From contig JAFEBR010000055.1 in NCBI GenBank assembly GCA_018242565.1, forward strand, positions 1 through 37,195: a stretch of DNA of 37,195 nt. Reading direction: 5' to 3'. The stretch comes from Planctomycetota bacterium (lineage in GTDB: Bacteria; Planctomycetota; Planctomycetia; Planctomycetales; Planctomycetaceae). Both the position numbers and the translations under genes were made by a program. Numbering within the stretch: the stretch's first letter is position 1; each line of letters starts with the position of its first letter. The notes beneath the pieces are model-generated. The model was not told the origin of the DNA. It made no database searches and saw nothing but the letters and a program-made list of their open reading frames with translations. This document shows, in pieces, positions 1 through 37,195 of the stretch.

Positions 1-466
1 GGGCGTTGGATCGACGGAGCGATCCACGACTTTGAAAAATTGGAATTCTTTGGCAGAACGTGGGAAAAACGAGGGATTCTCAGATCGGCGGTCAGGCCGG
101 GGAACAGACCCCGTTACACAACCAGCTTCCCCCCCCGTACGGGTGCCTTTCGTGTGGTTCGTTTATTTCGTGGTTTGAAACCGTTTCGGTAAGGACGCGG
201 TCCTCTGCCACGGGACAAAAGACGGGTGTTGGCAGGGGGGGCGGGTTGGTGGTTGTGGTCGCCGGGGGTGAACGGGCGTTGGATCGACGGAGCGATCCAC
301 GACTTTGAAAAATTGGAATTCTTTGGCAGAACGTGGGAAAAACGAGGGATTCTCAGATCGGCGGTCAGGCCGGGGACCACGCCCCGTTACACAACCAACA
401 TCCCCCCCCGTCCGGGTGCTTTTCCTGCGGTTCGTGTATTTCGTGGTTTGAAACCGTTTCGGTAAG
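1..466. repeat. Tandem 273-bp non-coding repeat, about 1.7 copies
   Basis: Positions 1-193 and 274-466 align with no net gap at an exact offset of 273 bases. They differ by scattered substitutions, mainly in the C-rich stretch near 130 and 400. Each copy carries a small dyad (GGATCG, 6-base loop, CGATCC), a run of eight or more C, and a phrase ending in TTTCGTGG. The first copy begins at the window edge, so the array may extend to the left. The unaligned spacer (194-273) is GC-rich and shows no convincing gene. Short open frames here run through both copies and look like chance. No protein, tRNA or CRISPR pattern was seen. Confidence 0.85.
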
Positions 467-553
467 AGCCCGAACCCCGGCCTGTGAACGCTGATTGAAT
501 TGCAGTAACATTGGGACTCCGTCACTGTCCCAATTGGAAGCGAAATCATCGAA

Positions 554-2455
554 GTGCCGCACCGTTACCTGCTCGGCGCCGGGAGTGGGTTAGCGGTTCT
601 CGTCGTCGCCGCTGGTTTATTCTTCCGGTTCGGGGCACCGCCTGCCGTGCCGTCTGGCCCGCCACCTGCCATGGACCGTGCGCCTCTCCCCAACCTCCCC
701 CTCGAAAAGCCAACCGGTGGCTACGTGGGCTCGGCGGCTTGCCAGAGTTGCCACCCGAACCAACACGGCAGTTGGCATGAATCCTACCACCGCACGATGA
801 CCCAGGTCGCCACAGAAGAAAGCGTCGTTGGCGACTTCAACAATGTCCGCCTCTCAGGCAAGGATCTGGATGTCCGCCTGTTCAAGGAGGATGGACGGTT
901 CAAGGTGGAAATGAGCCTGAACCATTCGCCGACGACACGCGTCTACACCGTGGTCATGACGACCGGCTCCCATATTCGGCAAGCATACTGGCTGGCCGAT
1001 CCGCCCGACCGGGAGCTCATGTTACTGCCTTACATGTATCTGCGGGCCGAACAACGCTGGATTCCACGCCCGTCCGGATACATCACCAAAAATGGGCAGG
1101 CTGACAGCTCTGAGCTGGCCGCGTTCCGGAGCGAGAAAGGGAGGTGGTCGCAAGTTTGCATCAGGTGCCACACCACGCACGGACAGGCGAACCCGATCGA
1201 TCAATCCCTGGCGACGCCGCGCGTCGCGGAGTTGGGCATCTCCTGTGAGGCCTGTCATGGTCCCGGTGCAGCGCACATCGAGGCGACGCGCCGCCCTGAC
1301 GCGGGACAAGAGGCCCTGACCAGCATCGTCAACCCGGCCAAGCTGCCGCACGACCGCTCGGCCCAGGTGTGCGGACAATGTCATACCGTATTTCTCCCCC
1401 GCTCCGAAGCCGCGGGTGGCTACTGGCAAATGAACGGCAACACGTTTCGTCCGGGTGACGACTTGCTGGCCGACCGGATCTTTTATGTCGTACGCGGCCG
1501 TCTCGATCTTATGCCCGACCGCCCCGCCCACATCCCCGATCCTGTCGAGACGGGGAGTTTCTGGTCCGATGGGATGATCCGCGTCACCGGTCGCGAGTTC
1601 AGCGGGTTGATCGAGACCCCGTGTTATCAACGCGGGAGCATGTCGTGCCTGTCCTGCCATGAAATGCACCAGGACAATGGCGATCCACGCCCCCCGGCGG
1701 AGTGGGCCGCCGGCCAGCTCAAGCCGGGCATGGACGGCAATCTCGCCTGCGTGCAATGCCATAAGGAATTCGACGACGCTGCCGTGGTGGCTCAGCACTC
1801 GCACCACAAGGCCGATTCCTCGGGAAGTCGTTGTTACAACTGCCACATGCCGCATACGACCTACGGGCTGTTGAAAGCGACCCGCAGCCACATGGTCCAT
1901 TCGCCGCGAGTTGCGGATAGCCTGCAGACCGGCCGACCCAATGCCTGCAACCTGTGCCATCTGGATCAGACGCTGGCCTGGACGGCTGAAAAACTGGCGC
2001 TCTGGTACCAACAGCCCCTGCCGAAGCTGCCGGCGGATGAGGCGAATATTGCCGCGTCGGTGCTCTGGGCGCTCCGCGGCGACGCCGGTCAGCGAGCGTT
2101 GACTGCCTGGAGTTTCGGCTGGGCCGATGCACACCAGGCGTCCGGGAACAACTGGCAGGCGCCGTTTCTGGGGCAGCTCCTGGACGATCGTTACAATGCC
2201 GTGCGGTTCATCGCCCATCGGTCGTTGCGGCGTTTACCCGGATTTGGCGACTTTGACTACGATTTCGTGGGCGCGCCGGCGATACGCTCCGCCGCTGTGG
2301 TGAACGCGCGAAAAGTGTGGCAGCAATCCCAGGACGGCCAGAAGCGGCCTTTCGCCCCCCAGACCCTCATCGACCCGACCGGCCACATCCGGGAGGCCGA
2401 TTTCCAGCGGCTGTTGCGACGACGCGACGATCGCCCCATTGAATTCGCGGAATGA
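554..2455 (+). CDS. Membrane-anchored or exported octaheme c-type cytochrome
   Basis: This is a 633-residue protein starting at GTG. An N-terminal hydrophobic segment (about residues 5-27) should anchor or export it. Eight CXXCH heme-binding motifs are visible near residues 63, 202, 231, 273, 365, 399, 427 and 465, so eight covalent hemes are expected on the outer face of the membrane. The spacing resembles cytochrome c554/NrfA-like multiheme proteins, but I cannot place it in a characterised enzyme family. The last 150 residues lack heme motifs and look helical, perhaps HEAT-like. A role in electron transfer is inferred from the hemes; donor and acceptor are unknown. It stands alone, and no cytochrome maturation genes are nearby. 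The Shine-Dalgarno sequence is weak. Confidence 0.9.
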   Translation: MPHRYLLGAGSGLAVLVVAAGLFFRFGAPPAVPSGPPPAMDRAPLPNLPLEKPTGGYVGSAACQSCHPNQHGSWHESYHRTMTQVATEESVVGDFNNVRLSGKDLDVRLFKEDGRFKVEMSLNHSPTTRVYTVVMTTGSHIRQAYWLADPPDRELMLLPYMYLRAEQRWIPRPSGYITKNGQADSSELAAFRSEKGRWSQVCIRCHTTHGQANPIDQSLATPRVAELGISCEACHGPGAAHIEATRRPDAGQEALTSIVNPAKLPHDRSAQVCGQCHTVFLPRSEAAGGYWQMNGNTFRPGDDLLADRIFYVVRGRLDLMPDRPAHIPDPVETGSFWSDGMIRVTGREFSGLIETPCYQRGSMSCLSCHEMHQDNGDPRPPAEWAAGQLKPGMDGNLACVQCHKEFDDAAVVAQHSHHKADSSGSRCYNCHMPHTTYGLLKATRSHMVHSPRVADSLQTGRPNACNLCHLDQTLAWTAEKLALWYQQPLPKLPADEANIAASVLWALRGDAGQRALTAWSFGWADAHQASGNNWQAPFLGQLLDDRYNAVRFIAHRSLRRLPGFGDFDYDFVGAPAIRSAAVVNARKVWQQSQDGQKRPFAPQTLIDPTGHIREADFQRLLRRRDDRPIEFAE

Positions 2456-2668
2456 AATGATTCGGAACCAGCGGCTGTTTCGGTCCCGTGTTCAACACCG
2501 ACGACGATCCACAGTTCGCAAGTGAAGCCAGAGTTCCGAACCTGTCATCGAGGTCATCCATGCTCGCACGGATTGCCAGCGTTCTGGGCGAACGCGGCGA
2601 CTTCGCGCGTTTCCAGCGTCAAGGGATGATTCCATGAAAGACGGTCCGTCGCGGGCGAATCGGCATGG

Positions 2669-2697
2669 GTGACTTCCCCGGGGGGGGCGTGTATACT
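2669..2697 (+). promoter_or_regulatory. Candidate promoter for the dehydrogenase-dapA operon
   Basis: GTGACT (2669-2674) and TATACT (2692-2697) are separated by 17 bases and match the sigma-70 -35 and -10 consensus at four and five positions. Transcription would start near 2704, which favours the ATG at 2762 as the start of the next gene over an in-frame GTG at 2669. This is a consensus match only. The rest of the 2456-2761 gap shows nothing I recognise. Confidence 0.45.
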
Positions 2698-2761
2698 CGC
2701 CAGTCCGCCGGTTTTCGGCGCAGGCTCTCCCAATTTCCTCGTTGAAAGTCTGTTCGGCAGT

Positions 2762-3694
2762 ATGTCTGTACCTACGATTGCACCTGGAAAAACCCGGATT
2801 GGCTGGATTGGCACGGGGGTCATGGGGGTCAGCATGGCAGGACACCTGATGTCCGCCGGTTTTGCCACCACGGTCTACAATCGCCGTAAGGAAAAAGCCG
2901 AGGCCCTGCTGGCCAAAGGGGCCCAGTGGGGGGCCACACCGAAAGCCGTCGCCGAGGCGTCGGATGTCGTGTTTTCCATCGTCGGTTTTCCCAGCGACGT
3001 GCGGGAAGTCATGCTGGGGGCCGAGGGAGCGCTGGCCGGCTCGAAACCGGGGAACATTCTGGTCGACATGACGACGAGCGAGCCTTCGCTGGCCGTCGAA
3101 ATCCACAAAGCGGCCCAGGCCCGCGGGGTCCACAGCATCGACGCGCCGGTTTCTGGCGGAGATATCGGTGCCCGCGAAGCCCGGCTGTCGATCATGATCG
3201 GTGGTGACAAAGCCATCTCCGAAGCACTGACACCCTGCTGGAACGCGATGGGCAAAACCATCGTCCATCAAGGGGGACCAGGGGCCGGGCAGCACACCAA
3301 AATGGCCAATCAGATTCTGATTGCCACCAACATGATTGGTGTCTGCGAAGCCCTGCTTTACGGCTACAAAGCCGGGCTCGATCTGCCCACCCTGTTGCAG
3401 TCGGTCGGCCCCGGCGCGGCAGGAAGCTGGTCGCTGTCGAACCTGGGTCCGCGGATCATGAACAACAACTTCGATCCCGGCTTTTTCGTAGAACACTTTA
3501 TCAAGGATATGGGCATTGCCCACGACGAAGCCAAACGAATGGGGCTGAGTCTGCCGGGGCTGGCCCTGTCGCATCAATTGTATCTGGCGGTCAAAGCTCA
3601 AGGGCACGGGCGCGACGGAACTCACGCACTGCAACTGGCTCTGGCCAAACTGGCTGGCATAGACTGGAGAAATCGGAACGCTCATGGCAACTAA
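2762..3694 (+). CDS. NAD(P)-dependent beta-hydroxyacid dehydrogenase (3-hydroxyisobutyrate / tartronate semialdehyde reductase family)
   Basis: From the ATG at 2762 this is a 310-residue protein, close to the usual 290-300 of the family. The N-terminal Rossmann motif GWIGTGVMG, followed by MAGHLM, is the classic signature of 3-hydroxyisobutyrate dehydrogenase-like enzymes. The segment [12 protein letters not shown] matches the conserved substrate-binding loop, and [13 protein letters not shown] carries the catalytic lysine region. These enzymes reversibly oxidise small beta-hydroxyacids with NAD(P) in the cytoplasm. The substrate cannot be read from sequence. A longer frame from 2669 would overlap a likely promoter, so the shorter start is preferred. 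The gene overlaps dapA by 11 bases, which suggests co-translation and perhaps a linked role in handling small keto or hydroxy acids. Confidence 0.9.
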
Positions 3695-4571
3695 GGGTGA
3701 ACAATTCGCAGGGCTGACGGTGGCCCTGGTGACGCCGTTTCGTGATCAGGCGGTGGATGAAGCCGCTTTGCGGAAGATGGTCGACTGGCATGTCGCCCAG
3801 GGGACCGACTGTGTCAGCCCCGTGGGCACGACAGGCGAATGCCCCACGCTGTCGCACGACGAGCACGAACGGGTCATCGCGGTCGTCTGTGAGCAGGCCG
3901 CCGGTCGGGTGAAAGTTGTGGCGGGCACGGGGTCGAACAGCACGCGCGAAGCGGTGCGGCTGACCAAATTCGCTCAGAAAGTCGGGGCCGATGGCGCCCT
4001 GATGGTCGCCCCCTACTACAACAAACCGACCCAGGAAGGTTTCTACCAGCATTACAAAGCAGTCACCGAAGAGTGCGACCTGCCGATCATGCTGTACAAT
4101 ATCCCTGGGCGCACGGCGAAGAACATGGAGCCGGAAACGATCGCCCGCATTGGCGAACTCCCCTCGGTCGTCGCCATCAAGGAATCGACGGGGTCGATGG
4201 ATCAGGCGTCACAGATCGCCGCGTTGAGCAAATTGACCATTCTGTCGGGGGACGACAGCCTGACCTTGCCTTTACTGGCTCTGGGAGGCCGGGGAGTCGT
4301 GTCGGTCGTGGGGAACATCGTGCCGCGCGACGTCAAAGCCATGATCTCGGCGTTCGAGGCGGGAAACATCGCCGAAGCACAGAAGTGGCATTTCAAACTC
4401 TTCCCGCTGTGCCGTGACCTGTTGGGACTCTCGACCAATCCGATTCCCATCAAGGGCGCCATGAAGGTGCTGGGACGCGACACGGGTGAAGTGCGGCTGC
4501 CGATGACCTCGTTGAGTGCCGCGGAAGAGCAGAAGCTCATCGGAACCTTGCGGACTTACGGATTGCTCTGA
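3684..4571 (+). CDS. dapA: 4-hydroxy-tetrahydrodipicolinate synthase (DapA)
   Basis: The 295-residue protein has the typical length and all the main motifs of the family. GTTGECPTL is the pyruvate-binding threonine pair region, YYNKPTQEG and YNIPGRT hold active-site tyrosine and the carboxylate-binding arginine, and IKEST carries the Schiff-base lysine. The enzyme condenses pyruvate with aspartate semialdehyde, the first committed step of lysine and diaminopimelate synthesis. Its start lies inside the end of the upstream dehydrogenase gene (11-base overlap). The wider family includes other pyruvate aldolases and keto-deoxy-sugar-acid dehydratases. The intact arginine motif supports DapA, though the pairing with a hydroxyacid dehydrogenase leaves a sugar-acid role possible. 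Confidence 0.88.
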
Positions 4572-4643
4572 TTGGCAGGGGTAGCGGGTATCGAAGATTT
4601 GTTCGCGCGTCGTCTTGTTCGAGCGTCTTAGAGGAGTTGCACC

Positions 4644-5945
4644 GTGGTATTCGGACTGTTCGGGGGTAAGGGCCGCAATGAACCGGAAGAGGAAGAAGAC
4701 GACGTCGAACCAGTCAGTTTTCTGGGTCCTCTCAACGGTCAGGAAGTCAACCTGAAGGCGAACGGCCGGCTGGTGGAAGCCGGCTTGTTGCGAGCCAAAG
4801 ACCTGATCACCGACGCCATGGAACGACGGGCCGATTCGGTCCGCATCGATCCCAAAGGAGCGCAATCGGTCGTCACGATCTTCGTGGATGGCATGCCATA
4901 TCCGGGTGGCAAGCTGGGAAAAACCGAAGCCAACGCCATTACCCAGATGTTGAAGCTGCTGTCGGGCCTGGACATCAAAGAACGCAAGACCGTGCAGGTC
5001 GGCGGGATCAAGGCCGAGTTCGACGAGAAGAAGTACACGCTGGGCATCAAGTCGATTCCCGTCGCCGAAGGCGAACGCCTGCTGGTGCGGATTAACGACA
5101 ACAAGGCGAAGCTCGAAACTCCCAGCGATCTGGGCATGGGGGAACCCATGCGGTTGAAGCTGCGCGAGTTGTGTCAGGATCCGGGGGTTGTGCTGGTCTG
5201 CGGTCCCCCCAACTCGGGGTTGTCGACCTCGTTCTTCGGGGTGGTCCGCAATATCGACGCCTACATCTACACGATTTACACCATCTGCGATCTGGAAGGT
5301 CGCTCGATGATTCAAACGACCGCGATGGATCGCGAGCCGGGTGAAACACTTGATCTGTCGATTACGAAAGCCGCCCGCCGCGAAGCGAACGTGCTCGTGT
5401 GCGAACCACTCAAGACCAGCGAAGTCGCCAAGACCATGCTGGCCCGGCACGAATCGATCAACATGCTGGCCGAGATGTCGGCCAAAGACACCGCCTCGGC
5501 TCTGCTGCAGCTCCTGGAATGGGTGGGAGACCCGGCTCTCGTGGCGGCCGGCCTGAAGGGCATTCTGACACAAAAGCTGGTCCGCACGCTCTGTTCGGAA
5601 TGCAAGCTGGCCTACAAGCCCAAGGCGGAATTCCTGAAAAAACTGGGACTGCCCGTCGACACGCCGATGCTGTATCGCAAGCCACCTGAACCCGCGGAAG
5701 GGAGCCAGGAAGAAGAGTGCGAGAAGTGCGGAGGCATGGGGTATTACGGACGCACGATGATGTTCGAACTCCTGGAAATCAGCGAAGGCATGAAACAGAC
5801 GATCCAGTCGAAACCCGATGCCAACGCGATCCGTGCCCAGATGCGAAAAGACAAGATGGTGACATTGCAACAGGACGGCCTGCGACTGGTCGCCGAAGGG
5901 CGGACATCGCTCGAAGAATTGCAGCGCGTCTTTAAGCCCGCCTAA
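4644..5945 (+). CDS. GspE/PilB-like secretion ATPase homologue with degenerate nucleotide-binding motifs
   Basis: The 433-residue protein starts at GTG, with GAGGAG about seven bases upstream. It follows the layout of type II secretion / type IV pilus ATPases: an acidic N-terminus (15-20), an N2-like domain (about 45-155), the ATPase core (about 165-320) and a C-terminal four-cysteine zinc motif (CSEC near 317, CEKCGG near 359). The expected Walker A reads GPPNSGLS (187-194), with leucine where the catalytic lysine should be. The Walker B region reads NVLVCEPLK instead of the usual GEIRD form. The frame is otherwise intact. It probably cannot hydrolyse ATP in the usual way and may be a structural or regulatory partner. 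No other secretion or pilus gene is in the window. Confidence 0.82.
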   Translation: MVFGLFGGKGRNEPEEEEDDVEPVSFLGPLNGQEVNLKANGRLVEAGLLRAKDLITDAMERRADSVRIDPKGAQSVVTIFVDGMPYPGGKLGKTEANAITQMLKLLSGLDIKERKTVQVGGIKAEFDEKKYTLGIKSIPVAEGERLLVRINDNKAKLETPSDLGMGEPMRLKLRELCQDPGVVLVCGPPNSGLSTSFFGVVRNIDAYIYTIYTICDLEGRSMIQTTAMDREPGETLDLSITKAARREANVLVCEPLKTSEVAKTMLARHESINMLAEMSAKDTASALLQLLEWVGDPALVAAGLKGILTQKLVRTLCSECKLAYKPKAEFLKKLGLPVDTPMLYRKPPEPAEGSQEEECEKCGGMGYYGRTMMFELLEISEGMKQTIQSKPDANAIRAQMRKDKMVTLQQDGLRLVAEGRTSLEELQRVFKPA

Positions 5946-5960
5946 GCCCGCCTAAGCCCG
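5934..5960. repeat. 10-bp direct repeat across a stop codon
   Basis: The unit AAGCCCGCCT occurs twice in tandem, followed by a partial third copy. The TAA stop of the GspE-like gene falls inside it. It probably arose by slippage. The following stretch to 6226 (about 270 bases) contains no gene I can support. Confidence 0.7.
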
Positions 5961-6226
5961 AGGTGCCCAGGCCGGCAGCGGCGGAATATGTGGGTGGCTT
6001 TTATCCCGCGCAGGTCGGAACGGTCCGTGGCGGGAATTGGCTTTGACTTCAGCGGAAACCCCGGCGGGCGGTGTTCGGCATATACGGTGCCGAGTCTGGT
6101 GGTGTCGGCCGGGCCGCGACGACCGCCCCGTCGCAGCGGGCCGTGGTCCGAATGGAATCCGTGGCAGCACCACTCGAACAGCCTGAAACGAAGCGCGCGA
6201 GGCGTCTGCAATCGGGAACAGTTGTC

Positions 6227-7888
6227 ATGCAGAAATCCAGCAGCACACTTGGCACGCGCGCGGCCTGGATCAGTCCCGCCATGGTCGCTGTGTGTGCGTG
6301 GGTGGCAGTCGTGCTGGCACTCGACCCGGCTGGAGATCATCCGCAGGCCTGGTCAGGCCCGGGACTGACGGTCGATGAATCGTTCAATGTGGCCCAGGGA
6401 GTCAATTTCGCGGATCGGCTGTTTGCGCTCGACCTGGCGGGTTTTCGAGACTTCGACCGGCGACTGCCCGACCATCCCCCGCTGGGCCGTCTCTGGATCG
6501 GCCTGTGCCACGAATTCGCCTATCTCATCTGGCCCCCGGCAGATCGCTCGGTGCCGTATTCCATCACCTGTGCCCGGACCGCCTCGGCGACCGCTTTCGG
6601 CCTGCTGGTCTGGCTGGTGGGATGGTATGCCAGTCGTTGGTATGGCACGTGTGGAGGCCTCGCCGCCGGAGTGGCGACAGCGATCATGCCACGGACCTTC
6701 GGCCACGCCCATCTGGCCGCGCTGGAAACGATGGTCAACCTGACGACGGTGGGCACCATTCTGTACCTGGCCAATCGATGGGGAGACAGTACGCGAGATC
6801 CGTTCGCACCTCGTCGGCCTGAACAACATCCACACCTGTTGAACCGCTGGCCCTGGCTGACGGCGGCCGGTCTGGGTGGCTTCCTGTTCGGGCTGGCTCT
6901 CTTGACCAAGGTCCAGGCGGTCTTGCTGCCGATTCCCGTAGCCATCTGGATGCTGTGGCACTTCCGCGTGCGGGGAGCGGTCGTCACGACGATCTGGGGT
7001 CTGGTCGGCCTGGCCGTGTTTTTCGCCTGCTGGCCATATCTCTGGGACGCGCCGCTCGAACACTTTCGACACTACCTCGGCCGCACGACCGACCGGGCCG
7101 TGCTGTACGTCTGGTACTTTGGGGAGTCGATCGCCGATCGCGATGTCCCCTGGCATTACCCGTGGCTCATGTTTCTGGTAACCGTTCCCGCCGGTTTGCA
7201 TCTGCTGGGAGCCTGGGGTCTGGCGGGACCGCACGGCCGGGCGTGGGGGCAGCGACGTGAACAACTGCTCCTGGCCTGCGGACTCTTTCCACTGGTTGTG
7301 TTCAGCGTGCCAGGGGTCGCTGTCTACGATGGCGAACGGCTCTTCAGTTTTGTGTTCCCGCTGTGGGCCGTGCTGATCGGACGCGGAGCGGCCGGCTTCC
7401 ACAATTGGTTGGCCGCACGCCGACCGCCCCACCTGGCGACGCTGGTCCTGAGTCTGTTTCTGGCAGTGCAGGCGTATCCGCTCTGGGCGCTGGCGCCGGC
7501 CTGGCTGAGTTACTACAACCTGGGAACCGGTGGTTTGCCGGGAGCCACCCAGTGGGGGTTAGAAACTTCATACTGGGGCGATGGCCTGACGCGCCCGCTG
7601 CTCGACGAAACAGCCAGCCGAGTCGCCCCGGGCGGAACGGTCGCTGTGCTGCCCACGCTGCACGCGGCGCAGTGGGAAGAACTTCGGCGTCAATGTCCGT
7701 CGCTGAACGAACGGCAGATTCGACTGGCTCCCTGGGGCACCCCGGCAGCCGCCGAAGCCGAGTATGTGTTGCTGTTCGTCCGACCGGAATACCTGCCACC
7801 GGAAGTGCTTGAGATGTTGCATACCAAAACGCCGGTCGCCGCCTTGCGCCGCCAGGGAGTCGTCCTCGCGGCATTGTTCGAACGGTAG
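6227..7888 (+). CDS. GT39/PMT-like integral membrane glycosyltransferase
   Basis: This is a polytopic membrane protein of 553 residues from the ATG at 6227, which has a GGGA element ten bases upstream. In-frame starts also exist at 6152 (ATG) and 6071 (GTG). About ten hydrophobic segments are visible. After the first (about residues 15-33) comes an external loop with the Asp-Glu pair in GLTVDESFN, typical of GT-C fold enzymes (dolichyl- or undecaprenyl-phosphate sugar users such as PMT and ArnT). A second loop has DHPPLGRLW, another family-like motif. It would transfer a sugar from a lipid carrier to an acceptor outside the membrane; both are unknown. It converges with the next gene, 56 bases apart, without a clear terminator. 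Confidence 0.82.
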   Translation: MQKSSSTLGTRAAWISPAMVAVCAWVAVVLALDPAGDHPQAWSGPGLTVDESFNVAQGVNFADRLFALDLAGFRDFDRRLPDHPPLGRLWIGLCHEFAYLIWPPADRSVPYSITCARTASATAFGLLVWLVGWYASRWYGTCGGLAAGVATAIMPRTFGHAHLAALETMVNLTTVGTILYLANRWGDSTRDPFAPRRPEQHPHLLNRWPWLTAAGLGGFLFGLALLTKVQAVLLPIPVAIWMLWHFRVRGAVVTTIWGLVGLAVFFACWPYLWDAPLEHFRHYLGRTTDRAVLYVWYFGESIADRDVPWHYPWLMFLVTVPAGLHLLGAWGLAGPHGRAWGQRREQLLLACGLFPLVVFSVPGVAVYDGERLFSFVFPLWAVLIGRGAAGFHNWLAARRPPHLATLVLSLFLAVQAYPLWALAPAWLSYYNLGTGGLPGATQWGLETSYWGDGLTRPLLDETASRVAPGGTVAVLPTLHAAQWEELRRQCPSLNERQIRLAPWGTPAAAEAEYVLLFVRPEYLPPEVLEMLHTKTPVAALRRQGVVLAALFER

Positions 7889-7944
7889 CAGACACGCCGT
7901 GAGCGCGGGCCACAGCAGCCAGACTCAGGCGGACTCAAGCACCA

Positions 7945-8952
7945 TTACGACTGCGGTACCCCGATCTGCGCGCGCAACCAGGCTGCCAGAGTATTCGCAC
8001 TCCATTGACTTGCCTTCTCAGCCACAATTTCGCGGGTGAGGCTGCCATCCGGTCGTTGGATCATCACGACCGGAAAGTACGACCGGTTTTTCGTGTCGCG
8101 AACACTGTCGACAGTCACAGACGCGACATCGGACCAGGGCACCGTCAGCGGTTCCCGACGCGGACCGCTGACAGGCAGCGTCAGCGTTTCGTTGAACCGG
8201 CTGATCACCAGGTCACGCATCGATTCGTCGAACCGGCGGGCCGTCCAGATCCCGGCCATCGCCGCGCCACACAGGACGGCCACCCAACCGCCGAGGGCCA
8301 CAGGCAGCGACGGATCCATATGGGTGGGAAATCCAATCAGGAAAATCGCAGCGAACGATCCGAAGGCGATGACCAGACCGGCGGCATGCACCGGAGACCA
8401 ACCAGCCACTGCCAGTCGCTGCTCGCATCCGTCGTCTCGCAGTTTGTATCCACCCGTCGCGGGATGCCGTACCCGCATCCAGAGACCAGCCCACAGTCCG
8501 AGCATGACCATGTTGAAGGGGGTCATGAACATCGTCAGAAACACATCGTTCCCCTCGATTCCCGGATGGAGCACAGCCGCCGCCGGGTCTTGGGGATCGT
8601 AGAACACGTCGACTGTTTGCCCGGGAACGAGGGTCTGCACCAGCGAATCGGCGAACGCCTTCGAGTTCCTTTGCAAACCCTGACGATAGGTCGTCCCTTC
8701 ATACGAAATGCCCGCCACATCGTACGAGTATTTGAGGTCGACGTAATACGAGGTCCCCTTGCCGTGGCGCACTCGCATTTCGCATTTTTGAATGAGACCG
8801 GGAACTCGCGGGAACGAGAGTGCCCGGAGCTGACGCACCGCTCCATACCCGGCCGTCACGTCGAATGCCAGCGTCAGGCCCGACCAGAACAGCGCCACGA
8901 AAGCCAGGCTCAGATTGGTCCGGAACTCATTTCCGCTGGATATGCTGGGCAT
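7945..8952 (-). CDS. DUF3592-like membrane protein
   Basis: The 335-residue protein has a first membrane segment near residues 14-34 and further ones near 138-158, 188-207 and 218-236. Between the first and second lies a beta-rich domain (about 50-130) with the pattern YSYDVAGISYEG...G..VDVFYDPQDP, characteristic of DUF3592 proteins. The C-terminal 90 residues are soluble and basic. The function of the family is unknown. It is transcribed alone, divergent from moaC. The 257-base gap to moaC holds a moaC promoter candidate and nothing else recognised. Confidence 0.8.
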   Translation of the reverse strand: MPSISSGNEFRTNLSLAFVALFWSGLTLAFDVTAGYGAVRQLRALSFPRVPGLIQKCEMRVRHGKGTSYYVDLKYSYDVAGISYEGTTYRQGLQRNSKAFADSLVQTLVPGQTVDVFYDPQDPAAAVLHPGIEGNDVFLTMFMTPFNMVMLGLWAGLWMRVRHPATGGYKLRDDGCEQRLAVAGWSPVHAAGLVIAFGSFAAIFLIGFPTHMDPSLPVALGGWVAVLCGAAMAGIWTARRFDESMRDLVISRFNETLTLPVSGPRREPLTVPWSDVASVTVDSVRDTKNRSYFPVVMIQRPDGSLTREIVAEKASQWSANTLAAWLRAQIGVPQS

Positions 8953-9138
8953 TTCGTCTCCCTTGGCCGGGCTGGGCCGAACCGCACCGTGGGCCTGGAA
9001 ACCCGATCATATCAGTCGCGACCTGGAATCCAAGACGATGAAAGCCGGTTAAACCTCGTCCCCCTCGACGGTTCCAGAGGCGGAGACTGTCAGCGGCACA
9101 ATTTCGCGGGTTTAGCCCGTGTGGTTCACCCGCCCCCG

Positions 9139-9167
9139 TTGACAACGACTTCCGCCGTCAATACTGT
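9139..9167 (+). promoter_or_regulatory. Candidate moaC promoter
   Basis: A perfect TTGACA (9139-9144) lies 17 bases before TACTGT (9162-9167), a weak -10. The predicted start of transcription is about 40 bases upstream of moaC. The assignment rests on consensus only. Confidence 0.4.
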
Positions 9168-9209
9168 CACTGGGTATTTTATCCCCACTTTCCGCCCAAA
9201 TCCTCCAGT

Positions 9210-9689
9210 ATGTCTCCGTTGACCCATTTTGACGAATCGGGCGCAAGCCGGATGGTGGATGTCGGGTCGAAACCGGTGACAGCACGGATGGCCCGGGCAT
9301 CGGGAAAGATCACGATGGCCCCGGACACGATGCGGACGATACTCGACCGCAAGTTGAGTAAAGGGGATGTCGTTGAAGTGGCCCGGCTGGCGGGAATCAT
9401 GGCGGCGAAAAAGACCCCCGAATTGATTCCCTTGTGTCACAGCCTGGGATTGGACAGCGTCGCCGTCGACATTCGGCCGCTGGATGAAACGACCCTGGTC
9501 ATCGAAGCCACTGTGCAGGTGCAGGCGAGAACCGGGGTCGAAATGGAAGCGCTGACGGCGGTTTCTGTCGCAGCGTTGACGGTCTACGACATGTGTAAGT
9601 CGATCGACCGCGGCATGATCATTGGACCGATCTGCCTGCTCGAAAAGTCGGGTGGGCGCAGCGGGCATTTTCACCGCGGTACGGCTTAA
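9210..9689 (+). CDS. moaC: Cyclic pyranopterin monophosphate synthase (MoaC)
   Basis: The 159-residue protein has the standard MoaC length and sequence. It opens with the typical [13 protein letters not shown] segment, and carries [13 protein letters not shown] (68-79) and [20 protein letters not shown] (114-133). Catalytic residues expected from the family are present: Lys51 in LSKGD, and Asp127 and Lys130 in YDMCK. With MoaA, MoaC converts GTP to cyclic pyranopterin monophosphate, the first part of molybdenum cofactor synthesis in the cytoplasm. No other moa gene is in the window. A 22-base gap to the next gene suggests co-transcription, although the two pathways are unrelated. Confidence 0.96.
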
Positions 9690-9711
9690 GGAGCGTTCGA
9701 CGGGCTGAATC

Positions 9712-10719
9712 ATGAAGCACGATGAAATCACAGGCAATACAGGTTCGGCCGCACTGCTGGCTCGGGTGCAGGCACTGATCGGCGACGAGTTACGCGACGT
9801 CGAACAGATCTTCGCGGAAGAGATCTCGAGTCGGCATCCGTTCATTCGCGAAGTCCTGAATCACATGGCCGGCTACCGGGGCAAACGGTTGCGGCCCATG
9901 CTGCTGCTGCTCTCGGCCCAGGCCTGCGGCACCATCGAGCGGCAGCATCTGGTCCTCGCCGCTGTGGTGGAGATGATTCACACGGCGACCCTCGTGCATG
10001 ACGATGTCCTCGACGAAGCCAGCACCCGGCGACATGTGGCCACGATCAATTCCCGCTGGACGAACGAAACGAGCGTCTTGCTGGGAGACTATCTGTTCAC
10101 GCACGCCTTCCATCTGGCGAGTAGTTTCGGAGATGCGTTTGCGTGCCGCTCGATTGGCCGGGCCACCAACATTGTCTGCGAAGGAGAAATGGCTCAGGTC
10201 GCCGACCGGGGCAATTTGTTGCTGACCGAAGAACAGTATTTCGAAATCATCGAAGCCAAGACCGCCGAGCTGTGCGCGATATCGTGTTCGCTGGGGGGGC
10301 ATTATGCCAATGCCTCGCCCGCTCTGTGCGACGCGCTCGATGGCTTCGGCCGGTCGCTGGGAATCGCCTTCCAGATTGCCGACGATCTGCTTGATGTGCT
10401 GGGGAGCGAACAGAAGACAGGCAAATCGCTGGGCACCGACCTGCAGAAGCAGAAGTTGACGTTGCCTTTGATTCATCTGCTGGCGACCTCGCCGGCCCGA
10501 CGGGCCGCTGAGATCCGCGAACTTTTGGCACACCCCGATGAGGGGACTCGGGAAGCCCTGTTGCCGATTCTGAAATCGTCTGGGGCCCTGCAGTACGCAC
10601 GGGCCCGCGCCGACGAATTCACCGTGGCGGCCCGGCAGCACCTGGCGGCACTGCCCGAGAGTCCCGCGCGGCAGTTGCTGGAAGACATGGCCGATTTTGT
10701 GACCGTGCGGTCCGCCTGA
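9712..10719 (+). CDS. Long-chain trans-polyprenyl diphosphate synthase (IspB/HepT family)
   Basis: The 335-residue protein has both aspartate-rich motifs of trans-prenyltransferases: DDVLD (97-101) and DDLLD (224-228). It also has the GYRGKRLRP diphosphate-binding motif near 54-62 and the conserved Lys in GKSLGTDLQKQKLTLP. It elongates farnesyl or geranyl diphosphate with isopentenyl diphosphate to make the side chain of a quinone, probably menaquinone, or another long prenyl chain. The small residues before the first motif suggest a long product, but chain length cannot be fixed by eye. It lies 22 bases after moaC and is followed by the convergent rnpB. Confidence 0.92.
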   Translation: MKHDEITGNTGSAALLARVQALIGDELRDVEQIFAEEISSRHPFIREVLNHMAGYRGKRLRPMLLLLSAQACGTIERQHLVLAAVVEMIHTATLVHDDVLDEASTRRHVATINSRWTNETSVLLGDYLFTHAFHLASSFGDAFACRSIGRATNIVCEGEMAQVADRGNLLLTEEQYFEIIEAKTAELCAISCSLGGHYANASPALCDALDGFGRSLGIAFQIADDLLDVLGSEQKTGKSLGTDLQKQKLTLPLIHLLATSPARRAAEIRELLAHPDEGTREALLPILKSSGALQYARARADEFTVAARQHLAALPESPARQLLEDMADFVTVRSA

Positions 10720-10808
10720 ATCGGCCGGGATGCTGGGTCGTCCGGTTGCTGCACGTGGGACCCCGAATTTTTCGGGTGGACAGAGACTGGGCGGGCCGGT
10801 CAAAAAGC

Positions 10809-11210
10809 GGTCGGAGCGAACCTGTAAGCCGGGTTCTGTCGTGAGCGACCATTTCTCTAGGACGGCAGTTGCCTGCCGCCTCCAGCAACCTACCCGGAAG
10901 TGGTGGCGGACCGGACCGATCCGCGCCGGAGAGATCTCCGGCTCCTTCCTGTTTGGTCTTGCTCCCAGTGGGGTTTACCCTGCCAAAGCGGTCACCCGCT
11001 TCGCGGTGCGCTCTTACCGCACCTTTTCACCCTTACCGCAACGCGGTCGGCCGACTTGCGTCGGACACGTCCAGGTCACGGCGGTTTGTTTTCTGTGGCA
11101 CTGTCCCGATCCTCGCGGATGGTGGGCGTTACCCACCACTGCGTCCTGTGGAGCCCGGACTTTCCTCGATCGGCATGACGCCGACCGCGATCGCTCAGTT
11201 CGCTCCGACC
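10809..11210 (-). ncRNA. rnpB: RNase P RNA, bacterial type A
   Basis: On the minus strand the conserved 5' block GAGGAAAGTCCGGGCTCCAC lies at about 11150-11170. The conserved 3' block containing ACAGAACCCGGCTTA lies at about 10824-10840. The two ends pair in a perfect 13-bp P1 helix (11198-11210 with 10809-10821), which sets the boundaries and gives about 402 nt. The RNA is the catalytic subunit of RNase P, which matures the 5' ends of tRNAs. Immediately after P1 the minus strand reads GCTTTTTG, so P1 plus the T run may help end transcription. Open frames crossing this stretch on either strand are not genes. Confidence 0.95.
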
Positions 11211-11217
11211 GTCGTCG

Positions 11218-11247
11218 ATTGTACGCCGTCAAATCCCGCGCAGTCCA
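11218..11247 (-). promoter_or_regulatory. rnpB: Candidate rnpB promoter
   Basis: On the minus strand TGGACT (11242-11247) and TACAAT (11218-11223) are 18 bases apart. The -10 ends seven bases before the predicted 5' end of RNase P RNA, exactly where a promoter for an untranslated RNA should be. Confidence 0.6.
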
Positions 11248-11306
11248 GACAGGCATTTCGGACGGTCCACGAGCCGACCCGCCAAGTTGCGTCCAACGAA
11301 TCCTAA

Positions 11307-11335
11307 TTGACGGTCGTAGGAAATGGCGGTACGAT
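11307..11335 (+). promoter_or_regulatory. Candidate promoter for the FHA-rsgA pair
   Basis: TTGACG (11307-11312) and TACGAT (11330-11335) are 17 bases apart, matching the consensus at five and four positions. Transcription would begin near 11342. This rules against an in-frame TTG start at 11307 for the FHA gene. Confidence 0.55.
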
Positions 11336-11390
11336 TTTTCGCGGGCTTCTATTCCAGCAATTGGCTTCTCTAGACAGGCACACTATCGGG

Positions 11391-11891
11391 ATGTTTGGCG
11401 AACTTGTTCCTACAGGGGGTGGAGACCCGGTCCCACTGCTGCAAAAGAAGCTGATCATCGGCCGCCGCGACAGTTGCGACATCGCTTTACGATTCCCCAA
11501 TGTCTCCAGCCGGCACTGCGAACTGGAACTGGTCTCGGGGTACTGGAAGGTGCGTGACCTGGGCAGCAGTAACGGGACCAAGGTCAATGGCGAGCGCGTG
11601 CGCGAGAAATGGATCTTGCCAGGCGATGAACTCGCCGTGGCCAAGCATCGCTTTCGTATCGAATACGATGTTGCCTCTGGAACTCCCCCGCCCCCCGCAC
11701 TGCAAGACGACGAGCAGGTCGACATGGGAGTGAGCCTGATGGAGAAAGCCGGGCTGGTAAAACGCCGTGTCGAACGTCCGCCGACTCCGCCCGCCAGTCG
11801 CCCGCGCGACATGAACGGCAAGCCCCCCACCCCGCAGTCCGACGAAGATCGGGCACTCACCTGGCTCAACGATGACGAAGACCTCGACTGA
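11391..11891 (+). CDS. Small FHA-domain protein
   Basis: The protein is 166 residues from the ATG at 11391. An FHA domain fills residues 1-93, with the standard phosphothreonine-binding residues: Gly24-Arg25 in IGRRDSCDI, Ser40-Arg41-His42 in SSRHCEL, and Asn61-Gly62 and Asn66-Gly67 in LGSSNGTKVNG. FHA domains bind phosphothreonine peptides, so a Ser/Thr kinase partner is likely, although none is in the window. The remaining 70 residues are proline-rich and acidic and look disordered. It lies 27 bases upstream of rsgA and probably shares its transcript. A signalling adaptor role is inferred. Confidence 0.9.
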   Translation: MFGELVPTGGGDPVPLLQKKLIIGRRDSCDIALRFPNVSSRHCELELVSGYWKVRDLGSSNGTKVNGERVREKWILPGDELAVAKHRFRIEYDVASGTPPPPALQDDEQVDMGVSLMEKAGLVKRRVERPPTPPASRPRDMNGKPPTPQSDEDRALTWLNDDEDLD

Positions 11892-11918
11892 AGCGATGCG
11901 TCAGATTGCAGAAACTGG

Positions 11919-13046
11919 ATGACGAAGAAAAAAAAAATCCGTGTCCCCCTGCGGAAGAATCGGCAGACCACGCCGAGACAGCGGGGCAAGTTCTCGCAAC
12001 AGGTTGACGTTCACGAACACTCGGATGATCACCAGTCGCGCGAACGAATCTCGCGGAAAGGTTCGATCACCCGTTACCGCACAATCGTCTCGTCGGCCGA
12101 GACGGCCCCCGGCCAACAACCGGTCCGCGATGTCGATACCACCGGTTGCCTCATCGGCCGCGTCCTCAGCCCGCATGGCGGCACGTGTGTTGTCGAAGCG
12201 GAAGACGGCACGATCTACCAGTGTGCCGTCCGACGGCTGCTGAAATCGCTAGCGACGTCAGAGCGGGGTTCCATCGCCGCGGGAGACCGCGTCCTGTTTC
12301 GCCCCGACGGCATCGGGCAAGGCCTGGTCGAACGCGTCGAGCCACGACACGGCGTGCTGACCCGCATGATCCGCCGCCAGAAACATGTGTTGGCCGCGAA
12401 TGTCGATCAGGTGTTGATCGTGGCCTCGGCCGCCGAGCCCAATCTGAAGCCCAGCCTGATCGACCGCTACCTGATCAGTGCCAACGTGGGGGATATCAAA
12501 CCGATCATCTGCATCAACAAGGCCGACCTGGTCGACCTGGTGGAATTGCAGCCGCTGATTGGTACCTACGCACAACTGGGATACGAGATCGTAGCCACAA
12601 GCACCCGCACGGGTCTGGGCATCTCGCGATTGAAGCACCTGTTGCAGGGCCGGGAAACGGCGCTGGCCGGTCAAAGCGGCGTGGGCAAGACGTCGCTGAT
12701 CAATTCCTTCGAACCCAGTCTCAACCTGAAAACGCTGGCCGTCACGGTCGAAACCGGCAAGGGTAAACACACAACAACCGCCGCACGACTGTTGAAACTG
12801 TCGTTCGGCGGTTGGGTGGTCGATACGCCGGGGATCCGGCAGATGGAATTGTGGGATGTGAATCCCGTCGAGGTCGAACGCTTCTTTCTGGAGTTTCAGC
12901 CTTATCTCAAGGACTGCCGATTTCCAAATTGCTCTCACATTCACGAGAGCCGGTGCGGTGTCAAACGGGCTGTCGTCCGCGGTTTGATTTCCATTCTACG
13001 GTACGACAGCTATTGCCGGATCCGCACCGGCGACGCGGATGAGTGA
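11919..13046 (+). CDS. rsgA: Ribosome biogenesis GTPase RsgA (YjeQ)
   Basis: The 375-residue protein has the circularly permuted GTPase order of RsgA. After an OB-fold region (about 85-150) come G4 NKAD (about 199), G1 GQSGVGKTS (about 250) and G3 DTPGIRQ (about 302). A zinc knuckle follows near 330-345 (CRFPNCSHIHESRC). RsgA helps late maturation of the 30S subunit in the cytoplasm. The first 60 or so residues are a basic, polar extension longer than usual for the family. Codons 3-7 include a run of ten A bases, unusual in this GC-rich DNA. The gene ends one base before the convergent gene. Confidence 0.95.
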   Translation: MTKKKKIRVPLRKNRQTTPRQRGKFSQQVDVHEHSDDHQSRERISRKGSITRYRTIVSSAETAPGQQPVRDVDTTGCLIGRVLSPHGGTCVVEAEDGTIYQCAVRRLLKSLATSERGSIAAGDRVLFRPDGIGQGLVERVEPRHGVLTRMIRRQKHVLAANVDQVLIVASAAEPNLKPSLIDRYLISANVGDIKPIICINKADLVDLVELQPLIGTYAQLGYEIVATSTRTGLGISRLKHLLQGRETALAGQSGVGKTSLINSFEPSLNLKTLAVTVETGKGKHTTTAARLLKLSFGGWVVDTPGIRQMELWDVNPVEVERFFLEFQPYLKDCRFPNCSHIHESRCGVKRAVVRGLISILRYDSYCRIRTGDADE

Positions 13047-13047
13047 A

Positions 13048-14565
13048 CTACTCTTCGACGGCAAACGAGCGAGGTGCGTCTGCGAACTCCGCACGGCTTT
13101 CGGCGGTCGCAAACAGGTACAACCGACCTCGATACCAGGCTGCGTGGTCGATCGTGCCTTCCACGTTCTTCTCGCCAGCCGCGGCTTTCACCAGGTCGAT
13201 ACCGCAGGCCGCAGGCACATAGCGGGAGGGGTTCTCTTCGAACGCCTTCTTCGCTTCCGCGGACGACAGGCAGAAGATCCGACCTTGATAGACAGCGGTA
13301 ATCTTCGGATCGGCATCTGACAACTTACGGCTGTCACGCAGGACGACCGGGCAGGCCCCCTTCAAAGCGGTGAACGCTTTGGGAGCAGGCTCTTTCGCCG
13401 GGGCTTCAGCTTTGACCTGCGTCGCGTGACCGGCGGCAGCCGAACCCGGTTTCGACTTGGCACCGAAGCTGGGCAGCGTCGACAGATCGTCGTCGTCTTC
13501 GGCGGGAGCCAGTCCGTTGGCCGATTTGGCCGGAGCGGGCTTGGCCGCGGGACGACTTACGTCATCCATATCGTCGTCATCATCGTCCTCGTCTTCATCA
13601 TCATCGTCGGCCGCGGGTTTGGCCTGCGGACGACTGGCAGACTGCAATTCTTCTTCGTTCGGCGAAATCTTGCGTCCACTGTAAGGCGAAGTCGGAGTCG
13701 CTTCGGCAGTCTCGGTTTCCGCGGCGGCGGCGGGAGTCTGTTCGGCGACTTTCGTTTCGTCACCGTCCATGTCGAGTGAATCGTCCTCATCGTCGGCCGT
13801 TTCATCGAGCAGTGCCGCGGCATCATTCTGCGGACGTGTCAATTTCACGGATTCAGGAACGACGTTGTGCAATTCGCGGTTCGTGGCCGAGGGAGCGAGC
13901 GGAGCCGGTTCCTTCAGCGCGGGTTGACCAGCCGTCGGACGTCCCGCCTGAGCGGCAGCGATGGGCTGAGGAGCCGAGAGCGCGTTCGGTGCCAGAGTTC
14001 GCGGCGCGGCGGTCGCAGCCGCCGAATTGGCGGTCGCCGAAGAACGGGGCAGCGACGGTTTGGTAAACCGATAGGCCGGGCTCTTCTGGGCCGCCGGCGG
14101 AGTTGCTTCCGCAACCGGTGCCGGTTTCCGTTTGCCACGGCCGACATGGAACGTGCGTTCGAACCAGTTCGGCTTGGAGGCCTTGGTCGGCGGCGTGGCG
14201 GTCGCCACGGCGGGGGCGTCGTTCAAACCGGCCGTCTGCTTGGTTTGTTTGGAAGGCAAATCACCGTCGGTGTGGGGCGCTTCATCCAGCGTCATGCTGG
14301 GAAAGTCACGGTTGTTCTTGCGAGCCAGTCGCTGCAGTTCGCGCTGCACCGCCGAGTCATCGGTACCCGAAACTTGAACCACTCCCGTGGACCGGGACGC
14401 CGAAGAGAATCCCTGGGCCTGCAGAACTTTCGCACATTCAGAGGTCTGACCAGCCGCGGGCAGCCCCTCTTCGGCCCGTAACCGCGGAAGCTGGCTGCTG
14501 AACAGGCCAGTTGCCGCGGTGACCAGACATGCCTTTACTGCCATCTGCCAAGACAATTTCTTCAC
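13048..14565 (-). CDS. Secreted protein with acidic linker and two YHS-like domains
   Basis: The 505-residue protein starts at GTG, preceded by a strong GGAGGGGGG Shine-Dalgarno on the minus strand. Residues 1-31 form a signal peptide. The middle (about 100-380) is low in complexity, rich in Ala, Pro, Lys and Asp, with strongly acidic runs, and is probably disordered. The last 105 residues contain two related segments with the pattern Y.GR.(F/Y)......A...F...P..(Y/F), resembling YHS/TRASH-type domains. The first keeps cysteines (GACPV, IFCLS, AACGID). YHS domains are often associated with metal handling, but the function here is unknown. It converges with rsgA (one-base gap) and is divergent from sppA. 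Confidence 0.75.
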   Translation of the reverse strand: MKKLSWQMAVKACLVTAATGLFSSQLPRLRAEEGLPAAGQTSECAKVLQAQGFSSASRSTGVVQVSGTDDSAVQRELQRLARKNNRDFPSMTLDEAPHTDGDLPSKQTKQTAGLNDAPAVATATPPTKASKPNWFERTFHVGRGKRKPAPVAEATPPAAQKSPAYRFTKPSLPRSSATANSAAATAAPRTLAPNALSAPQPIAAAQAGRPTAGQPALKEPAPLAPSATNRELHNVVPESVKLTRPQNDAAALLDETADDEDDSLDMDGDETKVAEQTPAAAAETETAEATPTSPYSGRKISPNEEELQSASRPQAKPAADDDDEDEDDDDDDMDDVSRPAAKPAPAKSANGLAPAEDDDDLSTLPSFGAKSKPGSAAAGHATQVKAEAPAKEPAPKAFTALKGACPVVLRDSRKLSDADPKITAVYQGRIFCLSSAEAKKAFEENPSRYVPAACGIDLVKAAAGEKNVEGTIDHAAWYRGRLYLFATAESRAEFADAPRSFAVEE

Positions 14566-14620
14566 GTTCGTTCCCCCCTCCGGACGGCTTGATTTGCACA
14601 GCCGCTTTAATCAGGATGTC

Positions 14621-14656
14621 TTAACGCCCATACGGTTATCTGTATCGGGTGTTAAC
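14621..14656. promoter_or_regulatory. Imperfect dyad in a divergent intergenic region
   Basis: TTAACGCCCATAC (14621-14633) is nearly the reverse complement of GTATCGGGTGTTAA (14642-14655), with an 8-base centre. It lies between the diverging secreted YHS-like gene and sppA. It may be an operator or an RNA hairpin. No run of T follows, so a terminator is less likely. The remainder of the 14566-14809 gap shows nothing else recognised. Confidence 0.4.
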
Positions 14657-14809
14657 GTTCCGGTTTTTGACGGCTGTAGCAGTTTTGCCGGGGAATTCGC
14701 CAGCAAATTGGCTTTGTTCCTCACAATCGGTAAACACACACCAGGCTCACCAGACTGCGCAAACCACCAAACCATTCTCCTTTGTCGCGCGACAACGGGT
14801 GCCAAGTCC

Positions 14810-15844
14810 ATGAATTCCAATCCCCAACCCCCCACTGAGACGACCGGTTCACAAGCGGTTTCCTCGAACGGAAGTCATTTTGTGCGACGTCTGTTCCGCT
14901 GGCTCTCAATGACATTGCTCTTGGGATCGTTGCTCATCAATTTCGCATTGCTGGCGCTGTACTCGGCGTTGCTGTCCCCGTCTCACAGTCCGATCGAGTC
15001 GCATCACTCGGGACCGCGGGGGGCTAGCGACAAGTTGGCGATCATTCGTGTTAACGGCGTGATCATGCCTCCGTTCAGCGATCGGGTCATCAAGGCCGTC
15101 AAACGCGCCGTGGAAGACAAGCACGTGCATGGTGTGTTGCTGGCCGTCGACAGCCCCGGTGGGACCGTGACCGACAGCCATCAGATTTACCACGAGTTGA
15201 AGAAACTCTCGGCGAAGAAGCCCGTGGTCGTGTCCATGAGCAGCATGGCGGCGTCCGGGGGCTACTTCATCGCGATGGGTGCCGGCACCAAAGGCAAGAT
15301 CTTTGCGGAACCGACTACCTGGACCGGTTCGATCGGTGTGATCATTCCGCACTACGAGGTCTCGGAGGCCGCGACGCGCTTCGGAATCAAAGCAGCGCCG
15401 CTGAAGACCGGTGAATTCAAGGACTCACTCAGCCCGTTTCGAGAACTGACGGAACGTGACAAACAAGTCTGGGATAACATCCTCAACCAGGCGTTTGATC
15501 TGTTCCTGGAGGTGATCGACGAGAATCGCGACACGCTCGACGCGGCACAGACTCGCGCCCTGGCAACCGGTCAGATTTACACCGCGAAGGATGCACAGAA
15601 ACTGGGAATGGTCGATGACATCGGGTTCCTCGAAGACGCGCTCGAAGAGCTGAAGAAGGTCACCGGACAGCACGAGGCCCAGGTGATCAAATACGAGTTT
15701 CCGGCCGACAGCCTGTTTGACGCCGTGCTGGGTTCGGCCCGAGCCCAGGATCCCAATGCCCAGTGGCGTGCCGCACTCGAACTGGCCACGCCCCGGGCCA
15801 TGTATTACTTCTCGTCGGGACTTCCCGCGCTGCGCTACGAATAA
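14810..15844 (+). CDS. sppA: Signal peptide peptidase SppA, S49 serine protease
   Basis: The protein has 344 residues from the ATG at 14810, which directly precedes a short cytoplasmic tail and one membrane segment (about 33-55). Upstream in-frame codons lack support. The S49 core follows: LAIIRVNGVI (76-85), DSPGG (114-118), and SSMAASGGYFIA with the nucleophile Ser149. TGSIGVI and the KTGEFKD segment (199-205) hold the catalytic lysine. The short, single-domain form matches Bacillus-type SppA rather than the doubled E. coli form. It degrades leftover signal peptides in the membrane. It is divergent from the YHS-like gene and converges with the response regulator gene 21 bases away. Confidence 0.93.
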   Translation: MNSNPQPPTETTGSQAVSSNGSHFVRRLFRWLSMTLLLGSLLINFALLALYSALLSPSHSPIESHHSGPRGASDKLAIIRVNGVIMPPFSDRVIKAVKRAVEDKHVHGVLLAVDSPGGTVTDSHQIYHELKKLSAKKPVVVSMSSMAASGGYFIAMGAGTKGKIFAEPTTWTGSIGVIIPHYEVSEAATRFGIKAAPLKTGEFKDSLSPFRELTERDKQVWDNILNQAFDLFLEVIDENRDTLDAAQTRALATGQIYTAKDAQKLGMVDDIGFLEDALEELKKVTGQHEAQVIKYEFPADSLFDAVLGSARAQDPNAQWRAALELATPRAMYYFSSGLPALRYE

Positions 15845-15865
15845 GCCACGCCGACGAGACCTGCC

Positions 15866-17257
15866 TCAACCCACATCGTTCTGAATTTGATGCTGGTTGA
15901 GTTTGTTGTAGAGCGTTTTCAAAGCGATTCCCAGTTCATTGGCCGTGCGGGGCTTGTCGCCGCTGTTGCGCTCGAGCGTTTCGAGAATGACTTCCATTTC
16001 GATTTCGCGCAACGTCTTGGGACGTTCGACCTCGCCGGGTTCACCCGCGATACGCAACTTGCGCGGTTTCTGGGTGATGCTCGTGGGCAGGTCTTCCACC
16101 TGCAGGGCATGACCATCAGACATGATCACAGCATGTTCCAGCGCGTTGGCCAGTTCGCGAACGTTGCCATTCCAATCGTGCTGCTTCAGCACGGCGACCA
16201 CGGCTTCCGGCAGAAAGCCATCGGGAAGCTGTGACCGTCGCAGATGGCGGGCGATCAGTGTCCGAGCCAGGTCAGGAATATCTTCGCGCCGCTCTCGCAA
16301 GGCGGGCAGCGGCACCTCAAATGTGTTCACTCGGAAGAACAGATCTTCACGGAAGCTGCCTTCTGCGACCATGTCTTTCAAATTGCGGTTCGTTGCGCAG
16401 ATGACTCGAATGTTGACGTGGAACGATTCGTTCTCGCCTACCCGGCGGACTTCTCCCGATTCCAGGACCCGCAGCAGTTTCACCTGCATGCCCTTATCGA
16501 GTTCACCCAGTTCGTCGAGGAACAGTGTGCCACCATTCGCGACTTCAATGAGACCTTTGCGTGTCGCGTCGGCACCCGTAAAGGCTCCTTTACGGTGGCC
16601 AAACAATTCACTTTCGACAAGGTTTTCGGGAAGTGCGCCACAATTGACGGCGACAAAGGGCATCTGGGCCCGCCGGCTTAATTCGTGAATTCTGCGCGCG
16701 ACCAGTTCTTTTCCCGTCCCAGTTTCGCCGAGGATCAGGACGTTGGAGTCCGTCGGCGCAATGCGCTCAATCAGCCGTTTGACCCGCTGCATGGCCGGCG
16801 TGTCGCCGACGATTTCCGGGCTGCCTTCGACGGCCTTGAGGCGCGTTTCCAAAGCGAGTGCCTTGTTCTTCAGATTTCGCTTGTCGGCGACGCGCTGCAA
16901 AACGCTGTTGATCAGGGCCAGCTTTGTGGGCTTGGTCAGAAAATCATAGACGCCGCGGCGTAAGGCCTGGATAGCATCTTCGATATTGCCATGGCCCGTG
17001 CTGATGATGATTTCGGTCTCAGGGGAAACGGTCTGCAAGTGGCTGACCACGTCCCAACCGGAAATTCCAGGCATCCGCAGGTCAATGATCGCGGCGTCAA
17101 AGGTGTTCTTCTCGATCGCCGCCAATGCTGTCTGCCCGTTTTCACAGATACAGACCTCATGGCCCATCCGCGGCAGTTCGATGCGCATCACATCTCGAAT
17201 TGGCGCCTCGTCGTCCACGAACAAGACGCGCAATTTATTCTGTGCAGACTGGATCAA
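15866..17257 (-). CDS. NtrC-type sigma-54-dependent response regulator
   Basis: The protein has 463 residues from a TTG at 17257. A strong AAGGAGG at 17264-17270 sits six bases upstream, which decides the start; an in-frame ATG at 17314 lacks such a site. The receiver domain (1-120) has the acidic pair in VDDE, phosphoacceptor Asp59 in IIDLRMPG and Lys in FLTKP. The AAA+ domain has Walker A GETGTGKE, the sigma-54 contact loop GAFTGA, Walker B GGTLFLDE and arginine-finger region. A Fis-type DNA-binding helix-turn-helix ends the protein (about 415-460). It should activate sigma-54 promoters after phosphorylation. No histidine kinase gene is nearby, so its partner is unknown. Confidence 0.95.
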   Translation of the reverse strand: MIQSAQNKLRVLFVDDEAPIRDVMRIELPRMGHEVCICENGQTALAAIEKNTFDAAIIDLRMPGISGWDVVSHLQTVSPETEIIISTGHGNIEDAIQALRRGVYDFLTKPTKLALINSVLQRVADKRNLKNKALALETRLKAVEGSPEIVGDTPAMQRVKRLIERIAPTDSNVLILGETGTGKELVARRIHELSRRAQMPFVAVNCGALPENLVESELFGHRKGAFTGADATRKGLIEVANGGTLFLDELGELDKGMQVKLLRVLESGEVRRVGENESFHVNIRVICATNRNLKDMVAEGSFREDLFFRVNTFEVPLPALRERREDIPDLARTLIARHLRRSQLPDGFLPEAVVAVLKQHDWNGNVRELANALEHAVIMSDGHALQVEDLPTSITQKPRKLRIAGEPGEVERPKTLREIEMEVILETLERNSGDKPRTANELGIALKTLYNKLNQHQIQNDVG

Positions 17258-17384
17258 CCACAACCTCCTTGTTGTCCGCCGGGGACTTCGTATCCCCCCC
17301 CGCTCTTTCCGCATGCCATCGCTTCCAGGTCTGGCGCTGCGGCAAGGGGCGGGATGTTATCAAGAGGCCTGATTTTGGTGAACA

Positions 17385-17427
17385 GCGAAATTCCCGAGAA
17401 TTCTGCGGTGTCGGCGGGAAATTTCGC
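17385..17427. terminator. Imperfect hairpin, possible terminator
   Basis: GCGAAATTCCCG (17385-17396) pairs with CGGGAAATTTCGC (17415-17427), with one bulged base and an 18-base loop. It lies in the 313-base gap between the response regulator and the leucine-rich repeat gene, downstream of the latter. There is no T run on either side, so termination is uncertain. The rest of this gap shows only the Shine-Dalgarno of the response regulator. Confidence 0.35.
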
Positions 17428-17570
17428 TGGCGAAGGATGGGAACACAATCCCATTCACCGGGCGATTGAGACAGACTCGGGGCCTCGCCAGAGACGGTTT
17501 TCGCGTGAACCGCCCAGAGAGCGATCAACCGTCGCCTCGGTCAATCTGACTGAGTTGCGGAAGCCGTGTT

Positions 17571-18788
17571 TCAGTCCGGCTCACGCCGGGGTCGTTTCCA
17601 GATATTGGCCTTGGGCTTCGCTTGTTTGAGGCGTGCCAGACCGTCATCGCTCACAGCTGTTTCCGACAGGTTGATCCACACGAGCGCCGGCAGTGTGTGT
17701 AAGTGAATCAAACCAGCGTCGGTCACGCCGGTATGGCTGAGATCCAACCATTCCAGATGAGAAAGCTCGGCCAAAAAGCCCAGCCCCTCATCGGTAATCG
17801 ACGTCTGACGTAAATTCAGTGTCTCCAGTCTCTTCAATTCCCGCAGACTTCCGAGACCAGCGTCCGTGACCGGGGTATCACTGAGGTTCAGCGTTCGCAG
17901 TTCTTTCAAATGCTGCAGGTGGACAAACCCCGTCCCCGTGACGCGGGTGTTGAAGAGTTCCAATCGTCGCAAGGCCCGAAACGCACCAATGTCCTTTAAC
18001 GCGGCATCTGTCACACGGGTCGAAGTCAGGTCGAGCACCTGCAGTTCTCGAAACCCTGCCAAGTGCAGCATGCCACCGCTGGTCACCTGTGTACCCGACA
18101 GATTCAGTTCGACGACGTGCGGCAAGGTGGTCAAACGGGCCAGCGCCAGGTCGTCGAACGGAATGCCTGCCAGGCTGATTTCGAGTGACGGGTTGGCAGA
18201 CGTCAATTCAGGAACGACGCGGCCCCCCAGGCGTTCGATCGTCCGGACCATGGTCAGTCGCGCTGTTTGGCGTTCGTTCAACACCTTCGAGCGCGTTCTG
18301 GAAAATAACGACGACGAGTCTTCCAGAAAGTCTGAAAGAATCAGGCGACGCAGGCGGTCGAGGTCTGGCTCCAGCAAGCGAATGGCATCGTCGGCTGAAA
18401 TCTCTTGTGATTTAAGATCCAGCTCGTCGAGTGACGTCATAATTCTTTTGACATCGCCCGCCCCGGCCAGTTGCAGCATTTTCTTCTGGTCTGCCGACAA
18501 CGTGCCACAGATCAATTCCACGACCTGGAGCTTCTCTTTGAGCCTGGAGTTGAGAATTCCCCAGGCACCGGTCGCCGTCTGGGACGAACTCACCAGGGAA
18601 TAGGTATTCACTTTCCGCTGCGCGTCGAGTCTGGGTACCGGCGCCGAAGCTTCAACCTGGACCTCGACCTCATCATCGGCAGGCTGGGCATAACCCATTC
18701 CCGGCGACAACACACTGCACGACCAGACGCCCACCCAGATCAGGCAGGTCGTACAGCAGAACCGGATTCCGGCAGTGCGACTTGGCAT
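17571..18788 (-). CDS. Secreted leucine-rich repeat protein
   Basis: The 405-residue protein has an N-terminal signal peptide (about 1-35, ending near GYAQPADD). The region to about 200 is helical and unrecognised. Residues about 205-395 contain some seven leucine-rich repeats of about 24 residues. The repeated pattern is L..L..L.LS.T.VTDAGL..L, like the internalin-related repeats abundant in planctomycetes. Such repeats usually bind proteins or other surface ligands. It lies 179 bases downstream of the HtrA-like gene on the same strand with a strong palindrome between, so co-transcription is uncertain. A role at the cell surface or in the periplasm is inferred. Confidence 0.85.
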   Translation of the reverse strand: MPSRTAGIRFCCTTCLIWVGVWSCSVLSPGMGYAQPADDEVEVQVEASAPVPRLDAQRKVNTYSLVSSSQTATGAWGILNSRLKEKLQVVELICGTLSADQKKMLQLAGAGDVKRIMTSLDELDLKSQEISADDAIRLLEPDLDRLRRLILSDFLEDSSSLFSRTRSKVLNERQTARLTMVRTIERLGGRVVPELTSANPSLEISLAGIPFDDLALARLTTLPHVVELNLSGTQVTSGGMLHLAGFRELQVLDLTSTRVTDAALKDIGAFRALRRLELFNTRVTGTGFVHLQHLKELRTLNLSDTPVTDAGLGSLRELKRLETLNLRQTSITDEGLGFLAELSHLEWLDLSHTGVTDAGLIHLHTLPALVWINLSETAVSDDGLARLKQAKPKANIWKRPRREPD

Positions 18789-18868
18789 TCTGGAATTTTA
18801 CTCCAGAGAATTGGCGAATCCTACGTCAGTTCGCCCGACTGGCCACGTTCGCCACGTTCTGTCAGCGA

Positions 18869-18898
18869 TCGGGCTGAGCCCGGAAAGGCTCAGCCCGA
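18869..18898. repeat. Perfect 12-bp palindrome, REP-like or terminator
   Basis: TCGGGCTGAGCC (18869-18880) and GGCTCAGCCCGA (18887-18898) are exact inverted copies around a 6-base loop. It lies just after the HtrA-like gene and before the leucine-rich repeat gene on the minus strand. Without a T run it may be a dispersed repetitive palindrome, or a hairpin that ends or protects the operon transcript. Confidence 0.75.
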
Positions 18899-18967
18899 CA
18901 CCCAACACGTCGGTTGCCGCCTGGTTCAAAGAACCTCGCAGCAAACAATTCGCAGAGGCTCAACGGT

Positions 18968-20401
18968 TTACTCCGCCGGCAGCCGACGCTGCTGTTTTTG
19001 CATCCGTTTCAATTCTTCCGTCAGTTTTTCCATCTGCTCACGCAGCGAATTCATATCCCGGGCGATCGTTTCGAGTCTTTTATCGAGATCGGTGCGTTCA
19101 ACCTGGATCGACGGGACGGACACATTCGGGTCAACGACCCCTTTTAGCACGGGAATCTTCACAGGCTTGCCGTCGATTGTCTGCTCGATATATTCCAGCC
19201 TGGGCCGGCCGAGGACTCTCGCCCGCTTGATTTCATTCAAGTTTTCGACTTTCGCGTCTGCCGCGGCGGCGGTTTCGACGGGCCTGGCGCCCAAGACGAT
19301 CTCAAAGACCTGTTCATTGCCAGAACGCCTGATTTTCACTCGCACCTTCTGTCCAGCAGACCGGGCCAGAATCTTGCGGACGAGCTCGGCAGGCGATTCC
19401 ACCGGCTCATCATCGATCGCCAGAATCTGATCGTCCTTGACGATTCCAGCCTGGGCTGCCGGCGCGTCGTTCAAGGTATTGGAAACCACCGTGGACTCGG
19501 AATCGAACGCCACACCCAGCACCGCCCGCGGGATCGTCACGAGTTCCTCGCCTTTCCGGGCATCAACGAGTCGCTGGACCGCAGCAGCCGGAATGGCAAA
19601 GCCGATGTTCTGCGAGTTGCCACTGAATCCAATCACGCCAATCAACAATCCCTGTTCGTTCACCAGAGGAGCCCCCGCACTGCCCACCGCGGGAGCGGCA
19701 TCAATCTGCAGCAGATCGTGCCCCTGACCATCGACATCGCGCCCGACCGCGGCAATCATGGCGCGGCTGGCGGCCCGATCTTTCGCTCCCAGGCAATAGG
19801 TCCAGGCGACGTCATCACCAATCAAGGCCGGATCGCGAGCCGGTACCAGAAAAGGCAAATCGTTCGCTTCGACTTTCAGCAGTTGCAGCCCCGATCGCAG
19901 GTCGTTGACCAGCAATTTCGCAGGCAGCTTGCGGCGGTCACTCAGCGTGACCGTCAACTGACTGCCCGGTTTAACGACGATTTTTGTCACCACCAGTCCG
20001 TCGGCTGACACCAGAGTTCCGCTGGCCAGTCCCGCCTGATCAACGGCCGCTTGGGAGCTGGCACTGGCCAGATCGGCGTAATATTTGAAGATCTCCGCTT
20101 TTTGTTCCGACTTGAGATCCTGGAGTTGACGCAATCGGTTAACCAGGACCCGGTCTACGATCGCATCGGTCAGGCCCGATCCCGGTGGCAGGGGTTTGCC
20201 CGCATCGGCGGCCGGTTCTCCAGCCGGATCGGCATGATGCCACTCGACGCAAACGGTTGCGGCCAACGCTTTGCGGATTGTCTCCCGCTGACCGGCCAGT
20301 GCTCGACTGCACGAGACGGCCATCAGCCCCAGGCTGATGGCCAACATGGCTGCCACGCAGCGTCTCAAATGACCCTGCATCCACTGTGTGTACAAATTCA
20401 T
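18968..20401 (-). CDS. Secreted HtrA-like PDZ pseudoprotease
   Basis: The protein has 477 residues from the ATG at 20401, which has CAGGAG eight bases upstream; an in-frame ATG at 20434 lacks one. A signal sequence covers about 1-37. The trypsin-like fold of HtrA/DegP is recognisable, but the catalytic triad is gone. The His position is Val in GLVVTKIVV (136-144). The Asp position is Gly in DLRSGLQLLK, and the nucleophile Ser is Ala in GSAGAPLVN (240-248). A 70-residue insertion separates the first strand from GTLVSADG. One PDZ domain (about 296-374) and a C-terminal coiled coil (about 430-472) follow. It cannot be a normal serine protease; a binding, sensing or chaperone role is inferred. 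It starts 30 bases after the membrane protein gene. Confidence 0.88.
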   Translation of the reverse strand: MNLYTQWMQGHLRRCVAAMLAISLGLMAVSCSRALAGQRETIRKALAATVCVEWHHADPAGEPAADAGKPLPPGSGLTDAIVDRVLVNRLRQLQDLKSEQKAEIFKYYADLASASSQAAVDQAGLASGTLVSADGLVVTKIVVKPGSQLTVTLSDRRKLPAKLLVNDLRSGLQLLKVEANDLPFLVPARDPALIGDDVAWTYCLGAKDRAASRAMIAAVGRDVDGQGHDLLQIDAAPAVGSAGAPLVNEQGLLIGVIGFSGNSQNIGFAIPAAAVQRLVDARKGEELVTIPRAVLGVAFDSESTVVSNTLNDAPAAQAGIVKDDQILAIDDEPVESPAELVRKILARSAGQKVRVKIRRSGNEQVFEIVLGARPVETAAAADAKVENLNEIKRARVLGRPRLEYIEQTIDGKPVKIPVLKGVVDPNVSVPSIQVERTDLDKRLETIARDMNSLREQMEKLTEELKRMQKQQRRLPAE

Positions 20402-20430
20402 ACGCTCATTCTCCTGTTCCATGGAAATTG

Positions 20431-20964
20431 TCAAATTACGTCTTCAGAACGCTGTGTGTATTCGGGGCCGAGCAGTTGAGAAACGACCCCTTTCTCAGCC
20501 GGACTCAGCTTATCCCAATCACTTTCCGAAGTGGCCCCGGGGACGTACCAGACCGCCTGATAGCGGGTCTGACCATCCGTACCGGGTAATTCCATCAGCA
20601 AAGGGACCGGTTGTGTCAGTTCCGCCAAGGCCTGAATCAACACGGACTGAACCGATTCCCGGTGTGCACCTGGTTCGGGTTCTCTGACCGGTTCTTTGAC
20701 GACCTGCGGCTTAACAACCAGCGGCCTGACAGCCATCTGTCTGGGGGGCTCGGTGTGCCACCACACAGCCCATCCCAGGCAGGCCATCAGGCCGGCGACG
20801 GTTGTTGCTGATAGAACTCCGATCACCCTTCGCTGCCGTCGCTGCCGTTGTGCCGGTTCCTGCAGATACGCCAGCGGGCGACCGGCCGGCATGACGTCCA
20901 GCAGTCGCTGGGCCTCTTCCATGAGGCTGGCAGTCAGGGGATCGAACGGATCATTTTCGGACAT
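20431..20964 (-). CDS. Single-pass membrane protein, probable anti-sigma factor
   Basis: The 177-residue protein has a polar, arginine-rich N-terminal part of about 46 residues, one membrane segment (about 48-68) and a 109-residue C-terminal domain that should lie outside the membrane. It overlaps the ECF sigma gene by 14 bases. This overlap and the topology fit an anti-sigma factor. However, the N-terminus is short and lacks the HXXXCXXC zinc motif, and I do not recognise the family. The outer domain includes the segment RYQAVWYVPG and has no known motif. It may sense a signal together with the HtrA-like protein encoded next. The assignment rests on gene order. Confidence 0.65.
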   Translation of the reverse strand: MSENDPFDPLTASLMEEAQRLLDVMPAGRPLAYLQEPAQRQRRQRRVIGVLSATTVAGLMACLGWAVWWHTEPPRQMAVRPLVVKPQVVKEPVREPEPGAHRESVQSVLIQALAELTQPVPLLMELPGTDGQTRYQAVWYVPGATSESDWDKLSPAEKGVVSQLLGPEYTQRSEDVI

Positions 20965-21466
20965 GTTGTTTCAACCCTTTCTCCAGTGCCCCGAGCGCCA
21001 AATGCAGTCGGGACTTCACCGTCCCCAGCGGGCACTTCAAGACCTGCGCAATATCTTCGTACGAGAGTCCCTCGGCGAATCGCAGCACGACGGTTTCGCG
21101 CTGCGCCTCGGGAAGTTTCGAAACCGCGTCCCACAGTTCGGCTTTCCATTCTGTAGCCAGAAGTCCCGCATCCGGGGCCTCGCGATTCGCCTGTTGACCT
21201 CGGTTTTCCAACCAGCCTAACCAGCGTCGGAGTATCCGCTGTGCCGATCGTCTCCGCCGTCGATGCTGATTCATCAAAATCGCGTAGAGCCAGGTTTCCA
21301 CCCGACTGTGACCGCGAAACCGCGACCAGCCATCTGCCGCCTGTAACAGTGTCTCCTGAGCCAGATCGTCGGCATCCCACACGTTGCCCTGACAAAGCAG
21401 CAGCGCGGCCCGCCGAATTCGCGGGTAGATCGCGGCGATCGTGTCTTCGAAATCCTGTTCGTCCAC
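20951..21466 (-). CDS. ECF-type RNA polymerase sigma factor
   Basis: The 171-residue protein, from a GTG start, has the two-domain layout of group IV sigma factors. Region 2 (about 5-70) includes DADDLAQETLLQA and FRGHSRVETWLYAI. Region 4 (about 113-165) includes LPEAQRETVVLRF and the helix-turn-helix YEDIAQVLKCPLGTVKSRL. It directs RNA polymerase to a specific promoter set, usually when released from an anti-sigma factor. It is first in a minus-strand operon with the membrane protein and the HtrA-like protein. No Shine-Dalgarno is obvious. ECF promoters are too variable to call by eye here. Confidence 0.93.
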   Translation of the reverse strand: MDEQDFEDTIAAIYPRIRRAALLLCQGNVWDADDLAQETLLQAADGWSRFRGHSRVETWLYAILMNQHRRRRRSAQRILRRWLGWLENRGQQANREAPDAGLLATEWKAELWDAVSKLPEAQRETVVLRFAEGLSYEDIAQVLKCPLGTVKSRLHLALGALEKGLKQHVRK

Positions 21467-21750
21467 AATAAACCGATCAGCAGTGACAGAGGCTGAACGT
21501 TAATTAGTGCCCACCGACCCCAGATCGTTCACCAGAAAACGGCCGTTTCAAAGGATTTGGGAATTTCGCCCCATTTTCACCCCAAACACCATCCGGAACA
21601 ACAACCGGCAATGGCCCGTGACTCTCCCAATCCGCAGAACCGTTCAGGCACCGTTCAAAGGCTAAATCGCCAGGGGCTTTAGTTGCCCGTCGTCACTTTC
21701 CGAGCGGTCCCGGCCGTTCGAGGCGAATCGGGGAAACTGACGGATAAATA

Positions 21751-21779
21751 GAGACAGTTGTGATGCGATTGTTTATGAT
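21751..21779 (+). promoter_or_regulatory. msrA: Candidate msrA promoter
   Basis: GAGACA (21751-21756) and TATGAT (21774-21779) are 17 bases apart, with four and five consensus matches. Transcription would start near 21786 and leave a leader of about 110 bases. The stretch 21467-21750 shows no other site I can support. Confidence 0.45.
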
Positions 21780-21897
21780 ACCATGGCAAGCGCGGGGTTC
21801 GACGCCTGACGGCCACCGACCGATCCGTGCCTGTTCGCGAAATCTGATTTTCGAGGCGATCATCCCAGATCGCCCAGTCATTGGATCGGAGGGAATG

Positions 21898-22617
21898 ATG
21901 TTGAATCGCCTGGCGACCGTTGCCCTTTCCACGTTGGCCCTGTGCAGTCTGGCAGCCTGGCTTTCGGCTGCCCAGCCTCCAGCAACCGAAAAGCCACAGC
22001 CTGCGGAAAGTAAGGCCGAAAGCAAACCTCAGGCCGGCACCGAGTCCCGACCGAAACTCGAAGTGGCCACACTCGGATCGGGTTGTTTCTGGTGCGGCGA
22101 AGCGGTGTTTGAAGAAATTCGGGGCGTGAAATTAGTGGTGTCAGGATACAGCGGCGGCGACGTCGTGAATCCCACCTATGAGCAGGTCTCGACCGGAATG
22201 ACGGGCCATGCAGAAGTGATTCAGATCACCTTTGACCCGGCTGTCATTTCTTTCGACGAGATTCTCGAGATCTTCTGGAAATCACACGACCCCACCAAGC
22301 TGAACGAACAGGGTCCCGATCATGGAACCCAGTATCGCTCAGCCATTTTTTACCACAGCGAAGAACAACGCGAAGTCGCCGAAAAATCCAAACAGAAGCA
22401 CACCAAAACCCCCAAGGGTACGCGGAAGATTGTGACGGAGATCACTAAGTTCTCTGCGTTCTACCCAGCGGAGGACTACCACCAGGACTTTTTCAAGAAC
22501 AACCCGCGTTACAGATACTGTCAGGCGATCGTCAAACCGAAAGTCGCCAAGGTCCGTAAGGAATTCAAAGATCAGTTGAAAGACGCTCCGGAAAAAGACA
22601 AGCCGGGCAAGAAGTAG
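21898..22617 (+). CDS. msrA: Exported peptide-methionine (S)-S-oxide reductase
   Basis: The protein has 239 residues from the second of two adjacent ATG codons; GGAGGG ends four bases before it. A signal peptide spans about 1-26, followed by a charged linker (27-52). The MsrA domain has the catalytic motif GCFWCGE (Cys63), SGYSGG, and QVSTGMTGHAE, followed by the HDPT and DHGTQYRSAIFY segments and FYPAEDYHQDFF. A later Cys in RYRYCQ could resolve the disulfide. It repairs oxidised methionine, here outside the cytoplasm. A longer in-frame start at 21760 would lie upstream of the likely transcription start. It is divergent from the ECF operon and 59 bases upstream of the next gene. Confidence 0.94.
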   Translation: MLNRLATVALSTLALCSLAAWLSAAQPPATEKPQPAESKAESKPQAGTESRPKLEVATLGSGCFWCGEAVFEEIRGVKLVVSGYSGGDVVNPTYEQVSTGMTGHAEVIQITFDPAVISFDEILEIFWKSHDPTKLNEQGPDHGTQYRSAIFYHSEEQREVAEKSKQKHTKTPKGTRKIVTEITKFSAFYPAEDYHQDFFKNNPRYRYCQAIVKPKVAKVRKEFKDQLKDAPEKDKPGKK

Positions 22618-22676
22618 ACCGCGGCCATTTCCGGATGACAGAGAGCACGTGACCTGTGATGCAGTCGAGAGTGCGC

Positions 22677-25600
22677 ATGAGCGGAAGAGAGCCTGACTCT
22701 GTCCGGATGGCGCCCACGGTGCGGTACGTGCTCTGCCTGGTGCTGGCTGTCGTAACCGGGGCCGCCGGTTCGGCGCCGATTCGGGCCCAGCAATTCGTTC
22801 CCGGAGGTCAGAGTGCCACGACACCTCCTGCGCCCGATTTAAATGTGGGAGCCAGTCCCACGACCCGCGAACTGTCTAAACGTTTCGAGCGGGCCCTGAA
22901 ACTGATCGGGGAAGAGAACTTCGCCGAAGCGTCGCGTCTCCTGCAGACGATTCTCGACAGCGACGAAGATGTTTTCATCCGGTCAGAAACCTCAGCCGAA
23001 GTCGCCGACCAGAGCCTGAAGCTCAAAGTGCACCAATTGCTGCTGACGTGGTCGAACGAGGGGCGCGAAGCGTACGAACGACAACAGGGTGCGGCGGCCC
23101 GGCGCCTGCTGGATGACGCGATCAAGACCCACGATCTCGAAGCCATCGCACTCGTGGCCCGACGGTACTTCCACACACAGGCGGGACATGAAGCCACCTA
23201 CCGTTTAGCCGCCGACCATTCCGATCACGATCGGCCCCTGCAGGCGGCGATTGGCTACGACCGATTGTTATCGATTCCCGGAGGGGCCAGCCGCTTCGAA
23301 CCCTACTTGTCGATCCGGTGCGCGACGAGTTGGTTGCGAACCGGTCTGCCCGACAAGGCGCGCGAAGTCCTGGCACAACTGCAGCAGCGACATCCCCAGA
23401 AAACTCTCAAGATCGGCGGGCGTACTCTCGATGTGTATGCCGACCCGGCCGCGGCCCTGACGTGGCTGGCGGCGACAACCGGCGATCCTCCGGCGGACTC
23501 GGGGAACAGTCCCCTGAACTGGACCACCGTGGGGGGCGATGCCGCTCGCAACGCTCCCAGTTCCGGCGGCAGCCCCTATCTCAATCGCGGGTGGCGCTCG
23601 AGCACGATTGAAGGCTCAACGAACCTGCATGAGCACGATGTCGCCCTGACACGGGCGTTCGACGCACAACGCCAATTGACGTCAGGCACCGAAGACGAAG
23701 TCGTGGGGCCGGTTATTTCCTCCATGCAGCCCCTGGTGGTCGGAGACCTCGTCATCGCCCGCAGCATGGGAGACATCCGGGCGTATGACCTGACGTCGGG
23801 ACGGCTGGCCTGGGCAACCGGTGAAAAAGACCAGGCGCTGCATGATGTCATTCAGTCTGGGTTTGGAATTCCCACTCCCCAGGCACAACCCGTCGGCAGT
23901 TCACAACTCGCAGCGGCGATTCTGCAGCGAGGCTGGGATGATGCCAGTTTCGGGACCCTCAGCAGCGATGGCGACCTCGTGTTTGCCCTCGAAGATCTGC
24001 CGATCAATCCTCCCAACCTCGATCAGAACCCGCTGCGGTCGTTTCAGACTCATAATCGCCTGGTCGCGTACGACGCCCGGTCAGGATCTCTGGTCTGGGA
24101 AATTGGCGGTCCGTCGAGTGCTCCCGATGACCCGTTGTCCTCGTCGTTTTTTCTCGGCCCCCCACTCGTCCTTGATCGACGCCTGTTCTGCCTCGTGGAA
24201 ACGGGGGGTGATGTTCGAGTTGTCGTGCTTATCCCACGGACCGGCCAGGTCGAATGGCAGCAGACGCTGACCACGCTCACACCATCAGAACTGTCGGTCG
24301 CCATTGCCCGCAGACTGTCGGGCCTGACTCCCTCGTTTTCGGGAGACATTCTCGTCTGCCCGATCGGTGCCGAACAGGTAGTCGGCCTGAGCCTGTCGCA
24401 GCGGATGCTGCTGTGGCGGTACCGATTGAAACAACCGGCCGAGCTGATCGATCCGGTCGATCCACGCCGTCGGCTGATGCGCCAACGGGGTTTGAACCCC
24501 GCTCGGATGTCCGCCAACATGTCGGGCGACCAGAATCGCTGGCTCGATTCCCAGGCGCTGATCGCCGACCTGCGGGTCATCGTCACCCCCCGCGGTGCCG
24601 ATGAACTGTACTGCCTGAATCTTCTGGATGGTTCCCTGGTGTGGAAGAAACCACGCGGTGAGGGCTTGTTCGTCGCCGGGGTCCATCACGGCAAACTGCT
24701 CGTCGTCGGCCGCAATTTCGTCACGGCTCTTAAACTTGGCGACGGAGAGCCCGCCTGGCCGGAACCCGCGCGCCTGCCGCGACCAAGCGGTCGAGGATTC
24801 ATGGCCGGAGAATTTCTGCACCTGCCGCTGCTCACGGCCGAGGTCGCATCGATCAACCTGCTCGATGGTCGGGTGGTCGCCCGTTCGCGATCACAGGCAG
24901 GCAACGTTCCGGGGAACCTTGCTGCCGTGCGTGGCACCGTCGTCTCACAGGGTGCCGATTTTGTCGAAGCCTACCGTCAACTGGATGCTCTCGAAGCCGA
25001 AATTGCCGATCGACTGGCGAAGAATCAAGACGATCCCCAGGCCTTGAAGCTGCGAGGTGAAATTCAGTTGCAGCGGGGCAAGTCGATCGAAGCGTATCAG
25101 GATCTCAAGCGGGCCCTCGAACTCGATCCCAATGACGCAGGCATTCGCTCGCTGCTGGTGGGCAGCCTGCTCGAAGGCATGCGTGTCGATTTCGACAAGT
25201 ATCGCAAACTCGACAGCGAGATCGAATCGCTGGTGAGCACTCCCCAGGAACGCTCGACTCATCTCTGGCTGAAAATTCTCGGTTTGACACGTGCCGGAGA
25301 TGGTCCGGCGGCACTGGCTGCCCTGCTCAAATTCGGTGATCCCCACATCGCCGACCAGGAATTCGAACGTATCGATGCAGAACTCTCGGTGCGTCGCGAT
25401 CGCCTGGTGCGGGCTCGGGCCGCCGAGTTGTTTGCCACCGCCTCGCCACAACTTCAACAGGAAGTGCTCCGCACGATCGCTGGTCAGGTCGACACGTATC
25501 TCGGCCAGAATGATCAGGCCGCACTGCGGCGACTGTTTCGATATTTCCAACTGCCACTCGCGGGCAGTCCGCTCGACCAGTTGAACGCCAACCTGCCCCT

Positions 25601-27230
25601 CGATACCGACTGGCTGGCCGACGAGTTTCGTCTCGCCCCCTTAACTCGCCGTAACGATTCGGGAGTCGCCGCGGTCGCGATGGGGCGTCTCATGCAGTTG
25701 TGTCTCTCGGCCGAGCGCCCGCGCGACGCTTTGGCGGCAGCCCGTAAGCTGGCAACGCAATGGCCCGACGCGGTCAGCCTCGAAGGTAAGACCGGGCGTG
25801 ACCTGGCGAACGAATGGCTGGCTCGCACCGAACTGACGCGGGAAATGGCGCTCGAATCGCCGTGGCCGAACGGACCGGTCGAAGTCGAACGACTGGAAGC
25901 CGTCGGACCGGCGGCCGAGCGGCACTTTGACCTGACGATCGTTGGCGACCGTGGTCCGTATCTGCAAGATACCCGGTTGCTGCTGAACGCCAACTGGCGC
26001 GATGTGAGTGCCCGCGACTCTCTCGGCCGGCAACTGTGGAAGTTGAATCTCGAAGCGCCTTTTCCTCAAGGCCGTCCGGATTTCAATCGTGTTTTCCCGT
26101 GTGGACACCTGCTCGTCGTGTCGGTCGGTTCTGAACTCGTGGCGCTCGATGTCCTGGGAACGGCCGATCAACCTGGACCGCGGGTCCTGTGGACTTACAC
26201 CTTCCGCTCGGCTGGTGTCGCTCCCAGCATTCCCCAGCGCAACTTCGACATCAATACGCGTCGGCGGATGATCTACAACGAAATGAACGAACAGGTGGGT
26301 GCCCTCGGTCCCGTCACGGGCGACCAGGTCACACTGCTTTCCGGTCGCAAGCTCATGGCACTCGACGCCCTCACCGGCAAACCGGTCTGGACCCGCGAAG
26401 GGGTGCGACCGGGAACCGAGTTGTTTGGAGATGAGCGCTACGTCTTCGCAATTTCGGCGGATGGCGTACAGGCCAAAGTCTACGACGCCGTCGATGGCAA
26501 ATTCCTGGGCGAACGCTCACTGCCCCCGGCCAGCAAACGCATCGAGACGATCGGATCGCACATGATCACCTGGAAGATCAAAGGGGGGCGTCAGGTGCTG
26601 GCACGTTTTGATCCGTGGTCGGGTACCGACCTCTGGTCGCGCGATTTCGACGACACGGCCCAGGTCACCACGGTCGCCACCGAAGAAGCCGTCGTTCTCG
26701 AAATTTCCGGGAAGCTGACCGTGGTCTCCCTCGCCGATGGCACGGTGAAGTTCAGGGCACCCACCGAACCCGAACCGAGTCTCAGGCAACTGTACGTCAG
26801 CCGTTCGCGGGACCGATACATCGTCATTGCCAACCAGCCCACCGAATCGACCGGCTGGCAACTGGCGACGCCACAGACCGTGCAGGTGCATGGCCGGGTG
26901 TATGCCTTCGATCGCACGACCGGCCGACGGGAATGGATGACAGAAATCCATCGGCAGGGGTGGGATCTCAATCAGCCTGGCGAATTACCGGTCATGACGT
27001 TTGCCAGTCAGTACACGATGCAAAGGGGCAACCTGCCCAGTTTTCAAACCATGTGGGGTCTGACCTGTCTCGACAAGCGCACCGGCAAGATCCTCTACGA
27101 CAATCGCGAGCTGAACCAGAACTTGCTGTTCGTTGATTACCAGGGCGACGTCGATCTGAAACAACTCGACATCCGGTCGTTTCGTCTGGGATTACGCCTG
27201 CACTTCAAAGACGCCGCGCAGAAGGAATAG
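22677..27230 (+). CDS. Very large secreted PQQ-like beta-propeller and TPR protein
   Basis: The protein has about 1,517 residues from the ATG at 22677, which has GAGAG five bases upstream; in-frame starts also exist at 22656, 22659 and 22707. A signal peptide ends near PIRAQQ. A helical N-terminal region (about 50-260) resembles TPR. The first propeller region (about 340-750) has PQQ-like repeats such as DIRAYDLTSGRLAW and RLVAYDARSGSLVWE. A TPR segment (about 760-830) follows, including ALKLRGEIQLQRGKSIEAY. A second propeller region (about 1080-1490) has MALDALTGKPVWTREG and RVYAFDRTTGRREW. No cofactor residues identify an enzyme, so it may be a binding scaffold like BamB. It may be co-transcribed with msrA. 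Confidence 0.85.
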   Translation: MSGREPDSVRMAPTVRYVLCLVLAVVTGAAGSAPIRAQQFVPGGQSATTPPAPDLNVGASPTTRELSKRFERALKLIGEENFAEASRLLQTILDSDEDVFIRSETSAEVADQSLKLKVHQLLLTWSNEGREAYERQQGAAARRLLDDAIKTHDLEAIALVARRYFHTQAGHEATYRLAADHSDHDRPLQAAIGYDRLLSIPGGASRFEPYLSIRCATSWLRTGLPDKAREVLAQLQQRHPQKTLKIGGRTLDVYADPAAALTWLAATTGDPPADSGNSPLNWTTVGGDAARNAPSSGGSPYLNRGWRSSTIEGSTNLHEHDVALTRAFDAQRQLTSGTEDEVVGPVISSMQPLVVGDLVIARSMGDIRAYDLTSGRLAWATGEKDQALHDVIQSGFGIPTPQAQPVGSSQLAAAILQRGWDDASFGTLSSDGDLVFALEDLPINPPNLDQNPLRSFQTHNRLVAYDARSGSLVWEIGGPSSAPDDPLSSSFFLGPPLVLDRRLFCLVETGGDVRVVVLIPRTGQVEWQQTLTTLTPSELSVAIARRLSGLTPSFSGDILVCPIGAEQVVGLSLSQRMLLWRYRLKQPAELIDPVDPRRRLMRQRGLNPARMSANMSGDQNRWLDSQALIADLRVIVTPRGADELYCLNLLDGSLVWKKPRGEGLFVAGVHHGKLLVVGRNFVTALKLGDGEPAWPEPARLPRPSGRGFMAGEFLHLPLLTAEVASINLLDGRVVARSRSQAGNVPGNLAAVRGTVVSQGADFVEAYRQLDALEAEIADRLAKNQDDPQALKLRGEIQLQRGKSIEAYQDLKRALELDPNDAGIRSLLVGSLLEGMRVDFDKYRKLDSEIESLVSTPQERSTHLWLKILGLTRAGDGPAALAALLKFGDPHIADQEFERIDAELSVRRDRLVRARAAELFATASPQLQQEVLRTIAGQVDTYLGQNDQAALRRLFRYFQLPLAGSPLDQLNANLPLDTDWLADEFRLAPLTRRNDSGVAAVAMGRLMQLCLSAERPRDALAAARKLATQWPDAVSLEGKTGRDLANEWLARTELTREMALESPWPNGPVEVERLEAVGPAAERHFDLTIVGDRGPYLQDTRLLLNANWRDVSARDSLGRQLWKLNLEAPFPQGRPDFNRVFPCGHLLVVSVGSELVALDVLGTADQPGPRVLWTYTFRSAGVAPSIPQRNFDINTRRRMIYNEMNEQVGALGPVTGDQVTLLSGRKLMALDALTGKPVWTREGVRPGTELFGDERYVFAISADGVQAKVYDAVDGKFLGERSLPPASKRIETIGSHMITWKIKGGRQVLARFDPWSGTDLWSRDFDDTAQVTTVATEEAVVLEISGKLTVVSLADGTVKFRAPTEPEPSLRQLYVSRSRDRYIVIANQPTESTGWQLATPQTVQVHGRVYAFDRTTGRREWMTEIHRQGWDLNQPGELPVMTFASQYTMQRGNLPSFQTMWGLTCLDKRTGKILYDNRELNQNLLFVDYQGDVDLKQLDIRSFRLGLRLHFKDAAQKE

Positions 27231-27273
27231 TTGACGTCCTGCGTGCCGGGCCCTTGCCGTGTGCCGTCGTCCC

Positions 27274-28638
27274 TCAGCCGCTCTGCCGGGCCGTCCAGAC
27301 ATTCATCAACCACGGATGCTGCCAGGGATTATTCCGCGGCACGACCACCGAATAGACTGACACAGCCAGCAGCAAGAGGCACACGATCTGGAACCAGCGA
27401 CGATGGCCCCATTCGTCGAGCGTGGGAATCAGCGCCAGCAGCCAGAAGGGGATCAGCCAGAAGGCCCAGCGCAGGCCGCTCGTCGTGCCGCCGTAGTTGT
27501 AGCTGTACGTCTGCGTGAGGTAAAAGCCCAGCACCCACACGGTCAGGGCCAGCCCCAACCAACCCACGGTCCGCAGCGCGGGGGCCCTTTGCAGCCGCAT
27601 CCAACCGACCAGTGTCAGCAGAAAAATGGGTGTCAGCGAGAAAATGCCATGGTGCCCGAACGTGCAATGAAACAGATAGACCGGACCAGAGACATCCCCC
27701 TTATCGATGCCCTGGGGATTGCTCCAGTAACTGGGCACTCCGTTTTCGACGTAACGATAAAACGTGTCATTGGGCGAAGCGAAATTCGCGTAGAACGGTT
27801 TCAGGCTCCCCGTACACAGCCAGTTCGTGACGAAAAAGAAGAGCAACGGAATCAACGCCGCCGGCACGAAGAACCTGGCCGTCTGCGACACCGACCGCCG
27901 CACCAGCAGCACAAACAGAGCCACGCCGAACAAGGCCGCCGGCAGTTCGCAACAGGCGGCGAACGCGCCCCAGAACCCGGCCAGGGCAAACAAATACCAC
28001 TCGCGCCGCTCGTCGTTCACAATGCTCAGCAGTGGCACGAGCGCAAAGATCACGCTCGTCGCGGCGATCGAATGGTTGTTGAAGGTCGTCAGAAATGTCG
28101 TCAGCAACGTCCCCGTCGCTGCGGCAACGACCAGGAAAATCTTCGCAAAATCGGTTTTGGCATATCGCTCGGCGAGCAGCGCCATAAGTCCCAGAGCGAT
28201 CAGCCAGGGGACCCAGTTAATGATCAACAACAGAATGTGCACCGTCTCGTGGGTCTGTGCGAGTAAATCGAGACCGGTCACCCGTTTCAGGCCCCAGTAC
28301 AGACCGGCCACCAGCGTCGGCAGGAACGGAGGCTTCGATGAATAAAAGTGGTCCTGGTAGCGACCTTTATCGATCGTGTTCCAGCCCCGTTGCTGAATGA
28401 TCTCATCGATTTGATAGGTCCCGCGTTCCACGAGTGACCAGACCGTACACCACCGTGAACGGTCATTGGCACTCAGCAGCGGACTGTGGACCGGATGCTT
28501 CGGCCACGGGTTGTTGCGGACCGGATGATACTGCAGAGTCGTGGTTGTGATCTGGGCAAACGCACTCGCGCCAGCCAAGCCAATCACCAGCAGGTACACG
28601 AATCGCCGAATGGTCTGCCCTTCGCCGGACGTGTTCAC
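27274..28638 (-). CDS. GT-C/PMT-like integral membrane protein
   Basis: The 454-residue protein has about ten membrane segments. It starts at GTG inside the stop of the formyltransferase gene (GTGA, 4-base overlap), so the two are translationally coupled. After the first segment, an external loop carries DKGRYQDHFYSSKPPFLP, a pattern common in GT-C glycosyltransferase-like proteins. The usual Asp-Glu motif may be represented by the Asp-Glu in YQIDEII. A sugar-transfer function is inferred and unproven. The pairing with a C1-transfer enzyme has no obvious biochemical reason. It converges with the large PQQ protein, 43 bases apart. Confidence 0.72.
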   Translation of the reverse strand: MNTSGEGQTIRRFVYLLVIGLAGASAFAQITTTTLQYHPVRNNPWPKHPVHSPLLSANDRSRWCTVWSLVERGTYQIDEIIQQRGWNTIDKGRYQDHFYSSKPPFLPTLVAGLYWGLKRVTGLDLLAQTHETVHILLLIINWVPWLIALGLMALLAERYAKTDFAKIFLVVAAATGTLLTTFLTTFNNHSIAATSVIFALVPLLSIVNDERREWYLFALAGFWGAFAACCELPAALFGVALFVLLVRRSVSQTARFFVPAALIPLLFFFVTNWLCTGSLKPFYANFASPNDTFYRYVENGVPSYWSNPQGIDKGDVSGPVYLFHCTFGHHGIFSLTPIFLLTLVGWMRLQRAPALRTVGWLGLALTVWVLGFYLTQTYSYNYGGTTSGLRWAFWLIPFWLLALIPTLDEWGHRRWFQIVCLLLLAVSVYSVVVPRNNPWQHPWLMNVWTARQSG

Positions 28639-29555
28639 AGCAATTCCCGCAGATGGAAGTGGAACGGTCCCAGCTTTCCGCCGTAATTACCGGCGGTGAC
28701 GCGGACCACGCCGGGAGAGGCACACGCCGCATGCAGCCCCGTTCGCATCGCCGCCCGTACGGCTTCAGGGGTCAAACCGTCCATGACGATCTCATACACA
28801 GCTTCCGCCGTCGCGGGGAGTTCTGTGTTCACCACGGCCCGCAGCGTCGGGCAGTAGGCATCGTTGGTGCTGGCCTTCAGGCCCTTATAGCGAGACCCGA
28901 CTTTACTTCCCGAACGAACGATGCCCCCGGGGAATGGCAGAATCACATCGGGCAGTTTGCGGATGGCGATCGCGGCCCGTTCGGCCGCCAGCAGAGTGTG
29001 CTCCTGGCTGGCGCCGCAAATCAACAGGTTACCACCGGCGACCCCTTTGACCGTGCCGAATCGATCTTCGCAGACGAATTCGCCATCCATGACGGGAATC
29101 CGCCACAAGCGCTGCGACCCCAGTTTCTTCGAGGACTGAAACGTGTCGCCGAAAAATCGCAATTGGCCGCCGATCGAAATCTGGCGATCTTTCGCGACAC
29201 CCGAAATGCCGTTGTAGCAGGCGGTGGTCGGGCAAGTCAGCACGCTCTGACCGACACGTCCCACCAGTGCCTTGGCGAGCGCGTCGCGACTGAAAGCGAA
29301 GACCAGCACGGCGATGCCCGGGCGGCCATCGGGTGTTTCTGCCGGCGGCACAGACCGTTCGATCGCCGCCTCGACGTCGCAGGCAATGACGCTGGTGGCA
29401 TTGCCCGTCATCACCAGCGCGGCGATTCGCGCCCACTTGGCGGTCGCCGCGGTAATGATGAGGCGCGTCCCGGTGATCGGAAACGCCTCGGCGAAGGTGT
29501 CCACGACTTCGACACCGTTCAGATTCAAAGCCACCGGGGAGGTCTCAATACTCAC
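28635..29555 (-). CDS. fhcD: Formylmethanofuran:tetrahydromethanopterin formyltransferase (Ftr/FhcD)
   Basis: The 306-residue protein matches Ftr in length and sequence. Visible family segments include the N-terminal GVEVVDTFAEAFPITGTRLIITA, TACYNGI, and RFFGDTFQSSK. The LPDVILPFPGGIVRSGSK and ASTNDAYCPTLR segments follow. The enzyme moves a formyl group between tetrahydromethanopterin and methanofuran. In bacteria it is part of the Fhc complex that carries formaldehyde-derived C1 units towards formate. Planctomycetes are known to have this pathway. No other gene of it is in the window, so it is separated from its partners. glyA lies nearby but works with tetrahydrofolate. It overlaps the next gene by four bases. 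Confidence 0.93.
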   Translation of the reverse strand: MSIETSPVALNLNGVEVVDTFAEAFPITGTRLIITAATAKWARIAALVMTGNATSVIACDVEAAIERSVPPAETPDGRPGIAVLVFAFSRDALAKALVGRVGQSVLTCPTTACYNGISGVAKDRQISIGGQLRFFGDTFQSSKKLGSQRLWRIPVMDGEFVCEDRFGTVKGVAGGNLLICGASQEHTLLAAERAAIAIRKLPDVILPFPGGIVRSGSKVGSRYKGLKASTNDAYCPTLRAVVNTELPATAEAVYEIVMDGLTPEAVRAAMRTGLHAACASPGVVRVTAGNYGGKLGPFHFHLRELL

Positions 29556-29679
29556 AGAATTTCCTCACGCAACGTGCCATCCCATTGCACAGTGGCCGGT
29601 CCCCGCCGGGCAGGGGGGCGATCCGGGAAACAACACCGCAGACGTCTCGATCGATTCCCCAGAGGGACCCGTCAGCACG

Positions 29680-30564
29680 CTACTTGTTGTCGCCGGCGTC
29701 GACCTTGGCCTTTTCGTTTTGAGCCTGCGACACTTCCGGATTGGGTGTCGCATCGCCGGGTTCGAGGCCCAGGACCCACTTAATGCCACCCAGAATTGAC
29801 TCGATGAAATTCTTGTTCGCCCAGGTTTCGGTGTTGTGCCCCAGGTTGGTGTAGAAAATGCGGCCTTCGCCCCAGTTTTTCACCCACGACACGGGCACGT
29901 GATACGGCTTCTTGGTGGGGCACTTGGCGATGTTCAGGCTCATCAGCACGTGCACCTTCTCGGGTTGCCAGTGCTTGTACTGGTAGATTTCATCCTTGAT
30001 CTGAAATTCTTCGCCCCAGACTTTGCTGGCGGGATGCTTCGTGTCGTGTACCGAGATCGTGACCGTTTCGCCGGCGTTCCAGGGGTGACCGTTGAAGGTT
30101 CCGCCAATCATGTCCCAATACGGTTCGTATTCGCCGTAGGTGTCGGTGGATGAGTGCGTGGCGACAAACCCGTGTCCCTTCTGCTTCAACCAGGTATTCA
30201 GGAAATACTCCATGTTCGCCTTGGGAATCTCGAGGTCGGGTCCCTGGGTGTAAAAGAACACGATGTCGTAGTTCTTCAGATTCTCGGGAGTGAAATCCTT
30301 CGCGGGGTCCTGAGTGCAATCGACCGTGAACAGACCGCTCGACTGCCCGAGTTGGGTGATGGCGACTTCTGACGGTGCGAGCGTCTCTTTGTCGCGCTTC
30401 ACCGGGTTGTGGGTGAAGGTCTTGGAGGTCGTGACCATCAGGATCCGGTACTTTTTGGGAGCCTGGGCACGAGCCACTTCAGCCCCTCCCTGAACCAGAC
30501 CTAAACACCATACCGCCACCGCCAATCCAATCACCGACCAGCGCGACTTGATTGAATTCCACAT
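29680..30564 (-). CDS. Secreted ThuA-like domain protein
   Basis: The 294-residue protein has a signal peptide (about 1-34). The mature part begins with KYRILMVTTSKTFTHNP and continues with YDIVFFYTQGP, GHGFVATHSSTD and GGTFNGHPW. It then has GRIFYTNLGHNTETW, the ThuA/glutamine-amidotransferase-like fold common in planctomycete secreted proteins. The family was named from trehalose use, but its reaction is unknown in most members. A role in extracellular carbohydrate handling is possible. The C-terminal 25 residues are charged and probably disordered. It is on the same strand as fhcD, 124 bases upstream of it. Confidence 0.88.
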   Translation of the reverse strand: MWNSIKSRWSVIGLAVAVWCLGLVQGGAEVARAQAPKKYRILMVTTSKTFTHNPVKRDKETLAPSEVAITQLGQSSGLFTVDCTQDPAKDFTPENLKNYDIVFFYTQGPDLEIPKANMEYFLNTWLKQKGHGFVATHSSTDTYGEYEPYWDMIGGTFNGHPWNAGETVTISVHDTKHPASKVWGEEFQIKDEIYQYKHWQPEKVHVLMSLNIAKCPTKKPYHVPVSWVKNWGEGRIFYTNLGHNTETWANKNFIESILGGIKWVLGLEPGDATPNPEVSQAQNEKAKVDAGDNK

Positions 30565-31048
30565 GTCGATCGACCCCTGAATTTGATTTTCTAAAATTTC
30601 CTGATATCAGGCCATGATAGGCGGAAATCGCCCATTTCGCCACCAGCCAGAGACCCGGGCAGGGCCAGAGTCACCCAGATCCCTGTCGTACCCAATTGGC
30701 GTGGCGCGACCGCCTGCCAGCCCATCCAAAACCACGGCACATACCACCCTGGGACCATCGCATCTGCCATCGCGCGACATCGGCCCGGGGGCACGCCATT
30801 TCTCCGAAGAAGTGCCTGTGGAACACCCAGCCAAACGGCTCGCTGCCATGGGCAGACTGTTCGGAACCGATTGCCTCGACTCGGGTTCCGCAATCGGTTC
30901 AGCCAACAGGCCGGCTCGAAATCTCACTGCGGGCGGGCAGGTGCCACCGCGGCGACCTCTTACTCCGCAGTGCCAGACCACAAAGCCGCAGTGACGGAGG
31001 CCGAACCGAATTCGTCGATTCGGCCCGCCGCACTTCGCTGCCAGAGGA
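30565..31048. other. Intergenic stretch without recognised gene
   Basis: These 484 bases lie between the ThuA-like gene and glyA. Open frames exist on both strands, but they overlap one another, are rich in Arg, Pro and Gly, and show no motif or Shine-Dalgarno. I saw no tRNA or clear hairpin. The stretch may hold the promoter of the ThuA-like gene or remains of a decayed gene. Confidence 0.6.
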
Positions 31049-32287
31049 CTAAATCCCCGGCACGGGGAAATTCTTGCAGAATTCGCGGATTTCCTGGCGA
31101 ACTGTAGACAGGTTCGCTTCGTCATCCGGCTTCCGCAGGACCTGCAGTATCCACGCCCCGACGCGCTTCATCTCGGCTTCTTTCATGCCACGAGTCGTCA
31201 ACGCCGGAGTACCGATGCGGATCCCACTCGGATCCAGCGGCTTGCGCTGATCGTAGGGGATCATGTTCTTATTGACGGTGATGCCAGCCTTGTCGAGTGC
31301 TTTCTCGGCGATGCTGCCGGTCAAACCGATGGCGGTCACGTCGGCCAGCATCAGGTGGTTGTCGGTGCCGCCACTGGCGAGTTGAATGCCTCCCGACAGC
31401 AGAGTTTCCGCCAGGACTTTGGCATTCGCAATGATCTGCTTCGCGTATTCCTTGAAGGCAGGCTGCATCGCTTCCTGAAAACAGACCGCCTTGGCGGCGA
31501 CGACATGCATAAGCGGCCCCCCCTGCATCCCCGGAAAGACCGTCTTGTCGATCGCCTTGGCATTCGCCTCTTTGGTCAGCACGAACCCGGATCGGGGTCC
31601 GCGCAATGTCTTATGCGACGTACTGGTCACAAAATCAGCGACCGGCACCGGACTGTTATGCAAACCAGCAGCCACCAAACCGGCGTAGTGCGCCATGTCC
31701 ACCATGAACAGCGCGCCAACTTCACGGGCGATTTCCGCGAACTTCGCGTGATCGATCTCTCGGGGATAGGCACTGGCGCCAGTGACAATCAGTTTGGGTT
31801 TGTGCTGTCGCGCCAGCGAAACCACCTGATCAAAGTCGATCCGATGGTCGGTCTGGCGCACGCCGTAATGCACCGCGTTGTACAACTGACCCGAGAAATT
31901 CAGGTTCATTCCATGGGTCAAGTGACCGCCGTGGGCCAGATTCAACGCCAGATAGGTGTCGCCCGGCTTCAAAACGGTCAGGTAGACGGCCATGTTGGCC
32001 TGCGAACCGGCATGAGGCTGCACATTCGCATGCTCGGCACCGAACAGTTGGCAGGCCCGGTCTCGCGCCAGCGACTCGATCACATCGACATATTCGCAAC
32101 CGCCGTAATACCTGCGACCGGGGTAACCCTCGGCGTATTTGTTGGTCAGAACCGTTCCCGCTGCTTCCAGAACTGCTGGACTCGTATAGTTTTCGGAGGC
32201 GATCAGTTCGAGTCCGTCGCGCTGACGGGTCATCTCGTGCTGGAGAGCTTCCCAGATCGCCGGATCGTTCGATTTCAATGCAGACAT
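31049..32287 (-). CDS. glyA: Serine hydroxymethyltransferase
   Basis: The 412-residue protein has the normal length of the family. [11 protein letters not shown] (27-37), [13 protein letters not shown] (51-63) and the PLP-lysine motif [12 protein letters not shown] (Lys226) are all present. HAGSQAN and VDMAHYAGL are also intact. The PLP-dependent enzyme interconverts serine and glycine and charges tetrahydrofolate with a C1 unit in the cytoplasm. It stands alone, divergent from the BRCT-MerR-TPR gene across 183 bases that contain a strong palindrome. No Shine-Dalgarno is clear. It could share C1 supply with the nearby fhcD, but the two use different carriers. Confidence 0.96.
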
Positions 32288-32328
32288 GGACGTTTCTTGA
32301 TTTGTCTAACGAGTAAAAACGAAATAAG

Positions 32329-32351
32329 CCCACGGGCCTGAATCCCGTGGG
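32329..32351. repeat. Perfect 8-bp palindrome in a divergent intergenic region
   Basis: CCCACGGG (32329-32336) and CCCGTGGG (32344-32351) are exact inverted copies around a 7-base loop. The element is REP-like. A perfect TATAAT follows at 32367-32372, so the palindrome covers the place of a -35 box for the plus-strand gene. It could serve as an operator for that MerR-like protein, but this is speculative. Confidence 0.65.
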
Positions 32352-32470
32352 ACCTCAACGGTCATTTATAATTTAGGAGGCCGGCAAACGCTACTCAGGT
32401 TGCCGTTCGCCGGGTATCTTCGTTCTTAACGGTTGCCCACCCCTCAGTTGCAGCAAACATCGACCGACCC

Positions 32471-33718
32471 ATGGAGACAGTTGACCCCGTGACCAGCGTA
32501 CCCCAGGCACTTCCCCTGGCGGGTGAACGCGTCGCCTTCACCGGGACTCTGGCTTCCATGACGCATCGGGAAGCCCATGCCGAGGTCGAGCGCCAGGGAG
32601 GAACCGCCAGTGAACATGTCAGCCGCCAGACCACTTTGCTGGTCGTGGGGGAAGAAGGCTGGCCACTGGAACCCGACGGCCAAACTTCGGTGAAATTGCA
32701 GCACGCCGAACGCCTGCGAACCGAAGGTCGCGATCTGCGGATCATCCGTGAATCGGAATGGCTCGACTTCATCGGTCTGCACAGTCACCGCGATGCGCTG
32801 CATCGACTCTGTACGCCCGCCATGTTGAGTCGCATGCTCGATGTGACAGTTCACGAAATCCGTCGCTGGGAACGCTTGGGGCTGATTCAGGCTGTCGAAC
32901 ATGTCTGCCGGCTGCCCTATTTTGATTTTCAGGACGCGGCCGGCGTCAGTCGACTGGCCGCACTGGTCAACGCTGGCGTGCCCATTCGCGCCATCCAGAA
33001 CAGCCTGGCCCAGTTGGAGTCGGTCCTGGGAGTCGGGTCGCGACCGCTCATGCAATTGGAAATCCTGGCCACTGACCGCAAGATCGTGTACCGCGACCTG
33101 TCCGGCCGTTTGAAGACGACCCATGGCCAGCGATTGTTCGATTTTGACGGACCTGCTCCCGACGACGATTCGGGTCCCGCCACGATTCCCCTGCCGGTCC
33201 CTGAACCCGGCGCGCCCAACCGCACGAACTGGACTGCTGGCCAATGGTTTGACGAAGGACGTCGTCTGGCCGACGAAGGACAGATCGAAGCGGCCATCGA
33301 AACCTTGCGCATGGGGCTGATGAGCGAGCACGACGCGCCGGAAATCCACTTTCAATTGGCCGAACTGCTGTATCGCCAGGGCGAAACGCGGGCCGCACTC
33401 GAGCGATATCACGTCGCCGTCGAAATCGATCCGAACTATCTTGAAGCCTGGACCCAGATTGGCTGCCTGTTGTCGGAACTCGGCCAGCATGACGAAGCCA
33501 TTCAGGCATTCCGCATTGCCATCGACGTGCATCCCGATTATCACGATGCCCACCTGCACCTGGCCGAGTCACTGCACCAGGCCGGCCGCTCGCCAGAAGC
33601 CGCAGACCACTGGCGAAAGTACCTGGAGTTCGACCACTCGGGCCCCTGGGCCGATGCCGCCCGGCAGCGACTCGAAGAGTTCGAAAAAACAGCCACTGAT
33701 CCGGCCACCCAGCCCTGA
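32471..33718 (+). CDS. BRCT-MerR-TPR fusion protein
   Basis: The 415-residue protein has three parts. Residues about 16-100 form a BRCT-like domain resembling the C-terminus of DNA ligase (GERVAFTGTLASMTHREA, GGTASEHVS, TTLLVVGE and the final W). Residues about 112-185 look like a MerR-type winged helix: TPAMLSRMLDVTVHEIRRWE, then YFDFQDAAGVSRLAALVNAG. Residues about 255-405 are TPR repeats, including ALERYHVAVEIDPNYLEAW. The linker is proline- and acid-rich. A DNA-binding regulator that reads protein partners is inferred; its targets are unknown. No cysteine ligand set for metal sensing is seen. The next gene follows after 41 bases, so co-transcription is possible. Confidence 0.82.
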   Translation: METVDPVTSVPQALPLAGERVAFTGTLASMTHREAHAEVERQGGTASEHVSRQTTLLVVGEEGWPLEPDGQTSVKLQHAERLRTEGRDLRIIRESEWLDFIGLHSHRDALHRLCTPAMLSRMLDVTVHEIRRWERLGLIQAVEHVCRLPYFDFQDAAGVSRLAALVNAGVPIRAIQNSLAQLESVLGVGSRPLMQLEILATDRKIVYRDLSGRLKTTHGQRLFDFDGPAPDDDSGPATIPLPVPEPGAPNRTNWTAGQWFDEGRRLADEGQIEAAIETLRMGLMSEHDAPEIHFQLAELLYRQGETRAALERYHVAVEIDPNYLEAWTQIGCLLSELGQHDEAIQAFRIAIDVHPDYHDAHLHLAESLHQAGRSPEAADHWRKYLEFDHSGPWADAARQRLEEFEKTATDPATQP

Positions 33719-33759
33719 TTCGTCTTTCATCGGCAGCACTTGCAATAACGAAAGTTCTA

Positions 33760-34944
33760 ATGTCACCCACTGATTCACTCTGGCTGTCGACCCTGTCGGC
33801 CGGCGATCGCCAAGAACTCACAACTCTGCCCCAGGCTGAATTGCTGCCGACTCCCGATGTTCTGGTCGTGGGTGCCGGAATCGTCGGTCTGGCTACGGCA
33901 TATTACCTCGCCGAGCAGGGCGCGAAAGTCCAGGTGATCGAAGCCGAGTCCATCGCGGCAGGCGCCAGTGGTACCAACGCAGGCGGTGTCTGGCCCAATG
34001 ATCAGGGCCCAGCCCACGGCCCAGGGTTCCAGGATCTGGCCTTCATGAGCCGTGATCTGTGGGGCCGGTTATCGCTCCGGCCAGGTTTCGAACTCGACTG
34101 GCGCGTGAATGGTTTTCTCAACGTGAATCCCGAGCGATTTCGTCCATCGGCCGCGGAGGTCGCGACGACGTATCAGAATCAGGGTTACACGGTGCACGCG
34201 GTGGACAGCGAGCAGGTGGCGCGCCTCGAACCGCAGTTGCGGCCAGGTCTGGCCGCTGGTCTGCACTACCCTTCCGAAGCCCATCTGCATCCGGTCAAGG
34301 CGGCGCTGTCGTTTGCCCGGGCGATCCGCGCGCGAGGTAGTCGTATCGCGTGCGGCGTTTCGGCCGTGGCGGGCACTTGCGAGGGGAATCGACTGACCGC
34401 CGTCGAGACCAGCGGCGGGCGCTGCACCCCCCGGTTCGTCGTCTCGGCGACCGGTTGGACGACCGCCTGGATGGCGCCATTTGCAGGCGCGTTGCCTCCA
34501 CTGCGGCCAGTCGGTGGCCAACTGCTCGCGAGCGCCCCACAACCACCCGTCTTGAAAGGGACGGTCGCCGGCGACTATCTGATCCTGCAGTTGCGCACCG
34601 GCGAAATCGTGACCGGGGGGACCCTGCGCGAATCAGCCGACCTGGCACCCGACCCGGAATTGACGAAAAAGATCGCCGCGGCAGCGCGGGACCTCATTCC
34701 CGCCTTACGCCACGTGGAATTCAACCGCGTCTGGTGTGGGCTCCGCTCGGCGACTCCGGATGGCCTGCCAGTGATCGATCGCCTGCCCACTGTTGGCAAC
34801 CTGTTCCTGGCTTCGGGCCATTTTCGCAATGGTGTGTTGCTGGCCCCCGCCACGGGCAAACTGCTCAGCGAGTGGATTCATCAGGACACCCAGCCTGCTG
34901 AGCTGGTTCCGTTTGGGGCCGATCGCTTCCCGGCCCGGGCCTGA
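33760..34944 (+). CDS. DAO-family FAD-dependent oxidoreductase
   Basis: The 394-residue protein has the FAD-binding Rossmann motif VVGAGIVGLATAYYL (about 36-50) with the acidic end of the second strand (VIEAES). It also has GASGTNAGGVWP. Near the C-terminus are the DAO features RSATPDGLPVIDRLP and GHFRNGVLLAPATGKLLSEW. This matches glycine oxidase/ThiO, sarcosine oxidase and D-amino acid dehydrogenase relatives. It should oxidise an amine or amino acid with FAD in the cytoplasm. The substrate cannot be decided. No thi genes are near, which argues little for a thiamine role. Confidence 0.88.
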   Translation: MSPTDSLWLSTLSAGDRQELTTLPQAELLPTPDVLVVGAGIVGLATAYYLAEQGAKVQVIEAESIAAGASGTNAGGVWPNDQGPAHGPGFQDLAFMSRDLWGRLSLRPGFELDWRVNGFLNVNPERFRPSAAEVATTYQNQGYTVHAVDSEQVARLEPQLRPGLAAGLHYPSEAHLHPVKAALSFARAIRARGSRIACGVSAVAGTCEGNRLTAVETSGGRCTPRFVVSATGWTTAWMAPFAGALPPLRPVGGQLLASAPQPPVLKGTVAGDYLILQLRTGEIVTGGTLRESADLAPDPELTKKIAAAARDLIPALRHVEFNRVWCGLRSATPDGLPVIDRLPTVGNLFLASGHFRNGVLLAPATGKLLSEWIHQDTQPAELVPFGADRFPARA

Positions 34945-34979
34945 TCGCATCGCGCAGCACCGAAGGGGCACACCCCAAA

Positions 34980-35009
34980 TCGGCAGCGACCAGAGGGTGT
35001 GATACAATG
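34980..35009 (+). promoter_or_regulatory. Candidate promoter for the Ppx/GppA gene
   Basis: TCGGCA (34980-34985) and an extended -10 TGATACAAT (-10 hexamer 35004-35009) are 18 bases apart. Transcription would start near 35016, after a possible in-frame start at 34999, which supports the ATG at 35074 as the start. Confidence 0.5.
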
Positions 35010-35073
35010 GTCCCGAACAAACGGATTCAACAGCCTGAGTCGGCACACTGCCTCGCGGGAAAGAGGGCGTATG

Positions 35074-36711
35074 ATGGAGCACACACCACACCAGGGACCG
35101 GAGGCGACCACGGACAGCCCTATGCCACCCAGCCGTGGGGAACACACGGTCGGGTTCATTGACCTCGGGACAAATTCCGTACGACTGCTGCTCGTGCGGA
35201 TGAATCCCAACCACTCGTACACTGTGCTCAGCGAGCAGAAAGAAACGGTACGGCTGGGGGAAGGCGAATTTCGCAGTAATACCCTGCAGCCCGAAGCCAT
35301 GCGGCGGGCCGGCCTCGTCTGTGCGCGTTTCGCGGAATTTGCCCGCGCCCGCGGCGCGACCGATGTCGTCGCCGTCGCCACCTCGGCCACCCGCGAAGCC
35401 GAGAACCGTGCCGCGTTCGTCCGCCATCTGCGCCATGTGGCCAACATCGACGTGCGCGTGATCTCGGGTAAAGAGGAAGCCCGCCTCATTTACCTGGGGG
35501 TTTCCAGCGGCAGCAACATCGGCAACCGCCAGACGCTGTTTATCGATATCGGCGGCGGCAGCACAGAAACCATTGTGGGTGACCAGAAAGAACACACGTT
35601 TCTCGATTCGATGAAACTGGGGGCGATCCGCCTGACGACCAGGTTCTTCCGCCCCGGCGAGACAGGCCCCGTTTCGCCCGCCCACTACGCCCGAATTCAG
35701 CGCTATGTCAGCACCCGCACTGTGCGAACGCTGGAACGTCTGCGGAATTTCAAAATCGAACAGACGATCGCCAGTTCCGGCACGGCGATGAACCTGGCCG
35801 AAATCGTGATGCGGCGGGAACACAAACGGGGTCTCGCCCGGGGAGACGTCGTCACCCGCGCCCAGTTGCGCAGTGCGATCCAGATGCTCTGCGACTTGCC
35901 GCTGGAACGCCGACGGGAAATCCCCGGCATCAATCCCGACCGGGCCGACATCATCATCTCGGGCGCGGCCATTCTGGAAACTCTGATCCAGGAACTCGAT
36001 CTGCCGGGCTTTGGTATCAGCGAACGCGGTCTGCGTGAGGGACTGCCGATCGACTATCTGTCACGTGCTGACAACGCCCACCTGTTTGAACAGACATCCT
36101 TTCGCGAACGCTCGGTATTGGAATTAGGCCGGCGGTGTGGCTTCGACGAGCCCCACGCGCGACAGGTGGTGCGCATCGCCTGGGAACTTTTCGACTCGGC
36201 CCGTTCGGCCGGCTTGCACAACCTGGGAAGCTGGGAACGCGAACTGCTCGAACATGCCTGCTTACTGCACGACGTGGGGGCGTTCGTCTCGTATTCCAAT
36301 CATCGTTCGCACTCTTACTATTTGATTCGCAACGCCGACCTGCTGGGTTTCGACCAGACCGAAATCTCGATCATCGCCGCAGTGGCTCTGTTCCATCACA
36401 AGGCACTGCCCCGGCTGAAACACCCGGAATTCGCCGAACTCGATAAACGGGCCCGCGACATCGTCCGCATTCTGTGCCTGTTCCTGCGGATCGCCGAGAG
36501 CCTGGACCGGACCCACCTGCAGGCCCTTTCGAGCGTGCGACTGCGACTGGGCAAGAAAAAGAAGAAGGTCTTTCTGGATCTGACACCCAACCGCGATTGC
36601 CATCTGGAACTCTGGGAAGTCCGCACTCACGAACGGGCCTTCGAAACGGTGTTCGGCCGCAAGCTGGCGATTCACTTGCTCGAAAACGATGCGTCCCCCG
36701 CTCCGAGTTGA
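35074..36711 (+). CDS. Ppx/GppA-type exopolyphosphatase with HD-like C-terminal domain
   Basis: The protein has 545 residues from the ATG at 35074; GAGGG lies six bases upstream, and an ATG at 35071 is also possible. The actin-like Ppx/GppA core has VGFIDLGTNSVRLLL (26-40), the phosphate loop ATSATREAENR, GKEEARLIYLGV and LFIDIGGGSTE. A C-terminal HD-type region follows, with HACLLHDVG and later FHHKALP. These enzymes remove phosphate from polyphosphate or convert pppGpp to ppGpp. Sequence alone cannot separate the two activities. It probably has its own promoter. Confidence 0.93.
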   Translation: MEHTPHQGPEATTDSPMPPSRGEHTVGFIDLGTNSVRLLLVRMNPNHSYTVLSEQKETVRLGEGEFRSNTLQPEAMRRAGLVCARFAEFARARGATDVVAVATSATREAENRAAFVRHLRHVANIDVRVISGKEEARLIYLGVSSGSNIGNRQTLFIDIGGGSTETIVGDQKEHTFLDSMKLGAIRLTTRFFRPGETGPVSPAHYARIQRYVSTRTVRTLERLRNFKIEQTIASSGTAMNLAEIVMRREHKRGLARGDVVTRAQLRSAIQMLCDLPLERRREIPGINPDRADIIISGAAILETLIQELDLPGFGISERGLREGLPIDYLSRADNAHLFEQTSFRERSVLELGRRCGFDEPHARQVVRIAWELFDSARSAGLHNLGSWERELLEHACLLHDVGAFVSYSNHRSHSYYLIRNADLLGFDQTEISIIAAVALFHHKALPRLKHPEFAELDKRARDIVRILCLFLRIAESLDRTHLQALSSVRLRLGKKKKKVFLDLTPNRDCHLELWEVRTHERAFETVFGRKLAIHLLENDASPAPS

Positions 36712-36825
36712 GCGACGCAGGCCGGGATTGTCGCGCAGCACGCAACCGATGGTAACGTATCCGGTCGGTTCGGAAGCGGGGGGAACCGCGGATGACCCGG
36801 ATAAAAAAGTTACTGTGCAGGCTAC

Positions 36826-37195
36826 ACTGTGGAACGGAAGCTACATCCCTGACAGAGAACAATCTGTGCAAATCTGTGGATCACCTTCTTTCGTTTTTCG
36901 TGGCCGTGTCGGGAGACCTGAGCCGAACGAGTGCCGGCGGAGAGCGATTCTGTCCACCGAGGCGTTGAATCCGGAACTAAAAAAAGCGGCAGCCGGGCGG
37001 CCGCACTCCAAAATTGGTTGTCGGGCCGGCTGAACTGTGGAACGGAAGCAATATCCGTGACGGAAAACAATCTGTGTCAATCTGTGCAAATCTGTGGATC
37101 ACGTTCTTTCGTTTTTCGGGGCCGTGTCGGGAGGCCTGAGCCGAATTAGTGCCGGCGGAAAGCGATTCTGTCCACCGAGGCGTTGAATCCGGAAC
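36826..37195. repeat. Two copies of a 150-160 bp non-coding repeat
   Basis: Positions 36826-36977 and 37034-37195 align with an offset of 208 bases at the left and 218 at the right. The difference is a 10-base insertion in the second copy, an extra AATCTGTG phrase. Each copy runs from ACTGTGGAACGGAAGC through CAAATCTGTGGATCAC and TTCTTTCGTTTTTCG to a final GTTGAATCCGGAAC. The second ends at the window edge and the array may go on. The 56 bases between are different and include a GC-rich palindromic stretch. No gene was seen after 36711. Confidence 0.85.

Follow-up and report, generated by a model that had tools for sequence, protein, structure and literature searches.

How could an envelope signal reach an ECF sigma factor if the HtrA-like protein encoded beside it is unable to cleave? 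Envelope-stress sigma systems are the textbook case of control by regulated cleavage. The question is raised by three genes in the window, i.e. the whole stretch of 37,195 nt of planctomycete DNA that was analyzed here.

Organization of the operon

The close-packed trio lies on the minus strand and consists, in the 5′ to 3′ direction, of an ECF sigma factor gene, a gene for a membrane protein (MP), and a gene for an HtrA-like protein. The sigma factor (positions 20951 to 21466, GTG start, 171 aa) contains the sigma-70 regions 2 and 4_2 (Pfam PF04542 and PF08281). MP (20431 to 20964, 177 aa) has a single transmembrane (TM) segment according to hydropathy and is a putative anti-sigma factor. The third gene (18968 to 20401, ATG start) encodes an HtrA-like pseudoprotease of 477 aa with a hydrophobic N-terminus, a Trypsin_2 domain, and a PDZ domain. 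The initial annotation had described the three genes as tightly packed, and both distances were recovered when they were read again from the sequence: the sigma and MP genes overlap by 14 nt, and 29 nt separate the MP gene from the ATG of the HtrA-like gene at 20401. An alternative TTG start of the HtrA-like gene at 20434 is possible and would give a 4-nt overlap with the MP gene.

Distribution in Planctomycetia

With the sigma factor as query, its ortholog group is sharply set apart, with at least 159 bits versus at most 118 bits for the next ECFs. In the class Planctomycetia, this query revealed the operon set in at least 26 of the 397 sampled genomes. The number is a lower bound because just 8 candidates per genome were scored, and one carrier found in the search of the window's own family (G010) is missing from the class-wide matches. 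The set was found in 5 of 170 genomes of the window's own family, which a gene-order search covered as well, and in 28 of 159 genomes of another family (f5). Across the class, the three-gene set is patchy; among named organisms, it is carried by Blastopirellula marina DSM 3645 and Planctomycetales bacterium 10988.

Almost every locus that is covered by enough sequence has the order sigma factor, single-TM protein, HtrA-like protein. This order recurs in many families of Planctomycetia, far beyond close relatives, and so the lack of conservation that the initial annotation had named as counter-evidence to a signaling operon was not encountered. MP as query matched in the same genus only (in the sister species), because MP diverges fast, and the sigma factor is the useful query.

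The ECFs with 118 bits or less were taken to belong to other systems; two of them were read, and a zf-HC2-like protein is encoded downstream of each. L044 and L047 represent another kind of planctomycete ECF locus, in which the sigma gene is followed by one for a zf-HC2-like protein whose C-terminal part is long.

The membrane protein

The predicted layout of MP comprises about 46 cytoplasmic residues, one TM segment (about residues 47–66; positions 20767 to 20826, minus strand), and about 110 periplasmic residues. Hydropathy predicts the TM helix, and AF2 modeling of the L096 ortholog placed it between one confident N-terminal helix and a C-terminal helix, with low confidence for all other parts. 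The HxxxCxxC motif of class I zinc anti-sigma factors, the lack of which had been annotated initially, is indeed absent, and no Cys precedes the TM segment. A Pfam search with MP matched no family, and searches of MP with anti-sigma models gave none above the cut-off; NCBIfam NF052375 (“anti-sigma factor”) yielded weak, sub-threshold matches in 3 of 18 MP members.

An ECF sigma gene followed by the gene for a single-TM putative anti-sigma factor is the arrangement of SigmaE-RseA-DegS systems, and from gene order and topology we infer that MP is an anti-sigma factor. The sigma-binding part of class II (CnrY-like) anti-sigma factors has less than about 50 residues and forms two helices that wrap the sigma factor; we know of no PDZ partner of CnrY-type proteins. 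Class II domains are as short as the N-terminal part of MP, and the two share a very short cytoplasmic part beside one TM segment, a likeness seen in layout (PMC7406223).

Loss of the catalytic triad in the HtrA-like protein

The HtrA-like protein of the window has a trypsin-like domain (19550 to 20041, minus strand) followed by a PDZ domain, i.e. the domain order of the HtrA/DegS fold family. Its AF2 model (mean pLDDT 75.8) has a DegS/AlgW-like fold, and the best structural matches include peptide-bound DegS and AlgW, with Z of about 27. Alignment with intact planctomycete HtrA paralogues placed V142, G171, and A242 at the positions of the catalytic His, Asp, and Ser, respectively, so that the intact triad of HtrA (S1C) proteases is missing.

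The initial annotation had called the window protein a dead protease, and the alignment extends this to the whole operon group. It contained 34 operon sequences, one of which (L086) is a broken fragment. No readable operon protein retains the catalytic His, only that of L083 retains the Asp, and the residue at the Ser position varies. The full His-Asp-Ser triad, which a site-1 protease of the SigmaE-RseA-DegS type has, is present in none of them, whereas most of the co-aligned planctomycete paralogues are intact. The HtrA-like protein as query retrieved mainly paralogues, most of them with an intact triad, and the window genome contains 15 other HtrA-like stretches besides the operon's protein.

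In the PDZ domain (19283 to 19528, minus strand; Pfam PF13180), the carboxylate-binding position is occupied by a conserved x-G-phi loop. In the 34-member alignment, a PDZ domain with this carboxylate-loop pattern and a hydrophobic N-terminal stretch are common to all readable members. A C-terminal coiled coil (18983 to 19096, minus strand; helix 436–473 of the AF2 model) completes the protein, and a coiled-coil-like tail is found in the other members where they are complete. In L086, the HtrA-like gene (about 1516–3003) is broken over two overlapping frames, perhaps by a frameshift or an assembly error.

A conserved C-terminal tail of MP

MP orthologs are often <40% identical, yet their C-termini are alike in kind, with a short helix motif and a hydrophobic last residue. 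In the window, this module (LSPAE..VV..LL helix motif and the hydrophobic end ..SEDVI) lies at 20434 to 20508 on the minus strand. The helix motif is LSGPELEGLLDL-like across the orthologs and reads LSPAEKGVVSQLL in the window. In 35 of 35 MPs from the first set of loci with an HtrA-like gene, the last residue was I, L, F, or M. As a background, 184 ORFs were taken from these loci, of which 12% have I, L, F, M, or V as the last residue. Twenty-five of the 35 are representatives with <40% identity to each other, and 20 of these 25 have a hydrophobic residue also at position −2 (e.g. VSL, ISI, IGF), making phi-x-phi the majority pattern. SEDVI, the tail in the window, departs more from the typical pattern at −2 than Pirellulales tails do. 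In the new loci of family f5, the MP end is hydrophobic wherever MP is complete. Overlap coding as a source of the hydrophobic ends was considered and rejected, because the distance from MP to the start of the HtrA-like gene ranges from overlap to more than 100 nt. Phi-x-phi C-termini are ligands of the DegS and AlgW PDZ domains (PMC8545111), and the sequence of the MP tail suggests that it is PDZ-ligand-like.

Fusions of MP with the coiled coil

In four loci (L085, L090, L161, and L170), the downstream stretch of about 6 kb is devoid of an HtrA-like gene. The last residues of the MPs from these loci are R, P, K, and R, respectively, and the tail module is absent. Instead, these MPs contain a coiled coil, and an HMM of the HtrA-like tail matches them at 32–50 bits; the best of 800 shuffles reached 13.9 bits, and MPs from loci with an HtrA-like gene had values of 4.3 bits or less. 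Read most simply, this means that the coil would have been joined straight to MP upon loss of the dead protease and its PDZ domain.

In the sigma tree, the four loci are nested in a clade whose outer branches all carry an HtrA-like gene. The best tree has four changes, with only one independent pair on supported branches, and the AU test does not reject a single origin (p 0.29), so the four fusions may be one event. The link between the tail and the HtrA-like gene is thus phylogenetically weak as a statistic, while the observation itself is unaffected.

A putative promoter motif at the operon

A putative ECF promoter, TGAAC-N16-GCACTAA, is located at 21504 to 21531 (minus strand), and its downstream end is 37 nt ahead of the GTG start of the sigma gene. 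Of 41 operon loci, 21 have the motif class TGAAC-N16/18-GCAC ahead of the sigma gene, compared with an expected mean of 0.13 and a maximum of 2 in 100 dinucleotide shuffles. In about half of the 41 loci it was not found at this position, and the sister species (L080) has no such site, showing that the element is not universal.

The strict form TGAAC-N16/17-GCACTAA has a single match in the 9.3-Mb genome of the window, at this operon, and the strict N17 form has one match per genome in five Pirellulaceae genomes, always at the operon. A search for a wider regulon with the strict pattern returned the operon alone in the six genomes with a strict match, and matches to a relaxed pattern did not exceed a reversed-pattern control. 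We therefore regard autoregulation of the operon as probable; other targets were not recognizable by this motif. The strict motif occurs exactly once in each of G000 (the window genome), G211, G226, G040, G196, and G441, as though this promoter were reserved for the sigma factor.

Binding versus cleavage

We propose an autoregulated ECF/anti-sigma module in which a pseudoprotease takes the place of the cutting protease and binds the tail of the anti-sigma factor through its PDZ domain, a model to which we give about even chances. Gene order, topology, and the conserved N-terminal helix suggest that the short cytoplasmic N-terminus of MP would hold the sigma factor at the membrane. The periplasmic C-terminus (phi-x-phi-COOH) would dock in the PDZ domain of the neighboring HtrA-like protein, as conservation and fusions suggest. 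Unable to cleave, that protein would act as a PDZ adaptor or shield, with the input carried by the coiled coil and the HtrA fold. The PDZ groove might be contested by client C-termini or some other ligand from the envelope, or these might alter the docked state. MP would then let the sigma factor go, either directly or via an exposed hydrophobic C-terminus open to RseP or other proteases. The freed sigma factor would transcribe its own operon from TGAAC-N16/17-GCAC, and more MP and pseudoprotease would close a feedback loop.

As in SigmaE-RseA-DegS systems, the window genome encodes an RseP-type site-2 protease (TIGR00054 above cut-off, G000:C734), which may take part in sigma release. Work by Li from 2009 (cited in PMC7728848) reportedly found that RseP cleavage of RseA needs a C-terminal hydrophobic residue. 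Signal transfer by binding rather than by cleavage is supported indirectly by the conservation of the hydrophobic MP C-termini and by the fusion of MP with the coil in loci that lack the HtrA-like gene. The fuller claim, i.e. that an HtrA/PDZ pseudoprotease signals by docking the anti-sigma C-terminus, that the operon itself is the sole recognizable target of the sigma loop, and that a fusion bypasses the dead protease and its PDZ domain in some lineages, has in our estimate slightly less than even chances.

The MP tails would also fit ordinary regulated intramembrane proteolysis, in which another, active HtrA cuts MP, RseP acts next, and the pseudoprotease merely shields MP, as RseB shields RseA from cleavage. 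The genome has candidates for both cuts, i.e. the further HtrA-like stretches and the RseP-type protease, and shielding of a hydrophobic C-terminus by the PDZ domain agrees with the conserved tails. However, the operon shows no linkage to an active HtrA, and the fused loci do without a PDZ domain altogether; we regard this scenario as rather unlikely.

Distinctly unlikely is a role of the HtrA-like protein as mere output, i.e. as a sigma-controlled periplasmic chaperone without contact to MP, the tail of which would then serve contacts with RseP, the membrane, or the like. HtrA folds can work as chaperones without protease activity, and with the operon as the sole strict-motif target in six genomes its product would be the main output; but the tail and the HtrA-like gene are jointly absent in four loci, and it is the HtrA-like coil that is fused to MP there. 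It is highly improbable that MP is a membrane scaffold or sensor rather than an anti-sigma factor, with the sigma factor controlled mainly by transcription: MP has no significant anti-sigma match, and its short N-terminal part has one confident helix in the ortholog model, but its gene is directly downstream of the sigma gene, usually overlapping it, in the loci read, its N-terminal helix motif and single TM segment are as in membrane anti-sigma factors, and class II anti-sigma domains are no longer than its N-terminal part (PMC7406223).

Comparison with known systems

The planctomycete operon shares with RpoE-RseA-DegS-RseP of E. coli and AlgU-MucA-AlgW of P. aeruginosa an ECF sigma factor with an adjoining single-TM protein that lacks a zinc motif, a DegS/AlgW-like HtrA fold with PDZ domain, and a site-2 protease in the genome. 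In contrast to both, the operon itself codes for the HtrA-like protein, which is devoid of the triad and has an extra C-terminal coiled coil, and the membrane protein itself has a PDZ-ligand-like C-terminus. The sigE-rseA-htrA genes of Mycobacterium tuberculosis have the order sigma factor, anti-sigma factor, HtrA, and the HtrA (Rv1223) keeps its triad; the gene order is alike, whereas the triad is lost across the planctomycete group.

A degenerate triad kept over a clade is typical of pseudoproteases such as MamO, and the operon proteins conform to it. In magnetotactic bacteria, MamO is a metal-binding pseudoprotease of the HtrA type that activates MamE; it and the operon protein have in common the HtrA fold, the degenerate triad, and a non-catalytic role (putative in the planctomycete protein), but MamO has no sigma factor operon (PMC4794232). 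The parts are thus of known kinds, i.e. an ECF sigma factor, a membrane anti-sigma factor, an HtrA fold, and an HtrA pseudoprotease like MamO (PMC4794232). The combination was nowhere described in a literature search that had the main ECF classification outside its scope, where it may be listed without a name.

If the proposed model is true, an HtrA/PDZ scaffold can transmit a signal by binding alone, in a widely kept system. The many ECF factors of Planctomycetes are mostly uncharacterized, and the operon would offer an envelope circuit amenable to testing; one of its carriers is Blastopirellula marina DSM 3645. The natural fusions of MP and coil indicate which contacts matter.

Neighboring genes

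Upstream of the sigma gene and divergent from it is a gene for MsrA (peptide methionine sulfoxide reductase) with an N-terminal extension (21760–22617, plus strand), and an ORF of 1524 aa with an apparent secretion signal is found at 22656–27230 (plus strand). On the strand of the operon, a gene for a leucine-rich-repeat protein (17571–18788) lies 179 nt past the HtrA-like gene, and an NtrC-type sigma-54 response regulator with receiver, AAA+, and Fis HTH domains is encoded at 15866–17314 (minus strand).

Follow-up and report, generated by a model that had tools for sequence, protein, structure and literature searches.

In RFC1, BRCT pocket residues of the T/S-G and K kind bind a DNA 5'-phosphate. 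MerR regulators carry a long C-terminal dimerisation helix, and the MerR operator is a dyad inside the -35/-10 spacer. In eukaryotic end joining, ligase IV and Pol mu/TdT use a BRCT domain near Ku-bound ends. Bacterial NHEJ, in the parts of the NHEJ literature available, is described with two components, Ku and LigD.

The locus studied here lies in a window of 37,195 nucleotides, which is the whole stretch of DNA that was analysed (contig JAFEBR010000055.1, positions 1 to 37,195, of assembly GCA_018242565.1, a Planctomycetota bacterium of the Planctomycetaceae). One of its genes encodes a protein that touches each of these systems. Its BRCT domain has the fold, TG loop and phosphate-pocket lysine of NAD+-dependent DNA ligase (LigA) and RFC1, but here it shares one chain with a MerR helix and TPRs, and no ligase or clamp-loader part is present. 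With MerR regulators (MerR_1, GlnR) the protein shares the helix-turn-helix and wing and the conserved R-x-W-x-R pattern, whereas its model, made for a single chain, has a 14-residue helix (191-204) and a beta-hairpin, with the BRCT domain ahead and the TPRs after. Among the weaker fold matches is a eukaryotic end-joining complex, the Pol mu NHEJ complex 9cq3 (Z 7.8), but unlike ligase IV and Pol mu/TdT the window protein has no polymerase or ligase part, and the likeness is at fold level only. As for bacterial NHEJ, relatives of the window protein are encoded directly behind Ku or the ligase, while the window copy lies elsewhere.

No description of this Ku-linked third gene was found in the portion of the open-access literature covered; it may be in print elsewhere, subscription papers lying outside the scope. 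In the passages covered, PMC7719229 does not mention MerR, TPR or planctomycetes, PMC1378119 does not mention BRCT, and PMC5124664, PMC10932983 and PMC11936186 do not describe a Ku-linked gene.

Architecture and spread of the window gene

The gene is a single open reading frame, and its parts are as follows.

32471..33718, plus strand: BRCT-MerR-TPR coding sequence, 415 aa (ATG 32471, stop 33718)
32516..32776, plus strand: BRCT domain, aa 16-102, from profiles, model and fold matches, with T24, G25 and K75 conserved
32813..33028, plus strand: MerR-type winged helix-turn-helix, aa 115-186, from Pfam, model and fold match, with R131, W133 and R135 fixed
33086..33145, plus strand: beta-hairpin linker, aa 206-225, ending in a GQ..FDF motif, from alignment and model
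33146..33223, plus strand: low-confidence linker of the predicted model, aa 226-251
33233..33697, plus strand: TPR domain, aa 255-409, from Pfam, model and structure matches

The sequence-only reading had proposed a BRCT domain, a MerR helix and TPR repeats in one protein, and both domain searches and structure prediction bear it out. In Pfam, MerR_1 matches aa 116-181 with 31.1 bits (cut-off 21.6) and the TPR models match with up to 68.6 bits, also over the cut-off. The BRCT model PF00533 matches aa 15-70 with 17.5 bits, below its cut-off of 21.3, but the domain is clear in other searches: a pol III epsilon model of NCBIfam matches it with its BRCT end (E 5e-16), LigA matches at E 8e-8, and a PDB sequence search finds the RFC1 BRCT domain at E 0.0013. 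Three relatives at Ku loci have BRCT scores over the Pfam cut-off (28.4, 30.9 and 26.1 bits).

The full-length predicted model has a pLDDT of 87. Because TPR proteins filled the fold list of the whole model, the BRCT and MerR part (residues 1-225) was modelled alone, with a pLDDT of 92.9. Its best structure matches are the BRCT domains of LigA (DnlJ; Z 11.0, 2.1 A over 80 residues) and of RFC1 on DNA (Z 10.7), and Foldseek returns the human RFC1 BRCT domain at E 1.4e-4. The MerR fold is matched by the GlnR-DNA structure 4r4e (Foldseek probability 0.99, same model), and TPR structures are found for the TPR region at Z of about 20. These matches establish the three folds. A spurious BRCT or MerR assignment, for which the low Pfam score of the BRCT domain might speak, is highly improbable: the model, the fold matches and the relatives above the cut-off contradict it, and, short of a contrary experimental structure, the fold evidence already refutes it. 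The BRCT assignment, read from profiles and the predicted model, can be taken as secure despite that score.

Conservation follows the same parts of the protein. In the main clade the BRCT pocket is kept at T24 in 43/45 rows, G25 in 45/45 and K75 in 42/45, while T24 and K75 are missing from all three rows of family f5. The MerR recognition-region residues R131, W133 and R135 are each present in all 45 main-clade rows. Q220 of the GQ..FDF linker is found in 71/71 tree rows, and the short hairpin with this motif, between the MerR and TPR parts, is a mark of the family.

The gene is a core gene of its Planctomycetes family, present in 145 of 150 genomes and in 118 of the 119 good ones. Since it is conserved at full length across those 145 genomes, the architecture is not a chance product. 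The window's genome has one copy, and the named relatives are mostly Planctomycetaceae, Schlesneria, Gimesia or Planctomyces. One family genome, G299, is 98% complete and has neither the gene nor any glyA match; this double absence is likely an assembly gap, because the two genes are neighbours in most relatives. Across the phylum, the family profile matches in 40 of 294 Planctomycetota genomes at E<=1e-25. No copies were found in the phage sequences searched, and a plasmid search with the BRCT-MerR part of the window protein gave eight records, which are exonucleases or other BRCT proteins aligned over the BRCT part only. The PADLOC defence models include none that covers the whole protein; only short TPR/HTH stretches match.

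A tree of 71 rows (the "quick" method, midpoint root, two long-branch joins flagged) groups the main family copies as a branch (96*) and joins them with f5 and f7 in a second one (99*), to which the Ku-linked rows do not belong. On this tree the window copy is on a separate branch from the Ku-linked members. Alignment A2 holds 51 of the tree rows; 12 were skipped (L021, L062, L077, L102, L111-L117, L137), and L011, L037, L042, L072, L087, L092, L107 and L138 were also left out. Three second family copies in Planctomycetaceae (L192, L193 and L194) have no NHEJ gene nearby, and L194 has lost its helix.

Linkage to Ku in Planctomycetota, Burkholderiales and rhizobia

Outside the window's class, 20 genomes carry the family, and Ku is matched in 17 of them, in one case as a fragment. 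By coordinate comparison, all 17 Ku matches are on the contig and strand of the family gene. The chance probability of such co-occurrence is about 1e-14, a figure that ignores relatedness, the 20 genomes falling under 13 family codes. The gene order was established in 16 fetched loci outside the class, and in each of them Ku or the ligase precedes the gene on the strand that carries it; the gap measures 0-227 bases at 15 loci and 2156 bases at the remaining one. The commonest order is Ku, ligase, gene, with LigD convergent; the identity of Ku and LigD was confirmed by Pfam in representative loci. Among the Ku-linked planctomycete rows of the alignment the MerR helix is mostly intact (R131 in 15/16, W133 in 13/16), and the BRCT domain is absent from 6/16.

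The linkage has exceptions on both sides. Three of the outside genomes (G092, G221 and G283) have the gene and no Ku, and 18 Ku loci outside the window's family have no family gene adjoining. Within the window's family, second copies L134, L135 and L137 lie behind Ku, and 18 of the 21 Ku loci examined have no family gene adjoining. The association is strong without being universal, so the family gene marks one kind of NHEJ locus. Ku matches are found in 28 of the 150 genomes of the window's family, 16 of them over the cut-off, against 145 with the gene. Several Ku genes are present in some Planctomycetaceae (G012, with six Ku matches, G375, G410, G432 and others), and for a shorter class of Ku there the alignment stops near residue 238 of the model.

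The window's genome, a 96.67% complete assembly, has no Ku or LigD match, while its sister genome has both. The window copy is not directly behind Ku or an NHEJ ligase and adjoins glyA instead. The sequence-only reading had suggested a link to DNA damage; gene order with Ku and LigD supports such a link for the family, but not for the window copy, which has glyA as its neighbour and lies in a genome with no Ku or LigD match.

Homologues beyond the phylum show the same arrangement. A plasmid search with a BRCT-less planctomycete member (L114) matched 35 records, 27 with at least 80% cover. In all 27, which are Burkholderiales plasmids, Ku is directly upstream on the same strand; the aligned ends of Ku and the homologue are 3-261 bases apart in 26 and lie across the record start in one. 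These plasmid proteins are MerR-TPR proteins without BRCT, and a profile comparison establishes their homology to the window's family over the MerR-linker-TPR core (E 5.5e-37). Seven of the regions were read (L229-L232, L234-L236): the gene stands behind Ku in all seven, and LigD is annotated in six. Pfam finds MerR_1 in all seven proteins; the score falls below the cut-off for L230, and for L234 it only just reaches it. Their annotations are "tetratricopeptide repeat protein", "TPR repeat-containing protein" and once "MerR family transcriptional regulator". On two of the plasmids, both from Paraburkholderia (L235, L236), annotation places DUF72 genes close to Ku. The Gemmatirosa and Streptomyces Ku loci inspected have no such third gene; in the Gemmatirosa locus, reading suggests a DUF72-like gene directly behind Ku (L233, 5785-6528).

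The rhizobial protein encoded behind Ku begins with a BRCT-like part and also carries TPRs, the linker motif and a helix that is degenerate. Its gene was found in 87 plasmid records (78 Sinorhizobium, 8 Ensifer and 1 Pararhizobium), and the order LigD, Ku, BRCT-TPR gene holds in 6/6 rhizobial loci examined (L237, L239-L243). Compared by profile with the window's family, the rhizobial proteins align over the BRCT part, what is left of the helix and the linker, with a probability of 98.2 and E 3e-14. Downstream of the BRCT-TPR gene, Pararhizobium A13 (L237) has genes for a hydrolase and for exodeoxyribonuclease III; the S. meliloti ml59 locus (L239) likewise has an annotated exodeoxyribonuclease III gene there. 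Since BRCT-TPR proteins occur at rhizobial Ku loci, the BRCT domain is not a planctomycete invention and was lost or gained more than once.

Taken by architecture, the NHEJ-linked members without BRCT are those of Burkholderiales and the six planctomycete rows, and those without the helix are the rhizobial proteins and L137. TPRs are present in all, and no NHEJ-linked member read lacks both BRCT and helix, although the search profiles could have missed such members.

The glyA neighbour and the intergenic region

Upstream of the window gene are a divergent neighbour and two features of the sequence between the genes.

31049..32287, minus strand: glyA, serine hydroxymethyltransferase, named by reading
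32329..32351, minus strand: inverted repeat (arms of 8 bp, loop of 7 bases), a probable glyA leader hairpin
32366..32396, minus strand: conserved glyA promoter signature, G.GTAGC-N17-A.TATAA on the glyA strand, from conservation

Eighty named loci were fetched and 75 were evaluable: glyA is divergent and adjoining in 58, within 6 kb in 4 and absent upstream in 13. ORF clusters other than glyA reach at most 28 of the 80 loci, and some of them are shadow frames. There are no repair genes among the genes read near the window gene. Reading alone also suggests a Ppx/GppA-like phosphatase (34999-36711), an FAD-dependent oxidoreductase (33760-34944) and a ThuA-like protein (29680-30564) nearby.

The signature occurs at fixed spacing in 23/51 glyA-adjacent loci against 0.1 in shuffles, and the window's genome has exactly one exact site, between glyA and the BRCT-MerR-TPR gene. 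It is also found at 6/10 non-adjacent glyA genes of the same family, and at none of four glyA genes in f5/f7 and none of four in families without the gene. Where the BRCT-MerR-TPR gene lies apart from glyA, the signature is missing upstream of it in all 17 loci, so the signature belongs to glyA as its promoter in this family. An operator of the gene's own promoter was considered and rejected, the signature staying with glyA when the genes separate. The protein may plausibly act at the glyA promoter, a possibility confounded by ancestry.

The sequence-only reading had suggested testing DNA binding to the palindrome at 32329-32351; as an operator it was rejected. This strong hairpin has a single copy in the genome, located between the start of glyA and the signature, and in the nearest relative, the sister genome, the arms are identical and the loop is longer. 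Because the arms are kept while the loop lengthens, and because of where the site lies, it reads as an RNA hairpin, probably belonging to the leader of glyA, and not as an operator; it may be a leader control element of glyA. The single copy and the longer loop also disposed of a dispersed repeat. An Rfam search around the palindrome gave no RNA family at E<=1, and the best dyad in the intergenic sequences is shared by only 5 of 50.

Proposed function of the family and its meaning

The relatives directly behind Ku point to a family, so far undescribed, whose proteins probably assist at DNA breaks. The best explanation, with a probability of about 0.55, is that these are DNA-bound adaptors serving NHEJ, and that the copy in Planctomycetaceae does without Ku, its probable role being that of a regulator or scaffold that binds DNA; its target and mechanism we infer. 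The BRCT domain, of LigA/RFC1 type, and the MerR helix would be two DNA-holding modules, either of which may be missing in NHEJ members, and the TPR domain, constant in the members read, would recruit a partner such as Ku, a ligase or another repair protein. The adaptor idea, with exchangeable DNA-holding modules and a constant partner-binding module, comes from BRCT or helix being absent, never both, while the TPRs are always kept. The core copy of Planctomycetaceae persists in Ku-less genomes, divergent from glyA, and would most likely be a Ku-independent DNA-binding regulator or scaffold. The role in NHEJ is read from gene order, and gene order is not function.

The intact MerR helix of most Ku-linked planctomycete rows also fits a plain transcription factor. 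Such a factor would control the Ku operon at NHEJ loci and glyA in Planctomycetaceae, with the BRCT and TPR parts sensing DNA or a partner, and for the window copy, regulation of glyA by a true MerR factor is the main rival, ranked second to the adaptor reading. The intact helix in the window copy and most relatives, the divergent glyA of most evaluable loci and the promoter signature, unique in the genome between the two genes and recurrent in adjacent loci, argue for it. The rhizobial operon proteins, L137 and L194 have, however, lost the helix or keep it in degenerate form while retaining the TPRs, and the signature is the promoter of glyA, not of the gene, while its absence elsewhere may only reflect ancestry. 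We regard a transcription factor throughout the family as unlikely, and regulation of glyA by one as no likelier. The role in transcription that the sequence-only reading had considered is possible for the window protein. As for the phospho-signals also named there, the pocket residues are of the kind with which RFC1 holds a DNA 5'-phosphate.

Slightly less likely is that gene order at glyA has simply been inherited and carries no functional meaning, and that the core copy is a housekeeping scaffold of DNA repair or replication. The loci that keep the gene without glyA in the fetched upstream stretch fit this, as does a BRCT domain nearest to LigA and RFC1; but divergent glyA adjacency persists across many genera, nothing else recurs comparably around the gene, and the neighbours read include no repair gene. 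A bolder form of the adaptor reading is more tentative than the reading itself, though we find it less doubtful than either alternative: the gene would be a third, widely shared NHEJ-operon gene, encoding a BRCT/MerR/TPR adaptor that accompanies Ku in Planctomycetota, Burkholderiales and Rhizobiaceae, with interchangeable DNA-holders and recruiting TPRs, and the Planctomycetaceae copy, having outlived Ku, would as a core factor couple DNA state to one-carbon metabolism via glyA.

The main significance is the unnamed third gene of many NHEJ operons, and not what the sequence-only reading had put forward. The picture of Ku plus LigD would change with a conserved third gene that follows Ku and, in some branches, encodes a BRCT domain as eukaryotic end-joining proteins have. 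S. meliloti carries the Ku-linked gene, which makes a role in NHEJ directly testable. The window copy, core in a family mostly without Ku, presents the adaptor naturally separated from end joining and gives a first functional lead.
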